Source of the DNA: a virus
Strand: one strand, 5' to 3'
Length of the DNA: 64,000 bases
Virus record (IMG/VR): IMGVR_UViG_3300031688_000009
Coordinates: 1 to 64,000 of that record
Shown: piece after piece, positions 1 to 64,000 of the stretch
Numbering within the stretch: position 1 is the first letter of the stretch
Layout of the letters: each line of letters opens with the position of its first letter
Translations under genes and position numbers: made by a program
The notes under the pieces: model-generated
What the model was told of the DNA's origin: nothing
What the model saw: only the letters and a program-made list of their open reading frames with translations
Databases searched by the model: none

Positions 1-731
1 TCTACAGAGAAAACTCCGAATAACATATCGATAATGTCGGTCATTAACTCCTTAGAGTTAAACAACTCAAATGATGAGTAATAGTTAGAAATGAAATCCG
101 ATAAAGATATGTCCTTAAAGGTTAATTTGTACTCCTCGGTTGATTGGATAAATTCGATATCGAACAATTCCAATCCGTTGTGTGATGAATATGTTGGTGC
201 CGTAGTATTAACCGTAACATTATGCAAAAATTTGTTCGTGGATTGTGGGTATGTTAGGTCAGATATTGATTTTTTTTCGTACATGGCCCTACCCGCTACG
301 GTATCAGGAGACACTTTAAGTAAATCGAAAAGGTCAATTGATTCTGCGTCGAATACGACTTCAACACCATTTAAAGATAAGTCGGACTCACAATTTAACG
401 ACCTAAGTAACTCTTCAATTACTATCTTGGTAATCTTAGGTGCGTCATTGGTAATTTTCTTGATAATCTTCTTGACGAACCCTTTAGTTGCGTCGGGACC
501 ACCGCCACTAGATTGTATTAGTGTGTCGAGTAATTGACTAATGAAGTCAGTATTGAATGATTTTCCACTACCATCCCCTAATAGTTTTTTCTTAAGTTCG
601 GACTGGTTTAGGTAAGGACTATTAACCGTCGACTTTGCGAACGATTTAACGTCTTTAAAGGATTTAGTTCCTAACTTAATAGTATCTAACTTTCCCGATA
701 GTTCCTTAGTCTTTGACTTAATGTTCCCCAT
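1..731 (-). CDS. Hypothetical virion-type protein, C-terminus beyond window edge
   Basis: The minus-strand frame is open from an ATG at 731 to the window edge, giving 243 residues without a stop, so the gene is cut at its 3' end. The start overlaps the stop of the upstream gene as TAATG. The N-terminus is lysine-rich (MGNIKSKTKELSGKL), followed by a helical stretch with a Gly-rich turn (SSGGGPD, about residue 85) and then a more beta-like part. No family was recognised. Coupling to the coiled-coil gene at 731-1108, behind a late-type promoter motif, suggests a virion or assembly role. A plus-strand reading of 91-537 is a shadow of this gene. Confidence 0.7.
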   Translation of the reverse strand, partial: MGNIKSKTKELSGKLDTIKLGTKSFKDVKSFAKSTVNSPYLNQSELKKKLLGDGSGKSFNTDFISQLLDTLIQSSGGGPDATKGFVKKIIKKITNDAPKITKIVIEELLRSLNCESDLSLNGVEVVFDAESIDLFDLLKVSPDTVAGRAMYEKKSISDLTYPQSTNKFLHNVTVNTTAPTYSSHNGLELFDIEFIQSTEEYKLTFKDISLSDFISNYYSSFELFNSKELMTDIIDMLFGVFSV

Positions 732-1108
732 TACATTTGGTATTTAGTGTCTGATGAGTCATCTTTCCCCGTATCTTTCATCATTTCCTTTAAAAGTTCT
801 TTATCTTCGTCCGTTAGTGTCCCATCTATGTCTCCACCAGACGCTTCACTCGCCTTTTGGATGATTGTTTGTTGTAACTTAGCTAATGATAGTTTTTTCT
901 CTAAAACACTATCGATTATTTTTTGTTGTTCCTTAATAATAGGGCCTAAAAGAGTTAAATCCTCAGGTTCCTTCATAAAGGATAACATTTTATTTTGAAT
1001 CCTGATTGCGGTATTCCTCTGCTCAACAGATTCATTATAAATCTCCTGAAGTAATGCCATCAAACTCTTTTGACTAAAATTGATTTCCTTTTTAACTGTT
1101 CTTGCCAT
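731..1108 (-). CDS. Small coiled-coil hypothetical protein
   Basis: 125 residues, almost entirely helical, with heptad-like Leu/Ile spacing over residues 10-90 and an acidic, Gly/Asp-rich C-terminus (ASGGDIDGTLTDEDKELL). There is no signal peptide or membrane segment and no recognised family. A TATTTAT late-type motif lies only 5 nt upstream of the ATG, inside the 14-nt gap after the sigma-factor gene. Its stop overlaps the next start (TAATG), so the two downstream genes are probably translated together. A structural or assembly-chaperone role is an inference from coiled coil and promoter type only. Confidence 0.7.
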   Translation of the reverse strand: MARTVKKEINFSQKSLMALLQEIYNESVEQRNTAIRIQNKMLSFMKEPEDLTLLGPIIKEQQKIIDSVLEKKLSLAKLQQTIIQKASEASGGDIDGTLTDEDKELLKEMMKDTGKDDSSDTKYQM

Positions 1109-1113
1109 AACTA

Positions 1114-1120
1114 ATAAATA
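1114..1120 (-). promoter_or_regulatory. Late-promoter-like TATTTAT box
   Basis: Minus-strand AACCTATTTATTAGT ends 5 nt before the ATG at 1108, in the 14-nt gap between the sigma-factor and coiled-coil genes. Confidence 0.5.
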
Positions 1121-1122
1121 GG

Positions 1123-1824
1123 TTAATCTTTAATTACTTGTAACATCATCTGTCCATAAATCTTTTTGTACTTCTTCATTGAGGTACGAATTTCTTTAGT
1201 TGTCATAGACGTCATATCCCTTAAAGATAATAATATTAGATTTTTATTGAACTTATTTCCATCTCCTCCGTGAAAAATCTGCTCGTAGTTGGTAAACACC
1301 TCAATCAGGGCATACCCCAATTTCTCTTCATTCTTATTTAGGTTGGTTAATTCAATGAACTCTTCCAATTCCTTTACTAAACGATTAACCACATCTTCAT
1401 AATCTAATGAGTCGTTATGCATATGATATGCCATATCGGGTCTCATTTCAACGGATGATGAGATATCCTCATACGAAATCTTACGATTCTTTTCCTTATT
1501 GTCTTTGAGTATTGAACCCATTAAATAGTTTTTACAAATCGTTCCGAAGTATGAATATGCCTTAGTACCCTTAGAAGGGTCGAACTTATCTACTTTCGTA
1601 ATTAAGAAGGATGCAACATCACTATGTAATGCATCGAAATGGTAATCTTCACGATATAACTTATAACGTCTAATTATACTATCCACCATCTTACTTAACG
1701 GTTCTCTTAGTTTTTCTCGGTAAATGACATTTCTTAATTCCGGGTCATCCGTACTAAGATACTCAACAACCGCCAATTCTTCTGGCGGTCCAAAGTAGTT
1801 TTTATTTTTTCTAGGTCTTGGCAT
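1123..1824 (-). CDS. T4 gp55-like late sigma factor
   Basis: 233 residues resembling the compact late-transcription sigma factors of T4-type phages (T4 gp55 is about 185 residues). Residues about 60-125 look like sigma region 2: a helical core followed by KAYSYFGTICKNYLMGSI and a basic segment KDNKEKNRKISYEDI. There is no canonical region 4, as in gp55. In T4 this protein binds host RNA polymerase core and, with the sliding clamp and gp33, opens late promoters. The clamp and gp33 genes were not found in this window. The conserved TATTTAT boxes before structural genes are its likely targets. Gene lies 12 nt after the glycosyltransferase gene. Confidence 0.75.
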   Translation of the reverse strand: MPRPRKNKNYFGPPEELAVVEYLSTDDPELRNVIYREKLREPLSKMVDSIIRRYKLYREDYHFDALHSDVASFLITKVDKFDPSKGTKAYSYFGTICKNYLMGSILKDNKEKNRKISYEDISSSVEMRPDMAYHMHNDSLDYEDVVNRLVKELEEFIELTNLNKNEEKLGYALIEVFTNYEQIFHGGDGNKFNKNLILLSLRDMTSMTTKEIRTSMKKYKKIYGQMMLQVIKD

Positions 1825-1836
1825 TATGTTTTTGGG

Positions 1837-2613
1837 TTATACTTCGTAGCTTATTTCTCTATTTTCAGAGAAGAAGTATTCTTTCTTTGCTGTTTCCAAC
1901 CAAAAAGATGCTTCATCGGTAGACAATTTGTCTTCACCGTTCTTATATAACCAGAAAAGACTTCCTTTTCTGAAATTTGTGTGTCTATAAGTTAATTTAG
2001 GTATGATGAATACCGTTTTAGATAAATGTGTTAGTCTTAATAAGAATTCATACCCAAATGAAAGTCTAATGTTTGACTTTAACCCACCAATCTCGTTAAA
2101 GGTTGATGTTTTAATTGTTAGACCACTAGTTTGGTAGTTTTCATACGCTTTAAGTGATTCATTGTCTAAGTATCCGATACTCTCCGTAAGGTTCATTGCC
2201 CATACTGATTCGTTTGTAAATGAGATGAACTCACCTTTATTGTCGGTATCAACTACGATAGGTAGAAAAGTATCTATTTCAGGATATGCGTTAATATGTT
2301 CGATAGTATTACTAACGTAAGTTGGTGTCATTTCATCATCTAACTCTAAGATTGAAATGTATGGTGATTTAGATATCGAAGCCCCTAAGTTAATTTGAGA
2401 ACAAAAATCTGTATCCCCTGTATTCTCCAATAGAGTAGTTGGAACCCCAAAGTCAAAATTGGTAACGTATTCCATTACTGATTTTTTTGGTGAATAAACA
2501 ACTGTAAGTGTAAAATCCTTAATGGTTTGTTTCCTTAAAGATTCGATTGCAGTCTCGAAATGAGATTTGATGTCTTTATTTACATCGTGAATTGGTAGTA
2601 TTATATTAATCAT
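1837..2613 (-). CDS. Family 2-like (GT-A) glycosyltransferase
   Basis: 258 residues. The N-terminus MINIILPIHDVNKDI followed by a helix and ESLRKQTIKDFTLTVV is the typical opening of inverting GT-A glycosyltransferases. ISILELDDEMTP (about residues 107-118) supplies the DxD-like metal and nucleotide-sugar site. The later part (GGLKSNIRLSFGYEFLLRL, about 195) fits the acceptor half. Length is close to a single catalytic domain. Acceptor unknown: modified phage DNA, virion protein or host surface glycan are all possible. It overlaps the next glycosyltransferase by 8 nt, so the two are probably co-expressed and may act in sequence. Confidence 0.75.
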   Translation of the reverse strand: MINIILPIHDVNKDIKSHFETAIESLRKQTIKDFTLTVVYSPKKSVMEYVTNFDFGVPTTLLENTGDTDFCSQINLGASISKSPYISILELDDEMTPTYVSNTIEHINAYPEIDTFLPIVVDTDNKGEFISFTNESVWAMNLTESIGYLDNESLKAYENYQTSGLTIKTSTFNEIGGLKSNIRLSFGYEFLLRLTHLSKTVFIIPKLTYRHTNFRKGSLFWLYKNGEDKLSTDEASFWLETAKKEYFFSENREISYEV

Positions 2614-3670
2614 TTTCTTGTGTTTCTAATTCGTTAAATTTATTAACAGTAAATTCTAACTGTGTTTTTCTTTCTTCTCTGATTGAGTTGAAGACGCCTA
2701 ATACGTCATTGGTGAAGTTCTTAACCGAAAACTCATCGACTGTAGTACTCATTTCGTCGTACATTTCAGACGGGATTCTATCTTCTAACCAACCCCTGAA
2801 TACCGCAGAAACTAAATCAACAATCTGATTTGAGTCTGTAGTCCATATTCCGTTATCCTCTGTCATCCACTCAGGTTTAAGTGATGGTACTTTACCAATT
2901 ACTGGAACCCCTGACTTCATAGACTCTAACGGGAATGTACCGAAACCTGATAAATCGTCCACCCATACAGATAAACATGATTCTCTAAGTGCGATGGCGA
3001 ACTCCTCTTGTGTTAGACCTCTCATATCCCTAAATGTAACCCACTTATATTGTGGATATTTAACATAAAAAGACTTGATTATCTTCATCGTGTCTCTTTG
3101 GTCTCTAGTGTGAATCGCAATGATAGGTTTCTGAGGTTTTTCACTTTTAGTGAAAACTTCGTCAATCGAAGGTCGAATAACATCAACCGAAGTCTTTTTA
3201 AACGTATCCGTGATGAATTGTTTTTGTTCCGTACTTGTGGTAATGACTTTGTTGAACCCAAACCCACCCCAAGTCGCACCTGGTTTAAGAGTTTCGAAGA
3301 TATAGTCATATGACTGACATAACACTACCTTATTACATGGCATATCCGCCAATTGTTCCATTACGTGGGCGAATAACTCAGGTATGATAATTAAATCGTC
3401 AGGTCTTACCTCTAAATTACCTTCTTCGATAGATACCACAGGTATGTCATCGTATTCTGTCGGTAACCATGAAGTCACACCACCATACGCCTTTTCCTCG
3501 ACGATAATACTAGCGTTATACTCATTTTCGTTTAATACTCTCACTATGTCGTAAGAATATTTTATGGATGCCTTCGCATTCCCTTTTGTGTCTTGTACGA
3601 ATACGTAAACGTTAGACTCTAATTTGTCTAAACGTGCGATTGCTTCGTTAATAATTTTTACTTTATCCAT
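2606..3670 (-). CDS. GT-B (family 4-like) glycosyltransferase
   Basis: 354 residues with a two-Rossmann layout. The C-terminal half carries the glycosyltransferase group 1 signature: SVWVDDLSGFGTFPLESMKS, then GVPVIG, in which Glu of FPLES is the expected nucleotide-sugar contact. The middle has the usual IAIHTRDQRD and YKWVTF strand segments. The N-terminal strand (NVYVFVQDTKGNAKASIKY) suits the acceptor domain. Start at 3670 overlaps the stop of the preceding gene by one base. Together with the GT-A gene it overlaps, it forms a small sugar-transfer cassette. Acceptor and sugar cannot be inferred from sequence. Confidence 0.75.
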   Translation of the reverse strand: MDKVKIINEAIARLDKLESNVYVFVQDTKGNAKASIKYSYDIVRVLNENEYNASIIVEEKAYGGVTSWLPTEYDDIPVVSIEEGNLEVRPDDLIIIPELFAHVMEQLADMPCNKVVLCQSYDYIFETLKPGATWGGFGFNKVITTSTEQKQFITDTFKKTSVDVIRPSIDEVFTKSEKPQKPIIAIHTRDQRDTMKIIKSFYVKYPQYKWVTFRDMRGLTQEEFAIALRESCLSVWVDDLSGFGTFPLESMKSGVPVIGKVPSLKPEWMTEDNGIWTTDSNQIVDLVSAVFRGWLEDRIPSEMYDEMSTTVDEFSVKNFTNDVLGVFNSIREERKTQLEFTVNKFNELETQEND

Positions 3671-4017
3671 TATTCTATTGTTTTTATTATTCCGTATTTT
3701 AATAGGGTATTGAAACTTAGTTTAAATGCGAATGGCATTTTATTAAAACTATATTCCATTCCCATCGCAGAGTCTAAATCTTCACTCCCCTTTTCGTCCA
3801 TAACAACCTCTAACACGTATTTTAATAATTCGTACTTAGAAATGTTTAGTCCTCCGTCTTCAATTTCGTCCACTTCTGTAGTTACCCCAGCTTCGTCCGT
3901 CACCTCAACCTTAATCGTTCGAGGTGGCATTCTCACCGCCTCATGGTACTGGTCCAAATCCATGTAATATGGGATGTCATCGACCTTTAACATAAATTCA
4001 CTTAAATCTGTCATCAT
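3670..4017 (-). CDS. Hypothetical protein, 115 residues
   Basis: A small acidic protein of mixed helix and strand. It starts MMTDLSEFMLKVDD, has a charged middle with TTEVDEIEDGG, and ends in a hydrophobic helix (FKLSFNTLLKYGIIKTIE). No motif or family was recognised. The gene is translationally coupled on both sides: its ATG overlaps the HAD-like gene stop (ATGA at 4014-4017), and its stop overlaps the glycosyltransferase start. A function linked to the glycosyltransferases is possible but is only a neighbourhood inference. Confidence 0.65.
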   Translation of the reverse strand: MMTDLSEFMLKVDDIPYYMDLDQYHEAVRMPPRTIKVEVTDEAGVTTEVDEIEDGGLNISKYELLKYVLEVVMDEKGSEDLDSAMGMEYSFNKMPFAFKLSFNTLLKYGIIKTIE

Positions 4018-4601
4018 AACTCTAATTCTTTTATGTTCGTTAATTTTTCCACTTCATAATCAGAAGAAAAACCTTCATTATAAAGTGTGGTTATTTTTAT
4101 TGTTTTCTTACCTTCAGGTTTGCTTGACAGTACGTTAGGGTTTGATGTAATCCATATATCACAATTTTCCCACTCCTTAATTACGTTAATGTCTCGATAG
4201 AATCTATAATTATTAACGTAACAACCGTTCTTACTTAAGAAGAATAATGATGCCGGTTTACCTTTACCGACCTCGCTAGATACTATAGTAATCTCCCAAT
4301 CCTCATTGTCCTTCATCAAACCCGATAGGTCATTAAAGACTCCATTATAGACAGGCGCTGAATGTCCAAATATTTCCATAGAGAACTCAACGAACATAAA
4401 ATACTTCATTTCAGCCTCACTTTGGAATTTAAAATGACTCATTAGGTCGTTAGTCGTCACAGGTAATACCATATCGTAAACGAATGGTATTTCAGGTTCC
4501 TCCTCAGGGTCTGATTCGATATAGTACTTACGATACTCCGATGCTATTTTAGCATTGGTATCTCGAAGTACTCCAGTAATGTCAATAAACACTTTCTTCA
4601 T
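4014..4601 (-). CDS. HAD-like protein with degenerate active site
   Basis: 195 residues with the order of motifs of a small HAD phosphatase or 5'(3')-nucleotidase. The N-terminal strand is KKVFIDITGVLRD. A central strand WEITIVSSEVGKGKPASLF matches motif II, and ENCDIWITSNPNVL occupies the place of motif IV. Canonical HAD enzymes have DxDGT(L/V) and a DD pair. Here the second Asp of motif I is Thr, and the motif IV aspartates are replaced by TS. Catalysis is therefore doubtful and a binding or regulatory role possible. The start must be at 4601 because motif I begins within five residues of it. A host-type promoter element lies just upstream. Confidence 0.55.
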   Translation of the reverse strand: MKKVFIDITGVLRDTNAKIASEYRKYYIESDPEEEPEIPFVYDMVLPVTTNDLMSHFKFQSEAEMKYFMFVEFSMEIFGHSAPVYNGVFNDLSGLMKDNEDWEITIVSSEVGKGKPASLFFLSKNGCYVNNYRFYRDINVIKEWENCDIWITSNPNVLSSKPEGKKTIKITTLYNEGFSSDYEVEKLTNIKELEL

Positions 4602-4605
4602 AGAA

Positions 4606-4636
4606 CAAATATATTTTTTTTAAATTAAAAGTAAAC
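4606..4636 (-). promoter_or_regulatory. Possible Bacteroidetes-type promoter before the HAD-like gene
   Basis: On the minus strand GTTT (4636-4633), 19 nt, then TATATTTG (4613-4606) fits the TTTG-N19-TAnnTTTG consensus. Only 4 nt separate it from the ATG at 4601, so a transcript would be almost leaderless. That makes the call tentative. Confidence 0.4.
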
Positions 4637-4646
4637 AACGTAGTAT

Positions 4647-5360
4647 TTAGTCGTACCTTTTTAATATTTTAGAGATTAGTGGGTTTCTAACGATATCGCC
4701 AAGTTCAAATTCGAACACCCCTATATCGGACACGTCCTTTAACCTTTCAAATGCGTCATATAATCCTGTTTTTGTTTTATCCTTAAATCTGTCAGTTTGG
4801 TCTAAATCACCTGAAATGAAAAATTTGGATTTAAAACCGATACGAGTTAATAACGTTTTCATTTGGTTAGGGGTTGCGTTTTGTGCTTCCTCAAATACTA
4901 AAATCGCATTATCAATATTCATACCTCTCATATATGCTAAGGCAAATACTTCGATAAAATGTAGTTCTTTTAATTTTTCTCTATTTTCCTTACCGATTAT
5001 TTTATTTAAAAGGTAATATGTTGGGAAAATATAAGGGTCCAATTTTTCTTCAACACCTCCGGGTAAAGAACCCAACTTCTCCTCGGCCTCAACTGCGGGT
5101 CTAACTATGATTATTTTCTCATACCCATTAGTTTCGTCACATAATAACTCAACTGCCCTCATCATTGCTATGTAGGATTTACCCACACCTGCAGGTCCGG
5201 AACATATTGTAATTTGATTTTCACCTAAGGTGTCCCAATAATTTTTTTGTGCGTCCGTTAAGAATTTCTGTTTAGGTCTTTTAATAATCGACTTAATTAG
5301 TTCTTTCTTTGTCATTCGACTTGTGGGTTTTTGGTCCTCCGTTGCTTTCTTTCTTGCCAT
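4647..5360 (-). CDS. phoH: PhoH-like ATPase
   Basis: 237 residues. Walker A is GPAGVGKS (residues 55-62) after the strand ITICS. The PhoH-type block AYMRGMNIDNAILVFEEAQN carries Walker B, and FFISGDLDQTD is the sensor-like strand. The ending GDIVRNPLISKILKRYD is also typical of the family. PhoH proteins are P-loop ATPases common in T4-type phages. The cellular protein is linked to phosphate starvation and some members have RNA helicase/nuclease activity, but the phage role is unsettled. The N-terminal 30 residues are basic. There is a 45-nt gap to the next gene and no clear late-type motif upstream, consistent with early or middle expression. Confidence 0.9.
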   Translation of the reverse strand: MARKKATEDQKPTSRMTKKELIKSIIKRPKQKFLTDAQKNYWDTLGENQITICSGPAGVGKSYIAMMRAVELLCDETNGYEKIIIVRPAVEAEEKLGSLPGGVEEKLDPYIFPTYYLLNKIIGKENREKLKELHFIEVFALAYMRGMNIDNAILVFEEAQNATPNQMKTLLTRIGFKSKFFISGDLDQTDRFKDKTKTGLYDAFERLKDVSDIGVFEFELGDIVRNPLISKILKRYD

Positions 5361-5426
5361 ATTTAATTTTAATTATAACTTTATTTTACTAAAATATCGA
5401 CGAAATACTCATAAAATCAATCGTTC

Positions 5427-6047
5427 TTACGAATTAACCCCTGTAGAGCCGAATCCACCACTCCCTCTATCCGTCATTGACAGGTTAGTGGTTTTAGTGA
5501 GTGTTAAGGTTTTTTTTGTCAGTACTGGACATACAACTGCTTGTGCTATTCTATCTCCGTGACTTATCGTGGTCTCATCATTAGAAAGATTAACTAATAT
5601 TACTTTTACTTCTCCGGTATATCCTTGGTCCACAGTTCCTGGTGTATTTAATACGCATAGTCCTTGTTTCGCGGCCAAACCACTACGAGGTCTTACCTGT
5701 ATTTCATACCCGTTAGGGATTCCAAACTTTAATCCTGTCGGTACCATAAACCTCTCCAACGGTAGGAGTGTTAGGTCCTCATTTAGGTTAGCCCTTAAGT
5801 CAAAACCACTATCCCCCTCATAAATGTAGGTGGGGTCTTGATTCGACGATTCATTAATGAAGGTTAGTACCAATTTCTCGGATGGGGATTCAGATAACAT
5901 ACCCTCAATATCCTTCGTTATTTGAGTTATTTGACTCTCAAATTCCTCATCGAAATCTTCCCCCTCTGGAACGATAAGAGAGTCCCCATACTTATCTGTA
6001 ACCATCTTAGTAAGACGGTCAATATTAAAATCTACCTGTTTATTCAT
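5427..6047 (-). CDS. dut: dUTP diphosphatase (dUTPase)
   Basis: 206 residues; hydrolyses dUTP to dUMP and pyrophosphate, keeping uracil out of DNA and feeding dTMP synthesis. All five trimeric-dUTPase motifs are visible: GDSGFDLRA (1), RPRSGLAAKQG (2), TPGTVDQGYTGEV (3), HGDRIAQAVV (4) and the C-terminal RGSGGFGSTG (5), which closes over the nucleotide. It is longer than the usual ~150 residues because of an extra 60-residue N-terminal region with acidic, helical character. The start overlaps the stop of the HD-like gene (ATGA type). The enzyme fits with the nrdA/nrdB genes encoded elsewhere in the window. Confidence 0.93.
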   Translation of the reverse strand: MNKQVDFNIDRLTKMVTDKYGDSLIVPEGEDFDEEFESQITQITKDIEGMLSESPSEKLVLTFINESSNQDPTYIYEGDSGFDLRANLNEDLTLLPLERFMVPTGLKFGIPNGYEIQVRPRSGLAAKQGLCVLNTPGTVDQGYTGEVKVILVNLSNDETTISHGDRIAQAVVCPVLTKKTLTLTKTTNLSMTDRGSGGFGSTGVNS

Positions 6048-6613
6048 ACGTTACTTTCTTTTTCTTCCATTATGGCTAAATCAGTTGCTTGTTTAAGTAT
6101 CTGACCTAAATTATTAGAATACCACCTATTCTGTTTATCCTCATCCGACTTATCGTGATTTAGAATCGCCTGGCACTCTTCTTCGGTTAATTTGACCCCA
6201 TTACTCATTGCGTAGTACAAACTCCTCTCTCCGACTCTCATAGACACTAAATCCTCGTCATACTCAAAGTACTTACCTAGATTTTTTACGTGCCATTCAC
6301 TTTTATTCGGAACGAACAAAAAGGTCTTCCCTATCTCAGATAGGAAAGACACTTTAAGTACCGATGATACGTCCATCTGCATTTTCGTTGGGATAGACTT
6401 ATTTAGGTAGACAGAATACTTAGCAACTTTAATTGCGTGGTCTAACAAACCACCGTGAAATGCATTGTTCATGTCTTTCATTGGGGATGCTGGTGCCAAG
6501 AAAAAGTCTTGACCTAAGAACTTTAGAAGTTCTTCAGTGAAGATTGAATATTTTTTATTCGCGTCTTCAAACGTCTTCACGTTCTTCGCTAGTCTGTTCT
6601 TATCTAATTCCAT
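6044..6613 (-). CDS. HD-domain-like protein with altered metal site
   Basis: 189 residues. AFHGGLLDHAIKVAKYSVYL (H53, H59) matches the start of HD phosphohydrolases of the H-x-GGLLEH type. The expected HD doublet should follow in the next helix as LHDIGK, but here it reads FLSEIGK (residues 90-96), so the His-Asp pair is Ser-Glu. A later ILNHD (150-154) fits the last conserved helix. The fold is probably HD, with the catalytic doublet lost or changed. It is coupled by a 4-nt overlap to dUTPase, which hints at a nucleotide-related origin. A binding rather than hydrolytic role is possible. Confidence 0.55.
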   Translation of the reverse strand: MELDKNRLAKNVKTFEDANKKYSIFTEELLKFLGQDFFLAPASPMKDMNNAFHGGLLDHAIKVAKYSVYLNKSIPTKMQMDVSSVLKVSFLSEIGKTFLFVPNKSEWHVKNLGKYFEYDEDLVSMRVGERSLYYAMSNGVKLTEEECQAILNHDKSDEDKQNRWYSNNLGQILKQATDLAIMEEKESNV

Positions 6614-6616
6614 TTT

Positions 6617-6850
6617 CTATTTATAATATTGTGGTGTCATAGTACTGTTCAAGACGTCCTCGAACATCGCCTTAGTAATTGTAAGGACTTCAGAACCTCT
6701 ACTATCTTCGCTACGATATTTAGCGATGACTAACATTGCCTCTTCTACTGATTGTGCTTCTACCAAATAACGAGCTTTCTTCATTTTTGGGTTTCCCTCA
6801 CCATCTAAATTTTCGGTTTCATAACCTACTGTGATTGTGTAATTTACCAT
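6617..6850 (-). CDS. Small DUF4494-like hypothetical protein
   Basis: 77 residues. The pattern of an N-terminal strand (YTITVGYE), a charged linker, then ARYLVEAQSVEEAMLVIAKY resembles the Bacteroidetes DUF4494 family, in which a strand followed by an A/S-x-E-A-helix is conserved. That resemblance is from memory and only moderate. It is three bases from the HD-like gene and seven from the glycosyltransferase, so it sits in the same minus-strand unit. Function unknown. Confidence 0.6.
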   Translation of the reverse strand: MVNYTITVGYETENLDGEGNPKMKKARYLVEAQSVEEAMLVIAKYRSEDSRGSEVLTITKAMFEDVLNSTMTPQYYK

Positions 6851-6857
6851 TTTCTTT

Positions 6858-8081
6858 TTATTTATTAATTAATTGTTTATAAAATTCTTGTCTCTTCTTA
6901 GTTGTGGTCTTAAGGTGGTACTTATCCTTAACCGTATTATATAGGTTCTCACCCATTTTAGTAATCCACTCAGGATTCTCCATTAATTTATTGAGGTGGA
7001 TAAACCATTGTTTGTGGTTTTTGGACGAAGGTACTAATAATCCGTCACCCCCTTCAATAAATTCCCCATTTTTTATTGAATTGGTTAAGATATCTGAGTA
7101 CGCTCCGATATCTTGAGCGATAATTGCTTTCTTATAGAAACCCGCTTCGATAATTTTTAACTCAGACTTCATTCGATTAAAGTCATTATCTTTTAAGGGA
7201 GCTAGTGATATGTCGAATTGGGTATACCCTAATGCGTAACGATTAACAGGTTCCGTCCATATTCTTCTATATTGTTGGTCTGAATCATCGAACGGCACTT
7301 CCTTATTAAATTTAAGTAAGTGGTCCCTATATTTACCGATTACCGTCTTAAGATTATTAGTGAATATACTTTCATATCTAAACCACGCGGTCTCCCACGG
7401 TCTTATTGGTCTAACGGTTTTCTTCCCTTGTTTTTCTTCGGTGACATTACCCCTTAAATCATAACCACATAATACCATTTGGTACTTACCCTTATATTTT
7501 GATTCCATTCGATTAATGGTACCCTCTAAGAGTTCCATGTCACTAACGTGAGAAGAACCCCCTAACCATCCGATTCTAACTTTATCAGATTTTTCTGTTT
7601 TACCTTTAAACTGGTGCTCTTCAGGGTCTATTGAATTCTCAATAACGATAACATTATCAATACCATTATCCCTTATTTTATCCGCGAAAATAGTTGTAGT
7701 TGTTATAACATAGTCAGATGCTCGCGCCATTTCTAATTGAAACTTCGCAAACCCACCTTCTTTATATTGTTTTTGTAGTGGATGTCCCGTAGGTAGTACC
7801 CAATAATCGTCGATGTCCATTACGACTTTGGTACCCCCACTTTGGATTTCTTTAATTTTAGATAAAGTCCATTCTAAACTTTCACCCCTAACTAAGAATT
7901 TGTGGATGTGTACGATATCATACTCGTTAAATTTAACGTTCTCGATATTATCGAATAGAATGTCTACGAAGAATTCGTCCTTATAATGGTTATTTAAGTA
8001 AACGTGTGGGTCGACTGACCTGTATTTCCCCACTCCGCTTGTGTCGGAAGGTAATACTAATACTTTAATTTTATCTGACAT
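6858..8081 (-). CDS. GT-B (family 4-like) glycosyltransferase
   Basis: About 407 residues from the ATG at 8081, which begins MSDKIKVLVLPSDTSGVGKY, a typical Rossmann opening with a Gly-rich loop. An in-frame ATG at 8102 would add seven residues (MVINNHY) but fits the fold less well. KVVMDIDDYWVLP and KVRIGWLGGSSHVSDMELL mark the two domains, and LKIIEAGFYKKAIIAQDIGA carries the nucleotide-sugar-binding Glu. It is the third glycosyltransferase in the first 8 kb. Substrate unknown. It follows a 59-nt gap after the repeat-protein gene and is 7 nt from the next gene. Confidence 0.75.
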   Translation of the reverse strand: MSDKIKVLVLPSDTSGVGKYRSVDPHVYLNNHYKDEFFVDILFDNIENVKFNEYDIVHIHKFLVRGESLEWTLSKIKEIQSGGTKVVMDIDDYWVLPTGHPLQKQYKEGGFAKFQLEMARASDYVITTTTIFADKIRDNGIDNVIVIENSIDPEEHQFKGKTEKSDKVRIGWLGGSSHVSDMELLEGTINRMESKYKGKYQMVLCGYDLRGNVTEEKQGKKTVRPIRPWETAWFRYESIFTNNLKTVIGKYRDHLLKFNKEVPFDDSDQQYRRIWTEPVNRYALGYTQFDISLAPLKDNDFNRMKSELKIIEAGFYKKAIIAQDIGAYSDILTNSIKNGEFIEGGDGLLVPSSKNHKQWFIHLNKLMENPEWITKMGENLYNTVKDKYHLKTTTKKRQEFYKQLINK

Positions 8082-8140
8082 ATAATGATTATTTATTACC
8101 ATAAAGGTAAATCATTACATTCAATAAGTCAAAATAAAGT

Positions 8141-8767
8141 CTATATCTTTCTGACGTCAGTAAGTTTTCCGATAAACATAGAATCTCCGACTCTTATTTC
8201 TAAGTTTTCGTCGATATGTTTATTCCCCGCCATTATCTTTTGTATTTTAGAGTCGACAACGTCGTCTAATGCTTCTACAATGGTTTGTTTGATAAATGAC
8301 TTTAAATCTTCGTTAAGAACTGAAGATTGTTGTGGATTTCTTTGTTCCTGTATTGGTTGTTGTTGTGTTGGTTGTTGTGTTGGTTGTTGTGTTGGTTGTT
8401 GTGTTGGTTGTTGTGTAACCTGTTGAGCACCAGCTCCGAATTGAGATTGTTGTTTCATTTTCTTAGCTACCTCATCTATAAACCCTGACGGTAATTCGTT
8501 TCCGAAGTCCACCGTAGGTATTGGGTTTTCTAACATTAATTTCTTAATGTTTTCAGGTAATTTAGAACTATTAATTCTGTCTTCTGACATTACGTCCCCA
8601 ACTGGTCTCTGATTTGGAACTGAAGATAAAGGTTCCTTAGATTCTAACGCACTACCATCTAATTTAGAGATATCGACATTACCCGTAGTGTAAGACTTAT
8701 TATCTACTTTATTCATGACTTGTCTTGCCGCTATTAATGAGTTAGTTAGTGTTTCGAATCCTTTCAT
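8141..8767 (-). CDS. Virion-type protein with QPTQ tandem repeats
   Basis: 208 residues. The N-terminus is helical (MKGFETLTNSLIAARQVMNK). The centre is Pro/Gln-rich with tandem QPTQ units encoded by a 12-bp DNA repeat. The C-terminal ~75 residues are a helix (LNEDLKSFIKQTIVEALDDV) followed by a strand-rich tail (LEIRVGDSMFIGKLTDVRKI). The low-complexity middle looks like a flexible linker between two domains. No family was recognised. It lies among genes with late-type promoters and small acidic or helical products, so a head or virion component is the best guess. Confidence 0.65.
   Translation of the reverse strand: MKGFETLTNSLIAARQVMNKVDNKSYTTGNVDISKLDGSALESKEPLSSVPNQRPVGDVMSEDRINSSKLPENIKKLMLENPIPTVDFGNELPSGFIDEVAKKMKQQSQFGAGAQQVTQQPTQQPTQQPTQQPTQQQPIQEQRNPQQSSVLNEDLKSFIKQTIVEALDDVVDSKIQKIMAGNKHIDENLEIRVGDSMFIGKLTDVRKI
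8363..8410. repeat. Four perfect copies of a 12-bp coding repeat
   Basis: The unit TTGTGTTGGTTG occurs four times head to tail, with degenerate half-copies on either side. Read on the minus strand it encodes the QPTQ/QQPT repeats of the overlapping gene. Copy number is likely to vary between relatives by slippage. Confidence 0.9.
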
Positions 8768-8803
8768 AATCTTGTTTTTAGTAAAAATAGTAAACTTTTT
8801 GAA

Positions 8804-9181
8804 TTAGTCAAACTTTGCAATCTCATATATTGAAGACATATGTTTGTCACCCGTAGGATTGAAGTACGGTCTTGCAGTTTCGAAGGTTTCAGTGGTTGGG
8901 GAAAGACTATTAATTTTATCTAATCTAAATAATCTCCATCCCGGTCTATTTTCAGGAGTGTCTGACGAACCCCTTACTTGCCACGCTCTAACAACTACGT
9001 TACCCGACTTAATGTGTGGTCCCATAGCGACTGCCTCTATCTCACGATAACCTTTATTAATTGTTTGGTCACCAGCATAGTAAATTGTAATCACCTTTCG
9101 ATTACGAATTGAATTTGCTAGTGCGTCACGACTAACGGCTTCTTTAATTATTATCTTTCTAAGTGAGTCTAATAGTTTCAT
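8804..9181 (-). CDS. Small WYL-like domain protein with head-targeting-like N-terminus
   Basis: 125 residues. Residues about 20-100 resemble a WYL domain: a helix, then VITIYYAG, REIEAVAMGPHIKSGNVVVR, and PGWRLFRLDKINSL. WYL domains are Sm-like barrels that bind ligands or nucleic acid in bacterial regulators. Here there is no DNA-binding helix-turn-helix, only the barrel. The first 14 residues (MKLLDSLRKIIIKE, then A) are basic/hydrophobic and end in an IxE/A site like those cut by T4 prohead protease. The start overlaps the upstream stop as TAATG. A packaged or virion-associated role is an inference. Confidence 0.6.
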   Translation of the reverse strand: MKLLDSLRKIIIKEAVSRDALANSIRNRKVITIYYAGDQTINKGYREIEAVAMGPHIKSGNVVVRAWQVRGSSDTPENRPGWRLFRLDKINSLSPTTETFETARPYFNPTGDKHMSSIYEIAKFD

Positions 9182-9567
9182 TAAAAGTTTGGGTATTGGT
9201 TTCCTTCTCCGAATTCGTTAGTGTTTGTATTTTGAGACCTAGTTAGTATATCGGTTGTTCCTCCGATAGTACCATTATCACCTTTACCTTTATTATCCCC
9301 ATCGGAGATAGCATTAGGATGTGAAACCCCATACGCGTTTGAAGCGTTAAACGTATTAAACGCTACGATATTTTGTCTAGTTAATATGTCGGTTTGAGAA
9401 CCAACCTTATCGTCACCTCCCTTACCCTTATCATCACCATCCGAATTCGCATTTGGGTGATTTGAATTATATTCGTCAGATATGGTACCATCGTATTCGT
9501 TCGATGACATTAGAGCCGCTCTTTGAGCGTCACCTATTTGTGTTAATGTTTCGTTAGTGCTTGGCAT
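9181..9567 (-). CDS. Hypothetical protein with an internal duplication
   Basis: 128 residues, Asn/Gly/Asp-rich and without obvious secondary structure. Two copies of a roughly 33-residue unit are visible at about residues 34-66 and 80-112. Both run (S)HPNA-SDGDxKGKG, then a short Gly/Thr segment, then TDILTR. The DNA is also similar between the copies. Thirty of the residues are charged or Gly, suggesting a flexible or calcium-binding-like loop protein, though no proven metal motif is present. A TATTTAT motif lies 14 nt upstream of the ATG, so late expression is likely. Function unknown. Confidence 0.65.
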   Translation of the reverse strand: MPSTNETLTQIGDAQRAALMSSNEYDGTISDEYNSNHPNANSDGDDKGKGGDDKVGSQTDILTRQNIVAFNTFNASNAYGVSHPNAISDGDNKGKGDNGTIGGTTDILTRSQNTNTNEFGEGNQYPNF

Positions 9568-9579
9568 AATTGTCTTTTA

Positions 9580-10026
9580 TTATAAATATCTATTCATTAT
9601 TTTTAACGACCTTTTAATTTCTTCCGATAGTCTACTCATATCTATCTCACCGGCAATACCGTCTTTCGTGTGTGATTTTCTATATGCGTTTTTCTTACCG
9701 GGGGTAAGGTCCGCGGCTCTTCGAGCTGACTTCTTTTGTTGTTCAATTTCCTTTCGAGCTTGATTCAATGTTTCGGTTACCCATTTACTCATGACATCAC
9801 CACCATTTAAGGAATAAGAGTCCACATCGACCTTAGGGTCTAATTGTTTAAAATCAAACACTAACCTTTTAAGTTGTTGGTATGTCATGTTCTTTTCCTC
9901 GACCAGTCTACGTAATCTCTTCATACCAACACCCTTAACGTGATTCATACGTTTAAGTGTGTCATTTAAGTGACTTAATATCCTACTCGGTATTGCGAAT
10001 TTCTTATGTTGTAACTGACTATTCAT
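9580..10026 (-). CDS. Hypothetical basic helical protein
   Basis: 148 residues, strongly basic and helical. KGVGMKRLRRLVEEKNMTYQ (about residues 33-52) looks like a compact helix-turn-helix-like segment, and TPGKKNAYRKSHTKDGIAGE (about 107-126) is a basic loop. The C-terminal helix EEIKRSLKIMNRYL closes the protein. Charge suggests contact with nucleic acid, for example as an internal head or DNA-packaging-associated protein, but no family was recognised. The ATG overlaps the upstream stop by one base, so it is coupled to the gene at 10026-10748. Confidence 0.65.
   Translation of the reverse strand: MNSQLQHKKFAIPSRILSHLNDTLKRMNHVKGVGMKRLRRLVEEKNMTYQQLKRLVFDFKQLDPKVDVDSYSLNGGDVMSKWVTETLNQARKEIEQQKKSARRAADLTPGKKNAYRKSHTKDGIAGEIDMSRLSEEIKRSLKIMNRYL
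9582..9588 (-). promoter_or_regulatory. Late-promoter-like TATTTAT box
   Basis: Minus-strand ATAGATATTTATAATAA ends 14 nt before the ATG at 9567. It overlaps the end of the preceding gene. Confidence 0.6.
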
Positions 10027-10748
10027 TAATTACTTAATTTATTCATAATGTATTTTTTATCCTCGTCGGACAAATCCATTAAGTATTTTAATTTTCTATC
10101 TAGTATTGGATTATCATCCATCTCCTCAATTTCCACCTTAGGGTTCATAATATCGGAAGACTTAGTTTTTGTTTTAAGTAGTTGGTCCACATACTCATCG
10201 ATTTGTTTTTTTGAGATACGTTCGATAATCCTCACCTTACTTTCACTATTCGGGATATAACCCATTTTTTCCAGTCTCTCTTTAGCATCTAACTCATCAA
10301 ACCCCAATTCATTTACGAAGTGAGCCAAAGCTTCCTCATAAGTTTTATTAGCGTCCATAGTATCTTCGAAACCTAATGCATCATCCATTTCGGCCTCACC
10401 CCAATATCTCCTCATATAATCCCCACTTTGAAAAGGTGGTTGTCTAGCTGACTTTGCGGTCATATTTGACGTTTTTCTAGCCGTTGTACTTACAACTCTT
10501 ACGTTTTTAGGTATTTTTGATGATGGTATTGAACCGTCGAAGTCGACAATTTCTTCAATATCTGTCTCAACTGACTTTTCCGGTAACGTTTTAAAATTAG
10601 TTTCTTTAGAAAATTCACTAGCCATATCACACCATTTGGTTTTCTCCTTTTTACTCAAAGAATCGTCATTACACTGAGCGTAGAAGTATTTTTGTTGTTT
10701 TTTAGACTCGAATTTTTCGAAAATTAAGTCCTTTATTCTTTGGTCCAT
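10026..10748 (-). CDS. Virion-type protein with an SKxQQ(K/R)xFYA motif
   Basis: 240 residues. The N-terminal region FESKKQQKYFYAQCNDDSLS, continuing to SEFSKETNFKTLPE, matches a short motif seen in many phage proteins (SKAQQRFFYAK...W..A.EF...T.-K.LPE, DUF3008-like). I know of no assigned role for it. The middle is low-complexity and basic (TTARKTSNMTAKSARQPP), followed by a helical acidic half with YEEALAHFVNELGFDELDAK. It also begins with a possible (L/I)xE site (MDQRIKDLIFE). A late-type TATTTAT motif lies 19 nt upstream. It heads the minus-strand transcription unit that runs to the left edge. Confidence 0.65.
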   Translation of the reverse strand: MDQRIKDLIFEKFESKKQQKYFYAQCNDDSLSKKEKTKWCDMASEFSKETNFKTLPEKSVETDIEEIVDFDGSIPSSKIPKNVRVVSTTARKTSNMTAKSARQPPFQSGDYMRRYWGEAEMDDALGFEDTMDANKTYEEALAHFVNELGFDELDAKERLEKMGYIPNSESKVRIIERISKKQIDEYVDQLLKTKTKSSDIMNPKVEIEEMDDNPILDRKLKYLMDLSDEDKKYIMNKLSN

Positions 10749-10767
10749 AGATAAAATTTGTTTTTAT

Positions 10768-10774
10768 ATAAATA
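10768..10774 (-). promoter_or_regulatory. Late-promoter-like TATTTAT box, divergent pair
   Basis: Minus-strand TTTGATATTTATATAAA ends 19 nt before the ATG at 10748. It is back to back with the plus-strand box at 10792-10798. Confidence 0.65.
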
Positions 10775-10791
10775 TCAAACAATTTTGAAGA

Positions 10792-10798
10792 TATTTAT
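10792..10798 (+). promoter_or_regulatory. Late-promoter-like TATTTAT box, divergent pair
   Basis: GAAGATATTTATTAAAG ends 7 nt before the ATG at 10806. This pair drives transcription in both directions from one 57-nt intergenic region. Confidence 0.6.
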
Positions 10799-10805
10799 TA
10801 AAGTA

Positions 10806-11855
10806 ATGAGTATAACTAATAAATATCACAATTCTGGTTCTCAGTTAGGTTTAAAACTTAACCGAGGATATTTTTATGATGTCACTCCTCAAGTAAAAAA
10901 TATAACAAATATGGATTTATTGTATAGTACATCACTAGTTAACAATCACCTATCGGTGGATGTTAACCCAAACAATAAGGAATTAATTTACCTAAGTGAT
11001 TCGTCACTTGAGCCGTTAACCACCAACATATTGGGGGAGTTCGGTTACGATAATGGTAAATTCTTTAGATATAAGTTTAGACGACCCGGTAAGAGTCTAT
11101 TCGATAATATACTACCTAATGGGTGGTCTATCGAAACTGTTTTAAATTTTAATAACATACCTACGGGACCATTAAGTGTGTTCTATTATTTAGGTGCCGC
11201 CCACATCGGTTTGAGAGATGTTTATGAAGATGGGGTGTTAGTTGAAGATAATAGTGAGACCCATAAAACGGATTACCTACATAATAACTTAGTTTTTGCG
11301 TTTGACGAAAATAAGAGTATTGTGGTTCGTTCGGTTAGATATATGGAGGAATGTTATGATTGTAACGGAGAACCAACAAAGGGTGAGTATGTTTTTGAAC
11401 ATAAATTCAATAAACCTGTTTGTTCCAATGATGAGTCTGATTTTCTTGTGACAATTGTTTTTGAGAGGGACGGTAATATACTACAAGGTATGTGTTCTGC
11501 ATTAGATACTAAATTTATTGAGAGTACCTCTGAGAGAATGGGAACCCTTAAAATATATGTTAATGGGTTACTTTATGGTTCGATATCGGAATACGAGGAT
11601 ATCATCACTAGAATAACCAAAAATACGCCACCTGTCATTGATTTCGTACAGGGATGGGGGTTTTCGGACGATTATAGATTATCGGACGATTATAATATGG
11701 TAGGAATCTTCGAGGGGTTACAACCAAGAGGGAGATTCCATTCCGAACCATTGGAAATTATGGAAATAAGGCATAATTATGGGATTTTAAAAACTGAATA
11801 CGGAATTAACGATTGTATTTCAGAGGGTTGTAGACCCAACTTCCCAAAAATCTAA
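10806..11855 (+). CDS. Virion-type protein, possible lectin-like (LamG) fold
   Basis: 349 residues from the ATG at 10806 (MSITNKYHNSGSQLG). An upstream in-frame ATG at 10758 is rejected because it precedes the promoter motif. The protein is beta-rich. GWSIETVLNFNNIP, NLVFAFDENKSIVVR, LVTIVFERDG and GTLKIYVNGLLYGSISEYED follow the strand order of concanavalin/laminin-G-like domains, where a strand plus xxYVNGxxxG turn is typical. Such domains occur in tail fibres and adhesins. That match is by pattern only. It begins a three-gene plus-strand unit of virion-type genes immediately before polB. Confidence 0.6.
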   Translation: MSITNKYHNSGSQLGLKLNRGYFYDVTPQVKNITNMDLLYSTSLVNNHLSVDVNPNNKELIYLSDSSLEPLTTNILGEFGYDNGKFFRYKFRRPGKSLFDNILPNGWSIETVLNFNNIPTGPLSVFYYLGAAHIGLRDVYEDGVLVEDNSETHKTDYLHNNLVFAFDENKSIVVRSVRYMEECYDCNGEPTKGEYVFEHKFNKPVCSNDESDFLVTIVFERDGNILQGMCSALDTKFIESTSERMGTLKIYVNGLLYGSISEYEDIITRITKNTPPVIDFVQGWGFSDDYRLSDDYNMVGIFEGLQPRGRFHSEPLEIMEIRHNYGILKTEYGINDCISEGCRPNFPKI

Positions 11856-11865
11856 AATAATTAAA

Positions 11866-12537
11866 ATGAGTAAAAACCCAAACAAATCTTCGAGGTTGTC
11901 GAATAGTGAAAGTGATTTAACCGTGAGAGTGAATTCTGGTGGTAAGTCAAAGACAAATTCCACTACCAGACCATCCACCGAAATATTAAGTAAATCGGAT
12001 AGATGGGTTAATATTATATTTACCCCAACTACAACGACAACAACGGAATCGACAACTACGACCAACGGCAGTTATTATACTCTAATTAATAAGTATTTTT
12101 TTAGTGACGTAATGAACGAATTAGTAGTTGTGGAGCACGACTTCTCATCCAAAATTGGTGGGGAATGGAGGTATAGTGATAGTGACATAAGATGTATTGT
12201 CAGTACCAATGTTAATGGATATGACAAGAGCTTATCACAAAGAAATTATTCGGTATCAGACGATAGTGAAGGGTCAATATCCGTTGGGGATTCATCGATA
12301 ATGTCGGGAATTACAACACAATTATCTACACATACACCTTTTAATGGTGACATTAGAGGGGTGTTTTATGACTATCATAACTTATTAGGTACTACTCAGG
12401 ATAGTTTTATTATAACGATAGAGAATGGTGTCGTAATATCAATTGTATCCTTTTCAGTCATAATATTATGTGACGCAAATGATGACGCAACAATCACATT
12501 AATAACAACTCCGTCGTCGGAAGATTCGGATAGTTAA
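11866..12537 (+). CDS. Virion-type protein with Thr-rich linker
   Basis: 223 residues. The first ~45 residues are Ser/Asn-rich and basic. They are followed by WVNIIFTPTTTTTTESTTTT (about residues 47-66), an extreme Thr-rich linker, and then a beta-rich C-terminal region (about 80-215) with no recognised family. Thr-rich linkers of this type are common in surface and virion proteins of Bacteroidetes and their phages, where they may be O-glycosylated. Ten bases separate it from the preceding gene and 12 from the next, so it is probably in the same late unit. Function otherwise unknown. Confidence 0.6.
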   Translation: MSKNPNKSSRLSNSESDLTVRVNSGGKSKTNSTTRPSTEILSKSDRWVNIIFTPTTTTTTESTTTTNGSYYTLINKYFFSDVMNELVVVEHDFSSKIGGEWRYSDSDIRCIVSTNVNGYDKSLSQRNYSVSDDSEGSISVGDSSIMSGITTQLSTHTPFNGDIRGVFYDYHNLLGTTQDSFIITIENGVVISIVSFSVIILCDANDDATITLITTPSSEDSDS

Positions 12538-12549
12538 ATTTAACCATAT

Positions 12550-12894
12550 ATGAAACATTTTATAAAAAAAAACTCACAAGAACCTGTATTAGCGGTTACG
12601 TTATATAACGACGAAAAATTCTTTAAAGAACCGTTTCAGGACAGGATTGAGAATTCAATCATAACTTTCACAATGGAAGACGATAAGGGAACATTTAAAA
12701 TTTTAAACTCCCCTTGTTTCCTAACGAAAGAAAATGGGGATTATAGTATTATCTATAAATGGTCTGAGAAGGACACATCTAAGATTGGTTCCTTTAAGGG
12801 TTATTTTACGATTGAATTTCTTAATGACGACTATGAGGTCTCAACAAAAACAATACTACCAATTAAGGAAGAATTGATTATCAATATTATTTGA
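12550..12894 (+). CDS. Small Ig-like/BppU-N-like virion-type protein
   Basis: 114 residues, predicted all beta. The alternation of strands (AVTLYNDEKFFKEPF, SIITFTMEDDKGTFKI, GDYSIIYKWSEKDT, GSFKGYFTIEFLNDDYEVST) resembles the N-terminal Ig-like domain of phage baseplate upper (BppU-type) proteins, which place a strand-rich domain at the tail tip. The resemblance is weak and by eye. The end of this gene contains the -33 box of the polB promoter, and the stop is followed by the rest of that promoter. It is the last gene of the 10806-12894 unit. Confidence 0.6.
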   Translation: MKHFIKKNSQEPVLAVTLYNDEKFFKEPFQDRIENSIITFTMEDDKGTFKILNSPCFLTKENGDYSIIYKWSEKDTSKIGSFKGYFTIEFLNDDYEVSTKTILPIKEELIINII

Positions 12895-12921
12895 TAGTTT
12901 AGAAAGTATTCACTACATTTG
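12890..12921 (+). promoter_or_regulatory. Bacteroidetes-type promoter for DNA polymerase
   Basis: TTTG (12890-12893), 20 nt, then TACATTTG (12914-12921). This matches the TTTG-N19/20-TAnnTTTG consensus of the Bacteroidetes primary sigma factor. It lies 24-45 nt upstream of candidate polB starts. Confidence 0.7.
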
Positions 12922-12965
12922 TACTTGAATGTTAAGGGTAATCTATGCGGGTTTGCAGAGAGATA

Positions 12966-15851
12966 ATGTCCCAAACGATAAAACAATACATTATGGTAAG
13001 TACAGAAGAAGTAGAATCGTTCCTCTTAGGTGAGGACCCTGAAAAATATATCGTAGCGTTAGAATATGACTACAGAACTAACAAGATATATAAGATTATT
13101 CAGGACCCTGAAAAGGGAAAATTAATCAAAACAGACACATTTACACCATTTGCATGGGTCGGAGACCTTAGAGCAAAAAACTTTTATGGTGGGTCAAAAG
13201 CCCAACAGAAAACTGCTATGACCAAAAATGGGATAACTATAGAGGCCTTAGATACTAAGGGGGATGTTCGTATGGAACAAGGACTTCGTTATATGGTGAA
13301 ATCAACCAAAACATACTCTAACTTAGTTAACTTCTTTCGTCAGGGAGGATTGGACCCATGGAATAGAGACAACTCAGATGTCATCTCAATACTGACACCC
13401 GTAGAGATGTTCTTAGTTCAAAAACAAAAAAGAATTTTTAAAGGGTTCGACGAATACGATGAACTACATAGGTTAGTATTCGATATTGAGACTACCGGTC
13501 TTTCACCTGAGAATAGTAAAATTTTCCTTATTGGATTAAAAGATAATAAAGGATATGAAGAATCATTAGCCGCCGAAAATGAGGATGAAGAGAGAGAGAT
13601 TATCATACAATTCTTTAATCGTATTGATAAAATCAAACCAACTTTAATCGGGGGATATAACTCAAGTTTTTTCGATTTTCCTTTCATACTTAGACGAGCG
13701 GAGATTTTAGGGTTAGACATTAAGAAGATTAGTAAGACACTTCACCCTGAGAAACCGTTAAGACAAAAAGAAGGATTTCTTAAGTTGGCAAATGAAATGG
13801 AGGATTATACCCAAACTATGATGTGGGGGTATAACATCATTGACATTGCCCATGCGGTTAGAAGAACACAAGCAATTAATTCAGACATTAAAAGTTGGAG
13901 TTTGAAATATATTACTCAGTTTATTAAGGCTGAGAAACAAAATCGTGTGTACGTTCCGGGGGATAAGATTGGTAAAACATATTTCGATAATGGTCAGTAT
14001 TACTATAACCCGACCACTGGAGGGTATAAAGAAATAGGTGACCCTGGGACTGAAAATTTACTACAGAGATTCCCAAATCAATATGAAATCAAAACGGGTA
14101 AGAACATTATAGAAATGTACTTAGACGACGATTTATATGAGACTATGGTAGTCGATGAGGAATTTAACCAAGCTAACTTTTTACTTTCTAAATTGGTCCC
14201 TACCACATACGAGAGACTTTCTACGATGGGGACGGCAACATTATGGAAGATGATAATGCAGTCGTGGTCATACAAACACGGATTAGCGATTCCATCTAAA
14301 GGTGAGAAAAGACCATTTACCGGTGGATTATCACGTTTATTACAGGTAGGGTATTCAACAGACGTATTAAAGTTAGATTATTCATCACTATATCCATCAA
14401 TCCAATTAGTTCACGACATTTTTCCAAAGTGTGATGTGACTGGGGTGATGAAGGTAATGTTAAAATATTTCCGTGATACACGTATAAAGTATAAACATTT
14501 AGCCTCAGAACACTACGAGTCTGACCCTAAGTTATCGTCACAATATAATCGTAAACAACTACCGATTAAGATTTTCATTAATGCTTTCTTCGGTTCTCTA
14601 TCGGCTCCTCACGTATTCCCATGGGGAGATATGGATATGGGTGAACAGATAACCTGTACGGGTCGACAATATTTACGTCAGATGCTTATGTGGTTTATGG
14701 AAAGAGGTTACGAACCATTAGTGATGGATACGGATGGGGTAAACTTTGCGGTACCTGAAGGTCGTGATTCTCACACCTATATCGGTAAGGGATTAAACGG
14801 GTTAGTGAAAACCGATAAGGAATATTTTGGTTCAGAAGCGGACGTTGCGGAGTATAATGATATCTTCATGAGGGATGAGATGGGGTTAGACACTGATGGT
14901 CAATGGCCAGCAACGATTAATTTGGCTCGTAAGAATTATGCGTTATTAACTGACACGGGTAAGGTGAAACTTACAGGTAACTCAATTAAGTCTAAAAAAT
15001 TACCAACATATATTGCTGAATTTTTGGATAAAGGTCTTCGTATGTTATTAGATGGTGACGGACATGGTTTCTTAGAACATTATTATACTTACATCGAACT
15101 AATTCACGGACGTAAAATTCCATTATCTAAGATAGCGAATAAATCTCGTGTTAAGCAATCATTAGATGAATATAAAAAACACATACTCAAGAGAACGAAA
15201 TCGGGCTCATTAATGTCTCGACAGGCACATATGGAATTATTACTACAACACGACATTAAGTCGGGTTTAGGTGATACAATATATTATGTAAATAATGGTC
15301 AGAGAAAATCACACGGAGATGTTCAGAAGAAAGGTGACGTAGTTAAATTAAATTGTTACTTCATACCCGAGACTGACATTACAAAATACCCAGATAAGAT
15401 AGGGGAGTACAATGTACCGAGATACGTCGCGGCGTTTAATAAAAAAATTGAACCATTATTAGTTGTATTTCCTGAGGATATTAGAGCTGAAGTTCTTGTT
15501 GAGGACCCTAATGACCGTCCTTACTTTACTAGAACACAAACTGGGTTAGTTAGAGGGTTCCCTCGTAGAGATGGGGACCAAGACACATTAGAAGACGTTC
15601 TAACGTTATCAGACCCGGAACTTAGATTTTGGAAAAGTGTTGGTATCGACCCTTATTATATGTATTTGGAGAATACTTTAGAATTGGTTGATGTTAAGTC
15701 GACTGAGAATAACCGTAAGTTATTGGTGGACTTCACCGAAGACGCACCTAAAATACTTAATAGTGGTCAGGAGTTTCTGAAACAAAGAGTCTTACAGGAA
15801 CAAAAACCTAAAGTAGTCAAACCAAAGGCTCAACAATCATTAAAATTTTAA
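12966..15851 (+). CDS. Family B DNA polymerase (gp43-like)
   Basis: About 961 residues, replicative polymerase with 3'-5' exonuclease. Numbering from the alternative upstream ATG at 12945: Exo I FDIETTGL at about 179, Exo II GGYNSSFFDFP at about 232, and Exo III-like LKLANEMEDY/IIDIAHAV after it. Polymerase motif A is LDYSSLYPS with Asp478, motif B is KIFINAFFGS at about 542, and motif C is MDTDG with Asp595/Asp597. The ATG at 12966 is preferred for its AGAGAGA leader; 12945 and 12993 are alternatives. A host-type promoter precedes the gene and a strong terminator follows, so it forms its own unit. Confidence 0.95.
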   Translation: MSQTIKQYIMVSTEEVESFLLGEDPEKYIVALEYDYRTNKIYKIIQDPEKGKLIKTDTFTPFAWVGDLRAKNFYGGSKAQQKTAMTKNGITIEALDTKGDVRMEQGLRYMVKSTKTYSNLVNFFRQGGLDPWNRDNSDVISILTPVEMFLVQKQKRIFKGFDEYDELHRLVFDIETTGLSPENSKIFLIGLKDNKGYEESLAAENEDEEREIIIQFFNRIDKIKPTLIGGYNSSFFDFPFILRRAEILGLDIKKISKTLHPEKPLRQKEGFLKLANEMEDYTQTMMWGYNIIDIAHAVRRTQAINSDIKSWSLKYITQFIKAEKQNRVYVPGDKIGKTYFDNGQYYYNPTTGGYKEIGDPGTENLLQRFPNQYEIKTGKNIIEMYLDDDLYETMVVDEEFNQANFLLSKLVPTTYERLSTMGTATLWKMIMQSWSYKHGLAIPSKGEKRPFTGGLSRLLQVGYSTDVLKLDYSSLYPSIQLVHDIFPKCDVTGVMKVMLKYFRDTRIKYKHLASEHYESDPKLSSQYNRKQLPIKIFINAFFGSLSAPHVFPWGDMDMGEQITCTGRQYLRQMLMWFMERGYEPLVMDTDGVNFAVPEGRDSHTYIGKGLNGLVKTDKEYFGSEADVAEYNDIFMRDEMGLDTDGQWPATINLARKNYALLTDTGKVKLTGNSIKSKKLPTYIAEFLDKGLRMLLDGDGHGFLEHYYTYIELIHGRKIPLSKIANKSRVKQSLDEYKKHILKRTKSGSLMSRQAHMELLLQHDIKSGLGDTIYYVNNGQRKSHGDVQKKGDVVKLNCYFIPETDITKYPDKIGEYNVPRYVAAFNKKIEPLLVVFPEDIRAEVLVEDPNDRPYFTRTQTGLVRGFPRRDGDQDTLEDVLTLSDPELRFWKSVGIDPYYMYLENTLELVDVKSTENNRKLLVDFTEDAPKILNSGQEFLKQRVLQEQKPKVVKPKAQQSLKF

Positions 15852-15856
15852 CAATA

Positions 15857-15883
15857 AAAAAGGGAGACACTGTCTCCCTTTTT
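15857..15883. terminator. Bidirectional terminator after polB
   Basis: A 12-bp stem (AAAAAGGGAGAC/GTCTCCCTTTTT) with a 3-nt loop is flanked by A and T runs on both sides. It serves polB (plus) and the convergent gene at 15903-17006 (minus). Confidence 0.9.
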
Positions 15884-15902
15884 ATATAAAATAATATTAA
15901 TG

Positions 15903-17006
15903 TTATATTGCCGTAAATGGTCCTGTGAAAGGTCTATATTGTAATGTCTTATTTAAGTTTTCAGCTTCACTAGCTCTTCTTTCTAACATTTTGTCAGGTC
16001 TTAATCTCTCTAACCGTAATTGTAGTTCTTCGACTAATTTAGACTTTTCATCTTTACCCTCAGTTAAAAGAGAATCATATTCTAATGAAAGTTCCGAGTC
16101 TGGAGTCTTTAAGTTACCACCAAATTTACCTCTAACTCTACCTAACGATTCCTTACAGGTCGCTATGAAATATTTTCTAACCCAATTCTGTGCTGGCTTA
16201 TTGATTGATTCCCATGTTAATTCTTCGGTCTCGACATCAGACGGTAGTTTAACTACGTCAGGATTATCTGCCATACATTTCACTCTATCCTCGGTATTAT
16301 AATACCAATACCATACTTTATCTCTATTCAATGATTGAGACCCAAAATCGAACTTACCTCCAGGAACATTCATTAAATGAATATATTTTCCACCATCAGG
16401 TGCTGCGGTTACTCGATAAGTTAGGTCACCACCGATTATCCTATTTTTTAAATTTCTATCTTGGAGTCTTAGTAATATGTCGAATGCTGGCATCATATGC
16501 ATACCACCCTGAATTCCCATTTGAGTGAATCCACCTCCACCTCCCATACCACCACCGGCCATACCACTACCCATGAATGGGTCGATTAATGACTCGTTAA
16601 GTTCTGCTCGGTTAAACCATAATAATTCGTTAAGTTCCCTACCTTTTGGTATGTGATACATCTGTTGCCCTGACACCAATTCAATATAATCTTTCTCTAA
16701 GACCCAATCACCACCTGTTTGTAGTCCCACGATTTTAGAGTACGCGTATGTGAATTGAGTTTCGTAATCCACACTTCTAGTTGTGAATGCTCTGGCTAGT
16801 GATTCTTCGTCAACGTTAAGTCCGTTTAGGGAGGTCCATTGAGATTCGATTAACCAATCCTGTATGTATTGTTCGTACTCACTCAACGATAATTCAAGTA
16901 ATGAGCCCATTTGGTCCTCATCTAATTCAACTGACCGAATAGGAGCGCCTAAGAGGTGTAATACCTGCTTATAAAGTTTTGCCTTATTTTTAGTGTTAAT
17001 ACTCAT
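15903..17006 (-). CDS. Virion protein, possible neck protein
   Basis: 367 residues. The N-terminal half is helical, with LYKQVLHLLGAPIRSVELDE and EYEQYIQDWLIESQW, then ETQFTYAYSKIVGLQ. A Gly/Met-rich loop (GSGMAGGGMGGGGGF, about residues 146-160) separates it from a beta-rich part with GGKYIHLMNVPGGKFDFGS. The last 80 residues are charged helices. The organisation suggests a head-tail connection or neck protein of the T4 gp13 kind, but I cannot confirm this from memory of the family. A TATTTAT motif lies 14 nt upstream, so it is a late gene. It is transcribed toward the polB terminator. Confidence 0.6.
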   Translation of the reverse strand: MSINTKNKAKLYKQVLHLLGAPIRSVELDEDQMGSLLELSLSEYEQYIQDWLIESQWTSLNGLNVDEESLARAFTTRSVDYETQFTYAYSKIVGLQTGGDWVLEKDYIELVSGQQMYHIPKGRELNELLWFNRAELNESLIDPFMGSGMAGGGMGGGGGFTQMGIQGGMHMMPAFDILLRLQDRNLKNRIIGGDLTYRVTAAPDGGKYIHLMNVPGGKFDFGSQSLNRDKVWYWYYNTEDRVKCMADNPDVVKLPSDVETEELTWESINKPAQNWVRKYFIATCKESLGRVRGKFGGNLKTPDSELSLEYDSLLTEGKDEKSKLVEELQLRLERLRPDKMLERRASEAENLNKTLQYRPFTGPFTAI

Positions 17007-17020
17007 TGTGTATTTTATAT

Positions 17021-17027
17021 ATAAATA
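17021..17027 (-). promoter_or_regulatory. Late-promoter-like TATTTAT box
   Basis: Minus-strand sequence AAAGATATTTATATAT ends 14 nt before the ATG at 17006. It matches the motif found before other structural genes. Confidence 0.6.
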
Positions 17028-17035
17028 TCTTTGTT

Positions 17036-17863
17036 TTAAATAAACTTTAAAATGTTACGGATTATATCTAAGTCTTCATTTAAAAGGTCATTTCCTCTTT
17101 GCCATTTTATTCCCGTATTAAGAATTAAATATGAACCATTTTTTTGTAATTTACATTTTTTTGAATCGGCTAAAATAATTTTTGACCCATTCACAAACGC
17201 AATGAAATTCGTACTATATCCTTTTATATTACCCTTTCCGATTCCATCAATGAAATGTCCGATTCTACCTTCAGATATCCCCGAAAATGGTTTTACTTGT
17301 ATTGTGTAAGTTGGTATTGTAATTACGTTTTGATAAGCGACTACATCTACCCCGTCACTCATATCTATCCCTACTCCGTCACCACCCACTTTCTCAATGG
17401 TTAGACCATTAAATATTGGGCAACCATCTAATAATTCCACCGATTTGGTTTCAGTTTCTTCACCTTTACTTACGGTATTAGTTATAATTGGTACTACAAA
17501 CCTTAAATAAAGTTCCCCGTCCTCAGAAAATAAAGAATCAATGTCCTTAATCACCAACGACTTTAAATCCTCTATAAGTTTAAGGGAAGGATTATTTGGG
17601 TCTAAATCGTAGTACTCTATCAATCGAGCCCATAACTTAATATTGGTGTTAATCCTGTTAATTATTCCATGCCACTTCCCATCGATAGTGGTTGCCCCCT
17701 CATACCTCTTGTCGTTAAATATGGTTCTACTTAACGGTCGGTACGTATCCATTACGATACCCCATATGAATTTTTTCCACTCACCATTAAGTACTATCTC
17801 AGATGCCCTATTCCAATATGACGATTCTGACGACTCGTTAATTAATATTTTTAATCTTCCCAT
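17036..17863 (-). CDS. Hypothetical protein with head-targeting-like N-terminus
   Basis: 275 residues. It begins MGRLKILINE followed by SSESS, a basic/hydrophobic leader ending in INE/S, close to the (L/I)xE cleavage site of T4 prohead protease. The first half is helical (YWNRASEIVLNGEWKKFIWG, residues about 16-35). The second half is beta-rich with GKGNIKGYSTNFIAFVNGSK and ends in NEDLDIIRNILKFI. No enzymatic motif was recognised. A late-type TATTTAT motif lies 14 nt upstream, and the gene runs into the 17006 promoter region with a 29-nt gap. A packaged internal protein is possible. Confidence 0.6.
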   Translation of the reverse strand: MGRLKILINESSESSYWNRASEIVLNGEWKKFIWGIVMDTYRPLSRTIFNDKRYEGATTIDGKWHGIINRINTNIKLWARLIEYYDLDPNNPSLKLIEDLKSLVIKDIDSLFSEDGELYLRFVVPIITNTVSKGEETETKSVELLDGCPIFNGLTIEKVGGDGVGIDMSDGVDVVAYQNVITIPTYTIQVKPFSGISEGRIGHFIDGIGKGNIKGYSTNFIAFVNGSKIILADSKKCKLQKNGSYLILNTGIKWQRGNDLLNEDLDIIRNILKFI

Positions 17864-17877
17864 GTGATTTCTTTTAT

Positions 17878-17884
17878 ATAAATA
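17878..17884 (-). promoter_or_regulatory. Late-promoter-like TATTTAT box
   Basis: Minus-strand AAAAGTATTTATATAA ends 14 nt before the ATG at 17863. It is back to back with the host-type promoter for the plus-strand gene at 17983. Confidence 0.6.
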
Positions 17885-17928
17885 CTTTTATAAGTGTAAA
17901 CAATTTTTAAAAAAAAGGTAGGTTTAAG

Positions 17929-17959
17929 TTTGTAGTGATGGGAATTTTTATTATCTTTG
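17929..17959 (+). promoter_or_regulatory. Bacteroidetes-type promoter for the zinc-finger gene
   Basis: TTTG (17929-17932), 19 nt, then TATCTTTG (17952-17959), a perfect TTTG-N19-TAnnTTTG match. The ATG follows 23 nt later, after an A-rich leader. Confidence 0.75.
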
Positions 17960-17982
17960 TAGTGAACCTAAAATAGAAAATC

Positions 17983-18741
17983 ATGACAACATCCTCTTTC
18001 ATCTCAGAATACAACGGTAGTAACCCATTCTTAAATTCAGTTAAAAACGGTTACGCAAAGTACGGACGTTTAACTTCGGCACAAGTAATCGCCGTTGATA
18101 AAATCAGAAATGGTATGAAGGAAAAGGTTAAGTCTATGGCGCCAATCGAGGTTCGTGAGAACATCAAACAAATAATGGATTATAAAGGAACTAATAAGTT
18201 CATATCTGACCTTCAGTCTAAATATGATAAATATGGTCGTCTAACTGAAAAACAAATCGACGCTGGGTTAATGGCGATTAATAGAAAGGTTCAGAATAAA
18301 ATGGTAGAGCCGATGACATTAACAGGTAAAAACACTATACGTATTCGTCAGTATATTGCTCGTCAAATCAAAGAGGAGAAAGATTTAAAATTCCTACCGA
18401 TTCAAGTTGATGTTACTCACCTAATCGGAGCGTCTCGTAAAGCGATACACCTTAGAGGTAAATTATCTACAGTAGTTGGGGTTGAATGTCGTTGTTGTGG
18501 AAGAGCGTTGTCAGATAAACTGTCAATGGCTTCAGGGATGGGTAAAACTTGTGCAACTAACACCGGATTGAAATATCTAAAGGACGAGTCTGACGTGGTG
18601 AGATTTAATGTGGACTTAGCTAAGAGAGTCGAAGAAATTGGTTCTTTCGACTTTTGGATTCCTAAATCTCAAGTCCAAGAATGGGAAGGTCTTTATTCTA
18701 TTGTTCTTAAATCTCAATTTAAGACTTATGTTACTCAGTAA
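17983..18741 (+). CDS. DUF6011-like zinc-binding protein
   Basis: 252 residues. The N-terminal half contains two related helical segments ending in AKYGRLTSAQV (about residues 25-36) and DKYGRLTEKQID (about 85-96). This motif is frequent in phage and plasmid proteins near Cys-rich domains. The C-terminal domain has VECRCCGRALSDKLSMASGM followed by GKTCA (about residues 167-190), a C-xx-C...C finger of the DUF6011 type, with GMGKTCA as the usual GxGpxCA turn. Nucleic-acid binding is plausible but unproven. It has a clear host-type promoter and so is probably early or middle. It overlaps the convergent gene by 11 nt. Confidence 0.65.
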   Translation: MTTSSFISEYNGSNPFLNSVKNGYAKYGRLTSAQVIAVDKIRNGMKEKVKSMAPIEVRENIKQIMDYKGTNKFISDLQSKYDKYGRLTEKQIDAGLMAINRKVQNKMVEPMTLTGKNTIRIRQYIARQIKEEKDLKFLPIQVDVTHLIGASRKAIHLRGKLSTVVGVECRCCGRALSDKLSMASGMGKTCATNTGLKYLKDESDVVRFNVDLAKRVEEIGSFDFWIPKSQVQEWEGLYSIVLKSQFKTYVTQ

Positions 18742-19342
18742 TTGTAATGATGATTTGGTTCCCTTCTTTAATAATCTTATGATTAGAAGGGATTAGGTCC
18801 GAGTAGTATTTTAAGTAAAAATCCACAGTCTCATTACTTTCCTTAATTAGGGTCGTCTCCTCCAATGGACTAATTATTGGATTAATCTGATAATCAATAT
18901 CGTCAGATTCGTAATTCCTAAAATCCCTATCGGTCATATCTAACTCATTGTACGTTCCCTCATCAGTAATACCTTTTGCGACATCATACTCAGTGTATCC
19001 ATATATTTGACCCTCATACGTGTCGACACCGTAACCACTCCATGATACGGTAACCTCAACATCAAACGCCTTTTCGACAGGGTTTCGGTTAAAGGATTCG
19101 TCATCATAATTGGTAGTCTTCGAGGTTTGAAAAGCCCCCATAATTTTATCCATTAATTCACCGTCTTTCCAACTTAACCCAGAACTATGTAATAACTTCG
19201 TTATCATTCCCAATTGTCTATCGTCAGAATAGTCGAATTCTGTAACGCCACGACTCATTAGATAAACAGAAACCATTTTAGTTAATTTCTGAAACCTAAG
19301 GTTATCCACCTCTTCTTTAATCGTTTGTCTAAGTTTTCCCAT
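18731..19342 (-). CDS. Hypothetical protein with head-targeting-like N-terminus
   Basis: 203 residues. It starts MGKLRQTIKE then EVDN, a short basic leader ending in IKE/E like the other (L/I)xE N-termini in this window. Residues 12-75 are helical, residues about 90-150 are acidic with Tyr/Gly-rich strands (VEVTVSWSGYGVDTYEGQIYG), and the end is KIIKEGNQIIITITE. No family was recognised. A variant box, TATTTAC, lies 4 nt upstream of the ATG. Its 3' end overlaps the convergent zinc-finger gene by 11 nt. Confidence 0.6.
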   Translation of the reverse strand: MGKLRQTIKEEVDNLRFQKLTKMVSVYLMSRGVTEFDYSDDRQLGMITKLLHSSGLSWKDGELMDKIMGAFQTSKTTNYDDESFNRNPVEKAFDVEVTVSWSGYGVDTYEGQIYGYTEYDVAKGITDEGTYNELDMTDRDFRNYESDDIDYQINPIISPLEETTLIKESNETVDFYLKYYSDLIPSNHKIIKEGNQIIITITE

Positions 19343-19346
19343 ATTA

Positions 19347-19353
19347 GTAAATA
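19347..19353 (-). promoter_or_regulatory. Variant late-type box (TATTTAC)
   Basis: Minus-strand ATGAGTATTTACTAAT ends 4 nt before the ATG at 19342. It has one mismatch to TATTTAT, and it also lies just after the SNF2 gene stop. Confidence 0.35.
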
Positions 19354-19357
19354 CTCA

Positions 19358-21112
19358 TTACTTATCGTTTTTCATAACTTTTAATAGGTCACTCATTAAT
19401 GAAGAAGACATATCATCAGTTTCATTATCCCCCATTACCGTTTCAATCACATTTTTCTTTCTCTGCAGTATGTCATATATAATCATTTCAATGGTATTTT
19501 CAAATACCGGATAGAAAACGGATACATTGGATTTTTGTCCGTAACGATATGCCCTATCTTCTGCTTGTGCGTGGTCTGAAGGTACGAATGATAGGTCATT
19601 AAAAATTACTACCTCAGCAGCGGTTAACGTAATCCCAACACCAGCAGCTTTAATATTACCAACAAAAACCGTAGTCTTATCGTCGTTCTGAAACTTATCT
19701 ACGGACTCTTGTCTCTTTTGTTTAGACATTCTACCATCTAAAGTTACGGAACGTTTATTATATTTCCACGCTATTTCCTCTAGCGTCGCAGTAAAATTGG
19801 TAAAAACAATCACTTTCTTTCCTTGGTCAAGAGCTAAGTCAATAAGTTCATAGGTGGAGTTTAATTTAGACTCGGCAACAATTTGTCGTGCCATCATTAA
19901 CTTAGAAAGTCTAAGAGCTAACGACTTCTTTGAATCTGGGTTTGTCTCCCATTCTATATATGCCCCGATTTCTCGTTGATATTCTTTAGACTGTAGGCTT
20001 AAGTAGATTGGTGTTATAATTTTTTCAGGTAAGTCTAAGATGTCATCTTTTAACCTACGAAGTACGTGTGGCTTAATTCTATCCCTTAATTCTTCTAAAT
20101 TAGATGCTCCATTTACGTTCCACACCCTACGATGTCCCGCCATAAACTGATACCCATCACAATAACGTTTTACGTATCCGGCCCAATTAATAGTTAATGG
20201 TGAACCCACTATATGTAATAGGTTAAAGTAGTTAATCGGTCTAGATGTCATTGGGGTTCCGGTTAATAACCATACTTTACCCACCTGACCAACTAAGTGA
20301 TTAACCAATTGTGTTCGTTTTGCTTGTTTGTTAGATATATAATGAGCTTCGTCTATTAGTATTAAATCAAACCCCTCATCAAGGAATTTAGACTTTATTT
20401 CGTCGTCGCTCTTTTTAGGTATTGCATGGAAGTTTTTAATGATGTCGTAGTTTATAACTACAAACTTACCATCGTCCCATTTCTTACCTTCCACTATCCC
20501 AACAGTTTCTTCCGTATACATCTGAATTTCTCGTTTCCAATTGATTTTTAAAGATGCGGGACAAATAACTAATATTTTTTGAGCCCCACTCTCAATTGCT
20601 GCTATTACCGCTGAGGTTGTCTTACCTAACCCCATGTCGTCAGCTAATATATATTTATCATTACCCAAAAGTTTAACTATTGCCTCTTTTTGGTGTTCCA
20701 TTGGTGGTCTATGGTCGTAAGGGCTCCAATCAACCTCAACAACCCGCTCATTACTGGAAATGATATGGGACTTTGGAACCCATATAAATTCCATAGGGGA
20801 CTTTTCTATTATTTTACCATAAATATGATACGCTTTATCGGTTTGTGCTAATAATTTTTCGATATATATTTGAGGTGGAGAGTTTGGTAATAACCTTTCC
20901 TCTCTTAATTTTTCCCCAAAATACGGGTCTATGTCAACCCATTTACGAGCAACCTTAGGGGTTTCCGTATGGTTCTTTATTATGTATTCTGCTTGTGAGC
21001 GCGAAGTTTTATATCCTTTAGTAAAGAAAAGTTTCTCTTTACAGGATAAGATGTAGTTATTACCACCTTCGTAAGTTTTTAGGATTTCAATTGCCTTTTG
21101 TTCTGGAATCAT
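19358..21112 (-). CDS. SNF2-family helicase/ATPase
   Basis: 584 residues. A ~130-residue N-terminal region precedes the two-RecA-domain motor. Walker A is LADDMGLGKTTSAV (about 155), DEAH is in LILIDEAHYIS (about 254), and motif III is WLLTGTPMTSR. In the C-terminal lobe are KVIVFTNFTATLE, GNIKAAGVGITLTAA and the arginine-finger region EDRAYRYGQKSNV. SNF2 proteins translocate on duplex DNA. Phage members may act in fork remodelling, as T4 UvsW does, though they belong to a different subfamily. The N-terminal region resembles the substrate-recognition parts of annealing helicases only loosely. No late-type box is near the start in this orientation. Confidence 0.9.
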   Translation of the reverse strand: MIPEQKAIEILKTYEGGNNYILSCKEKLFFTKGYKTSRSQAEYIIKNHTETPKVARKWVDIDPYFGEKLREERLLPNSPPQIYIEKLLAQTDKAYHIYGKIIEKSPMEFIWVPKSHIISSNERVVEVDWSPYDHRPPMEHQKEAIVKLLGNDKYILADDMGLGKTTSAVIAAIESGAQKILVICPASLKINWKREIQMYTEETVGIVEGKKWDDGKFVVINYDIIKNFHAIPKKSDDEIKSKFLDEGFDLILIDEAHYISNKQAKRTQLVNHLVGQVGKVWLLTGTPMTSRPINYFNLLHIVGSPLTINWAGYVKRYCDGYQFMAGHRRVWNVNGASNLEELRDRIKPHVLRRLKDDILDLPEKIITPIYLSLQSKEYQREIGAYIEWETNPDSKKSLALRLSKLMMARQIVAESKLNSTYELIDLALDQGKKVIVFTNFTATLEEIAWKYNKRSVTLDGRMSKQKRQESVDKFQNDDKTTVFVGNIKAAGVGITLTAAEVVIFNDLSFVPSDHAQAEDRAYRYGQKSNVSVFYPVFENTIEMIIYDILQRKKNVIETVMGDNETDDMSSSLMSDLLKVMKNDK

Positions 21113-21165
21113 AAACGCATATTATGTTATAAAAGATAAAGCTTAGAATAAACATAATCAATAGA

Positions 21166-21172
21166 TATTTAT
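21166..21172 (+). promoter_or_regulatory. Late-promoter-like TATTTAT box
   Basis: TAGATATTTATTATT is followed by ATG with only 4 nt after the core. If this is the -10 element the transcript would be essentially leaderless. Confidence 0.55.
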
Positions 21173-21176
21173 TATT

Positions 21177-21689
21177 ATGGGTAAAAAGAAACAACCGATA
21201 AACAGGATGAATAAGTTTTTTTCTTACGATGATTTCGATTTGGAGTTGTCGATGGGAGAGGAGTGGTTGCACGGTGACATGAATTTCACAATGGTGTTAT
21301 TCCGAGTTGATAAGAGTAAATCTGTCGACGACGTCTACGGGGAATCAGGTAAGGGTGAGATTAAATTCTTCCCACCAACCGAATTTAAAGGATATGTACA
21401 AATAGCCGGTCCTGATAATAAAACCTACTCAAACGGGTTAGGTCGTTATTTAGAGCCGGGTAATATGACCGTATCAATTTATAAACACCATTTGGAGGAA
21501 GAAGGAATTGATATTTCTTATGGTGATTACGTTGGTTATTACGAAACAGAAGATAAAGTACGTTATTATGAAGTCGCAAACGACGGGAAGGTAACGTCAG
21601 ATAATAAACACACATATGGAGGATTTAAAGCGTTCTATAGAACTATTTTATGTACACCAGTAAGTGAGGACCAATTTAAGGGAATGTAA
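21177..21689 (+). CDS. Neck-region virion protein, possibly gp14-like
   Basis: 170 residues, beta-rich after a short basic N-terminus (MGKKKQPINRMNKFF). Visible segments are DVYGESGKGEIKFFPPTEFK, SYGDYVGYYETEDKVRYYEV and the C-terminal YGGFKAFYRTILCTPV. The pattern of a YGD strand, then YEV, then a Phe/Tyr-rich final strand fits small head-completion and neck proteins. It lies 2 nt upstream of the gp15-like gene, the same relative position as T4 gp14 before gp15. This is the main argument; direct sequence similarity could not be checked. It is the first gene of the long plus-strand tail module. Confidence 0.6.
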   Translation: MGKKKQPINRMNKFFSYDDFDLELSMGEEWLHGDMNFTMVLFRVDKSKSVDDVYGESGKGEIKFFPPTEFKGYVQIAGPDNKTYSNGLGRYLEPGNMTVSIYKHHLEEEGIDISYGDYVGYYETEDKVRYYEVANDGKVTSDNKHTYGGFKAFYRTILCTPVSEDQFKGM

Positions 21690-21691
21690 TT

Positions 21692-22960
21692 ATGTCACTA
21701 CCAAAGAAAGTTAAAAAGGATATTAATGCATATCCAACGAAAACGTTATTAGATAGAAGACAGGAAATGTTAGAGCAGATAACGAATCAAGATACTAACC
21801 TTCCTGAGTCGGTAATGCACGAAGATTTGGATTTAGGTATGTTAGAATTCGTTAAAGAACACTTAACGTTCAATACCGATGGAAACCCAGTGAATTTTGT
21901 GGATAAGATTTTATCCTTACAAAGATGGGCTGAACTATCAAGTACGTGGGAGTTCACAGACAAAGAAGAAAAGATACAAATACCGTTTATTGTGGTGGTT
22001 AGAAAACCTGAAGTACCATATGGTTCAAATCCCGCTTTGATGTATACGATACCTGACAGACAAACATTCTTCTATAGAAAGGTTAGTACGTGGGACGGGA
22101 ATAGATTAGGTGCGGACATCTATAAAATACCTCAGCCAGTACCGGTGGATTTATCTTTCGAAGTTGTTGTGGTATGTAATAGAATGAGGGAACTTAACAG
22201 TTTTAATAAAAAAGTGATGCAGAAATTCTCATCAAGACAGGCGTATACTGTAGTCAAAGGTCATTATATTCCAATCGTATTATCATCAATCGCTGACCAA
22301 TCACAGATAGACGCAATTGAGGGTAGGAGGTTTTATCAACAAACATACTCATTCCAAATGCAAGGGTTCTTAATGGACGAAGAGGAGTTTGAGGTGGTAC
22401 CTGCGGTTGATAGACAAATGGTTATGATAGAATCAAGTTTTTCCCCATCTAAGGGTTCTGCGGTTAAAATAGAAAAAATAATTAAATCTAATATTGAGGT
22501 TGAGACCAACACCTTTGTTGGTGATGGTACAACAACAACATTTAAAGTTCAAAAGAAGATTAACACACTTTTCTATGTGGAGATAAATGGGTTAGTACAA
22601 AGATTAGGTGTCGATTATATACATAACGGAACTAGTTCTAATATTATTTTTCTTACTCCACCACCTAAAGATTCGGTTGTGAGGGTAACATATACATATG
22701 ATACTGATTTCACAACTAACGATAATAAGGTACTTACAGTGTCTAACCAGTCATTTGATTTTGATGATACAACATTAGAGTTTAATACGGACTTTCCGAT
22801 AGATAGTATCATACTTTTAGACGTTGGTGGATTACTACAACTTGAAGTCGACTACTATACATATGAAAAAGGCACAACTAAAATAGTGGTTAACGAGATA
22901 CCACCAATTCAAGGGTCTAATGGGGTTAAAATGTCCGTAGTATATCTTAGGACGATTTAA
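21692..22960 (+). CDS. Tail sheath terminator/stabiliser, gp15-like
   Basis: 422 residues. Residues about 150-235 follow T4 gp15: DLSFEVVVVCNRMRELNSFN, then a segment with HYIPIVLSSIADQSQIDAIE and RRFYQQTYSFQMQGFLM. T4 gp15 (272 residues) forms the hexameric ring capping the tail before head joining. This protein is longer: residues about 270-422 hold two tandem beta domains, each with a DG/DD-T-x-F strand, a (V)NGLxQ or GGLLQ turn and a DY strand (TFVGDGTTTTFKVQ... and SFDFDDTTLEFNTD...). Such repeats occur in other phage tail proteins as add-on decoration domains. The start is 2 nt after the upstream stop. Confidence 0.75.
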   Translation: MSLPKKVKKDINAYPTKTLLDRRQEMLEQITNQDTNLPESVMHEDLDLGMLEFVKEHLTFNTDGNPVNFVDKILSLQRWAELSSTWEFTDKEEKIQIPFIVVVRKPEVPYGSNPALMYTIPDRQTFFYRKVSTWDGNRLGADIYKIPQPVPVDLSFEVVVVCNRMRELNSFNKKVMQKFSSRQAYTVVKGHYIPIVLSSIADQSQIDAIEGRRFYQQTYSFQMQGFLMDEEEFEVVPAVDRQMVMIESSFSPSKGSAVKIEKIIKSNIEVETNTFVGDGTTTTFKVQKKINTLFYVEINGLVQRLGVDYIHNGTSSNIIFLTPPPKDSVVRVTYTYDTDFTTNDNKVLTVSNQSFDFDDTTLEFNTDFPIDSIILLDVGGLLQLEVDYYTYEKGTTKIVVNEIPPIQGSNGVKMSVVYLRTI

Positions 22961-23115
22961 CTCTCTCCGTAGATATCCGTCTTGGGTTTACAATTCTCCT
23001 CAATTAACCTCTCAACGTGATTAAACATCTTTAAACCCTCTTTATTACAATGGGTCTTAAGTAGTTTATGATGGTATTCTGATATCTTAATGTTTTTAAT
23101 TGGTTTATCGCTCAT
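22957..23115 (-). CDS. Small ribbon-helix-helix-like protein
   Basis: 52 residues from the ATG at 23115 (MSDKPIKNIKISEYHHK). An in-frame ATG at 23157 would add a Phe-rich 14-residue extension that looks non-coding. The sequence runs strand (IKNIKIS), helix (EYHHKLLKTHCNKEG), turn, helix (NHVERLIEENC), the order of small RHH-type DNA-binding proteins. It is the only minus-strand gene inside the 21-64 kb plus-strand block and converges on the gp15-like gene with a 4-nt overlap. A transcriptional repressor role is a reasonable inference, with no direct proof. It could be a spurious ORF. Confidence 0.5.
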   Translation of the reverse strand: MSDKPIKNIKISEYHHKLLKTHCNKEGLKMFNHVERLIEENCKPKTDIYGES

Positions 23116-23201
23116 AATATGTGGTATGAAAAAAGTATGAAAAAAAACATACATCATATAAATATAATATTTTTTAAAAAGTCTTTTGGGAAAAAGATAA
23201 A

Positions 23202-23208
23202 TATTTAT
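23202..23208 (+). promoter_or_regulatory. Late-promoter-like TATTTAT box before sheath
   Basis: TAAATATTTATAGTAG precedes the sheath start by 41 nt. The leader between them is very A-rich, as expected for a Bacteroidetes translation start. Confidence 0.6.
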
Positions 23209-23249
23209 AGTAGTAAAGAAATAAATTACATAAAAAAAAATATTTTATA

Positions 23250-26039
23250 ATGGCAAATTCTAACAGAGTTTTCGTCTCACCGGGTGTATATACATCAGAA
23301 AAAGACTTGAGTTACGTATCTCAAAGTGTAGGTGTATCTACTTTAGGTTTAGTAGGAGAAACAAAAAAAGGTCCCGCATTCGAACCCGTATTAGTTTCGG
23401 GTTACAACGAATTTAAAACGTTGTTTGGCGGACAATCACCTGAGAAATTAGGAGAAACATTAAAGTACCAATTACCGTACTACGCAAAATCATTCTTAAA
23501 TCAATCATCACAATTATTTGTGACGAGAGTATTAGGGTATTCTGGGTATGATGGTGGTGATGCACACGCAATAAAGACAATCGCCAATATAGACATTTCA
23601 ACTATTTCATTAGGAAGTAGTGTTGAACATCTTATTGACTTATTACCATCAGGTAGTTTGGATTTAACAGGGGGACCTGCAATAACCGAGTCATTTGAAA
23701 TGTCTAACGGGACAATTAAAACGGCTTTAGACTTCATAAACGAATCTATTTCGGGTGGTGACTTAACAACTTCAGTAGTTGTTGGTCCTAATTTCATTGA
23801 CCTTAGTTCATATGTTAGCACTTCAGTGTTCTCAATGTCTAATGCGTCTTGGGCATTCCAATCATTAAATAGTAATACTTTAAATGAGTCAGGAATTTCT
23901 TACTCAGGTGGGTTATTTGATGATAACGGAACAATTAAATTTAAATTACATATCCAAACTATCACCGCTAATAGATTTTCAGAGGCTCACGACAAAACAG
24001 TGGCAATCTTAAGGTCAAGAGCGGAGTATAATGGCGATGTATTAACACATAAAGTAACGTCGGACGTTACATTAACAAGTACTCAAATTAATGTTGAGTC
24101 TGATTCAATGGCTGACTTTAAGTTAGATGTTTCTTCAGGTTCTCAATCATTCCAATTTACGTGTAACTTAAGCTCTTCTTCTAAGAAGTTCTTAACTAAG
24201 GTTATTGGTGAAGGTGCTTACGACAAGAACCCTGACCTTTATCCTTTATATGTGGATAAGGTTTATGATAACTACTTAACGTGGTTAGGATTAACAGGTA
24301 AAGTAAAAGGTTTATCGACTGGAATATTAGAAAGCGTTTCTGACGGTGGAGACTTTAAAGAGTCATACACGTCATCAGTAACTCCTTATGTTGTTTCAGA
24401 AGTAAGAGGTGGGTTAGTTTCTGACTTATTCAGATTCATCACTATCTCAGACGGAGATTCATCAGCAAAAGAAGTTAAGATTTCTATTGTTAATATTAAT
24501 ATCGAGAAACAAGAATTTGACATTGTAGTAAGAGACTTCTTCGATACGGATGCGAGTCCTATTGTTATTGAAAAATTCTCAAGATGTTCTATGAATCCTG
24601 AAGTACCGGGTTATGTTGCTAGAAAAGTGGGAACATCTGATGGTGAATACGAATTAAAATCTAGATACGTTATTTTAGAATTAGGATTAGAAGCACCTTC
24701 AGATTCTGTACCAGCTGGTTTCAGAGGTTATGAAGTAAAAGACTACGGTTTTAATACGGCATCTAACTCAGACATTCTTTATAAATCAGAATATTACGTG
24801 GCAGGTCAAACGATAGGAGTTGATTCTAACGGTGATGCAGTTCAGGTAAATGCTGATAAAGTAAGAAAAGTTTATATGGGTATCTCTAACACAGTTGGAT
24901 TTGACCCTTCATTCTTTGAATTTTCAGGGAAATCAATTCAAGGTGAAACGACTAAAGGATTTCACTTATCATCACAAGCGGATGGTAATGAATTCGTTAA
25001 GTCACCTGAGAATTTTGAAATAACAGAAGGTAACTTTATTAAGTTATCTGCCTGTAAATTCACATTGGCACCTGTAGGTGGACACGATGGGTTTGATATT
25101 TTCAGAAAAGAAAGAACAAATAAAGACCAATATATGATTGGTAAGAATTCATATAATAACTCAGGTTTTAATGCTAACGTAGGTGAGTCTGATTATTATG
25201 CGTTTTTAGACGGGATTATGACATATAGAAATCCTGAGGCTATCGACATTAACTTATTCTCAACACCAGGGATTAACTTCTTCGACCACTCTTCGTTAGT
25301 TGGTGAAGCAATTGATATGGTAGAACAAGAAAGAGCAGATTCATTATATATCATCGATTCACCAAACAGAGACACTGTAGATGAAATCGTAGATGATTTA
25401 GAAGATATCGGGTTTGACTCTAACTATTCAGCTACGTACTGGCCTTGGATACAAGTAAGAGACACTGAAAATTCAGTACAAGTATATGTGGCTCCAACAG
25501 GAGAGGTTTTAAGAAATATAGCATTAACGGATAACATTGCCTTTCCATGGTTCGCATCTGCGGGTTACCAAAGAGGTTTAGTTAATTCAATTAAAGCGAA
25601 AAAGAAGTTAACTTTAGACGAGAGAGATACACTATATAGTAATAGAATTAATCCAATTGCTACGTTCTCAGATGTAGGTACTATTATTTTTGGTAATAAG
25701 ACATTACAGGTTAGAGAATCGGCATTAGATAGAATCAACGTAAGAAGATTACTATTACAAGCTAGAAAGTTAATTTCTAACGTGGCGGTGAGATTATTAT
25801 TTGAACAAAATGATGATGTCGTGAGAAACGAATTTCTAAGTTTGGTTAACCCAATATTAGAAGGAATTAAGAAAGAAAGAGGTTTAACAGAATTTAAGGT
25901 TGAGGTATCGTCTTCACCTGAAGATATGGATAGAAATCAATTGTCGGGTAAGATTTACATCAAACCAACAAGAGCACTTGAGTTTATTGACATCGAATTC
26001 TTAGTGACTCCTACAGGAGCATCTTTCGAAAACATTTAA
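23250..26039 (+). CDS. Contractile tail sheath protein (gp18-like)
   Basis: 929 residues, longer than T4 gp18 (659). The N-terminus NRVFVSPGVYTSEKDLSYV and GVSTLGLVGETKKGPAFEPV are the classic sheath opening. The C-terminal domain (about residues 690-929) has SGFNANVGESDYYAFLDGI, VDEIVDDLEDIGFDSNYSAT, the LNVRRLLLQARKLI-type helix (INVRRLLLQARKLISNV) and the closing VEVSSSPEDMDRNQ region, all typical of sheath proteins. The extra length lies in a central insertion (about 110-450), probably surface-exposed decoration domains. It is preceded by a late-type box and followed by a terminator, which should give it an independent high level of expression. Confidence 0.93.
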   Translation: MANSNRVFVSPGVYTSEKDLSYVSQSVGVSTLGLVGETKKGPAFEPVLVSGYNEFKTLFGGQSPEKLGETLKYQLPYYAKSFLNQSSQLFVTRVLGYSGYDGGDAHAIKTIANIDISTISLGSSVEHLIDLLPSGSLDLTGGPAITESFEMSNGTIKTALDFINESISGGDLTTSVVVGPNFIDLSSYVSTSVFSMSNASWAFQSLNSNTLNESGISYSGGLFDDNGTIKFKLHIQTITANRFSEAHDKTVAILRSRAEYNGDVLTHKVTSDVTLTSTQINVESDSMADFKLDVSSGSQSFQFTCNLSSSSKKFLTKVIGEGAYDKNPDLYPLYVDKVYDNYLTWLGLTGKVKGLSTGILESVSDGGDFKESYTSSVTPYVVSEVRGGLVSDLFRFITISDGDSSAKEVKISIVNINIEKQEFDIVVRDFFDTDASPIVIEKFSRCSMNPEVPGYVARKVGTSDGEYELKSRYVILELGLEAPSDSVPAGFRGYEVKDYGFNTASNSDILYKSEYYVAGQTIGVDSNGDAVQVNADKVRKVYMGISNTVGFDPSFFEFSGKSIQGETTKGFHLSSQADGNEFVKSPENFEITEGNFIKLSACKFTLAPVGGHDGFDIFRKERTNKDQYMIGKNSYNNSGFNANVGESDYYAFLDGIMTYRNPEAIDINLFSTPGINFFDHSSLVGEAIDMVEQERADSLYIIDSPNRDTVDEIVDDLEDIGFDSNYSATYWPWIQVRDTENSVQVYVAPTGEVLRNIALTDNIAFPWFASAGYQRGLVNSIKAKKKLTLDERDTLYSNRINPIATFSDVGTIIFGNKTLQVRESALDRINVRRLLLQARKLISNVAVRLLFEQNDDVVRNEFLSLVNPILEGIKKERGLTEFKVEVSSSPEDMDRNQLSGKIYIKPTRALEFIDIEFLVTPTGASFENI

Positions 26040-26053
26040 AATTAAACATAAAG

Positions 26054-26081
26054 AGGGGAGGAATACCTTCCCTTTTTTTTT
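26054..26081 (+). terminator. Terminator after sheath gene
   Basis: An 8-bp stem (AGGGGAGG/CCTTCCCT, one G-T pair) with loop AATA is followed by eight T residues. It ends 11 nt before the HAD phosphatase ATG. Confidence 0.8.
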
Positions 26082-26092
26082 AAAAATACAAT

Positions 26093-26944
26093 ATGAAAAA
26101 AGTTTTATTAGAAGAAAACATTAAAAGATTGATGGAAATTATGAACGTCGAAGTAACCGAAGGGTTTGACGACGAAGGTAATCCTGATTTTAAATACTAT
26201 GCTTTTGATTGGGATGATAACATTATGTTTATGCCGACGGAAATTATGGTATCTACTTTTGGTGACCAAGAAATAGGTATGGGTACGGCTGATTTCGCCG
26301 AGTATAGAAGTAAAATAGGAAAAGAAAACTTTGACTTTAAGGGTCATACTATTACTGGATTCGCTAAGGAACCATTTATTAATTTTGGACCTGAGGGTAA
26401 TGAACAATTCGTTAAGGATTCTTTAGTTGCGAAAACAGGACCATCATGGGATGATTTCGTAGAATGTATTAATGGAGGTTCAATCTTCTCAATTATAACC
26501 GCAAGGGGACATAACCCTGAGTCACTAAGAGACGGAGTAGAGGAGATAGTTAAGGCTGGTAAGGCGGGACTATCGTTCGAATCGTGTGTTAGTTCATTAA
26601 AAAAATATAAGGGAGTAATAGAAGGAGATAACGAACAAATGTTCCGAGAATATTTAGATATGTGTGAGTTCCACCCTGTATCTTTCGGTAAAGGTAGTGC
26701 TGCTAATCCTGAAAAGGATAAGATTATCGCTTTAGACGGATTTATTAAACACGTTAATAAATTATCTGACGAATTAAAGATGACAATGGAATTGGAAAAT
26801 GATATCCATAATAACTTTGTACCGAAGATAGGTTTTTCAGATGATGATAAGGCTAACGTAGATAACGTGAAGCAATATTTAGATGACAAAGGAGATGATA
26901 GTGTTAATGTATATTACACTAAAGACAATAAAGTAAAAATGTAG
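26093..26944 (+). CDS. HAD-family phosphatase, possibly virion-packaged
   Basis: 283 residues with an intact HAD catalytic set: motif I YAFDWDDN (Asp39, Asp41), motif II SIITARGHN (Thr136), motif III lysine in NPEKDKIIALDG (about 205), and motif IV GFSDDDKAN (Asp250-252). A helical cap is inserted between motifs I and II. Unlike the HAD-like gene at 4014-4601, nothing essential is missing. Substrate unknown; nucleotides, nucleic-acid 3' phosphates and sugars are all possible. It begins MKKVLLEENIKRLMEIM, resembling the (L/I)xE head-targeting leaders of neighbouring proteins. It lies between sheath and tube genes, an unusual place for an enzyme. It could be read through from the sheath promoter. 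Confidence 0.8.
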   Translation: MKKVLLEENIKRLMEIMNVEVTEGFDDEGNPDFKYYAFDWDDNIMFMPTEIMVSTFGDQEIGMGTADFAEYRSKIGKENFDFKGHTITGFAKEPFINFGPEGNEQFVKDSLVAKTGPSWDDFVECINGGSIFSIITARGHNPESLRDGVEEIVKAGKAGLSFESCVSSLKKYKGVIEGDNEQMFREYLDMCEFHPVSFGKGSAANPEKDKIIALDGFIKHVNKLSDELKMTMELENDIHNNFVPKIGFSDDDKANVDNVKQYLDDKGDDSVNVYYTKDNKVKM

Positions 26945-26973
26945 ATTTTATCCTTACTAGTATATACTAGTAA

Positions 26974-26988
26974 TATTTATATATTTAT
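26974..26988 (+). promoter_or_regulatory. Two overlapping late-type boxes
   Basis: TAATATTTATATATTTATTA holds two TATTTAT cores one base apart, about 156 nt before the tube gene. They may be extra promoters or chance matches in AT-rich DNA. Confidence 0.35.
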
Positions 26989-27102
26989 TATTAGATATTA
27001 TAAATACTGGTATTATTATATGTTTTATACTGGTATACTAGAAATATGTAGATTTAAAATCACAATGTCAAGTAAGATTGAATATATTTTACAAACACTT
27101 GA

Positions 27103-27109
27103 TATTTAT
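27103..27109 (+). promoter_or_regulatory. Late-promoter-like TATTTAT box before tube
   Basis: CTTGATATTTATAAGTA ends 34 nt before the tail tube ATG, with an A-rich leader between. Confidence 0.65.
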
Positions 27110-27143
27110 AAGTAAATAAAAAAACTAATTAAAAAACAATACA

Positions 27144-27632
27144 ATGGCTGATTTATTAATGAAAATGCCTGTTCCATACGAACCAAAGAAAAAGAACAGG
27201 TTTATTTTAAGATTCCCGTCTTCGTTAGGTATTAACGAATGGTACGTAAGTACAACCGCAAGACCCTCAGCGAATATTGGGGCAGTAGAGATTCCTTTCT
27301 TAAATACTTCAACATTTGTTGCTGGTAGATTCAATTGGAATACTCTTAACGTGACGTTTAAAGACCCAATCGGTCCTTCAGCTGCACAAGCACTAATGGA
27401 GTGGTTTAGATTACACGCGGAGTCTGTTACAGGTAGAATGGGATACGCAGCAGGATACAAAAAGGATATCGAATTAGATATGTTAGACCCAACAGGGGTT
27501 GTTGTAGAAAAATGGATAATCCAAGGAACGTTCATTACTGACTTAAACTTTAACGACCTTTCTTATTCAGACGAAGGTTTAGCTGACATTTCAGTTACGC
27601 TTAGACCTGATAGATGTATTTTAGTTTATTAA
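27144..27632 (+). CDS. Tail tube protein (gp19-like)
   Basis: 162 residues, almost the same length as T4 gp19 (163). The N-terminus MADLLMKMPVPYEPKKKNRF and RFPSSLGINEWYVSTTARPS, then the central NWNTLNVTFKDPIGPSAAQA and EWFRLH block, and the C-terminal DISVTLRPDRCILVY follow the gp19/Hcp-like tube fold. Stacked hexamers of this protein line the contractile sheath and carry the DNA. A late-type box lies upstream and a strong terminator downstream, giving a single-gene unit suited to its high copy number. Confidence 0.92.
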   Translation: MADLLMKMPVPYEPKKKNRFILRFPSSLGINEWYVSTTARPSANIGAVEIPFLNTSTFVAGRFNWNTLNVTFKDPIGPSAAQALMEWFRLHAESVTGRMGYAAGYKKDIELDMLDPTGVVVEKWIIQGTFITDLNFNDLSYSDEGLADISVTLRPDRCILVY

Positions 27633-27660
27633 TTTTATAACGGCCATAAATAAATTATAT

Positions 27661-27688
27661 AAAGCCCACTTAATTGTGGGCTTTTTTT
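27661..27688 (+). terminator. Terminator after tail tube gene
   Basis: A perfect 9-bp stem (AAAGCCCAC/GTGGGCTTT) with a 6-nt loop TTAATT is followed by a T run. Confidence 0.9.
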
Positions 27689-27739
27689 ATGCTTTACAAT
27701 TAAGTCTTATGGTTTATATTTTAAATAAAACAAGATTAT

Positions 27740-28486
27740 ATGAACGATGATAATTATAGAATGGAAATTGCGTTTGACGTAATACCACTACCGTCAGAAG
27801 GAGTGTTTTACGCGAATAAAAAAGATTCTATTAAGGTTTCTTACTTAACTGCGACTGATGAGAACATCTTAACGTCACAAAACTTAATTAAGTCTGGTAA
27901 GGTCATTGATGAGTTATTACGGGCTAAAATCTTAGATAAGGATATTACAGTGGAAGAATTACACGAGTCAGATAAAGAAGCTATCTTACTATGGTTAAGA
28001 AATACGGCCTACGGTTCTATGATTACGCTAGTGGTGACCGACCCTGATACTTCGGAACAGGTTGAGGTCGAATATGACTTACAAAACGTGAAATACAAAA
28101 AACTAACTATTAGTTCAGATTCGGAAGGGTTGTTCGAATATAAATTATCAAGTGGTAAGGATATTAAATTCCGTTTTTTAAATACTAAAGACCTTGAAGA
28201 GTTAAACCAAATGGACGACCTCTATAAAGATATGGTTATCAAGCCGACAATTACTAAACGATTGGAAAAAATGATAATAGATGTTGACGGAGAGAGGGAC
28301 CCGATGAAATTATCACACATAATTCAATTCCTACCTATTAAAGATTCACAACACTTCAGACGATTTGTGTCTGATAATACTCCAGGTCTTAACAAGGAGG
28401 TAGAGTTAATTCTACCTTCAGGAAAAAAAATACAGACGTTTTTTGGGTTTGGACCAGAGTTTTTTCGTCCTTTCTACGGACTATAA
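27740..28486 (+). CDS. T4 gp26-like baseplate/tail assembly protein
   Basis: 248 residues. The pattern PLPSEGVFYANKKDSIKVSY, ATDENILTSQNLIKSGKVID, ILDKDITVEELHESDKEAIL, then WLRNTAYG matches the T4 baseplate-hub family typified by gp26 (early P-x-G-x-x-Y, then DE-x-xLT and a D-xx-xLLxxxRxxxYG block). T4 gp26 takes part in hub assembly. It sits between the tube and tape-measure genes, exactly where long-tailed phages keep their tail assembly chaperones. The last 15 codons overlap an ORF in another frame (28443-28652). Two in-frame TTT TTT pairs near the end are possible slippage sites. Confidence 0.75.
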   Translation: MNDDNYRMEIAFDVIPLPSEGVFYANKKDSIKVSYLTATDENILTSQNLIKSGKVIDELLRAKILDKDITVEELHESDKEAILLWLRNTAYGSMITLVVTDPDTSEQVEVEYDLQNVKYKKLTISSDSEGLFEYKLSSGKDIKFRFLNTKDLEELNQMDDLYKDMVIKPTITKRLEKMIIDVDGERDPMKLSHIIQFLPIKDSQHFRRFVSDNTPGLNKEVELILPSGKKIQTFFGFGPEFFRPFYGL

Positions 28487-28652
28487 AGCAGTACAATTAC
28501 AGGAAACTTATTATATGGCAAAGTATCTAAATTTTTCTTATTTAGATATTATGTCTATGCCTGTATTTGAGCGAAAATTTTTACTCAATATGTTAGTCGA
28601 GGAAAAGCAAAAAGAGACGGACGGATGGGAAAATAGTAAAAAGGCTAACTAA
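28443..28652 (+). CDS. gp51-like small ORF, probably made by frameshift from the gp26-like gene
   Basis: This frame is open from 28410 to 28652. The only good initiation codons are TTG at 28443 and ATG at 28515. Its sequence (TDYKAVQLQETYYMAKYLNF followed by SYLDIMSMPVFERKFLLNML) is continuous with the family pattern of an aromatic helix, then a D-x-x-xMPxxER-x-x-L helix found at the C-terminus of related proteins. Conserved-looking residues begin before the ATG, which argues against internal initiation there. The frame is +1 (equivalently -2) relative to 27740-28486. A +1 slip at TTT TTT C (28460-28466) would give a 303-residue fusion. Confidence 0.6.
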   Translation: MGLDQSFFVLSTDYKAVQLQETYYMAKYLNFSYLDIMSMPVFERKFLLNMLVEEKQKETDGWENSKKAN

Positions 28653-28677
28653 TCCACTTTAAAAAATCATCATTAGA

Positions 28678-28684
28678 TATTTAT
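28678..28684 (+). promoter_or_regulatory. Late-promoter-like TATTTAT box before tape measure
   Basis: TTAGATATTTATTGTTA ends 35 nt before the ATG at 28720. Confidence 0.6.
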
Positions 28685-28719
28685 TGTTATACCACTAATG
28701 TGGTTTAAAAATATTAACT

Positions 28720-30597
28720 ATGAGTAAACTAAGCGACATCCAAAAAAAAGTTAGTAATGGAAAGGTTCTAACCAACGCGGAAACCATTTACATGATGGAG
28801 GAACTGCAAAAAAAGTCAGGTAAAACATTGAAGGATAGTGGTGATGGTTATGGTTCTATAGTTAATAAGTTAGGGGATGCGAATAGCTCTACATTGAAAT
28901 GGAATAAAAATCTGGGGAATGTTGCGGATACCGTATTAAAGTTAACTAACATTCTTTCAAATGTGGATTTAACTTTTATTCAAAAAACAACACAATCCCT
29001 TAAACTTGCGATGGAGGAGATAATCCAACCGATTATGAATATCGACCAAGCGTTGAGATATGAGATTAATTCCAAGATGGGGATTACGGGGGAATTAGCT
29101 CGTAATATTAGGTCTGAAATGGTCGGAGTAGCCAAGGACACTATGGTTTATGGTGTGGGGTTGGAGGATATAAACTCTACTTATATAAAAACTATTTCCA
29201 CGTTAGGTAGAGCAATACCATTATCTAAAGGGTTGTTAACCGATTTAACATTATCTGCGAAGGCTGCTGGGGTTTCTTTTGAAGCTGCTGGTGAATTCAC
29301 GGGTAATTTAGAAGGATTGGGTATTGGGTTGGTAAAGGGTCCTAAAATTTTAACCGATATGAGTGAAACGGCTAGGAGTATGGGACTTAACAGTATGTCG
29401 TTCATTGAGGACGCAACCAAAAACTTACAATTAGTAAATACTCTCGGGTTTAAAGGGGGTATTGATGGATTCACAAAAATAGCTGCGAAAGCATCATTAA
29501 TTAAATTTGATTTATCATTGGCGGCGTCTAAGGCGGAGAGTTTGTTTGACCCTGAAAATGCGATTGAAATGGCGGCACAACTTAACGTTTTGGGTGGTGA
29601 TTTTGGTAGGTTGGGTAATGCTATTGACCTTATGTTTATGCCGACAAATGATATGAATGGGTTTACGGAGCAAATAATGGAGGCTCAAAAACAGTTTGTA
29701 TCGTTTAACGAGTCAACACAAGAGTTTGAGTCGTCACCCTTAGATTTAAGGAGAGCTCGAGAGTTCGCTAAGGTGATGGGTAAAGACGTCGGAGTAGTGA
29801 TGAAGGAAGCTAAATCCGCAGCACGTAGAGACATGATAAAGGATAAGATATCTTTTATGCCTAATATGTCTGAGGAAGATAGAGAATTAGTTGCTTCGTT
29901 AGGGGTTTTAAGTACCGACGGTCAGGTGACTATTAACGGACAAGCGATTGCGAGTATGGATAATGATGAACTTACCAAATCTATCAGTATGTTAAGACAG
30001 GAAGATAAGAACGGTAAGATGAGTCAAATAGATATATTAAGAGAGCAGATGAACATATCGACTGCGGCGAATAACTACTTAAAAAGTATTGCATTTAATA
30101 TGGGAGCATTTGGTGATGACGGGGGGTTATTTACTCTATTTGGGGATGACTTAAATGATTTAGTCTATAATATGACCGATAAGACTGGTGACGTATTTAA
30201 ATCCCTTTCTAAATCTATTGAAAACCAAGATGTTAAAGGTATTATGACCATTCTATCGTCTAATGCTGGTCTTGAAAACGAGTCACTTGGACCATTAAGG
30301 GATTTTATGTCTAAGATAACGATACCACTCGAACAGATGGGAATAAATGTTAAGGACATTTGGGGTTCAAAAGTCGCGGGTAAAGAAGATGGAGCGGTGA
30401 CTAAATTAAAATCTCAGGAGAATGAGATGAGGATTCGGAATGAGGAGAAAAGTAATACTCCAGTCCAACTAACGGTTAATAACTCATTTAACGGTAAGGT
30501 TCAGAGTAGTGACCTTTTGAAGTCTCAGACGGATGGGGTTAAGAAAAGGATTTTTGATTTGTCGAGTAATATACCATACACCTATGAGAGAGAATAA
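28720..30597 (+). CDS. Tail tape measure protein (gp29-like)
   Basis: 625 residues, close to T4 gp29 (590). It is largely helical, with long Ala/Gly/Leu-rich segments such as LTLSAKAAGVSFEAAGEFTG and LKLTNILSNVDLTFIQKTTQ. A short beta-rich C-terminus follows (TPVQLTVNNSFNGKVQSSDL), ending near the Tyr-rich tail IPYTYERE. Position directly after the chaperone-like pair and before the hub/baseplate genes fits a tape measure. Tape length sets tail length, so a tail of about T4 size is expected. No peptidase or transmembrane motif is evident. A late-type box precedes it. Confidence 0.75.
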   Translation: MSKLSDIQKKVSNGKVLTNAETIYMMEELQKKSGKTLKDSGDGYGSIVNKLGDANSSTLKWNKNLGNVADTVLKLTNILSNVDLTFIQKTTQSLKLAMEEIIQPIMNIDQALRYEINSKMGITGELARNIRSEMVGVAKDTMVYGVGLEDINSTYIKTISTLGRAIPLSKGLLTDLTLSAKAAGVSFEAAGEFTGNLEGLGIGLVKGPKILTDMSETARSMGLNSMSFIEDATKNLQLVNTLGFKGGIDGFTKIAAKASLIKFDLSLAASKAESLFDPENAIEMAAQLNVLGGDFGRLGNAIDLMFMPTNDMNGFTEQIMEAQKQFVSFNESTQEFESSPLDLRRAREFAKVMGKDVGVVMKEAKSAARRDMIKDKISFMPNMSEEDRELVASLGVLSTDGQVTINGQAIASMDNDELTKSISMLRQEDKNGKMSQIDILREQMNISTAANNYLKSIAFNMGAFGDDGGLFTLFGDDLNDLVYNMTDKTGDVFKSLSKSIENQDVKGIMTILSSNAGLENESLGPLRDFMSKITIPLEQMGINVKDIWGSKVAGKEDGAVTKLKSQENEMRIRNEEKSNTPVQLTVNNSFNGKVQSSDLLKSQTDGVKKRIFDLSSNIPYTYERE

Positions 30598-30622
30598 TAA
30601 TATAAGGAATATTTAATAATAT

Positions 30623-33600
30623 ATGTCAAATCTAAGTTTTACAAATACAGAGATAATTAGAAAACAACTTCTAATTAGAAACCTATCTGACTCTTATGGG
30701 TATAGTGCGACGTTGCCTAAAAATTTTACGGACGGAGACTATTCAGTACAAAATACTAGTAATTTATCAGTTACCCCACAATTAGATGTTGTTGAGGTAG
30801 GGTCGGGAATACAACCTGCGGTGTCGGGGTTAAACATTTACGGACCCGAAGAATACGCATTTCATAGTGTGTCGAGTGTGATTAACGGATTGGGAACTAC
30901 TTTAAATTATTTCGATAGTTTTACTATTAGTTCTAATGTTGGTGGTTTAATTTCGATAGTGAGTGATGGTGCCGAAACCGCTGAGGGGGATAGTACCATG
31001 GTTAGAATTGCGAGAGCGGAACTACAGGGGTTGGTGTTAGAAACTATGGGTGTTAAACTAAAGAGTTCTACGTTGGGTAGAATTAATGTGTTGGAGGCAT
31101 TTAGTAATCCTGATACTGCGATGGGACTATTAACTGGTAGGGAACCACTTATTGAGAGAGATTATCAAATCACGGTGCCGGGTAGTCCAATTACTAGAGC
31201 TGCGGAATACATCGGGAGAGTTTCAGGTGTTGAATTGCCCGTATCATACATACCGGGAGAGTTCTTCGAGAGTAATGTTGAGAAAGGTGGTGTTGAGAAA
31301 TTTATAGATAAGGCAAAAGAACTTACGGGTAAAATCTTAAATTTAGATTTTAGTAGTGGTAAAAAAACATATAGTCAGAAGTTACTACAATATACTTCAG
31401 GAGGACAAAAATCGAGATTATTTAAATCGGTAAATTATAACAAATACCAACCAAACTTTGACTCTTCGACAGACGGAGTGGTCAATAAAGCAATTGGATT
31501 TGTACAAGGACTAATCGGGTTAGACCCACCAGACGGAAAATTCTACATAGGGAGTGATACGGTGGACCCTGGGACGTTATTTACGTTCGACAGTAAGTCT
31601 ACATCGGAAAAGGGATATATGGTCTCAGGACCGTCCCGAATGGTTAAAGAATTTGAGGGTATCACACCTTTAAACACTTACCCTGAAAATGGTAGGAATT
31701 ATTTAAATGGAACTAGTCCGTTGAATGTTGAGACTCAGTTCGTATGGATTGGTGGTTTAGATGAGGTTCGTGGTGAGATTAATGGTGTTGGGGTACAATC
31801 AAATGAGAAGACCTTACCGCCGAATGGTATATTATCTAAGACTCAGGATATCATTGATGATGCTGAGAAACTAACGGGTAATGAAAAACTTAGTCACCCA
31901 GGTCATATTATCAGTAACGTATCACACAAGTACTACGATGGTTACAAAGAAATTTCTAAAGGTAATGCCGTTAGAAATGAGGACGATGAATTTTGTCGTG
32001 TATGGACCAAAGACCACGGGTATGACAGGTTCGGTAGACTAGTAAGACACAAAGGAATACAAACCACAGGGAGAGTAGTTCCGGGGTCTGTAATCTCCGA
32101 CCAAATGAATTTAAATATTGGACCAACTAAAGATGAGAACGGAAAACCGTTAAATTTTGGGTTCGATAAGGATTCGGGAAAAAACAAAACAAAATATATG
32201 TTCTCTATCGAGAACTTAGCATGGGCTGGTTCATCAAAAATTAAAGAGAGACCTTTATGTGAGCAAGGACCTAATGACGGTAGGATTATGTGGTTTCCAC
32301 CATATGACTTAAAATATACGGACGATAATAGGGCGAATTGGACTTCACATACATTTTTGGGGAGACCTGAACCAATATATACGTATAATAACTCTGAGAG
32401 AACAGGGACACTATCATTTAAGGTGGTAGTTGACCACCCTTCGATTTTTAATTTAATTCGTAGAGAAAACTCTAAAAATGTTAGTAATGTTAAGAAACAG
32501 GAATTAATTGATGCGTTTGTTGCTGGGTGTAAAGATTATGATATATATGACTTAGCGACTAAATTTACGACTTTAGATTATAAGGAGTTGGTGTCGTTAG
32601 AACAATTTTTAACTGCAAATACTAGTGGAACTCTTAAGTCAGATACGTCAGATACGACGACGAGTAAGTCTCCGGACGTTGTAAATACTACGATAATAGT
32701 ACCTGAATTTGGTAAACAACCTAAAAAGTTACAACTATATTGGTTTAATGATGTTCCGGGACCTAATAATGCGACTACAGTTATCCCTAATAGTGAGTTT
32801 GAAAATGACTTAGACGAATATCTAAGTTTGTTTACTGGTGGAGACTATCAAGAGAAGGCGTTGAAGATTATTGATTCTGACTTAGATAACGTAATGTGGG
32901 GTGATACGGACATCGCAATTGGGGATGGTTTATCTGAATTTAAATCGAAGTTAGAGAGTATTAAAAACAGTACGGTAGAACTAAAAACATCGGTAACCAA
33001 AACTTTAGCTCAGAATGAGTTGTTTAAGTTTGTAATTACGATTAAAGCTACTACTTCAGAGGTGGCATCCCAATCATATAACAACGCATTGGCGAAAAGA
33101 CGAGCAGAGTCACTTAAAAAATACTTACTCGATGATGGTAAGTACGATGAAAAAAGAATAACAATTGAATCGGTAGAAACTATTGGGGAGAACCCAGACT
33201 TTACAGGTTTTAAATGTAACGAACCACAAGATAATAAAAATGATGGGGTAGACGAAAGAATTTATTCTAAATCGGCAACCTATTGTAGAACCGCTACGGC
33301 AACTATTAGTGTTATTGGGGACCCTACTGAAAAGGAGATTGTTGTTGGTCAGACGATTAAAAATACTGATTACAATAAAAAATTTAGTGAGGTTAGTACT
33401 ACTGATGATTTCAGTCCGATTGACTTACTATTGAAGACAATGCATAGTGAGTGTGATTATTTCAGATTACTGAAAGAGGAAGACCCGATAGTACATGATA
33501 ATTTAATGGATAAGTTAAAGTACTTCCAACCAGCATTTCACTCTACAACCCCTGAAGGGTTAAATAAGAGATTAACGTTTCTACAACAATGTTTAAGACC

Positions 33601-35161
33601 CGGTGAAACGATTAAGGTATATGATGAAGGTGGTGAGGAGGTACCAGGGATTTCATCAAATACGTCATTTGGTAAACCGCCAATATCGGTATTAAGAATT
33701 GGGGATTTTTACCATAGTAAAATAGTAATTGATAATGTAAATATATCATATGACGAAAACTTAATGGATATGAATCCGGAAGGTATTGGAATGCAACCTA
33801 TGATTGCTTCGGTTAATATGGGTATAAAATTTATTGGAGGACAAGGCATTTCAAATGTAATCGATGAGTTACAAAATGCGTTATCGTTTAATTATTATGC
33901 AAATACTGAGGTGTATGATGACATGGCAACCAAAACTGAAGGTGGAAGGGATAGTGAGAAAATGGATAAATTGGCTAAGAGTATTAATAAAAATATTACG
34001 GATTCGTTTGTTGAAACACTTAACGACCCTGAAGTATCTAAAGATGAGGACCAGTTCTGGGGTAATCTTGTGGGTGATGAGGACAGTGACTTAATTCAGT
34101 ATAACCAATTTTATAATGAATTTGCTGAGGATGTTAATTCATATGTTAATACATTAACTAATGAGGTTGAGACCTTATATGATACTCACGGATATACTGC
34201 GGTCTCTACGGTTCTTAACCCTAACGGTAAATTTTGGACTAAAACCATCGTAAGCGTTTCACCATCGGATGAGGTGGAGATTCCATTTATGGGTAGGACG
34301 ACCGACGACTATAATGTATTATATACCAACCTAATGAAGAAGGTATTGGAGTATGTTGATTTTGTTGAGGATGAGGACTTTTATCATATGTCGTTAAATC
34401 CGATATATGTTAGTATTAGAAATAAAGGTTTCAATTTTAATGATAAGAGAAAGGAAGAATTACAATCGATATTATATGATTTCACAGGTAAGGTTGATGA
34501 ATATTTTAAAGACTTCGGTTCGAGTTTAAATGATATCGTTGAAAAAGTAAGAGAGAGTCAAACGAAATTACAAAAATCATTGGACATCTTAAATATTATT
34601 TTAGGGAGTGAGATTGATGGTTATATTAAGGGAATCCCTAAGGAGACTACGGTTAAATATTTAAATAACTTGACGGTAAATAATGGTGACTTAGGTGGTG
34701 ATGTTAAAAAGGTATTGAATAGTCTTAGTGAATATAACGAGTTTATGTTAGGGGGGTTTGAAGATAACGTTACATTTAAGGATGTGTCGGAAAACTATAA
34801 TGAATCGGTGGAATTTTTCTACCTTAATATGGTTCCAAAATTCCTAATTGACGATATCTTTGACATTAACATTGAAATACTGAATAATCCGGAATATAAA
34901 GATTTTAATCAGGATTTAGTTCGTAAAATTTGTGATGAATTGGAAATTATGATTACGGATGAGATAGAGTTTGAGACGCCGTTTATGGTGTGGGATAAAC
35001 TTGGACCTACGACCGTTATTTATGATTATAAAATGACTGAAACGACCGACCCGGGGAATGCAACTAAAATTGAGGACTTCTACAATGCGAATTCGAATCC
35101 TCAGAATGAGTTGTCTGACTTTTCATGGGTGAAGGTAAATACAAACCACACTAACAACTAA
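30623..35161 (+). CDS. Giant hub/tail-initiator protein with OmpA-like segment
   Basis: 1512 residues. A central domain (about residues 500-620) contains GRIMWFPPYDLKYTDDN, then ending in RTGTLSFKVVVDHPS, resembling the tube-adaptor domains of contractile injection systems that join tube and baseplate. Residues about 790-890 look like an OmpA-type peptidoglycan-binding domain: FKFVITIKATTSEVASQSYN then NALAKRRAESLKKYLL. The second half is mostly helical with acidic stretches. The start codon is 25 nt after the tape-measure stop, preceded by a near-match TATTTAA. The position suggests gp48/gp54-type initiator function, with extra domains. Confidence 0.6.
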   Translation: MSNLSFTNTEIIRKQLLIRNLSDSYGYSATLPKNFTDGDYSVQNTSNLSVTPQLDVVEVGSGIQPAVSGLNIYGPEEYAFHSVSSVINGLGTTLNYFDSFTISSNVGGLISIVSDGAETAEGDSTMVRIARAELQGLVLETMGVKLKSSTLGRINVLEAFSNPDTAMGLLTGREPLIERDYQITVPGSPITRAAEYIGRVSGVELPVSYIPGEFFESNVEKGGVEKFIDKAKELTGKILNLDFSSGKKTYSQKLLQYTSGGQKSRLFKSVNYNKYQPNFDSSTDGVVNKAIGFVQGLIGLDPPDGKFYIGSDTVDPGTLFTFDSKSTSEKGYMVSGPSRMVKEFEGITPLNTYPENGRNYLNGTSPLNVETQFVWIGGLDEVRGEINGVGVQSNEKTLPPNGILSKTQDIIDDAEKLTGNEKLSHPGHIISNVSHKYYDGYKEISKGNAVRNEDDEFCRVWTKDHGYDRFGRLVRHKGIQTTGRVVPGSVISDQMNLNIGPTKDENGKPLNFGFDKDSGKNKTKYMFSIENLAWAGSSKIKERPLCEQGPNDGRIMWFPPYDLKYTDDNRANWTSHTFLGRPEPIYTYNNSERTGTLSFKVVVDHPSIFNLIRRENSKNVSNVKKQELIDAFVAGCKDYDIYDLATKFTTLDYKELVSLEQFLTANTSGTLKSDTSDTTTSKSPDVVNTTIIVPEFGKQPKKLQLYWFNDVPGPNNATTVIPNSEFENDLDEYLSLFTGGDYQEKALKIIDSDLDNVMWGDTDIAIGDGLSEFKSKLESIKNSTVELKTSVTKTLAQNELFKFVITIKATTSEVASQSYNNALAKRRAESLKKYLLDDGKYDEKRITIESVETIGENPDFTGFKCNEPQDNKNDGVDERIYSKSATYCRTATATISVIGDPTEKEIVVGQTIKNTDYNKKFSEVSTTDDFSPIDLLLKTMHSECDYFRLLKEEDPIVHDNLMDKLKYFQPAFHSTTPEGLNKRLTFLQQCLRPGETIKVYDEGGEEVPGISSNTSFGKPPISVLRIGDFYHSKIVIDNVNISYDENLMDMNPEGIGMQPMIASVNMGIKFIGGQGISNVIDELQNALSFNYYANTEVYDDMATKTEGGRDSEKMDKLAKSINKNITDSFVETLNDPEVSKDEDQFWGNLVGDEDSDLIQYNQFYNEFAEDVNSYVNTLTNEVETLYDTHGYTAVSTVLNPNGKFWTKTIVSVSPSDEVEIPFMGRTTDDYNVLYTNLMKKVLEYVDFVEDEDFYHMSLNPIYVSIRNKGFNFNDKRKEELQSILYDFTGKVDEYFKDFGSSLNDIVEKVRESQTKLQKSLDILNIILGSEIDGYIKGIPKETTVKYLNNLTVNNGDLGGDVKKVLNSLSEYNEFMLGGFEDNVTFKDVSENYNESVEFFYLNMVPKFLIDDIFDINIEILNNPEYKDFNQDLVRKICDELEIMITDEIEFETPFMVWDKLGPTTVIYDYKMTETTDPGNATKIEDFYNANSNPQNELSDFSWVKVNTNHTNN

Positions 35162-35165
35162 GAAT

Positions 35166-35483
35166 ATGCAATACTACGATAGATATAGTGATTTAAATGA
35201 AAATGGGGAACATAAGATAGTTCCTGGCATTGTTCTTACGAAAAAGAGTAGTGATATTGTCGTGAAATATAAAAGAAATGTTTCAAGATTAGATAAATTC
35301 TCTCAACAATATTATGGGACACCATTCTTTGGATGGTTGATATTACAGGCGAACCCACAAATTGGTGGGTTAGAGTGGAATATTCCTGATGGTTCGACTA
35401 TAATTGTACCATTCCCTCTTATGTCAACACTTGAGGAATATAAATCTAAAGTGGACGATTATCATTACTATTATGGCAGATAA
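35166..35483 (+). CDS. LysM/gp53-like baseplate protein
   Basis: 105 residues. NVSRLDKFSQQYYGTPFFGW, then LILQANPQIGGLEWNIPDGSTIIVP, is the LysM pattern (helix after a D-x-IS-like turn, YYG, WWxIxxAN, then G-x-x-IxIP). In T4 the baseplate wedge protein gp53 carries such a LysM-like fold, and LysM adaptors occur in other contractile systems. The protein is nearly all one domain with a short N-terminal extension (MQYYDRYSDLNENGEHKIVP). The gene starts 4 nt after the previous stop and overlaps the next start by 11 nt, indicating coupled translation within the hub operon. Confidence 0.75.
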   Translation: MQYYDRYSDLNENGEHKIVPGIVLTKKSSDIVVKYKRNVSRLDKFSQQYYGTPFFGWLILQANPQIGGLEWNIPDGSTIIVPFPLMSTLEEYKSKVDDYHYYYGR

Positions 35484-38400
35484 CATATCAAACAAAAAAG
35501 GACAAACAATACACGTTCAAACAGAGGAGGGAAATTTAGTCGTTATCGACCCAAATAAGACTGACTCAGTTGATGGGGTAACCTCTGACAGGTATGTCTC
35601 ACAAGAGGACCTTATTTATTTTGTTAATTTAGAGGCGGATGTATCCCCTCGAAGTGTTTTAGATTTAGGGGCAACAATTAACCCTAACAGGAAAACAGTA
35701 GCGTCGGGAACGGTAAATTATTTAGGACCCAATAACGGTAAGTCTATGGATACTAGATGGACTGAAGATTTTACGCAGTCAACTAGTAATAATAATGTTG
35801 ACGGACCTGTCAATACTAAAACGGTTATTAATGAGTCTGACACCCCAAATTCTGTGGGTTATGAGAACTATGATTATAAATTAGATAACGTATATAATAC
35901 ACAACTTTTAGGGATTAAGGATGTTCAGATAAAAACGCAACCAGATAATTTAAAAACTTCAGTCATAACAATTAGGATGGTTGACATTAGAGGTAAGGCA
36001 CTTTTTGAAAAGGGACCGGCATCAATATATTCGACGTTTTTTCATTTACCGTATCCGATATTTACATTAACAGTTAAAGGGTTTTATGGTGAGGCGGTAA
36101 CCTATAGTCTGATTTTGTCTAATGCGGTTAAAGTACAATTTGAAACGGATGGTGATTATTATATTACGGCTACGTTTATGGCGACTAACCAAAAACTATT
36201 AAACGATATTAGATTATCAGACGCGATAGTGGCCCCATACCTATATGAAAAAAAGACAATTAGGGAAGGTAATGACGGAGCTCTAAGTGTTTGTAAAAAC
36301 ACTATGGGGTACGATATATTACAGACTATTTACTCGGAATATGTGAGTGATGGGTTGGTGAGTCCGATACTGGCCGAAAAGCCGATGACAATACCACACC
36401 TAATGGAGTATGTAAACCAATTGGATATAAAATTAGAAAATAATTTATTCGCGGAGAAAGACATTTCTTTTTTCTCTGAGATTACTAAATATGGTCACCT
36501 ACTAAAGACCTTAAGTACTGCGGTTACGGAGTGGTTTAGGACATATACTAACGTAGGGAATCCAGTGCCAATTCTTGGTACAAACGATAGTTACGTAATT
36601 TTCAAAAAAGAATATTTAGACGGTATCGATAGGAAAGATAAAGTTGATGTATTGACAGGAGACCGTAACGACACCCTTAAAACTATTTTTGATGGGTTCA
36701 AAAAGAAATTAGGGGAAGTTAAATATTTTGGAAAGGGTCCGAATACGATAACATTAGAAAACGGAACTAAAGGTAAATCTAAATCGGGGGATGAAATAAG
36801 TTTTAACCCGCCAAATCTTTCTAATTTAATTTTCAACGATTTCTATTTTGGTAATGAGAAGAAACGACAAATGCAGATTTATCAATTTGAGGGTAAAGTG
36901 GAGAAATTACTTGAAGAGTATAATTCAGAATTTAGTAGTATAAAAGATAAGGTACAGTCGATTTTAGAGAAAACACAGGAAGAGACGTTAGGGTTTAAAC
37001 CGACATTAAAGAATGTGATGGGAATTATTTTAGCAAACACGGAATGTTTTTTAAGGGTAATGGATGAGACTCATAGGTTAGCGTATAGTCAGAGGACTGA
37101 TAAGTCGAGAATTAATACGGTTAAGTCAATACCTGAAAACCCTGATAATGTAAACGATAATGTATATCCATTCCCGACAGTATATGGGAAAAACAAAAAG
37201 GGGGTTACCGAACAAGTATACCCAGGGGACCCTAAGATTAAGCATCTTACTAAAGGTGCTGACTTGACGGTTTGGCCTGAGGTTAAATTAGTCAATGAAT
37301 ACTTAGAGGTCTTGTTGGAGATTAACGATAATTCTGCAGGTGAATTATGTACCTCGGCGATTGAGGAGTTGGTAGGTACCAACTTAAAGGAAGATAAAAA
37401 CATAAACATTTTCTCATCTGATGTAACACTTAATGATTCGATTTATTCGGATGCTGAGTTTACTAAGATAACGTATGGGATTTATAATAGAATAATATAT
37501 TCGGTATTTGGGACTGGGTTTTCAATAGATACGATTAAGTCGTTAGCTAAGGAAGACGCTAAGAACGTAACGAAAATAATAAATAGGTTGAATAGTGGTC
37601 GAAAATTATTCACTAATGAGACGACTTTCTTTAGTCAGTTATTTAATGAAAATTTCTTACAAAAGGATACCTCACTTATTGAGGAAGCGAAGGAAAATAG
37701 ATTGACTAAGTCATCAGAAAAAACTTTGGAGGACGAGAACTCGTTTAGAGTTATAAGTGATGGGGGTTCGGGTAAATCAATCGAAGACGGAGATAAGGTT
37801 TTCAAAAAAGAATTTAAAAGTTACGTTACGAACGGATTTGAACCATACCCTTTCACTGATAGTGATTGGGTTAGTAATAATTTGGAGTATGGTAACAATG
37901 TTTTTAATAGGTCTAAGAGTTACGAGTTTAATACTGACTATAATTATCCAACATCTACGGGTGGTGAAGATGAGATTAGTTTAATAACTTACTACGACCC
38001 ATTACTAACCCCAGGGTTTGTTACTACGGATAACTTAATCGCGAGAGCGTATTGGTTATTACAAACACAAAAAACGAAATCACTATTGGATGTTTATTCT
38101 GATGAAGGAGTTAAAGAAAATTACTTTGCGAGGTTTTTAGGTGGGGATATTAAGGAAATTTCGAAACTACAAATGTTAAAGTGGGGTTCGGCGTGGTATA
38201 GGTATACTCAGAATAAAATTGATGGGGTGGACATTATGAGTGAGATATGGAAAGATTTAGATATCTCACAATACAACGGTCTTGGTCTATCGATTAGTGG
38301 GGATGACAATACATTTGTGTTTGATAAAAACGCGAATCGTTTCGATGTTGGATTCTACCCGGAACTTAACGCTAAGATTTTAAGTGGTCTGTTAGGTGAG

Positions 38401-41181
38401 GAAATTGAAGTGTCTGACTTACAGGGGTTAATTGATAGTGGGTCCCTTATTATTAAAAAGGGTGCTCCGATTAAGATAATTCCTGACGTGATTGACGATA
38501 CTACCGTTTTTAGATATATCTCTCCGTGGAAATCATATTTCACTGGAAGGGACGATAACGGGGATTTCATGTATGTTAATTTACCCTCATTTGTTGAGCA
38601 CTTAACGGATAAAATTGATACGATTAAAGAGGATGAGGTCCACTTGATTATCAACGCATCGATTAATCAGTCGTGGGATGATAGTATTAATGTTGTTAGG
38701 ATGAGTAGTCTTGAATGGAACAACCCTTCGATGATACCGTCATCGGATAAGTTCATATTTGATAAGGATGGGGAATTTACGGGTGAATCTATTGAGTCAC
38801 TAAGTTCGCTATTTAGTTATCAATCATTGGAGAAATTTAAAGATATGTTTTTAGACTTTTCTAGGTCTAAGGATGAAATTGTGGTGGGGGAAATAGTTGC
38901 GGAGGACCTATACGGGAACCTAATAAGTGTTGAAAATGTAGGGTACTCAAGTGATAACGGAGAAAGTATAAAGGATATTGGTTTAGATGTAACTGAAATG
39001 GTTTCGTTTGATAAGTCAATTAATGTTGAGTATTCGATTATATCGTCATTAACTAATACTAATATTAGTAGTGGAATAAAGACAGACCCATATGTGGGGA
39101 TAGATTATACCCTGTTTGATGTGATTAACGGACCACTTTCCAACGGTAGTGTTAACATTAAAAGAAGGTTTTTCTTCGAGTTAATGGATATAGACGCTAG
39201 TGAGGATAACATGATAAAATACAAGGGTATCGTGTCGGTTTTTGCTCAGTGGGTAAAAGATTTAGATGTATCGACAATCGACGGAGATACGTTCAAGTCG
39301 TACCTAACCAGTACCGTAATGTTAGGTGTTGTGGATAAGTTAGATACCTATACCGAAACTATGTTTACATACCTTAAGGGTAGTGTTGTGATTGATGGGG
39401 AGACTGAGGAAATAGCAAAAACAAATAAGTCCTTAGGGGATAATTATGACGTACATAATTCTATCTATAGGTCATTGAAAAATATAAACGACGCTTGGAT
39501 TGGTGGTCGTATGAGTTGGAAGAAAACTAACTTAGCGAAATTATTCAAATATCTTAATTATCATAACGAACCGATAGGAGATGATTTTATAATGGACGTC
39601 AGGATAATCAAAGACCATTTTGAGTCAATGAAAAAGGGTAAGAGTATCGGTAGTTTCATTTCTATGTTACTGAAAGGTAATTCACTATCGGAACCGATTT
39701 CTATGGGGGCTAGTACGAATTACTTTGGTAATTTAGTGAGTAGTGACGATAAGATTAAAGACGCGGGTAAAGTAGCTGAGAGTATCTTTGGTGTTCACAC
39801 TAAAGTTAAGTCCAACTCACTACCTGGGTTCGTAGTTTATTTTAGGTCACACTCTTCTGAGTATCTAAAGATTAAGAAGTCCAATTTTGGGTATCGTGAT
39901 GATGGTGTGGATTTAGCGTCAGGTAAGAAAAATGCATTATCAAGTCAGGTACTGACGAAGAAGAGGATTACTGAGGGTAATCGAGGTATTAGTTTCAACG
40001 TCGACTTTGGGGTTCAAAATCAAAATATGTTTACCGATTTTTCGATACAATCACATGATGGTGCGAAGTCGGGTGAGGAGTTAATCGTGGTTGAAAATTT
40101 AGCAAACCAAAATAATGGGGCGTCTACGACTACTATCGCAACTAACTTAATGGAGTTGATGAAGACTAGGGTTTACTCGTGTACCATTAAATCTATGGGT
40201 AATGTAATGATACAACCTTTTATGTATTTTAATTTGAGATTCATACCGATTTACTCTGGGTCTTATATTATATTGTCAGTTGAACATTCAATGTCTCCGG
40301 ACACTGGTATGGTAACGACTTTTACAGGGGTTAGAATATCGGAGGTTGGATTAGGTAGTCTTAATAACGCGATGGTTAAGGCTAATGTGTCCTTATTAGA
40401 AAGTTTAATTAAGAAGTTAAATAATAAGGTACAAACCCTTAAATCCGCTAAGGACCTACCACAATACTCTGGTGATACGAACGAACAAGGAGGGGTTAAC
40501 GAGGCGATTACTAAACAAGGTAATTGTAAACTATCGAGTCGATGGAAAGAACTTGAGTTATACCAAATTAAGAACACGTCGACGACTAAGTCAAATAAAG
40601 AAATGGTTGACTATTCGATATTAGCGGTCCAAGGGTTAGATTTAACTAATGAGGGAAAAGAAAACTTAGCGAGATACGTATTCTCTGTTGTTAAAAGAGA
40701 GCAGGGTAGGGGTAACGGAGCTAGATTCTATCATGATAATCCATTTGGTTATCACGTAGATAATGGGAGTACACAAGCATTTAAGAAAAATGTTAAGGGG
40801 TATTTTTGTCCTATGGTTAGTGATGGGTATAAAAGGGCTACGGCGTTATTCCACAACCCAAATACGGAGAGTGTTGATATTGGAATCCCGAGAGCATTAA
40901 ACTCTTTTGCGATTGATATGAAATCTAGAGGTGAGAACTTTTTTAATGACAGTTCATTTTGGGATACTGACAATGCTGGTTCCGAGACATACTTAGCGTC
41001 TTTATGGGCGTTCAGATGGAACACGTCATACAAAGCAATTAAAAGTGGGGGTCGTAAAGGGGTGTTAATCACCGACTTCACAAATGGAGAGGTTAAATAC
41101 AAGGGAGGTAAAACTAAAAAGTACCAAAGTAGTATAAAAAGTTTTAAATCGTTCATGGGAATCTTTAATAGATTAAAATAA
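35473..41181 (+). CDS. Giant baseplate hub protein with C-terminal cell-wall-hydrolase-like domain
   Basis: 1902 residues from ATG 35473 (MADNISNKKGQTIHVQTEEG). An upstream in-frame start at 35404 lies inside the LysM-like gene and is rejected. Residues about 110-240 are hub-like (SVITIRMVDIRGKALFEKGP and FTLTVKGFYGEAVTYSLILS). Residues about 1440-1620 resemble tail hub/spike domains, with VYSCTIKSMGNVMIQPFMYF and ending SVEHSMSPDTGMVTTFTGVR. The last ~190 residues form a separate helical domain: ENLARYVFSVVKREQGRGNG, DNPFGYHV, and FNDSSFWDTDNAGSETYLAS. The Glu in VVKREQG and the NPFGY segment recall lysozyme/glucosaminidase-type folds. Together this could combine the roles of T4 gp27 and gp5. 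Confidence 0.6.
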   Translation: MADNISNKKGQTIHVQTEEGNLVVIDPNKTDSVDGVTSDRYVSQEDLIYFVNLEADVSPRSVLDLGATINPNRKTVASGTVNYLGPNNGKSMDTRWTEDFTQSTSNNNVDGPVNTKTVINESDTPNSVGYENYDYKLDNVYNTQLLGIKDVQIKTQPDNLKTSVITIRMVDIRGKALFEKGPASIYSTFFHLPYPIFTLTVKGFYGEAVTYSLILSNAVKVQFETDGDYYITATFMATNQKLLNDIRLSDAIVAPYLYEKKTIREGNDGALSVCKNTMGYDILQTIYSEYVSDGLVSPILAEKPMTIPHLMEYVNQLDIKLENNLFAEKDISFFSEITKYGHLLKTLSTAVTEWFRTYTNVGNPVPILGTNDSYVIFKKEYLDGIDRKDKVDVLTGDRNDTLKTIFDGFKKKLGEVKYFGKGPNTITLENGTKGKSKSGDEISFNPPNLSNLIFNDFYFGNEKKRQMQIYQFEGKVEKLLEEYNSEFSSIKDKVQSILEKTQEETLGFKPTLKNVMGIILANTECFLRVMDETHRLAYSQRTDKSRINTVKSIPENPDNVNDNVYPFPTVYGKNKKGVTEQVYPGDPKIKHLTKGADLTVWPEVKLVNEYLEVLLEINDNSAGELCTSAIEELVGTNLKEDKNINIFSSDVTLNDSIYSDAEFTKITYGIYNRIIYSVFGTGFSIDTIKSLAKEDAKNVTKIINRLNSGRKLFTNETTFFSQLFNENFLQKDTSLIEEAKENRLTKSSEKTLEDENSFRVISDGGSGKSIEDGDKVFKKEFKSYVTNGFEPYPFTDSDWVSNNLEYGNNVFNRSKSYEFNTDYNYPTSTGGEDEISLITYYDPLLTPGFVTTDNLIARAYWLLQTQKTKSLLDVYSDEGVKENYFARFLGGDIKEISKLQMLKWGSAWYRYTQNKIDGVDIMSEIWKDLDISQYNGLGLSISGDDNTFVFDKNANRFDVGFYPELNAKILSGLLGEEIEVSDLQGLIDSGSLIIKKGAPIKIIPDVIDDTTVFRYISPWKSYFTGRDDNGDFMYVNLPSFVEHLTDKIDTIKEDEVHLIINASINQSWDDSINVVRMSSLEWNNPSMIPSSDKFIFDKDGEFTGESIESLSSLFSYQSLEKFKDMFLDFSRSKDEIVVGEIVAEDLYGNLISVENVGYSSDNGESIKDIGLDVTEMVSFDKSINVEYSIISSLTNTNISSGIKTDPYVGIDYTLFDVINGPLSNGSVNIKRRFFFELMDIDASEDNMIKYKGIVSVFAQWVKDLDVSTIDGDTFKSYLTSTVMLGVVDKLDTYTETMFTYLKGSVVIDGETEEIAKTNKSLGDNYDVHNSIYRSLKNINDAWIGGRMSWKKTNLAKLFKYLNYHNEPIGDDFIMDVRIIKDHFESMKKGKSIGSFISMLLKGNSLSEPISMGASTNYFGNLVSSDDKIKDAGKVAESIFGVHTKVKSNSLPGFVVYFRSHSSEYLKIKKSNFGYRDDGVDLASGKKNALSSQVLTKKRITEGNRGISFNVDFGVQNQNMFTDFSIQSHDGAKSGEELIVVENLANQNNGASTTTIATNLMELMKTRVYSCTIKSMGNVMIQPFMYFNLRFIPIYSGSYIILSVEHSMSPDTGMVTTFTGVRISEVGLGSLNNAMVKANVSLLESLIKKLNNKVQTLKSAKDLPQYSGDTNEQGGVNEAITKQGNCKLSSRWKELELYQIKNTSTTKSNKEMVDYSILAVQGLDLTNEGKENLARYVFSVVKREQGRGNGARFYHDNPFGYHVDNGSTQAFKKNVKGYFCPMVSDGYKRATALFHNPNTESVDIGIPRALNSFAIDMKSRGENFFNDSSFWDTDNAGSETYLASLWAFRWNTSYKAIKSGGRKGVLITDFTNGEVKYKGGKTKKYQSSIKSFKSFMGIFNRLK

Positions 41182-41203
41182 CTAACATTTCATTGTTAGA
41201 CTA

Positions 41204-41210
41204 TATTTAT
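41204..41210 (+). promoter_or_regulatory. Late-promoter-like TATTTAT box
   Basis: GACTATATTTATATGTA ends 14 nt before the ATG at 41225, the spacing seen most often in the window. Confidence 0.65.
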
Positions 41211-41224
41211 ATGTAAACCAAGTT

Positions 41225-41422
41225 ATGGAAAATAATAAATTACAAAACGCGTTAAATCAGTTTTTAGGTAAGAATGTTGTCGTAGAAGACAAAGGGGAAT
41301 ACCAAGAAGTATGTGACCTACAAACTGGTGATTGTTATACGATAAGGACTAAAGACGGTCTAATCGAAAGATTAGATAAGAAGTTCGTAACGGAAGACGG
41401 AAGAACATTATTAAGAGGTTAA
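41225..41422 (+). CDS. Small hypothetical protein, 65 residues
   Basis: A short charged protein: helix (MENNKLQNALNQFLGKN) followed by a small beta domain with VVEDKGEYQEVCDLQTGDCY and LIERLDKKFVTEDGRTLLRG. The two Cys (VCDLQTGDC) could pair or bind metal. No family was recognised. It is preceded by a late-type box at 14 nt and followed after 11 nt by the acidic head-type protein gene, so it opens a three-gene late unit. The good upstream signal is the main reason to accept so short a frame. Confidence 0.65.
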   Translation: MENNKLQNALNQFLGKNVVVEDKGEYQEVCDLQTGDCYTIRTKDGLIERLDKKFVTEDGRTLLRG

Positions 41423-41433
41423 ACCTTATTCTT

Positions 41434-42111
41434 ATGAAAAAAACAGAAAAAACACTTTTAAAGGAAGAATTATCTAGATTCTTATCTATTGGAAAATATG
41501 TGGTAAACTTAAAGGAACAGGAAGAAGAGGATTTTGAATCTGATGAACCTGCGATTGACGGTGGTGAGGAATTAGATATGGACGAACCAGTTATCGATGA
41601 TATGGAGAGTACTGATGAATTGTCGGTTGATGGTATGGAAAGTGCTATTGAAGGTGGTGAGGAATTAGATATGGAAGAAGCTCCGTCTGAAGATACTGAA
41701 GAGGTTGATGTAACTGATTTGGTAAATGGTCAAAAAGAATTGGAGGGTAAATTTAAAGATACTGAGGATAAAATCGGACAGTCAATGGAAAAAGTTGATA
41801 CGGTTTTTACTAAGTTAGATGATTTAGAGACTAAGATAGGTGAGTTGGATAAGTTATATGGGGCGATTGACACATTAGGTCAAAAGATAGACCAGTCTAA
41901 ACCAAAAACACCGGAAGAGAAATTAGAATTACGTTCTTTAGATTCTTATCCATTTAATCAAAAATTGACGGATTTCTTTGATGAGAAAGAGGTTGAAATG
42001 GAGGCGACAGGGAAAAATGAATATATATTAACTACTGACGATGTTTCAAATATGTCGGATAAAGAAATTAAGGATTCTTTTGTGGTTAACAAAGATACGG
42101 ATGGAGAATAA
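41434..42111 (+). CDS. Acidic scaffold-like protein with head-targeting-like N-terminus
   Basis: 225 residues. The leader MKKTEKTLLKE then ELSRFL ends in an LKE site. Residues about 28-95 are extremely acidic and partly repeated: the unit (I)xGGEELDM occurs twice (AIDGGEELDMDEP, AIEGGEELDMEEA). Residues 98-160 are a coiled coil (ELEGKFKDTEDKIGQSMEKV). The C-terminus is mixed. Acidic coiled-coil proteins with protease-type sites are typical of prohead cores (T4 gp22/gp68-like) or internal proteins, but no specific homology was recognised. It is separated by one base from the next gene, which shares the same kind of leader. Confidence 0.65.
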   Translation: MKKTEKTLLKEELSRFLSIGKYVVNLKEQEEEDFESDEPAIDGGEELDMDEPVIDDMESTDELSVDGMESAIEGGEELDMEEAPSEDTEEVDVTDLVNGQKELEGKFKDTEDKIGQSMEKVDTVFTKLDDLETKIGELDKLYGAIDTLGQKIDQSKPKTPEEKLELRSLDSYPFNQKLTDFFDEKEVEMEATGKNEYILTTDDVSNMSDKEIKDSFVVNKDTDGE

Positions 42112-42112
42112 T

Positions 42113-42655
42113 ATGAAAAAAATTAGACTAACGGAAAAAGATTTGCAGTTGATGGTTGAAACGGCTATCAAACAACAGAAAAGTAAGTTATCTAAGTATG
42201 AGTCTGTTGATGATATTGCGGATTGGTCTAGAACCATATCGATAGTATCTGGAGACGATTTTAAATACTTAAATTCGAGTAGGTTTAGAGTTGCGTCCGA
42301 CAGTGATAATGAGTACTTAGCTCATTGGGACCACAAATTACAGAAAGGATTTTTTGATGAGATGAGTTTAATCCCTACGGATGTATTAGACTCGTTAGGT
42401 ATTGTTTCGGATGATAAGGACTATGAATATATTTCAGGTCTTAATGACGTCCAACTTTCAGAAGGAGAGGGTGGAGATACCAAGAATAGTAAGATACCTT
42501 TATGTGTTAGAGGTAAAGCAGCTGCTAAGGCGAAATTTGATACTTACCCGTCGTCATACTCTAATGGATTTGCGGTACAAGTTTGTTCAGGAAAATCTAA
42601 GGGATTGGATGGAGTGAAGAAATGTTCGGGTAGATTCTGTAAAGGGAAGAAATAA
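42113..42655 (+). CDS. Cys-containing basic protein with head-targeting-like N-terminus
   Basis: 180 residues from ATG 42113, which follows the previous stop by one base and has GGAG upstream. The leader MKKIRLTE then KDLQLMVETAIK is a common phage N-terminus ending in LTE. The C-terminal ~50 residues (CVRGKAAAKAKFDTYPSSYS, NGFAVQVCSGKSKGLDGV, KKCSG) form a compact basic Cys-rich segment. I recognise it as recurring in phage and giant-virus proteins (C-x-GKAAAxxKFDxYPSxYxN). Its function is not established to my knowledge. The basic tail suggests DNA contact. Longer in-frame starts at 42041 and 42101 overlap the previous gene and are less likely. Confidence 0.65.
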   Translation: MKKIRLTEKDLQLMVETAIKQQKSKLSKYESVDDIADWSRTISIVSGDDFKYLNSSRFRVASDSDNEYLAHWDHKLQKGFFDEMSLIPTDVLDSLGIVSDDKDYEYISGLNDVQLSEGEGGDTKNSKIPLCVRGKAAAKAKFDTYPSSYSNGFAVQVCSGKSKGLDGVKKCSGRFCKGKK

Positions 42656-42681
42656 AACAAAAGACTTTATTAACTATATAA

Positions 42682-42712
42682 AAAGGATTATCATTTGGTA
42701 AACCTTTTTTTT
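42682..42712 (+). terminator. Possible terminator before nucleotidyltransferase gene
   Basis: An imperfect hairpin (AAAGGATTATC ... GGTAAACCTTT) is followed by a run of T that directly abuts the next ATG at 42713. The pairing includes mismatches, so strength is uncertain. Confidence 0.45.
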
Positions 42713-43258
42713 ATGTCATTTTATTACCGTTACGGACAACTTGAAACCACCCACCCATGGGATAGACCGACGTGGGAAAAATTCTACCAATGGTGGGATG
42801 AAATGAAGACGATGGACGGTCTTGAGGATTATGAGTTATATGTTGTTGGTGGTATGTTACATGACCCTGAGACTACGTGGGATGTTGACGTATTAATAAC
42901 TGGTAGACCTAAAGACTTAGATGTCTTAGGGGAAATCATCACTAGAGGTCGAGACTTAGCGATTAATAAGTATCACATATTTGTTGATTTATTTTGGTAC
43001 TCTAGTATTGAATTTTGTTATGAGGAGGTGATTGAGGAGAACGTTAAGTTCTACATAAGAGGTACGATATGTGGGGATGAAGTGAAAATGAGGGACGGAG
43101 TTATCCTCATTGAGGATATTATCGGTGTCGATAAAAAAATGGAGGGAAATCTTAAATTCCCTGTGGATTTCCAAGTCGGAGTACAACCAAACGAAAAACA
43201 AATACATAAGGGGTTGAACCGTAATTGGCAACCACCAATTCTACTGAAAAGAGAATAA
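42713..43258 (+). CDS. Nucleotidyltransferase-fold protein
   Basis: 181 residues from ATG 42713. The N-terminal part has LYVVGGMLHDPETTWDVDVL (about residues 42-61), the GG...DxD signature of the nucleotidyltransferase fold, continuing to the ITG strand. A third acidic residue may be in HIFVDLFWYS. Known members transfer nucleotides to RNA, antibiotics or proteins. The substrate here is unknown. The second half is mixed, with a beta-rich part and a basic end. Its ATG abuts a possible terminator, so its own promoter is not obvious. A TTG start at 42695 is possible but lacks support. It precedes the ssb promoter region. Confidence 0.7.
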   Translation: MSFYYRYGQLETTHPWDRPTWEKFYQWWDEMKTMDGLEDYELYVVGGMLHDPETTWDVDVLITGRPKDLDVLGEIITRGRDLAINKYHIFVDLFWYSSIEFCYEEVIEENVKFYIRGTICGDEVKMRDGVILIEDIIGVDKKMEGNLKFPVDFQVGVQPNEKQIHKGLNRNWQPPILLKRE

Positions 43259-43274
43259 AACTCAAAATATTTTA

Positions 43275-43305
43275 GTTGACTTTCAATGAATTTTGATTAC
43301 CTTTG
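43275..43305 (+). promoter_or_regulatory. Bacteroidetes-type promoter for ssb
   Basis: GTTG (43275-43278), 19 nt, then TACCTTTG (43298-43305). One mismatch in the -33 box, -7 box perfect. A 76-nt leader rich in AAC/CAAG repeats follows before the ATG. Confidence 0.7.
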
Positions 43306-43381
43306 TATAGGGTTAAATAACCAAACAAGGGAAACAAGGTTCAATAACCGAACAATAATTTAATAACTAAAAACAGTAAAA

Positions 43382-44263
43382 ATGTCAAACATTCTAGACG
43401 CAGTATTGCAACAGTATGAGTCGAATAAAATCGACACATCGTCTTCATCGGGTAAGATGTCACAAGACGAAAGATTAAAAAAGTATTTCACCACTATCTT
43501 ACAAAATGGTGAGAGAGAAGGTCAGAAACGTATTCGTATTCTACCTACAAATGACGGAACTTCACCATTCAAAGAAGTATGGTTCCACGAAGTTCAAGTC
43601 GGAGGACGTTGGATGAAAATCTACGACCCGGGAAAAAACAAAGGAGAACGTTCACCTCTTAATGAGGTTAACGAGGCGTTGATGATGACAGGTACAGAGC
43701 AAGATAAGGTTTTGGCTCGTCAATATAAACCAAAAAAATTCTATATCGTTAAGGTTATCGACCAAGATAAAATTGCGGATGGGGTTAAGTTTTGGAGATT
43801 CAAACACAACTATAAAGGTGATGGTATTTTAGATAAAATCATTCCAATTTGGAAGAATAAAGGTGATGTTACGGACGCTGAGAAGGGACGTGATTTAATT
43901 TTATCATTATCGTTGGTGAAAGCACCAAACGGAAAAGAATATACTAACGTATCGTCTATCATGTATGATGACCCTACACCGATATCTGAGGATACGGACA
44001 CAATGGAGACATTCTTAAAGGATGAGATGACATGGGAAAACGTTTACTCTAAAAAACCTGAAGAATATTTAGACGCTATTGCTCAAGGGCATGAACCACG
44101 TTGGAGTTCTGAGGTTGGTAAATATGTTTACGGTGATGGTTCACAAACTATCGAAATTTCAGGGGGAACGTCTACGACTAAAGCCGTTGAAATTGCTCCA
44201 ATCGCGGCGACTATTGTTGACACACAGGCGGGTGCAGCAGTGAATGAGGACTTACCGTTCTAA
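43382..44263 (+). CDS. Single-stranded DNA-binding protein, gp32-like
   Basis: 293 residues; coats ssDNA during replication and recombination. The N-terminal helix (MSNILDAVLQQYESNK), the OB-fold core (RIRILPTNDGTSPFKEVWFH, YKPKKFYIVKVIDQDKIADG, GVKFWRFKH) and the C-terminal acidic tail ending EDLPF follow the T4 gp32 layout. EDLPF also mimics the DIPF tip of bacterial SSB, which recruits partner proteins. T4 gp32 binds zinc through His and three Cys. Here the corresponding loop is YDPGKNKGERSPLNEVNEAL, and the whole protein has no cysteine, so the zinc site is absent. It leads the replication cluster with its own host-type promoter and a strong terminator. Confidence 0.85.
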   Translation: MSNILDAVLQQYESNKIDTSSSSGKMSQDERLKKYFTTILQNGEREGQKRIRILPTNDGTSPFKEVWFHEVQVGGRWMKIYDPGKNKGERSPLNEVNEALMMTGTEQDKVLARQYKPKKFYIVKVIDQDKIADGVKFWRFKHNYKGDGILDKIIPIWKNKGDVTDAEKGRDLILSLSLVKAPNGKEYTNVSSIMYDDPTPISEDTDTMETFLKDEMTWENVYSKKPEEYLDAIAQGHEPRWSSEVGKYVYGDGSQTIEISGGTSTTKAVEIAPIAATIVDTQAGAAVNEDLPF

Positions 44264-44275
44264 TAAAAACAATAT

Positions 44276-44311
44276 GATGGTAACGACACAAATGTCGTTA
44301 CCATCTTTTAT
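44276..44311 (+). terminator. Strong hairpin terminator between ssb and recombinase genes
   Basis: A perfect 13-bp stem (GATGGTAACGACA/TGTCGTTACCATC) with loop CAAA is followed by TTTTATAT. It lies 11 nt before the recombinase ATG. It should reduce read-through so that ssb exceeds downstream genes. Confidence 0.85.
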
Positions 44312-44321
44312 ATAACAAAAC

Positions 44322-45311
44322 ATGGCAATTAAGAAAAAAGACTTTAACACTATTAAGGCTAAGTTTTCTAAACAAGCTAAATTCAAGGCAGATAAATTCT
44401 ACGATTTGGGTAAGGCGTTTTTAGATGCTACGGGTTTACCGGGACCGGCGATGGGACATATTAATATGTTCTTAGGACATTCGGATACGGGTAAAACCAC
44501 GGCGTTAGTAAAAAGTGCGGTAGACGCACAAAAGAAGGGGATATTACCAGTATTCATTATTACCGAACAGAAATGGGATTTTCCACACGCGAGATTGATG
44601 GGGTTAGAAGTTGAAGAGGTGGTCGATGAAGAAACGGGTGAGATTGAATTTGACGGGTTTTTCCTATTCAATAATCACTTTGAATATATTGAACAAATCA
44701 CTGACTATATAAACGAATTGTTGGACGCACAGGAAAAAGGTGAATTGGACTATGATTTATTATTTCTATGGGATTCCGTGGGGTCCATACCGTGTAAGAT
44801 GACGTGGGATGGTAAAGGAGGTAAACAACATAACGCCTCGACATTGGCTGATAAGATAGGTATGGGTATTAATCAAAGGATTTCAGGTTCTAGACGAACA
44901 GACAAACCACATACCAACACACTATTAGTGGTAAATCAACCGTGGGTTGAGTTACCTGATAACCCATTTGGACAACCTAAGATTAAGGCTAAGGGTGGGG
45001 AATCACTGTGGTTAAATTCAACATTAGTATTCTTATTTGGTAATCAAAAGAACGCGGGAATAACAAAGATTTCAGCGGTTAAGAATAAAAGGAAGATTAA
45101 ATTCGCTACGAGAACTAAGGTATCTATAATGAAAAATCACGTAAACGGATTAGGTTACGAAGATGGTAAGATTATGGTCACACCTCATGGGTTCTTAGCG
45201 GGTAAAGATGCTGCAGAGGAAAAGAAATCGGTTGAAAAATACAAAGAAGAGAATTCAGAATTTTGGAAAACACAATTAGGTGTTGACGGAGATTTCGGGT
45301 TTGATTTTTAG
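44322..45311 (+). CDS. UvsX/RecA-like recombinase
   Basis: 329 residues. The ATPase core is clear: INMFLGHSDTGKTTALVKSA contains Walker A (GHSDTGKT, about residues 50-57), and LLFLWDSVGSIPCKM is Walker B. The loop region GGKQHNASTLADKIGMGINQ and the strand NTLLVVNQPWVELPDNPFGQ follow, with AKGGESLWLNSTLVFLF completing the core. Homologous strand exchange in T4-type phages needs UvsX loaded onto gp32-coated ssDNA. The gp32-like gene lies immediately upstream. The C-terminus is acidic and ends in GDFGFDF. No promoter other than ssb read-through was found. Confidence 0.9.
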   Translation: MAIKKKDFNTIKAKFSKQAKFKADKFYDLGKAFLDATGLPGPAMGHINMFLGHSDTGKTTALVKSAVDAQKKGILPVFIITEQKWDFPHARLMGLEVEEVVDEETGEIEFDGFFLFNNHFEYIEQITDYINELLDAQEKGELDYDLLFLWDSVGSIPCKMTWDGKGGKQHNASTLADKIGMGINQRISGSRRTDKPHTNTLLVVNQPWVELPDNPFGQPKIKAKGGESLWLNSTLVFLFGNQKNAGITKISAVKNKRKIKFATRTKVSIMKNHVNGLGYEDGKIMVTPHGFLAGKDAAEEKKSVEKYKEENSEFWKTQLGVDGDFGFDF

Positions 45312-45353
45312 TAACAAACAAAAAAAGAAGTTGAACGTATATAGTGAGAATAC

Positions 45354-46379
45354 ATGAAAAATACATTAATTGTCGATGGAGACAATTTATTTAGAATTGG
45401 ATTTTACGGAGTTAAGAACTTTTACTCAAAAGGACAACACGTAGGTGCTATATATCACTTTTTAAATACACTTAAGAGACATCTTCAGACCTATAACTAC
45501 AACAAGATTGTTGTGTTTTGGGATGGGTCTGAAAATTCCTCTTTCAGAAGGAAACTATTTCTTCACTACAAAGATAATCGTAATTCAAGAAATTTAACGG
45601 AAGAACAACAAGAATCATTCACGACGCAAAGGAATCGGGTTAAACAATACTTAGAAGAGTTATTTGTTAGGCACGCGGAGTTCCAACTATGTGAGGCTGA
45701 TGATGCGGTTGCATTCTATTGTCAAAATTCGGAAGGAGAAAAGAAGGTAATATTCTCTTCGGATAAAGACTTAACCCAACTTATAAGTAATGAGGTGAGT
45801 ATCTATTCGCCAAGTAATTCCTATATGTATGAGAAGGGAGATAAAATCGTTTTAAATAAAATTGATTTCCCATCATATAATGTTGCTCTCACTAAAATCT
45901 TCGTCGGAGATAAGAGTGATAATATCGACGGGATACATTATTTAGGTGAAAAAACCTTTGTAACTTTATTTCCTGAGGTTTTGGAGAGAGAGTTAACGGT
46001 TGAGGAGATTATGGAAATGGCGGAAACCAAATTTAAGGAGGATAATAAGAATCGATTATTAGCTAACATATTAACGGGGAAGACTAAGAGAGGTGTATTT
46101 GGAGAAGAATTTACAGTAATAAATAAACAAATCGTGGATTTAACCGTACCTTTGTTGACTGATGATGCAAAAAATGATATCATTGAGTTAATAGAACAAC
46201 CTATGGACCCGAGTGGTCGTGGGTGGCAAAATCTAATTAAAATGATGCATGAAGATGGGTTATTTCAATTTTTACCAAGAAAAGATGACGGATGGACGGA
46301 GTTCTTCACTCCATTTCTGAAGTTAGCGAGAAACGAAAAACAAAAATTTAGTAATACAAACAAAAGAAGAAGAAAATGA
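45354..46379 (+). CDS. FEN/RNase H-type 5'-3' exonuclease
   Basis: 341 residues of the PIN/FEN superfamily, which includes T4 RNase H. IVDGDNLFRIGF (near residue 6) supplies the first Asp. KIVVFWDGSENSSFRRKLFL is the central strand, CEADDAVAFYC and VIFSSDKDLTQL (about residue 135) give the acidic cluster, and FVGDKSDNIDGIH (about 184) is the H3TH metal-binding turn. Such enzymes remove RNA primers and flaps from lagging strands. Its stop overlaps the next ATG by 4 nt. No sign of a polymerase fusion. Confidence 0.88.
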   Translation: MKNTLIVDGDNLFRIGFYGVKNFYSKGQHVGAIYHFLNTLKRHLQTYNYNKIVVFWDGSENSSFRRKLFLHYKDNRNSRNLTEEQQESFTTQRNRVKQYLEELFVRHAEFQLCEADDAVAFYCQNSEGEKKVIFSSDKDLTQLISNEVSIYSPSNSYMYEKGDKIVLNKIDFPSYNVALTKIFVGDKSDNIDGIHYLGEKTFVTLFPEVLERELTVEEIMEMAETKFKEDNKNRLLANILTGKTKRGVFGEEFTVINKQIVDLTVPLLTDDAKNDIIELIEQPMDPSGRGWQNLIKMMHEDGLFQFLPRKDDGWTEFFTPFLKLARNEKQKFSNTNKRRRK

Positions 46380-46825
46380 AACAAACAAAAGACGACAATT
46401 CAACAAAGTTTGAATTCCTACTGAGATTAAATGATAATATTGTATGTCAAAGGTATTTTAATGTGAAGGGTCACAACCCTAAAATGATTAAATCTTTGGA
46501 TTTACATGAAGAATTGGCTAGCGTTGTTGGGGAAATCCAACTCCAATTAATTGAGAAAACTCATAATTATATGTCAGAAAATGTCTCACAATATTATAGT
46601 GGACGTGAAGATGAGGGTGAGATTGGGAATACGGATTTTTTCACTATTACGATACTTAAAGACGAAAAAACTTTAATTACTCGTTATTTTGAAGCTCACA
46701 TCTACCCACCTAAGGTTAGATTTACGGTGGACATTAGACCGTCGTTGAGAAGAATTTTAAAAGGATTCACTGACGTATTGTCAGGTAGAAATCCTACTAC
46801 AAACTACTTAACTCAAGCTCTTTAA
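46376..46825 (+). CDS. Hypothetical protein between exonuclease and helicase
   Basis: 149 residues with alternating strands and helices. Visible segments are KFEFLLRLNDNIVCQRYFNV, an amphipathic helix LHEELASVVGEIQLQLIEKT, and the strand pair FFTITILKDEKTLITRYFEA/YPPKVRFTVDIRPSLRRILK. No family was recognised. It is coupled to the exonuclease by an ATGA-type overlap. T4 has small accessory replication factors in comparable settings (gp59 loads gp41 helicase onto gp32-coated DNA). Position next to the helicase gene makes a loader or accessory role possible, but nothing in the sequence proves it. Confidence 0.6.
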   Translation: MKQTKDDNSTKFEFLLRLNDNIVCQRYFNVKGHNPKMIKSLDLHEELASVVGEIQLQLIEKTHNYMSENVSQYYSGREDEGEIGNTDFFTITILKDEKTLITRYFEAHIYPPKVRFTVDIRPSLRRILKGFTDVLSGRNPTTNYLTQAL

Positions 46826-46828
46826 TAG

Positions 46829-46835
46829 TATTTAT
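46829..46835 (+). promoter_or_regulatory. Late-type TATTTAT box before helicase
   Basis: AATAGTATTTATTTCTT ends 32 nt before the helicase ATG. It is the only such box in front of a replication gene and may be fortuitous or give late replenishment. Confidence 0.4.
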
Positions 46836-46867
46836 TTCTTACAGGCAAGTAAAACAAAAACATAATT

Positions 46868-48250
46868 ATGAAGGATAAAAATTTCGGGTACCTAGGACAT
46901 ACATTCCAGATATCATTGTTGAATCTCTTAGTTGAAGATAAGAGATTTGCGACGACAATTATCGATGTAGTTGACCCAAGGTACTTTGATAATCAGTATT
47001 TTAAGTTAGTTGCTCAGATGATTAAAGAGTACCATAAAAAGTACGAAACATCCCCATCATATGAGGCTTTAGAACAAATAGCTAGATTAGAGGTAACACA
47101 GGAAATGGCTCAAAGAAATATCATGGATATGATAATTCAGATTAAGTCACATGAGGTATTAGATACTCTATTCACACAAGAAAAGGCTACTAAGTTCTGT
47201 AAGCAACAAGAGTTGGGTAAGGCAATGGTCAAGGTTAAAGAAATCATGGATAAAGGTGATTTTGAAAACTACGAGAAGGCGGAACAATACATTAGAGAGG
47301 CGTTACAGGTAGGTGAAAAGGATTTAGGGACACAGGATGTTTTTGACCATTTGGCTACCGTATTAGAAGATGACTACCGTCACCCAATTCCAATGGGGAT
47401 TGACGGAATCGATAACTTACTGAATGGTGGGTTAGCGAAGGGAGAGTTAGGGGTAATACTAGCACCTACAGGTGTTGGTAAGACAACGGTACTAACTAAA
47501 ATTGCGAATACCGCATATAATTTAGGGTATAATGTTCTTCAGATATTTTTCGAAGATAATCCTAAAATTATACAACGTAAACATTTCACGCTTTGGACTG
47601 GGATTGCTCCTAGGGATTTGTCAGAACAAAGAGATGTTGTATTTGACAAAGTGAATGAGATTAAGGCTCAGAACAAAGGAAGGTTAATTTTAAAGAAACT
47701 TCCGTCGGATACGTTAACAATCCACCAAATTAAAAACCAGGTCCGAAAGATAATTGCAGAGGGAACAAAAATCGATTTGATTGTGTTTGACTACATTGAT
47801 TGTGTCGCACCTGAGAAATCATTTAGTGGTGACGAATGGAAAAGTGAAGGGTCGGTGATGAGACAATTCGAGGCTATGTGTTACGAATTTGATATTGCTG
47901 CGTGGACTGCGACTCAAGGTAACCGAGCGTCTATTTCGTCTGAAGTGGTAACTATTGACCAAATGGGTGGTTCTATTAAGAAAGCACAAATTGGTCACGT
48001 AATCATATCGATAGCGAAGTCATTACAACAAAAAGAATTGGGATTAGCTACCATCGCAATTACCAAAAGTAGATTAGGACAGGATGGTATTGTCTTTGAG
48101 AATTGTAAGTTCGATAATGAATTAATCGATATCAGTACTGAACAGACGAATACGTTCTTAGGGTTCGAAGAAAACAAAGAAGAAAAACGTAGGGATAGAG
48201 TAATCCAAGCGTTAGAACGAAGAAAACAAACATTAGATAATAAAGTATAA
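46868..48250 (+). CDS. DnaB/gp41-type replicative helicase
   Basis: 460 residues. An N-terminal helical domain (about residues 1-150) precedes the RecA-like motor. Walker A is [14 protein letters not shown] (about residue 200), with [19 protein letters not shown] after it. Walker B is [13 protein letters not shown] (about 306). The ATQGNR segment in [18 protein letters not shown] gives the sensor, and [15 protein letters not shown] carries the arginine-finger/KxR region. It drives fork unwinding 5'-3' on the lagging strand. A separate primase is not in the window. It continues the replication cluster after a 42-nt gap. Confidence 0.9.
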
Positions 48251-48267
48251 AAAACATTAAAATTATT

Positions 48268-49251
48268 ATGGAGAACAACATAGAGCCAATATTAGAGGAG
48301 AATAAAAGTCGTTTCGTACTATTTCCGATAGAGCATCACGACATATGGGATTGGTATAAAAATGCGGAGTCGTCGTTTTGGACGGCAGAGGAGATAGATT
48401 TATCTGCGGACCTGAATGACTGGGACGGGTTAAATGATGGGGAACAACATTTTGTTAAAAATGTATTGGCGTTTTTCGCCGCGTCGGATGGGATTGTAAA
48501 TGAAAATTTAGCGGAGAACTTCGTTAGTGAGGTACAATATACTGAGGCGAAATTCTTTTACGGATTTCAAATTATGATGGAGAATATCCATTCAGAGACA
48601 TACTCATTGTTAATCGATACGTATATCAAAGACAAAGAAGAGCAAAACAAACTATTCAATGCTATTGATACGATACCGGCGGTTAAGAAAAAGGCCGAAT
48701 GGGCACTTAAATGGATTGAATCTCCGTCATTCGCGGAGAGATTAGTTGCGTTTGCTGCGGTAGAAGGGATTTTCTTTTCAGGGTCATTTTGTTCGATTTT
48801 TTGGTTAAAGAAGAGAGGATTGATGCCAGGTTTAAGTTTCTCGAATGAACTTATTTCTCGTGATGAGGCATTACATTGTGATTTTGCGGTTCACCTACAT
48901 AACGAACATTTAATTAACAAAGTTCCGACTGAGAGAATTAGAGAGATTTTACTTTCAGCGTTAGAGATAGAAAAAGAATTCATTTTAGAGTCGTTACCCG
49001 TATCGTTAATCGGTATGAACTCAGACTTAATGAGACAATATTTAGAGTACGTAACGGACGGTCTGTTAGTATCATTAAAATGTGGAAAAGAATTTGGGGT
49101 GGAAAACCCATTTGATTTTATGCAGAACATCGCATTACAGAATAAGACTAATTTCTTTGAGAAGAGAGTGGCGGAATATTCTAAGAGTGGTGTTGGAGAT
49201 AAAGAAAGTAGTTCATTGGTAGACCCATTTGCGTTTGACGGGGATTTTTAA
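48268..49251 (+). CDS. nrdB: Ribonucleotide reductase class Ia small subunit
   Basis: 327 residues; provides the tyrosyl radical for dNTP synthesis. The di-iron and radical residues are recognisable: [12 protein letters not shown] (first Asp/Glu ligand), Glu105-x-x-His108 in [11 protein letters not shown] with the radical Tyr112, [11 protein letters not shown] preceded by AVEGI, and [15 protein letters not shown] for the second set. The short acidic C-terminus ends in DPFAFDGDF, suitable for binding NrdA. It is 17 nt after the helicase gene and 8 nt before nrdA. Confidence 0.95.
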
Positions 49252-49259
49252 AAAAAGAT

Positions 49260-51731
49260 ATGAGTAATATGAAAGTAATAAAGAGAGATGGTTCTACGGA
49301 CACAGTTCGTTTAGATAAAATCACACTAAGAATAAAAAAACAAACATATGGGTTAAATATGGATTATGTTGATTACAACGCAGTAGCGATTAAAGTAATC
49401 ACGGGTCTATATGACGGGGTAACTACGGATGAGTTAGACAACTTAGCCTCAGAGACTGCGGCTTCGATGACTACCATTCACCCTGACTATTCAATATTGG
49501 CGGCTCGTTTATCGATAACGGCATTGTATAAGAACATTGATAAAAATTTTACGTCGGTCGCGAAAACATTATATACGTATGTGGAACCTAAGACAGGTTT
49601 ACAGGCGGGTATGATTTCAGATGGGACGTATTCGGTAATTGAAAAACATGGTGATGAACTGAACAAGATGATTGTTCACGACCGTGACTTTAATTTTGAT
49701 TATTTCGGGTTTAAAACTTTAGAGAAGTCTTACCTATTAAAAGTTAACGGTAACGTTGCTGAGACACCACAACACCTATATATGAGAGTTGCGGTGGGTA
49801 TATGGGGTGATAATTTAGTTGAGGTTGAAAGAACGTATAATATGTTATCAACGGGAGTTATGACACACGCAACCCCAACACTATTTAATGCTGGTACTAA
49901 AAGACCTCAATTATCGTCATGTTTCCTGTTGGATGTTGACGAAGATTCTATTAGAGGAATTTATAAAACATTGGCTGACTGTGCTGCGATTTCACAATCT
50001 GCTGGTGGTATAGGAATTAACATTCATAAGATACGAGCTAAAGGGGCGTACATAAAGGGTACTAACGGTACGTCTAATGGTATTGTTCCAATGTTAAAAG
50101 TCTTTAACGAGACTGCTCGTTATGTGGACCAAGGTGGTGGTAAGAGAAAAGGGTCGATTGCGGTTTATATTGAACCATGGCATGCCGACATCTTTGACTT
50201 CTTAGAGTTAAGAAAGAATCACGGTAAAGAAGAGATGAGAGCGAGGGATTTATTCTTAGCAATGTGGACTGCGGATTTATTTATGAAGAGAGTTTCGGAA
50301 AATGGTAAGTGGACACTCTTCTCGCCTGACGAAGTTCCCGGATTGATAGACGCATATGACGACGGTGAAGATAAGAAATTCACCCTTTTATATGAGCAAT
50401 ATGAGTCGGAAGGTAAAGGTAGAACGATAATGGCCCGAGAGTTATGGGCTAAGATAATAGAGTCTCAGATTGAGACAGGAACGCCTTATATGTTATATAA
50501 GGACGCCGCGAATGCTAAGTCAAACCAAAAGAACTTGGGAACTATCAAGTCGTCAAACTTATGTACTGAAATATTGGAATATACCGATAAAGATGAAACT
50601 GCGGTTTGTAATTTAGCCTCGATAGCACTACCAAAAATGGTTGAAATACCTACGGGTAAGGTTCGTTCACAAAACAAAGAGTTAAGAACGTTTGATTTTG
50701 ATATGTTATATGAGGTTGCGTATAGGACCACTATTAACCTTAACCAAGTGATTGATATTAATTATTACCCAACACCTGAGACTAAGAAGTCTAACTTTAG
50801 ACACCGTCCAATAGGTATAGGTATTCAAGGGTTAGCTGACGTATTTGCAATGTTAGGGTTACCGTTCGAATCTGAGGGGGCGAGTCAACTAAATAAAGAA
50901 ATATTTGAAACAATATACTTTGCTGGTGTGGTAGCATCCAATGATATGGCAAAAAAACACGGACATTACGAGACCTTTAGAGGTTCTCCGATGTCTGAAG
51001 GTAAATTTCAGTTTGATATGTGGGGTGTTTCGGCAGACCAACTATCAGGACGATGGGATTGGGAAACACTAAGAGGTGAAGTAGTGGAACACGGGGTTAG
51101 AAACTCATTATTATTAGCCCCAATGCCGACGGCATCTACTGCTCAGATATTGGGTAATAACGAATGTTTTGAACCATTTACCGCTAATATATATAAGAGA
51201 AATACTTTGTCTGGTGAGTTTGTAATAATTAATAAGCACTTAATCCAAGATTTAGTTGCTTTGGGTGTGTGGAATGAAAATGTTAGATTACAGATGTTTG
51301 CGGGTAACGGTTCGGTACAACACATTAATGAAATACCTCAAGAGGTTAAGGATAGATATAAGACGGTATGGGAATTATCCCAAAGAGGACTTATTGATAT
51401 GGCGGCTGATAGGGGGATATTTATTGACCAATCACAATCAATGAATTTATTTATGGAGGATGTAAACGCGGCTAAGTTGACTGCGGCTCATATGCATGGA
51501 TGGAAAAAGGGATTAAAGACGGGTATGTATTACCTTAGAACAAGGCCAAAAACAGAAGCACTTAAAGGGTTAGGTATCGATATGACTAAAATCAAAGAGA
51601 TTCCAAAGGAAGAGGTAAAGATTGTGTCGGCACTGCCGGAGCAAATTACGATTAAAACTGATGAACAATTATTAAAGGATATGGTGTGTTCACTGGATAA
51701 TCCTGATGATTGTGAGGCTTGTGGGTCATAA
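49260..51731 (+). CDS. nrdA: Ribonucleotide reductase class Ia large subunit
   Basis: 823 residues; reduces ribonucleoside diphosphates. An ATP-cone-type N-terminus is present ([20 protein letters not shown]). The catalytic core has [17 protein letters not shown] (first active-site Cys), the N-x-C-x-E site in [10 protein letters not shown] (Asn433, Cys435, Glu437), and CNLASIALP (second Cys). The end, DDCEACGS, gives the C-terminal redox pair Cys818/Cys821. All residues needed for activity are visible, and no intron or split was found although T4-type nrd genes often carry them. A terminator follows. Confidence 0.95.
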
Positions 51732-51750
51732 AATGATAATAATATAATGT

Positions 51751-51779
51751 AAGGGGATGTGAAAACATTCCCTTTTTTT
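51751..51779 (+). terminator. Terminator after nrdA
   Basis: A 10-bp stem (AAGGGGATGT/ACATTCCCTT, one G-T pair) with loop GAAA is followed by seven T residues. Confidence 0.85.
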
Positions 51780-51819
51780 ATTAAAACTATTTAAAAACCT
51801 AAAAAAAGAGTTAGTTTAA

Positions 51820-51826
51820 TATTTAT
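51820..51826 (+). promoter_or_regulatory. Late-promoter-like TATTTAT box before gp25-like gene
   Basis: TTTAATATTTATATAGA ends 16 nt before the ATG at 51843, just after the nrdA terminator. Confidence 0.65.
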
Positions 51827-51842
51827 ATAGAAACAGTAAATA

Positions 51843-52301
51843 ATGGCAGACGCATTTAATTTTGGGATTAACTTTCCATTTACCGAATCTAAGGACGGAA
51901 AGTACTTAGACCTTACCTCGACTAGTGGTGATGAAGTTAGAGCGTCATTAATACATTTATTATTGACACGAAAAGGTAGTAGGTATTATTTACCATCGTT
52001 TGGAACAAAATTATATGAGTATCTTTTTGAGCCAATGGACCAATCGACATTTACTAAAATGCAGACTGAGGTTACTGAGTCGGTTAGGGAATTCTTACCG
52101 AACGTAACTATAAATAAAATAGAGGTAACTCCGTACTTAGATACTGAGGAATCGCCTGGGGAATATGTTACTGGGTTGGACGAAAGACTTTATAGGTCGG
52201 CTGCCGATGGTACGGAAGAGTATACAGTAAAACTAAGGATTGACTATTCAAGTAATTATGGTCAGTTCAAACAAAGGGATTATGTTATAATTAATTTATA
52301 A
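51843..52301 (+). CDS. Baseplate wedge protein, gp25-like
   Basis: 152 residues. NFPFTESKDGKYLDLTSTSG, VRASLIHLLLTRKGSRYYLP, SFGTKLYEYLFEP and TEVTESVREFLPNVTINKIE follow the gp25/GPW family (helix with a conserved LLLTxxGxRxxxPxFG block). Gp25 joins sheath and wedge in contractile tails. It has the short N-terminus of phage members. It starts with a late-type box and is 1 nt from the gp6-like gene, the order also found in many contractile injection systems (gp25 then gp6/J). Confidence 0.92.
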   Translation: MADAFNFGINFPFTESKDGKYLDLTSTSGDEVRASLIHLLLTRKGSRYYLPSFGTKLYEYLFEPMDQSTFTKMQTEVTESVREFLPNVTINKIEVTPYLDTEESPGEYVTGLDERLYRSAADGTEEYTVKLRIDYSSNYGQFKQRDYVIINL

Positions 52302-52302
52302 A

Positions 52303-54138
52303 ATGGCAGAAAGAATATCATACACAGAAAGAGACTTTTTAGGGTTAAGAAATGAGTTAGTTAACTTAACTAAAGAGTATTATCCTGATTTAATTCAGAA
52401 CTATAACGATGCGTCTTTATACTCAGTATTTTTAGACATGAATGCCGCTATCGGGGATAACTTACATTATCATATTGATAGAACGATGCAGGAGACGGTA
52501 TTGGATTTTGCTCAGCAAAAACAGTCGATATATAATATTGCCAGAACGTATGGTTTAAAATTACCTGGAAAGAGACCATCGGTTTCTTTAGTTGATTTTA
52601 CTATTACGGTACCGGTTTCGGGGGATAAGGAAGATGCTAGGTATTTGGGGTTACTTTCACGAGGAGCTCAAATAACGGGTGGTGGTGAGATATTTGAAAC
52701 TGTTTACGATATTGATTTCTCTTCTCCATATGACCTTAAGGGTAATCCAAATAGAACTAAAATTCCGATTATAGATGCGAGTGGTAATATCACGGCATAC
52801 AATATGACGAAAAGAGAGGTTGTTGTTAATGGAGTTACTAAGGTTTTTAAAAAAGTTATTAGACCAACGGATGTTAAACCATTCGCGAAGATATATTTAC
52901 CTGACAATGATGTTTTGGGTATTGTTGGGGTAATTGAAAAACAAGGGACTACGTTCACTGCGATTCCATCGGATTCTGACTTCTTATCGTCAAAGACTAA
53001 GTGGGAGGAAGTTAAGAGTTTATCTCAGGACAGAGTTTTTGTACCTGACTATACATCACCTTCAGACCAACCAGGTTTAGTTAGGGGAAAATATAAGACT
53101 GTTAATCGAAGATTCATTAATGAGTTCACACCTGAAGGGTTTTCATTTTTAACCTTTGGTGGTGGTAATACATCCGCTCAGGACCAATTTGACACATTTG
53201 TTGATTTAGATGGCAATTATGACCTATTGGATTTCACGAATAACCTATCATTAGGTAGGTCACTTAAACCAAACACGACACTTTTCATTAAGTATCGAAT
53301 AGGTGGTGGTATCACATCGAATGTTGGTGTTGGATTATTGTCAGGGTTAGGTGATTATGACTTAACGATGACGGGACCGTCACAAACAGTAAATACGAAA
53401 GTAATTAACTCTCTAAGAGGTGCGAATGTAACTGCCGCTATTGGTGGTGCCGACAAACCTTCGTTGGAAGAAGTTAGAAATATGGTAGCGTTTAACTTTG
53501 CGGCTCAAGAGAGAGCGGTAACACTTAATGATTACCGAATATTAATTAAGACCATGCCAGCAAAATACGGGGCACCTTCAAAGGTTACCGTATATGAGGA
53601 GGACAATAAGATACGTATTAACCTACTTTCTTATGATTCTAATGGTAACTTAACCTCTAAGGTCTCAAATGTCCTTAGACAGAACATTGCTGAATACCTT
53701 TCGGAATTTAGAATGATAAATGATTATATCGAAACTGAGGTTGCAGAAATCATCGACTTAGGTATTGAAATTGATGTTATATTGGATAAGAAAGTAAATC
53801 AAACGGAAATCATCTCTAAGATAATCACGGAGGTTACTGACTTTATGGATATTGATGGGAGAGACTTAGGTGAGCATTTATTTGCAGGTGAACTAAGACA
53901 ATTAATTAATTCACAATCGGGAGTTGTTAACATTACGGATTTACGTATGGTTAATAAGACTAGTGAGGGATATTCGGATAGTAAAACGGCACAATCATAT
54001 GTGGATGAAGATACTCAACAGATTAGGTTATCGGACGAGACTCTATATATGAGAAGTAACCAAATTTATCAAATCAGATTCCCTAAGAAGGATATTGTAG
54101 TTAGAGTTAAAACACTTTCAGCTCCAATCGTTGGATAA
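52303..54138 (+). CDS. Baseplate wedge protein, gp6/J-like
   Basis: 611 residues (T4 gp6: 660). The opening RISYTERDFLGLRNELVNLT and DASLYSVFLDMNAAIGDNLH, then YHIDRTMQETVLDFAQQKQS, are characteristic of gp6/J. The middle half is beta-rich. The C-terminal half has AQERAVTLNDYRILIKTMPA, the conserved GAPSKVTVYE strand and a final LIN...SGVVNITDLRM region. Gp6 dimers form the backbone of the baseplate inner ring with gp25 and gp53. The gene follows gp25 by 1 nt. Confidence 0.88.
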   Translation: MAERISYTERDFLGLRNELVNLTKEYYPDLIQNYNDASLYSVFLDMNAAIGDNLHYHIDRTMQETVLDFAQQKQSIYNIARTYGLKLPGKRPSVSLVDFTITVPVSGDKEDARYLGLLSRGAQITGGGEIFETVYDIDFSSPYDLKGNPNRTKIPIIDASGNITAYNMTKREVVVNGVTKVFKKVIRPTDVKPFAKIYLPDNDVLGIVGVIEKQGTTFTAIPSDSDFLSSKTKWEEVKSLSQDRVFVPDYTSPSDQPGLVRGKYKTVNRRFINEFTPEGFSFLTFGGGNTSAQDQFDTFVDLDGNYDLLDFTNNLSLGRSLKPNTTLFIKYRIGGGITSNVGVGLLSGLGDYDLTMTGPSQTVNTKVINSLRGANVTAAIGGADKPSLEEVRNMVAFNFAAQERAVTLNDYRILIKTMPAKYGAPSKVTVYEEDNKIRINLLSYDSNGNLTSKVSNVLRQNIAEYLSEFRMINDYIETEVAEIIDLGIEIDVILDKKVNQTEIISKIITEVTDFMDIDGRDLGEHLFAGELRQLINSQSGVVNITDLRMVNKTSEGYSDSKTAQSYVDEDTQQIRLSDETLYMRSNQIYQIRFPKKDIVVRVKTLSAPIVG

Positions 54139-54193
54139 TCTTTACTAAGTACATAGATTTACTATTTTTCTAAAGAGAAAATACGCCAAACAG

Positions 54194-54200
54194 TATTTAT
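54194..54200 (+). promoter_or_regulatory. Late-promoter-like TATTTAT box
   Basis: AACAGTATTTATTTAAAA ends 14 nt before the ATG at 54215. Confidence 0.65.
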
Positions 54201-54214
54201 TTAAAAGAAGAATT

Positions 54215-57200
54215 ATGTCAAAATCAATTAGAATACGAACGGAACCCGGTGTCGATACAAACATAAAGGTTAATATCGAGCAGGATTTCGATACTTTAGA
54301 CATTTTATCTCTTAAGATGACTCAGACTGAAGCCTACACTAGTTTATGTGCGGATTTCGGAGTGGTTGTGGGTAGAGTTTTTACCAACGGAGGGTATGGT
54401 ATCCCAAATGCAAGAGTTTCTATTTTTGTACCAATTGAGGACTTAGACGAGGACAATCCAGTTATTAATGAGATTTATCCTTATAAGACAATATCGTCTC
54501 GTAATGAGGAAGGATATCGATATAACCTACTACCAAAAACAAAACAACATTCAGGGCACACACCAACAGGTACTTTCCCCTCTAAATTAGAGGTTCTTAC
54601 GGAAGACCGTGTATTGGAAGTGTATGAAAAATATTACAAATATAGTGCGAAGACTAATGACTCAGGTGACTTTATGTTATTTGGGGTTCCATTAGGTTCC
54701 CACACATTACATTACGACTTAGATTTATCTGATATTGGTTCGCAATCTTTAGTTCCTTACGATTTCGTATATGAAGGGGTGTCTCCTGAAAAATTCGAAA
54801 ATGCGTATACGTTTATGTCGTCCGATAATTTAGATGGATTACCACAGGTGGTATCTACACAAAAAACTATTAATGTTGAGCCTTTTTGGGGTAACCCAGA
54901 ATTGTGTCAAATAGGTATTACTCGTTCAGATTTCGATTTGAAGGAGAGAGGAGTGAGGATTGACCCATACTCGATAATGATGGGTGGAACGTTTACCGAT
55001 TCAGGTAAAGACGCGATTACCGTTCGATGTAATGTCGATAATCAAATGGGAGAGAAATGTAGGTTGACGACATTTAAGGGGGATATTGAGAGTATTCGAT
55101 TTTCAGGTGAATATGAAACTAATGATGAAGGTAAGGTTGACCTGTCTAGACCAATTTTAGAGTCGTTAAAAATTGACTCCCAAATTGACGAGAATGGGGT
55201 ATTCTTTTATAGAGTACCGATGAACCTAAAATACATCACTACCGACGAATTTGGGTATATCGTGGAGTCTAAAGACCCCGATATTGGAATACCAACACAA
55301 GGGAATTATAGGTTTAGGTTTAGTCTTAACGAGGACACTGGAGCTAAAAACTCCTTTACTGGTAAATATTTGGTACCGAATGTTAGGGAGTACCACATTA
55401 ATGACGGGGAGTTTTTTGGTAATTATAATACTATAGACTCTAAATCATATGCGTTCTCAACGGTATTGGACGATTATCCAACGCAGGCACATTCGGAAAT
55501 ATCGGGGACTAGTCAAAGTGCATTGAACAATGGACAGGCTGGGGTACCTCAGGACTATTTTTATCAGTTTAGGTATTCTAGGGTGTATAGTGCATCTAGT
55601 TTTTTAAATCGTTATGAGAAGAAATCATGGTTGGAACGTACATTTAATTTTTTGGTTAGGGATAGAAATGAATCGTTTATAGGGATAAAGGAGATATGGC
55701 CATCTGAGAAAGACGATTGTGCGACTACAAATAATTACTTCCCAATTAATGACGCAGTTAGGAATCATAGGTTTAATTTTTTCATATTAACAATAATAAG
55801 TTTTATTGAGTATATTGGACTAAGAATCCAACTTTTCTTTAAGGAAATAACCACGCAGATTCTTTTTGCAATCGCCGATATATTATCAAATACGGGGGTG
55901 TCAAACAAGGCGGCGGCTAAGATGTTTAGAAGAGCCAAGGAGTTCCAATTTCGTAATATTTTTAAGTTACAATTAATAACCTACCCTGATTGTTATGATT
56001 GTGAGGAGGATAACGAGGAAAATGAGACCGAAACTAATGTGGTTGCGATGTCTCAATTAGAGATAGACGATTTCGCCAATAATAACTCACCAATTTTTGT
56101 GGATAAAATTTTCTTAGAGAAATATATGGTTGCGAGTGATAATTGTGCTGAGTATGTAATTACTAATAATACTGGGTCTCAGATTTCGGTATCATATAAT
56201 GATTGTGGTGGGGTGTTAACCGTACTTACCATTAATAGTGGTAGTACGAACGGCTCGGTCAAAGGTGAGGAAAATCAGACCAGTACGTTCCAGTCGGCAT
56301 CATTAACGGTTGATAGTAGTACGGTTTTAAATGACGCGTCGTCCTTTAACCCTGACGATGATTTATACATACCAAGTAATGTAATTGCGGTCCCAACGGG
56401 AACTAACACACCAAATAATGGGTCTAATTTATTTATGACGTATATTATTGGGATTGATGTTTTAGGTTCAGGGATACAATATTTTGGTGGGGGTATAGGT
56501 CAACAATATGATATAATATATGATGAGGATACTACGACGTGGAAATTAAGTGGGGTTTATGGGTTAATAAATCAGGGGATAAGTTCGGCGTTTAACACTC
56601 CGTTGGATTCAACACAAAATGGTACGTGTCACATAAATCAAGGTGAGATAAAGATAAAGGAAATTTATAAAGTGGCCGACATTCTAATTGAGGATGTAAT
56701 TTTTACTGAGGTTGAAAGTGGTTGTTCGAAGTATGATTTTATTATTGAGGATGAAGCTGGCCGAAACGGAGACATGAAATTACGACCATTTGAGGGTCCA
56801 CTACAAGAAAAAAACGGGAATCCATTATTGACATATGCCAGTGCTAGGGATTATTTATTATCTAACCAGCCGATGTCTGGTCTTCCGTGGAATGTAGGTT
56901 ACCAAACGTGGGCTCAATACAAATTAACTACTTCAGATGAATATACGAACAAGATAACCGGTGAAGGTGAGGGGGAGTGTGATGATAGACCGGAGTATAA
57001 TGTTCTTGCGGTGGTTTCGGAACACAATAAAAGATTCACGTCGTCGATAAACAGTAATGATTTTAAAAATAATACACCACACTGTATAATTAATGGTAGA
57101 TATTATGGTGAGGTAAAGAAGAAGGGTCCTTACTATACAGATAATAGTTTAACAAAAGATGGTACGTTATCTGGGTTTTCAGAGTTTAGAGATGGGGTTT

Positions 57201-58483
57201 TTACTATCGTCCCATTGGCAGGTAGAAATGGTGAGTTATTAAACACATATAGAAGACGAAAACTTTTTGGGAAGTTAATGTGTGGTGGTGTAATATCATA
57301 CACGTTTTCAAACTCGTGGATAAACGGAGCTTTATATTTTTTCCAGTTCGTTAAAAAGGGGGGTAATAAATGGTGTAAAGATTGTCTATATAAGAAAGTT
57401 GACGAGACAGGGACACATTACTACTATAGGTCCACGCCATATTCTGAGGACTTTAAAGAAGGTGAAACACAATACAACTACACTAATGATGGAAGTGAGA
57501 TAGGGGTTAATAGTGAATTAACTGACGAATACGATAATAAGAGAAGTGGGTTTCATGGGGTGAGGAAAATCTTCAATACTAATGGTATGTCTGGACTTCA
57601 GGGGTCTCAGGTGGAAATCAATTTCCCGACTACGGTCGTGGATTTAGGTCCTAGAAATACGTGGTTAAATGAAATCACTACGGACGCTGAGTTAGACCCA
57701 AACTGTTCGATTTCTAGAAGTATCGGTTCAACCTCATATAAGGGGGTTGACGATTTAATGGAGTATATTATACAATCTAAAGAAATTAAGGAGAGGGGTA
57801 GGTTAGATGTACAGGATTTATTTGATTCTCGAAAGGGTAGTATTGATGGGGATATCGCGCAATTACTTAATTTTAATACTCAAACGGGTATTTACCCATT
57901 TGAAAATGAGGAATTAGATTCTCCTTATATGTCACTTTATTCAAGTACTTTCGACAGTAAAGGACCTATAGGATTGAAGTTTTTCTACTCTGAAGATGAC
58001 CCAGATACTGTAGAGTTAGAGCAGTCAGGTGTTTTGGTTAGGTCGTGTTTAAACGAACCGGGTAGGTTAGGTGATACATCTCAAAGAGTACCATATTTTA
58101 TGTGGAATACAAAGGGTCATGGTTTTGGGGAGTTTCCTACTTGGGGAACTGATAATGGGAGTGATTATGGTGAGAAGCAAGATTATATGAGGAGTATGGT
58201 CTTCAATCAAAGAATACAACAATTCAAGGCGAATCTGAATGAAGATTTAAATTATGATACGTCGGATAATGAGTATTTTAAGCCGTACCTATTACCGCCA
58301 ATTGTTGACTGTATCGAGATTGATGCGGTAAAATTAAAGGCAAATGATAATTACAAAGAATATACGGTGGATGGGGAACCAACCCACATAATGGAGATTG
58401 GGGTACCATTTCACTACCATTTAGGGTTGAGAAAAGGTAAGACCTCTTACGATAAATTTGTTGAAAATTACGGACCAAAATAA
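54215..58483 (+). CDS. Large baseplate protein, probable gp7 counterpart
   Basis: 1422 residues (T4 gp7 is 1032). The N-terminal ~190 residues hold a carboxypeptidase-regulatory/CnaB-like beta domain: GVVVGRVFTNGGYGIPNARV...SIFVP and TNDSGDFMLFGVPLGSHTLH. A strongly hydrophobic helical hairpin lies at about residues 520-570 (FFILTIISFIEYIGLRIQLF and ILFAIADIL), which could insert in membrane or be a buried wedge core. Acidic Cys-rich spots occur near residues 590 (YPDCYDCEEDNEE) and 1052 (WCKDCLYKK). Position directly after gp25-gp6 is that of gp7; homology itself was not proven. Confidence 0.6.
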   Translation: MSKSIRIRTEPGVDTNIKVNIEQDFDTLDILSLKMTQTEAYTSLCADFGVVVGRVFTNGGYGIPNARVSIFVPIEDLDEDNPVINEIYPYKTISSRNEEGYRYNLLPKTKQHSGHTPTGTFPSKLEVLTEDRVLEVYEKYYKYSAKTNDSGDFMLFGVPLGSHTLHYDLDLSDIGSQSLVPYDFVYEGVSPEKFENAYTFMSSDNLDGLPQVVSTQKTINVEPFWGNPELCQIGITRSDFDLKERGVRIDPYSIMMGGTFTDSGKDAITVRCNVDNQMGEKCRLTTFKGDIESIRFSGEYETNDEGKVDLSRPILESLKIDSQIDENGVFFYRVPMNLKYITTDEFGYIVESKDPDIGIPTQGNYRFRFSLNEDTGAKNSFTGKYLVPNVREYHINDGEFFGNYNTIDSKSYAFSTVLDDYPTQAHSEISGTSQSALNNGQAGVPQDYFYQFRYSRVYSASSFLNRYEKKSWLERTFNFLVRDRNESFIGIKEIWPSEKDDCATTNNYFPINDAVRNHRFNFFILTIISFIEYIGLRIQLFFKEITTQILFAIADILSNTGVSNKAAAKMFRRAKEFQFRNIFKLQLITYPDCYDCEEDNEENETETNVVAMSQLEIDDFANNNSPIFVDKIFLEKYMVASDNCAEYVITNNTGSQISVSYNDCGGVLTVLTINSGSTNGSVKGEENQTSTFQSASLTVDSSTVLNDASSFNPDDDLYIPSNVIAVPTGTNTPNNGSNLFMTYIIGIDVLGSGIQYFGGGIGQQYDIIYDEDTTTWKLSGVYGLINQGISSAFNTPLDSTQNGTCHINQGEIKIKEIYKVADILIEDVIFTEVESGCSKYDFIIEDEAGRNGDMKLRPFEGPLQEKNGNPLLTYASARDYLLSNQPMSGLPWNVGYQTWAQYKLTTSDEYTNKITGEGEGECDDRPEYNVLAVVSEHNKRFTSSINSNDFKNNTPHCIINGRYYGEVKKKGPYYTDNSLTKDGTLSGFSEFRDGVFTIVPLAGRNGELLNTYRRRKLFGKLMCGGVISYTFSNSWINGALYFFQFVKKGGNKWCKDCLYKKVDETGTHYYYRSTPYSEDFKEGETQYNYTNDGSEIGVNSELTDEYDNKRSGFHGVRKIFNTNGMSGLQGSQVEINFPTTVVDLGPRNTWLNEITTDAELDPNCSISRSIGSTSYKGVDDLMEYIIQSKEIKERGRLDVQDLFDSRKGSIDGDIAQLLNFNTQTGIYPFENEELDSPYMSLYSSTFDSKGPIGLKFFYSEDDPDTVELEQSGVLVRSCLNEPGRLGDTSQRVPYFMWNTKGHGFGEFPTWGTDNGSDYGEKQDYMRSMVFNQRIQQFKANLNEDLNYDTSDNEYFKPYLLPPIVDCIEIDAVKLKANDNYKEYTVDGEPTHIMEIGVPFHYHLGLRKGKTSYDKFVENYGPK

Positions 58484-58484
58484 T

Positions 58485-59177
58485 ATGTGGATAAAAGACA
58501 TCTTTAGTAGAAGAACCCCGAGTCATTTGATTATGTATTTTTTATATAAGAATGAGGAAAAAAAATTATACAAATTTTTATCCAAAATCACTCATAGTAT
58601 TATTGGTTCTACGAGCGACATTGACGGGATAGTTAATAAGGTTAGACTTTTCATTAGGGATAATGAGGGATTAAAACTTAAACAAATAAATCTAACTAGT
58701 TATGGTACCGGGTATAATTTAATTGAGGGGTTAACTAAGGAGGAAACTATTAGGGTGTTAGATGAGTTAATGCCGATAATGACAAAAGATACGAATATTA
58801 TGTTTACCACCTGTTATAGTGGTACGACACTCAGTAAGATTACGGAATTATCTGAACATTATAGTGGGATGGCTATTTATGGTATGAAAAGTAATTATGG
58901 GTTAACTGCTAAAATGAATAGATGTTCATGTAAAAAGGGGGGGTATAGTCAAGCGACGATTAAGGATATACCAGAAAGTAAGTATGGGTTATCACACGAT
59001 GAGGTGATGGTGGTAAATACGATTAGGAGAGATGAGAACGAATTAATAAATTGGGAAAGGTGTGGGATGTCATACGTCTATAATGAAAAAATGATGAGTG
59101 AGGGGATTTGTGAAGAAACCCCACAACCATATACACTAATGAGGTCAATAATTAATTACATATTCAATATACGATAA
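58485..59177 (+). CDS. Caspase-like (clan CD) fold protein in the baseplate cluster
   Basis: 230 residues from ATG 58485, one base after the previous stop. An upstream in-frame start at 58458 lies inside that gene. The core KLKQINLTSYGTGYNLIEGL, a helix (EETIRVLDELMPI), NIMFTTCYSGTTL, another helix, then GMAIYGMKSNY repeats the strand-helix order of clan CD peptidases. In these, HGxG follows the third strand and xxCxSG the fourth. Here the His position is Tyr73 (SYGTG) while Cys110 (TTCYSG) is retained; spacing is 37 residues, normal for the clan. A later RCSCKKGG could bind metal. It may be an inactive structural relative. No clear T4 counterpart. Confidence 0.55.
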   Translation: MWIKDIFSRRTPSHLIMYFLYKNEEKKLYKFLSKITHSIIGSTSDIDGIVNKVRLFIRDNEGLKLKQINLTSYGTGYNLIEGLTKEETIRVLDELMPIMTKDTNIMFTTCYSGTTLSKITELSEHYSGMAIYGMKSNYGLTAKMNRCSCKKGGYSQATIKDIPESKYGLSHDEVMVVNTIRRDENELINWERCGMSYVYNEKMMSEGICEETPQPYTLMRSIINYIFNIR

Positions 59178-60904
59178 TGTCAGATAAAAAAATAATATTA
59201 CCCCAACTGAGGTTTAAGGGGTCAGAAGAAACCGATTTAAACCTTAAGATTGAGTTAGGTCAGGATTCTAGACATATTGTCGAAGGGGATAGGACGGTCC
59301 TATTAGACCAATCGGAACAATACGACCGAGAGAGACAGAAATCCGAGAAGTATCGTTTAACAGGGGTTATTAGACCCATTTTTAAGAATTTAACAGACAT
59401 AACCACTAATAACATTGACATATTATCTGAGATGTTTTTTAATAGTGGTAAGATTGATGGGATTATAAATGATACCAACGCAAATACCCCGGCAGACTTG
59501 AATTTGAGTCAAATGGTTGGAAAACTTTCATATGACGAATTTGACTTCATCCGAAAAGATTATGTAGGGAGTAATGACCCTAATAGTTTTGGGTTATATA
59601 ATAATGGGAGTGGATTTGGACCTGTCAACGCAGATAAGATAAATTGGAATGCGTACCTAACGTATCCTTTTAGTAAGTCAACTACAAATCTAACCGTTAA
59701 TTCGGTTGAAATGGACGGGTTTCTAAATTTCAACTTAGGGAGTGGGTTACCAATTAAACTTATGACGTCAATAAGTGTTTCGAACCCATATTATGAGTTC
59801 TACTCACCATTTAATCATGGATTAACTAGTGAAAGTTTCGTCAGTATTGGTGGGAATGTTTATTCCGTAGATTTTACCGGAAATGAAAAGTATCGGTCAG
59901 ACAATAATTATTTTTCTATCAGTGGTGGTCAAATAGTTAGTGGTGTTACGTTTACAGAGGGGGATGTTACAACATTTAAAAGGGTTGTTGAAAAAAACAA
60001 TGAGATAGAATCAACTTCAGAGTATTATATATTACAACATAAGGTGTTAAGAACTCCGAAAAATTTTACATTATCTAAAAATGCGTTTGAATCTTCAATT
60101 TTTGAGGATGAGAGGAAGTTACCTAAGTATTTTGTTAGTAATGACATTAATCATGATAACTACGGTGTCCCTTCGTTTAATAATGACGGTAAGGTGGTGA
60201 CGCAAGAGTTAGGGGATACGTATTTAGCGATATTAGATGATGAGATTGATGTTGATGGATTAGAGGACCATTTAAATCGACCAATTAGTAAGTTATATTT
60301 CACGACACTATTTAAGAATAGTATGGGTATGTTCGGTAAACAACGTTTTGGGTTTAAAGAACAAATAGGTCTCGGGTCGGAAGAGTATATTATGGATATT
60401 GATGGTGGTCTGTATGTCGTTGGAGATGATGGGGTAGTGACTAAAGATTTTGAGGTCGGAGATGTGATTGATGGTGGAATATATGAGTATAACCCATACG
60501 ATTTGGTTGACCGAGAGGTATCGATTCGTAAAAATAGGTTGGAATATAATTCAGATTTGTTTATGATAGACGAGGGTCCTAATTATTCTTATGATGTACA
60601 TCACGAATATAAGTTAAGAGAATTTTCTGACTATATTGAGGAGAGTGATACGAGTAATATCTATAACTTACCGAAATATGCGAACTACATAGAGAAGGAG
60701 AAAATATGGATATGGAGAGATTTATGGGGTAAAGGATACGTTAACCCTCAGGGGTTAGGTGTTGACAATCCATTCATTAATGGGTGTCATTATTTGAACA
60801 AACAGATTAATTTATATATTAAGCCGGATACTATTGACGGTATCACAAATAACAGGGTAACTGACAATAGGGTTGACCCATTTTTAATTGATTATTGTGG
60901 GTAA
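59177..60904 (+). CDS. Baseplate-region virion protein, 575 residues
   Basis: The start overlaps the upstream stop as TAATG. The protein starts MSDKKIILPQLRFKGSEETD, is beta-rich, and repeats short Gly/Asn turns. A segment with SKLYFTTLFKNSMGMFGKQR (about residue 374) and the acidic DIDGGLYVVGDDGVVTKDFE follow, ending in DNRVDPFLIDYCG. It resembles in size and position the T4 gp8/gp10 part of the wedge, but no specific family was recognised. The gene overlaps the next start. It is part of the continuous late operon beginning at the gp25-like gene. Confidence 0.6.
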   Translation: MSDKKIILPQLRFKGSEETDLNLKIELGQDSRHIVEGDRTVLLDQSEQYDRERQKSEKYRLTGVIRPIFKNLTDITTNNIDILSEMFFNSGKIDGIINDTNANTPADLNLSQMVGKLSYDEFDFIRKDYVGSNDPNSFGLYNNGSGFGPVNADKINWNAYLTYPFSKSTTNLTVNSVEMDGFLNFNLGSGLPIKLMTSISVSNPYYEFYSPFNHGLTSESFVSIGGNVYSVDFTGNEKYRSDNNYFSISGGQIVSGVTFTEGDVTTFKRVVEKNNEIESTSEYYILQHKVLRTPKNFTLSKNAFESSIFEDERKLPKYFVSNDINHDNYGVPSFNNDGKVVTQELGDTYLAILDDEIDVDGLEDHLNRPISKLYFTTLFKNSMGMFGKQRFGFKEQIGLGSEEYIMDIDGGLYVVGDDGVVTKDFEVGDVIDGGIYEYNPYDLVDREVSIRKNRLEYNSDLFMIDEGPNYSYDVHHEYKLREFSDYIEESDTSNIYNLPKYANYIEKEKIWIWRDLWGKGYVNPQGLGVDNPFINGCHYLNKQINLYIKPDTIDGITNNRVTDNRVDPFLIDYCG

Positions 60905-61790
60905 AATTAAAATAAGAAAAGGAGAGACGTTAAACATACCAATTGAGTTAAGTCAACAATTTGACATTACAGGTCAGGAAGATTTAATCGAAAAGTATGA
61001 GGATGATGTAATGCAAGAAATCATAAACCCGATTAAGGATTATGAGGTTGCTAAGTTCATACACGAACCAAATGAGTATGGAATGAATAACCTTTATATG
61101 GTTATGACATTTAAGAATGGTGAGAATTCGTGGATTGATGAATACGAACCTCAGGGGTTTACCGAAATGGAATTATTCTCATTCACTAAAAATGTGAAGA
61201 ATAGTTTCTTTAAGTTGGACTTCTATGACACGCCAAATAGAGAACAACAAAAACAACAATTTACTAAAATAATACCAATGTATTTATCAAACCTTGCGGT
61301 GTATGATAAAGATATGGACGGAATTGCGGATTACGAGGATGGTGATGTTGATGGGGTAAATATGGAGGGTACTGTTAGTGGGGACACTCAGGCCGACATT
61401 ATTAATTTATCGAATAGACTTAGTAGTATTATCACGCAAAGCACTGTAGGTTCATATATAGTACCAAACTTTTTCTCGAACATTTTCAAAAATAATGAGA
61501 TTTCGGATATGTTTATTTTTAAGGATACTGATACTAAAAACGTAAACGAATTTTATTTTACGTGTCGTTTTTATAATGCGAAGGATGGTAATGTGGTTAG
61601 AATGTTAAACGACCCTAAAGAAGACGGTGGGGTGAACCCTAGAGAGGACTTTTACTATAAAATGGTTATAAACCGGGAAGATAGGACATATATTATTTTA
61701 ACTCACAATGATGATTCGAATGTTTATACTGATAGAGTCGGACATAGTAGTGAGAATGGGCCGATACCGTTAATATTTTTTGAACAATAA
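60897..61790 (+). CDS. Baseplate-region hypothetical protein (GTG start)
   Basis: 297 residues if started at GTG 60897 (GKIKIRKGETLNIPIEL), which overlaps the previous stop by 8 nt. A TTG at 60888 would give the slightly longer form. The first third alternates strands and helices; a DMDGIADYEDGDVDGVN stretch (about residue 140) looks like a calcium-binding loop run (DxDxDG spacing, as in thrombospondin type 3/dockerin loops). The last third is beta-rich (NVNEFYFTCRFYNAKDGNVV). No family recognised. The stop overlaps the next ATG by one base, so translation is coupled. Confidence 0.6.
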   Translation: MGKIKIRKGETLNIPIELSQQFDITGQEDLIEKYEDDVMQEIINPIKDYEVAKFIHEPNEYGMNNLYMVMTFKNGENSWIDEYEPQGFTEMELFSFTKNVKNSFFKLDFYDTPNREQQKQQFTKIIPMYLSNLAVYDKDMDGIADYEDGDVDGVNMEGTVSGDTQADIINLSNRLSSIITQSTVGSYIVPNFFSNIFKNNEISDMFIFKDTDTKNVNEFYFTCRFYNAKDGNVVRMLNDPKEDGGVNPREDFYYKMVINREDRTYIILTHNDDSNVYTDRVGHSSENGPIPLIFFEQ

Positions 61791-62746
61791 TGAAGAGAGT
61801 AATTAAAAAATTAGAAACAGGTGACCATACGTTCCCAATCGTCTTAGAACAGACGGTGGATAATGTGGGATTATATACACCGACAGACGGAGGGATAGGA
61901 CAATTAGATACTATTTGTAATTTTGTCTTACTAACCAACGCGTTAAATACTACGGTAATACTTAAGGATGGTATGAATACCGATAAATATTCTTTCTTAA
62001 AAGGACTTACATATGTAATCTATTGGGGTGATGGGAATAGTGAGACGTTTAGTGTTGATGGGATATCCCACACACATACTTATGATGTTTCGGACACTAC
62101 ATTACCGATTGAGGTAACCATGTTATTTACTACTCCGTGGGGTAACCATAGAGAGGTAAAGACAATTAACATTCCGTCAACGGATACGGTAATATTTAAT
62201 CCGGCGATTAGAACCCCCGAGTTTTTAGGTTATGATACTAACGTTGTCACATACATTAACACTTCAGGTGTTATTATTTGTAATGGGGTTCAGAGTAGAT
62301 TAACTGAGATGAAAAAATATGGGACTTTTACATATACGACGAACATAACTGATTCTGAGGGTATGCTAGGAATCAAAGGAATATCTGAGATAACCGGGTC
62401 AATTATTACATACTTTATTGATAGAATTAAATATATGGATGATAGCGATACTGGTAATACGACCATTAGTTTATACCCTGAGTTATTCACTAATGGTGAT
62501 ATATTTAATGGGGTTGAATATATTAATGAGATGTTAAATATTGAGATGGAACCTGTAGTACATCAAGAAGTTTTTCATGGGATAACTGGTGACATTGAAA
62601 TACAATCGGATATCTTTATAGAGAGAGGTAAACAAGCTCCCTTCGAGTTTTACTATAAAATGGGGGAAATTTCCAATATGAAAGAGTTGGAACAAAACGG
62701 AAACAAGTTTTTTACTATCAACAATGATGATGATTTTAAACTATAA
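61790..62746 (+). CDS. Virion-type protein with a PKD-like domain
   Basis: 318 residues. The ATG overlaps the upstream stop (TAATG). The segment LTYVIYWGDGNSETFSVDGI then SHTHTYDVSDTTLP (about residues 74-107) matches PKD domains, in which a W-GDG strand, a H-x-Y strand and the following strand recur. PKD domains are Ig-like spacers common in surface and carbohydrate-binding proteins of Bacteroidetes and in tail proteins of their phages. The rest is beta-rich with no recognised family. A host-surface contact or structural spacer role in the baseplate periphery is an inference. Confidence 0.65.
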   Translation: MKRVIKKLETGDHTFPIVLEQTVDNVGLYTPTDGGIGQLDTICNFVLLTNALNTTVILKDGMNTDKYSFLKGLTYVIYWGDGNSETFSVDGISHTHTYDVSDTTLPIEVTMLFTTPWGNHREVKTINIPSTDTVIFNPAIRTPEFLGYDTNVVTYINTSGVIICNGVQSRLTEMKKYGTFTYTTNITDSEGMLGIKGISEITGSIITYFIDRIKYMDDSDTGNTTISLYPELFTNGDIFNGVEYINEMLNIEMEPVVHQEVFHGITGDIEIQSDIFIERGKQAPFEFYYKMGEISNMKELEQNGNKFFTINNDDDFKL

Positions 62747-62760
62747 AATGACATAAACAC

Positions 62761-62767
62761 TATTTAT
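62761..62767 (+). promoter_or_regulatory. Late-promoter-like TATTTAT box
   Basis: AACACTATTTATTAATA ends 17 nt before the ATG at 62785. Confidence 0.6.
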
Positions 62768-62784
62768 TAATATAATTAAAACAA

Positions 62785-63693
62785 ATGGCTACAGGTAACT
62801 ACGGAATAAAAAGACCAGCGGATGTTTCACCTTCGGATGTTGAAGTGTTTTTACACTACACTGAAAATAGGGATGCGACTAACGTGCCCGTTTTTAAGAA
62901 ATTAAACTCAGGGGACATACTTTCACCTGTATTTCATAATTCGGAGACTGGGGGGACCTCAGGTACTGAATTATTAGGTGGTATGTATAATTTAACACTA
63001 CAAAGTGATGAGTTTACGGACTTAGGGGTATATAACCTTTATTTAAGACCTAAACAGGTCAGAACCACAATTGTTGATTGTGGAGTATTACTAACATTAC
63101 CTAATGTGAAAGGATTAATATTTGATATTTCAAATGTTGATGCTGAGGACAGGAGTAAGTTCGTAAATAATGGGTTAGTTGGTCACAGAATTGAGTATTT
63201 AGACTCTAATGGGGCGAAAGTTAGTAACTTTTTCAGGATAATCACTAGTAGTTTTTACTGTGAACCTATAGTTGCTAATCTAACAAATACAAATCAAAAA
63301 TCATTAAGATATAGATATACGTCAAACCCGACTAGTTTATTGTTCTGTACTGTCACGCCGAGTTCGGCTCCGACTAATAATATAACTGCAATACCATTTA
63401 TAGGGGAACCTAATCAGAATGTTGTTATCAGTAATACGTACTTCAATCCGCTACATATGGAGGTTGAAATGGTAGAGCACGATAATCAAACATTGGCATA
63501 CGCTCTTTATGGGAACCAAACTAAGTCTATGGAGGACGGTATATATACTATTTACGATAAAGATAAGAACATATTTAAGCAATATAACTTATTCGAAATA
63601 CGTGACGAAATTAATAATAAACTATACGAGGTACGTGAGGATAGAATTGATAATATCGATACTACCAAAGGGTTCGATGATATCACAGAATAA
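62785..63693 (+). CDS. Baseplate-region virion protein, 302 residues
   Basis: Begins MATGNYGIKRPADVSPSDVE, followed by a beta-rich body: YNLYLRPKQVRTTIVDCGVL, then LTLPNVKGLIFDIS, and HRIEYLDSNGAKVSNFFRII. The C-terminal third has NVVISNTYFNPLHMEVEMVE and then a helix rich in charged residues (NLFEIRDEINNKLYEVRED). No family was recognised. A late-type box at 17 nt starts a new transcription unit. The stop overlaps the following start (TAATG), so it is coupled to the edge-truncated gene. Its position at the end of the wedge cluster suggests a peripheral baseplate or fibre-attachment protein. Confidence 0.6.
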   Translation: MATGNYGIKRPADVSPSDVEVFLHYTENRDATNVPVFKKLNSGDILSPVFHNSETGGTSGTELLGGMYNLTLQSDEFTDLGVYNLYLRPKQVRTTIVDCGVLLTLPNVKGLIFDISNVDAEDRSKFVNNGLVGHRIEYLDSNGAKVSNFFRIITSSFYCEPIVANLTNTNQKSLRYRYTSNPTSLLFCTVTPSSAPTNNITAIPFIGEPNQNVVISNTYFNPLHMEVEMVEHDNQTLAYALYGNQTKSMEDGIYTIYDKDKNIFKQYNLFEIRDEINNKLYEVREDRIDNIDTTKGFDDITE

Positions 63694-64000
63694 TGGCAAA
63701 AAAGTATAGATTCCCAGGTAATGGAGAAGGGACGTTTTCCGATGGATTGGTAGGTAATCAAAGTACCTCCAATAATGAATTCACGCAAAACAATTTCTCA
63801 ACAGAAGGGACCCCTATACAAAGAGATACTAAAACTTTCACTACCGAAGAATTTTCAAAACCTATAAGTTTAGAGGATTTAACTTCAGAGGTAAGTTTAG
63901 AGAAAATAAAAAAATCATTCGACCAATCATTAAAAATTAAATTCAATACCGAAAAGGGTGCTAAGGATTTATTTGGTTCTTCATTTTTAAGAGCTAAGGT
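63693..64000 (+). CDS. Hypothetical virion-type protein, cut by window edge
   Basis: An open frame runs from ATG 63693 (overlapping the previous stop as TAATG) to the end of the window, giving 102 residues with no stop. It starts MAKKYRFPGNGEGTFSDGLV, is Ser/Thr/Asn-rich and has charged helical segments around residues 63-85 (LTSEVSLEKIKKSFDQSLKI). No family was recognised from this fragment. Coupling to the upstream gene implies it belongs to the same late baseplate/fibre unit. Confidence 0.65.
   Translation, partial: MAKKYRFPGNGEGTFSDGLVGNQSTSNNEFTQNNFSTEGTPIQRDTKTFTTEEFSKPISLEDLTSEVSLEKIKKSFDQSLKIKFNTEKGAKDLFGSSFLRAK

Follow-up and report, generated by a model that had tools for sequence, protein, structure and literature searches.

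The window, by which we mean the whole stretch of DNA that was analysed, comprises 64 kb out of a 66,453-base virus record. Its tail cluster includes, all on the plus strand, a T4-type tail tube protein gene (27144..27632; phrog_4542, E=8.7e-26), a gp26-like ORF of 248 aa (27740..28486; C-terminus ..PEFFRPFYGL*) that matches phrog_150 and the Pfam family T4_baseplate, and a 625-aa ORF (28720..30597). We designate the gp26-like ORF TAC-N, the putative short form of a tail assembly chaperone (TAC). The 625-aa ORF gave no PHROG or Pfam match and is a candidate tape measure gene by its position; Flavobacterium phage immuto has the same gene order, with a tape measure annotated at the matching place. 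The order of tube, chaperone and tape measure genes proposed earlier from the sequence alone (the sequence-only reading) was thus borne out, by profile match for the tube gene and by position for the tape measure gene. Between the tube and TAC genes lies a terminator-like hairpin (27661..27684, plus strand; 9-bp stem, -14.9 kcal/mol, z -4.9, T tail), and in Bacillus phage SP-15 the equivalent place carries a terminator by annotation. A 283-aa ORF between the sheath and tube genes (26093-26944) had no PHROG match. No tRNA or tmRNA gene was found in positions 1-64000, so that the phage seems not to bring its own tRNA-Arg in that stretch.

The gp26-like frame ends with a TAA codon at 28484..28486 and is overlapped by a second, +1 frame on the same strand, which is open from 28410, directly after a stop codon at 28407-28409, to 28652. 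The sequence-only reading had given exactly these coordinates, and had pointed out two T6 runs in the first frame, TTT TTT GGG (T run at 28439..28444) and TTT TTT CGT (28460..28468), both of which are in frame as described. At the second of these, the codons that would occupy the ribosomal E, P and A sites are TTT (28460-28462), TTT (28463-28465) and CGT (28466-28468), and a +1 slip from the P-site TTT would bring tRNA-Phe onto TTC (28464-28466). The +1 frame after such a shift encodes TAC-C (28467..28652; VLSTDYK...ENSKKAN*, 61 aa), a domain resembling the C-terminal part of T4 gp51. The first ATG of this frame is located at 28515..28517, after its conserved part has begun, and has an AGGAAA sequence at 28501-28506; we judged it incidental.

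Conservation of the overlap in relatives

A search of IMG/VR with the gp26 part retrieved 80 loci (8 with a single-sequence query), and a second search with the TAC-C domain alone, blind to both the site and the gp26 part, also retrieved 80 loci, which partly overlap the first set. Both sets were pooled and thinned to 64 non-redundant loci less than 95% identical to each other, without any use of the shift site in fetching. The gp26-fetched loci (57 distinct sequences) have the two-frame layout throughout. Likewise, in 80 of the 80 loci fetched with TAC-C, the domain occupies the +1 frame relative to an ORF of about 250 aa that precedes it; this ORF ends in FFRPFYG, with its stop 11 nt into the TAC-C domain, and in none of the 80 was TAC-C fused in frame or free-standing. 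The tree, which takes in 34 members of the window group under about 75% identity, shows that divergence within this group is deep. Among annotated phage records we found no relatives by DNA, and the GTDB genomes yielded one weak relative, in a Bacteroidales MAG.

The consensus of the site in the 64 non-redundant relatives is GAR TTT TTT CGN CCN TTC TAC GG, where counts are not to be read as probabilities, as the relatives share descent. The P-site codon is TTT in all 64, against a background TTT share of 76%, and the base that follows it is always C (64/64). The A-site codon is CGC in 33 loci, CGT in 30 and CGA in one, and these are among the rarest arginine codons on offer: in the same genes the background is AGA 387, AGG 46, CGA 36, CGT 14, CGG 5 and CGC 3, which leaves CGN with 58 of 491 arginine codons (12%). 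In the window ORFs, CGC accounts for 0/189 and CGT for 13/189 arginine codons; rarity here is as counted in phage genes. Other upstream TTT codons in the relatives' genes are followed by CGN in one of 662 cases. Within the nine window ORFs (6,220 codons), TTTTTTCGN occurs in frame once, and in-frame TTTCGN is found only at 28463. In each of the 64 relatives the end of the first frame has an in-frame UUU followed by CGN, with the second frame in +1.

On these counts the site is conserved far more than chance would give. Conservation of CGN and of some flanking positions could reflect translation of both frames across the overlap, and because the overlap may be so translated, selection for a rare codon is not cleanly separated from dual coding. 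The sequence-only reading had proposed an alignment of relatives that would reveal whether the T6 runs and the frames are kept and whether the two parts are ever fused. As described, no fusion was seen, and TTY TTT CGN and the frames are kept in 64/64, with a full T6 in 61/64. The first T6 run at 28439, which the same reading had regarded as a second possible slip site, is missing in most relatives and not conserved beyond the closest ones, and we judged it not to be the shift site.

The second frame and the joined product

Coding in the second frame was assessed on the 19 codons right after the frame-0 stop, a stretch that in many relatives precedes the first usable start codon, using 28 independent pairs of sequences. 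In the +1 frame the pN/pS ratio comes to 0.15, compared with 1.18 and 1.68 in the remaining frames. Only in the +1 frame, then, does TAC-C show strong purifying selection.

The short form matches phrog_150 with E=2.7e-12 and 47.7 bits over profile positions 20-212, and Pfam T4_baseplate with 35.3 bits (cut-off 24.5). Joining the frames by a +1 step at TTTC gives a product of 303 aa (P0001), of which residues 18-289 match positions 20-280 of the 282 in phrog_150, and the score rises from 47.7 to 57.8 bits. In T4, gp51 is a single ORF that spans 3-281 of this profile and gp26 covers only 10-236; the T4 genes for the short and long forms lie on opposite strands. The joined product thus spans a gp51-length profile and T4 gp26 only the short part, so that T4 would have two genes where the window phage has one. 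Joining in +1 accordingly appears to restore a full-length protein of the T4 gp26/gp51 family, matching it from end to end. The earlier label of the second part as gp51-like holds for the C-terminal domain of T4 gp51 only, as the N-terminal part of gp51 is itself gp26-like.

The AlphaFold model of the short form (pLDDT 89.8) resembles T4-type gp26/baseplate hub proteins, with a structure match to gp26 of Aeromonas phage 25 (E 2.8e-5). A helix that begins at residue 239 is cut short within the frame-0 tail, where the confidence of the model is low, and in the long form it may run on into TAC-C. The PDB fold search with the short form gave nothing significant; a solved tail assembly chaperone, that of HK97 (2ob9), is in the Foldseek list with E 3.9 and probability 0.16. 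The PDB sequence search returned Rab matches only, at chance level.

Proposed mechanism and alternatives

The reading that we favour, with a probability of roughly 93%, is that a single gene here yields two tail assembly chaperone products, the longer of which would be made by a +1 slip at TTT TTT CGT. Most ribosomes would stop at 28486 and release TAC-N of 248 aa. In a minority, decoding would stall at the seldom-used arginine codon CGU in the A site while tRNA-Phe sits on UUU (28463-28465) in the P site; this tRNA-Phe would then re-pair one base downstream on UUC, and translation in the +1 frame would run to 28652 to yield TAC-NC of 303 aa. If lambda gpG/gpGT is taken as the model, the two forms would probably act as a chaperone whose N part coats the tape measure protein, while tube subunits are recruited by its C part. 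What supports this reading directly is that the site is conserved, that the +1 frame is coding and that the joined product is homologous to the single-ORF T4 protein; these findings also lend strong support to the earlier proposal of a programmed frameshift that joins a gp26-like to a gp51-like part. The occurrence of slippage and its efficiency we infer from sequence, and slow decoding of CGN would be its presumed driver.

Candidate stimulators of the slip were also considered. In 40 relatives, the 70-nt segment downstream of the site had a mean z of +0.33 against shuffles and gave no sign of an RNA structure there, which is in keeping with many +1 sites. A 4-bp GUCC/GGAC hairpin at the A-site codon of the window was rejected, with about half of the relatives having C opposite A. 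Stimulation by a Shine-Dalgarno sequence was rejected as well: the GGGG in question ends 8 nt before the P codon, which is not the prfB spacing, and it is missing in the window, where the A site is CGT. In relatives outside the window clade, GGG serves as the glycine codon that lies 12 to 9 nt ahead of the P codon in 59 of 62 cases (background 18%), and it is this GGG that gives rise to the GGGG.

The sequence-only reading had offered either a +1 or a -2 slip. In a -2 shift at the T6 run, of the kind known in phage Mu (PMC5009743), the P-site tRNA-Phe would slip back two bases into the same frame, with one extra phenylalanine in the product, and T6 permits perfect re-pairing in the window and in 61 of the 64 relatives. 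The other three relatives, however, read TTC TTT CGN, as does Streptococcus phage vB_SagM-GXN1 (TTC TTT CGT); here a -2 slip would place tRNA-Phe on UCU with a mismatch at the middle base, whereas the +1 pairing stays perfect. The uncultured phage LR756508 reads AAC TTT CTA, where -2 from TTT leads to ACU and only +1 fits. Thus -2 re-pairing is not possible in all members, and the invariant C after TTT is required by +1 and not by -2. We regard the -2 slip as improbable, and of the two proposals it is the +1 slip at TTT TTT C that stood.

The frames could also be joined in the mRNA, if slippage of the polymerase on the T run made transcripts one base shorter or two bases longer. This possibility, which we hold to be even less probable, would suit the conservation of T6 runs and the T7 run in a sister group described below, but the run is only T3 in the TTCTTTCGN and TTTCTTTGG members, where the gene layout is unchanged, and the conservation of the C and of CGN would be left unexplained.

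If the second frame had a start of its own, used for example by ribosomes that re-initiate past the 28486 stop, the ATG at 28515 could serve; in the window it follows the frame-0 stop at a distance of 29 nt and has a Shine-Dalgarno-like AGGAAA upstream. This ATG is lost in two relatives 76% and 70% identical to the window (L004 and L010) and in the remaining relatives, and the purifying selection described above sets in right after the frame-0 stop. The conserved +1-frame region begins at the FF codons, ahead of any ATG, as the sequence-only reading had noticed. Moreover, 15 of the 64 relatives have a +1-frame stop no more than 12 nt upstream of the P codon (GTAGAG TTT TTT), and 10 of the 64 have no ATG, GTG or TTG before the conserved core. 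In those relatives the frame is therefore entered between the upstream stop and the frame-0 stop, an obligatory stretch of about 30 nt that contains the conserved site. All this makes separate initiation very improbable.

Least probable of all, and close to negligible, are two overlapping genes without fusion or a sequencing or assembly error in one fused gene: the parts are listed as separate ORFs in public annotation, but the arrangement recurs in window-group loci from two independent queries, contigs of three other metagenomes (L001-L003) carry the window's own sequence with both frames kept, which settles the check on sequencing error proposed earlier, and in one locus of the sister group (L345) a change of frame is paired with a switch of slippery sequence.

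Shift sites in other phages and comparison with known systems

The predicted +1 site has counterparts in a sister group (group C, L289-L368) of 68 non-redundant loci, in which TAC-C again lies in the +1 frame and the site reads TTT TTT TGG (56 loci), TTT TTT TAC (8 loci) or variants. Two cultured phages, Microcystis phage Mel-JY01 (UUU_UGG) and Flavobacterium phage immuto (CTT_T at the shift-site position, CUU_UGG), fall in this group on the tree. Both are publicly annotated with TAC-C detached, as a hypothetical protein in its own right, and the layout described here supplies an annotation rule for this missing half of the gene. In L345 (3190-3236) the T run is lost (TTC TTC TGG), TAC-C lies in the -1 frame, and a canonical -1 heptamer, A_AAT_TTC, is in frame just upstream; it looks as though a -1 site has taken the place of a +1 site. 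Among more distant phages, the +1 frame is found in RM378 (TTT_TGG), SP-15 (TTT_CAC) and LIS04 (TTT TTT AGT), and the -1 frame in Stenotrophomonas phage RAS14 (T_TTT_TTT), LR756511 (T_TTT_TTC) and Prochlorococcus phage P-SSM2 (T_TTT_TTC). When the tree is labelled with +1, -1 and separate, a minimum of five changes is required; its long outer branches are insecurely placed.

Altogether, well over a hundred diverse relatives appear to use a +1 skip of the TTT TTT CGN type for the long chaperone. We lean slightly towards a broader proposal, in which UUU_CGN would be a general +1 recoding signal on bacterial ribosomes, and much of the T4-type phages, mostly uncultured, would use UUU_CGN or UUU_UGG for the tail chaperone over very deep divergence, with neighbours switched to -1 heptamers or to two genes. 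If this is true, the balance between short and long chaperone would be governed by how well the tRNA-Arg that reads CGN is charged or supplied. The sites form a natural series (UUU_CGN, UUU_UGG, UUU_UAC, CUU_UGG, and the -1 heptamers of L345, P-SSM2 and RAS14), and thus a data set on why bacterial ribosomes slip forward, slip backward or stay.

Among the closest known systems is gpG/gpGT of lambda. The gene lies, as in the window, between the tail tube and tape measure genes, and the short and long forms share their N part. In contrast, the window site is predicted to act by a +1 P-site slip on UUU_C and not by a tandem -1 slip on a heptamer, and the window proteins belong to the T4 gp26 family. 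The lambda frameshift is reportedly -1 (Levin 1993, Xu 2004).

The T4 proteins belong to the same family as those of the window, with gp26 corresponding to the short form and gp51 spanning the long form in phrog_150, but T4 has two separate genes on opposite strands and the window one gene with a predicted frameshift. The tail chaperone genes of T4-like phages are said to have been named by Vladimirov, Gautam and Davidson (2022, Virology 566:9-15), with 26 and 51 as the T4 pair; some T4-like groups reportedly keep frameshifting. The sequence-only reading had called a frameshift at this place in T4-type phages unusual, which needs qualifying, since the T4-type cyanophage P-SSM2 has the same overlap with a -1 site. 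At its gp26 locus the short ORF ends in SFFV* and overlaps the TAC-C frame at a T6C run, but T_TTT_TTC is in frame and predicts -1, unlike the +1 of the window. GAGTTTTTTCGT is common to P-SSM2 (L377:2160-2260) and the window (28457-28468), with zero frames one apart; the P-SSM2 overlap fits -1 at T_TTT_TTC, and its entry and exit frames are swapped relative to the window.

A further parallel is prfB (RF2), whose autoregulatory +1 frameshift also combines a P-site slip with a slow A-site codon; immuto even has CTT_T at the shift position.

Frameshifting of tail chaperones is classical and may go -1, -2 or +1, and at a low level it has been described as widely conserved 'except T4' (PMC5009743). 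The same review lists +1 events in structural genes of tailed viruses, namely in Listeria phage PSA, where it is the capsid and tail-shaft genes, and not a chaperone gene, that shift, on a proline codon, and, very likely, in the archaeal virus HSTV-2, which belongs to another virus group (PMC5009743). What appears to be new here, judging from sequence comparison and with no claim of priority for the group, is +1 at UUU_CGN in T4-type phages, the UUU_UGG sister group and the relatives switched to -1. The motif itself, UUU in the P site followed by C and a CGN arginine codon in the A site, is familiar from eukaryotic viruses with unrelated genes: at UCC_UUU_CGU of influenza A PA-X, +1 frameshifting was shown by peptide, with an efficiency of about 1-2% in reticulocyte lysate (PMC3498833), and UUU_CGN is a proposed +1 site in amalgaviruses (PMC5052127). 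A large T4-type group thus carries a predicted +1 chaperone frameshift at a motif that had been reported from eukaryotic viruses.
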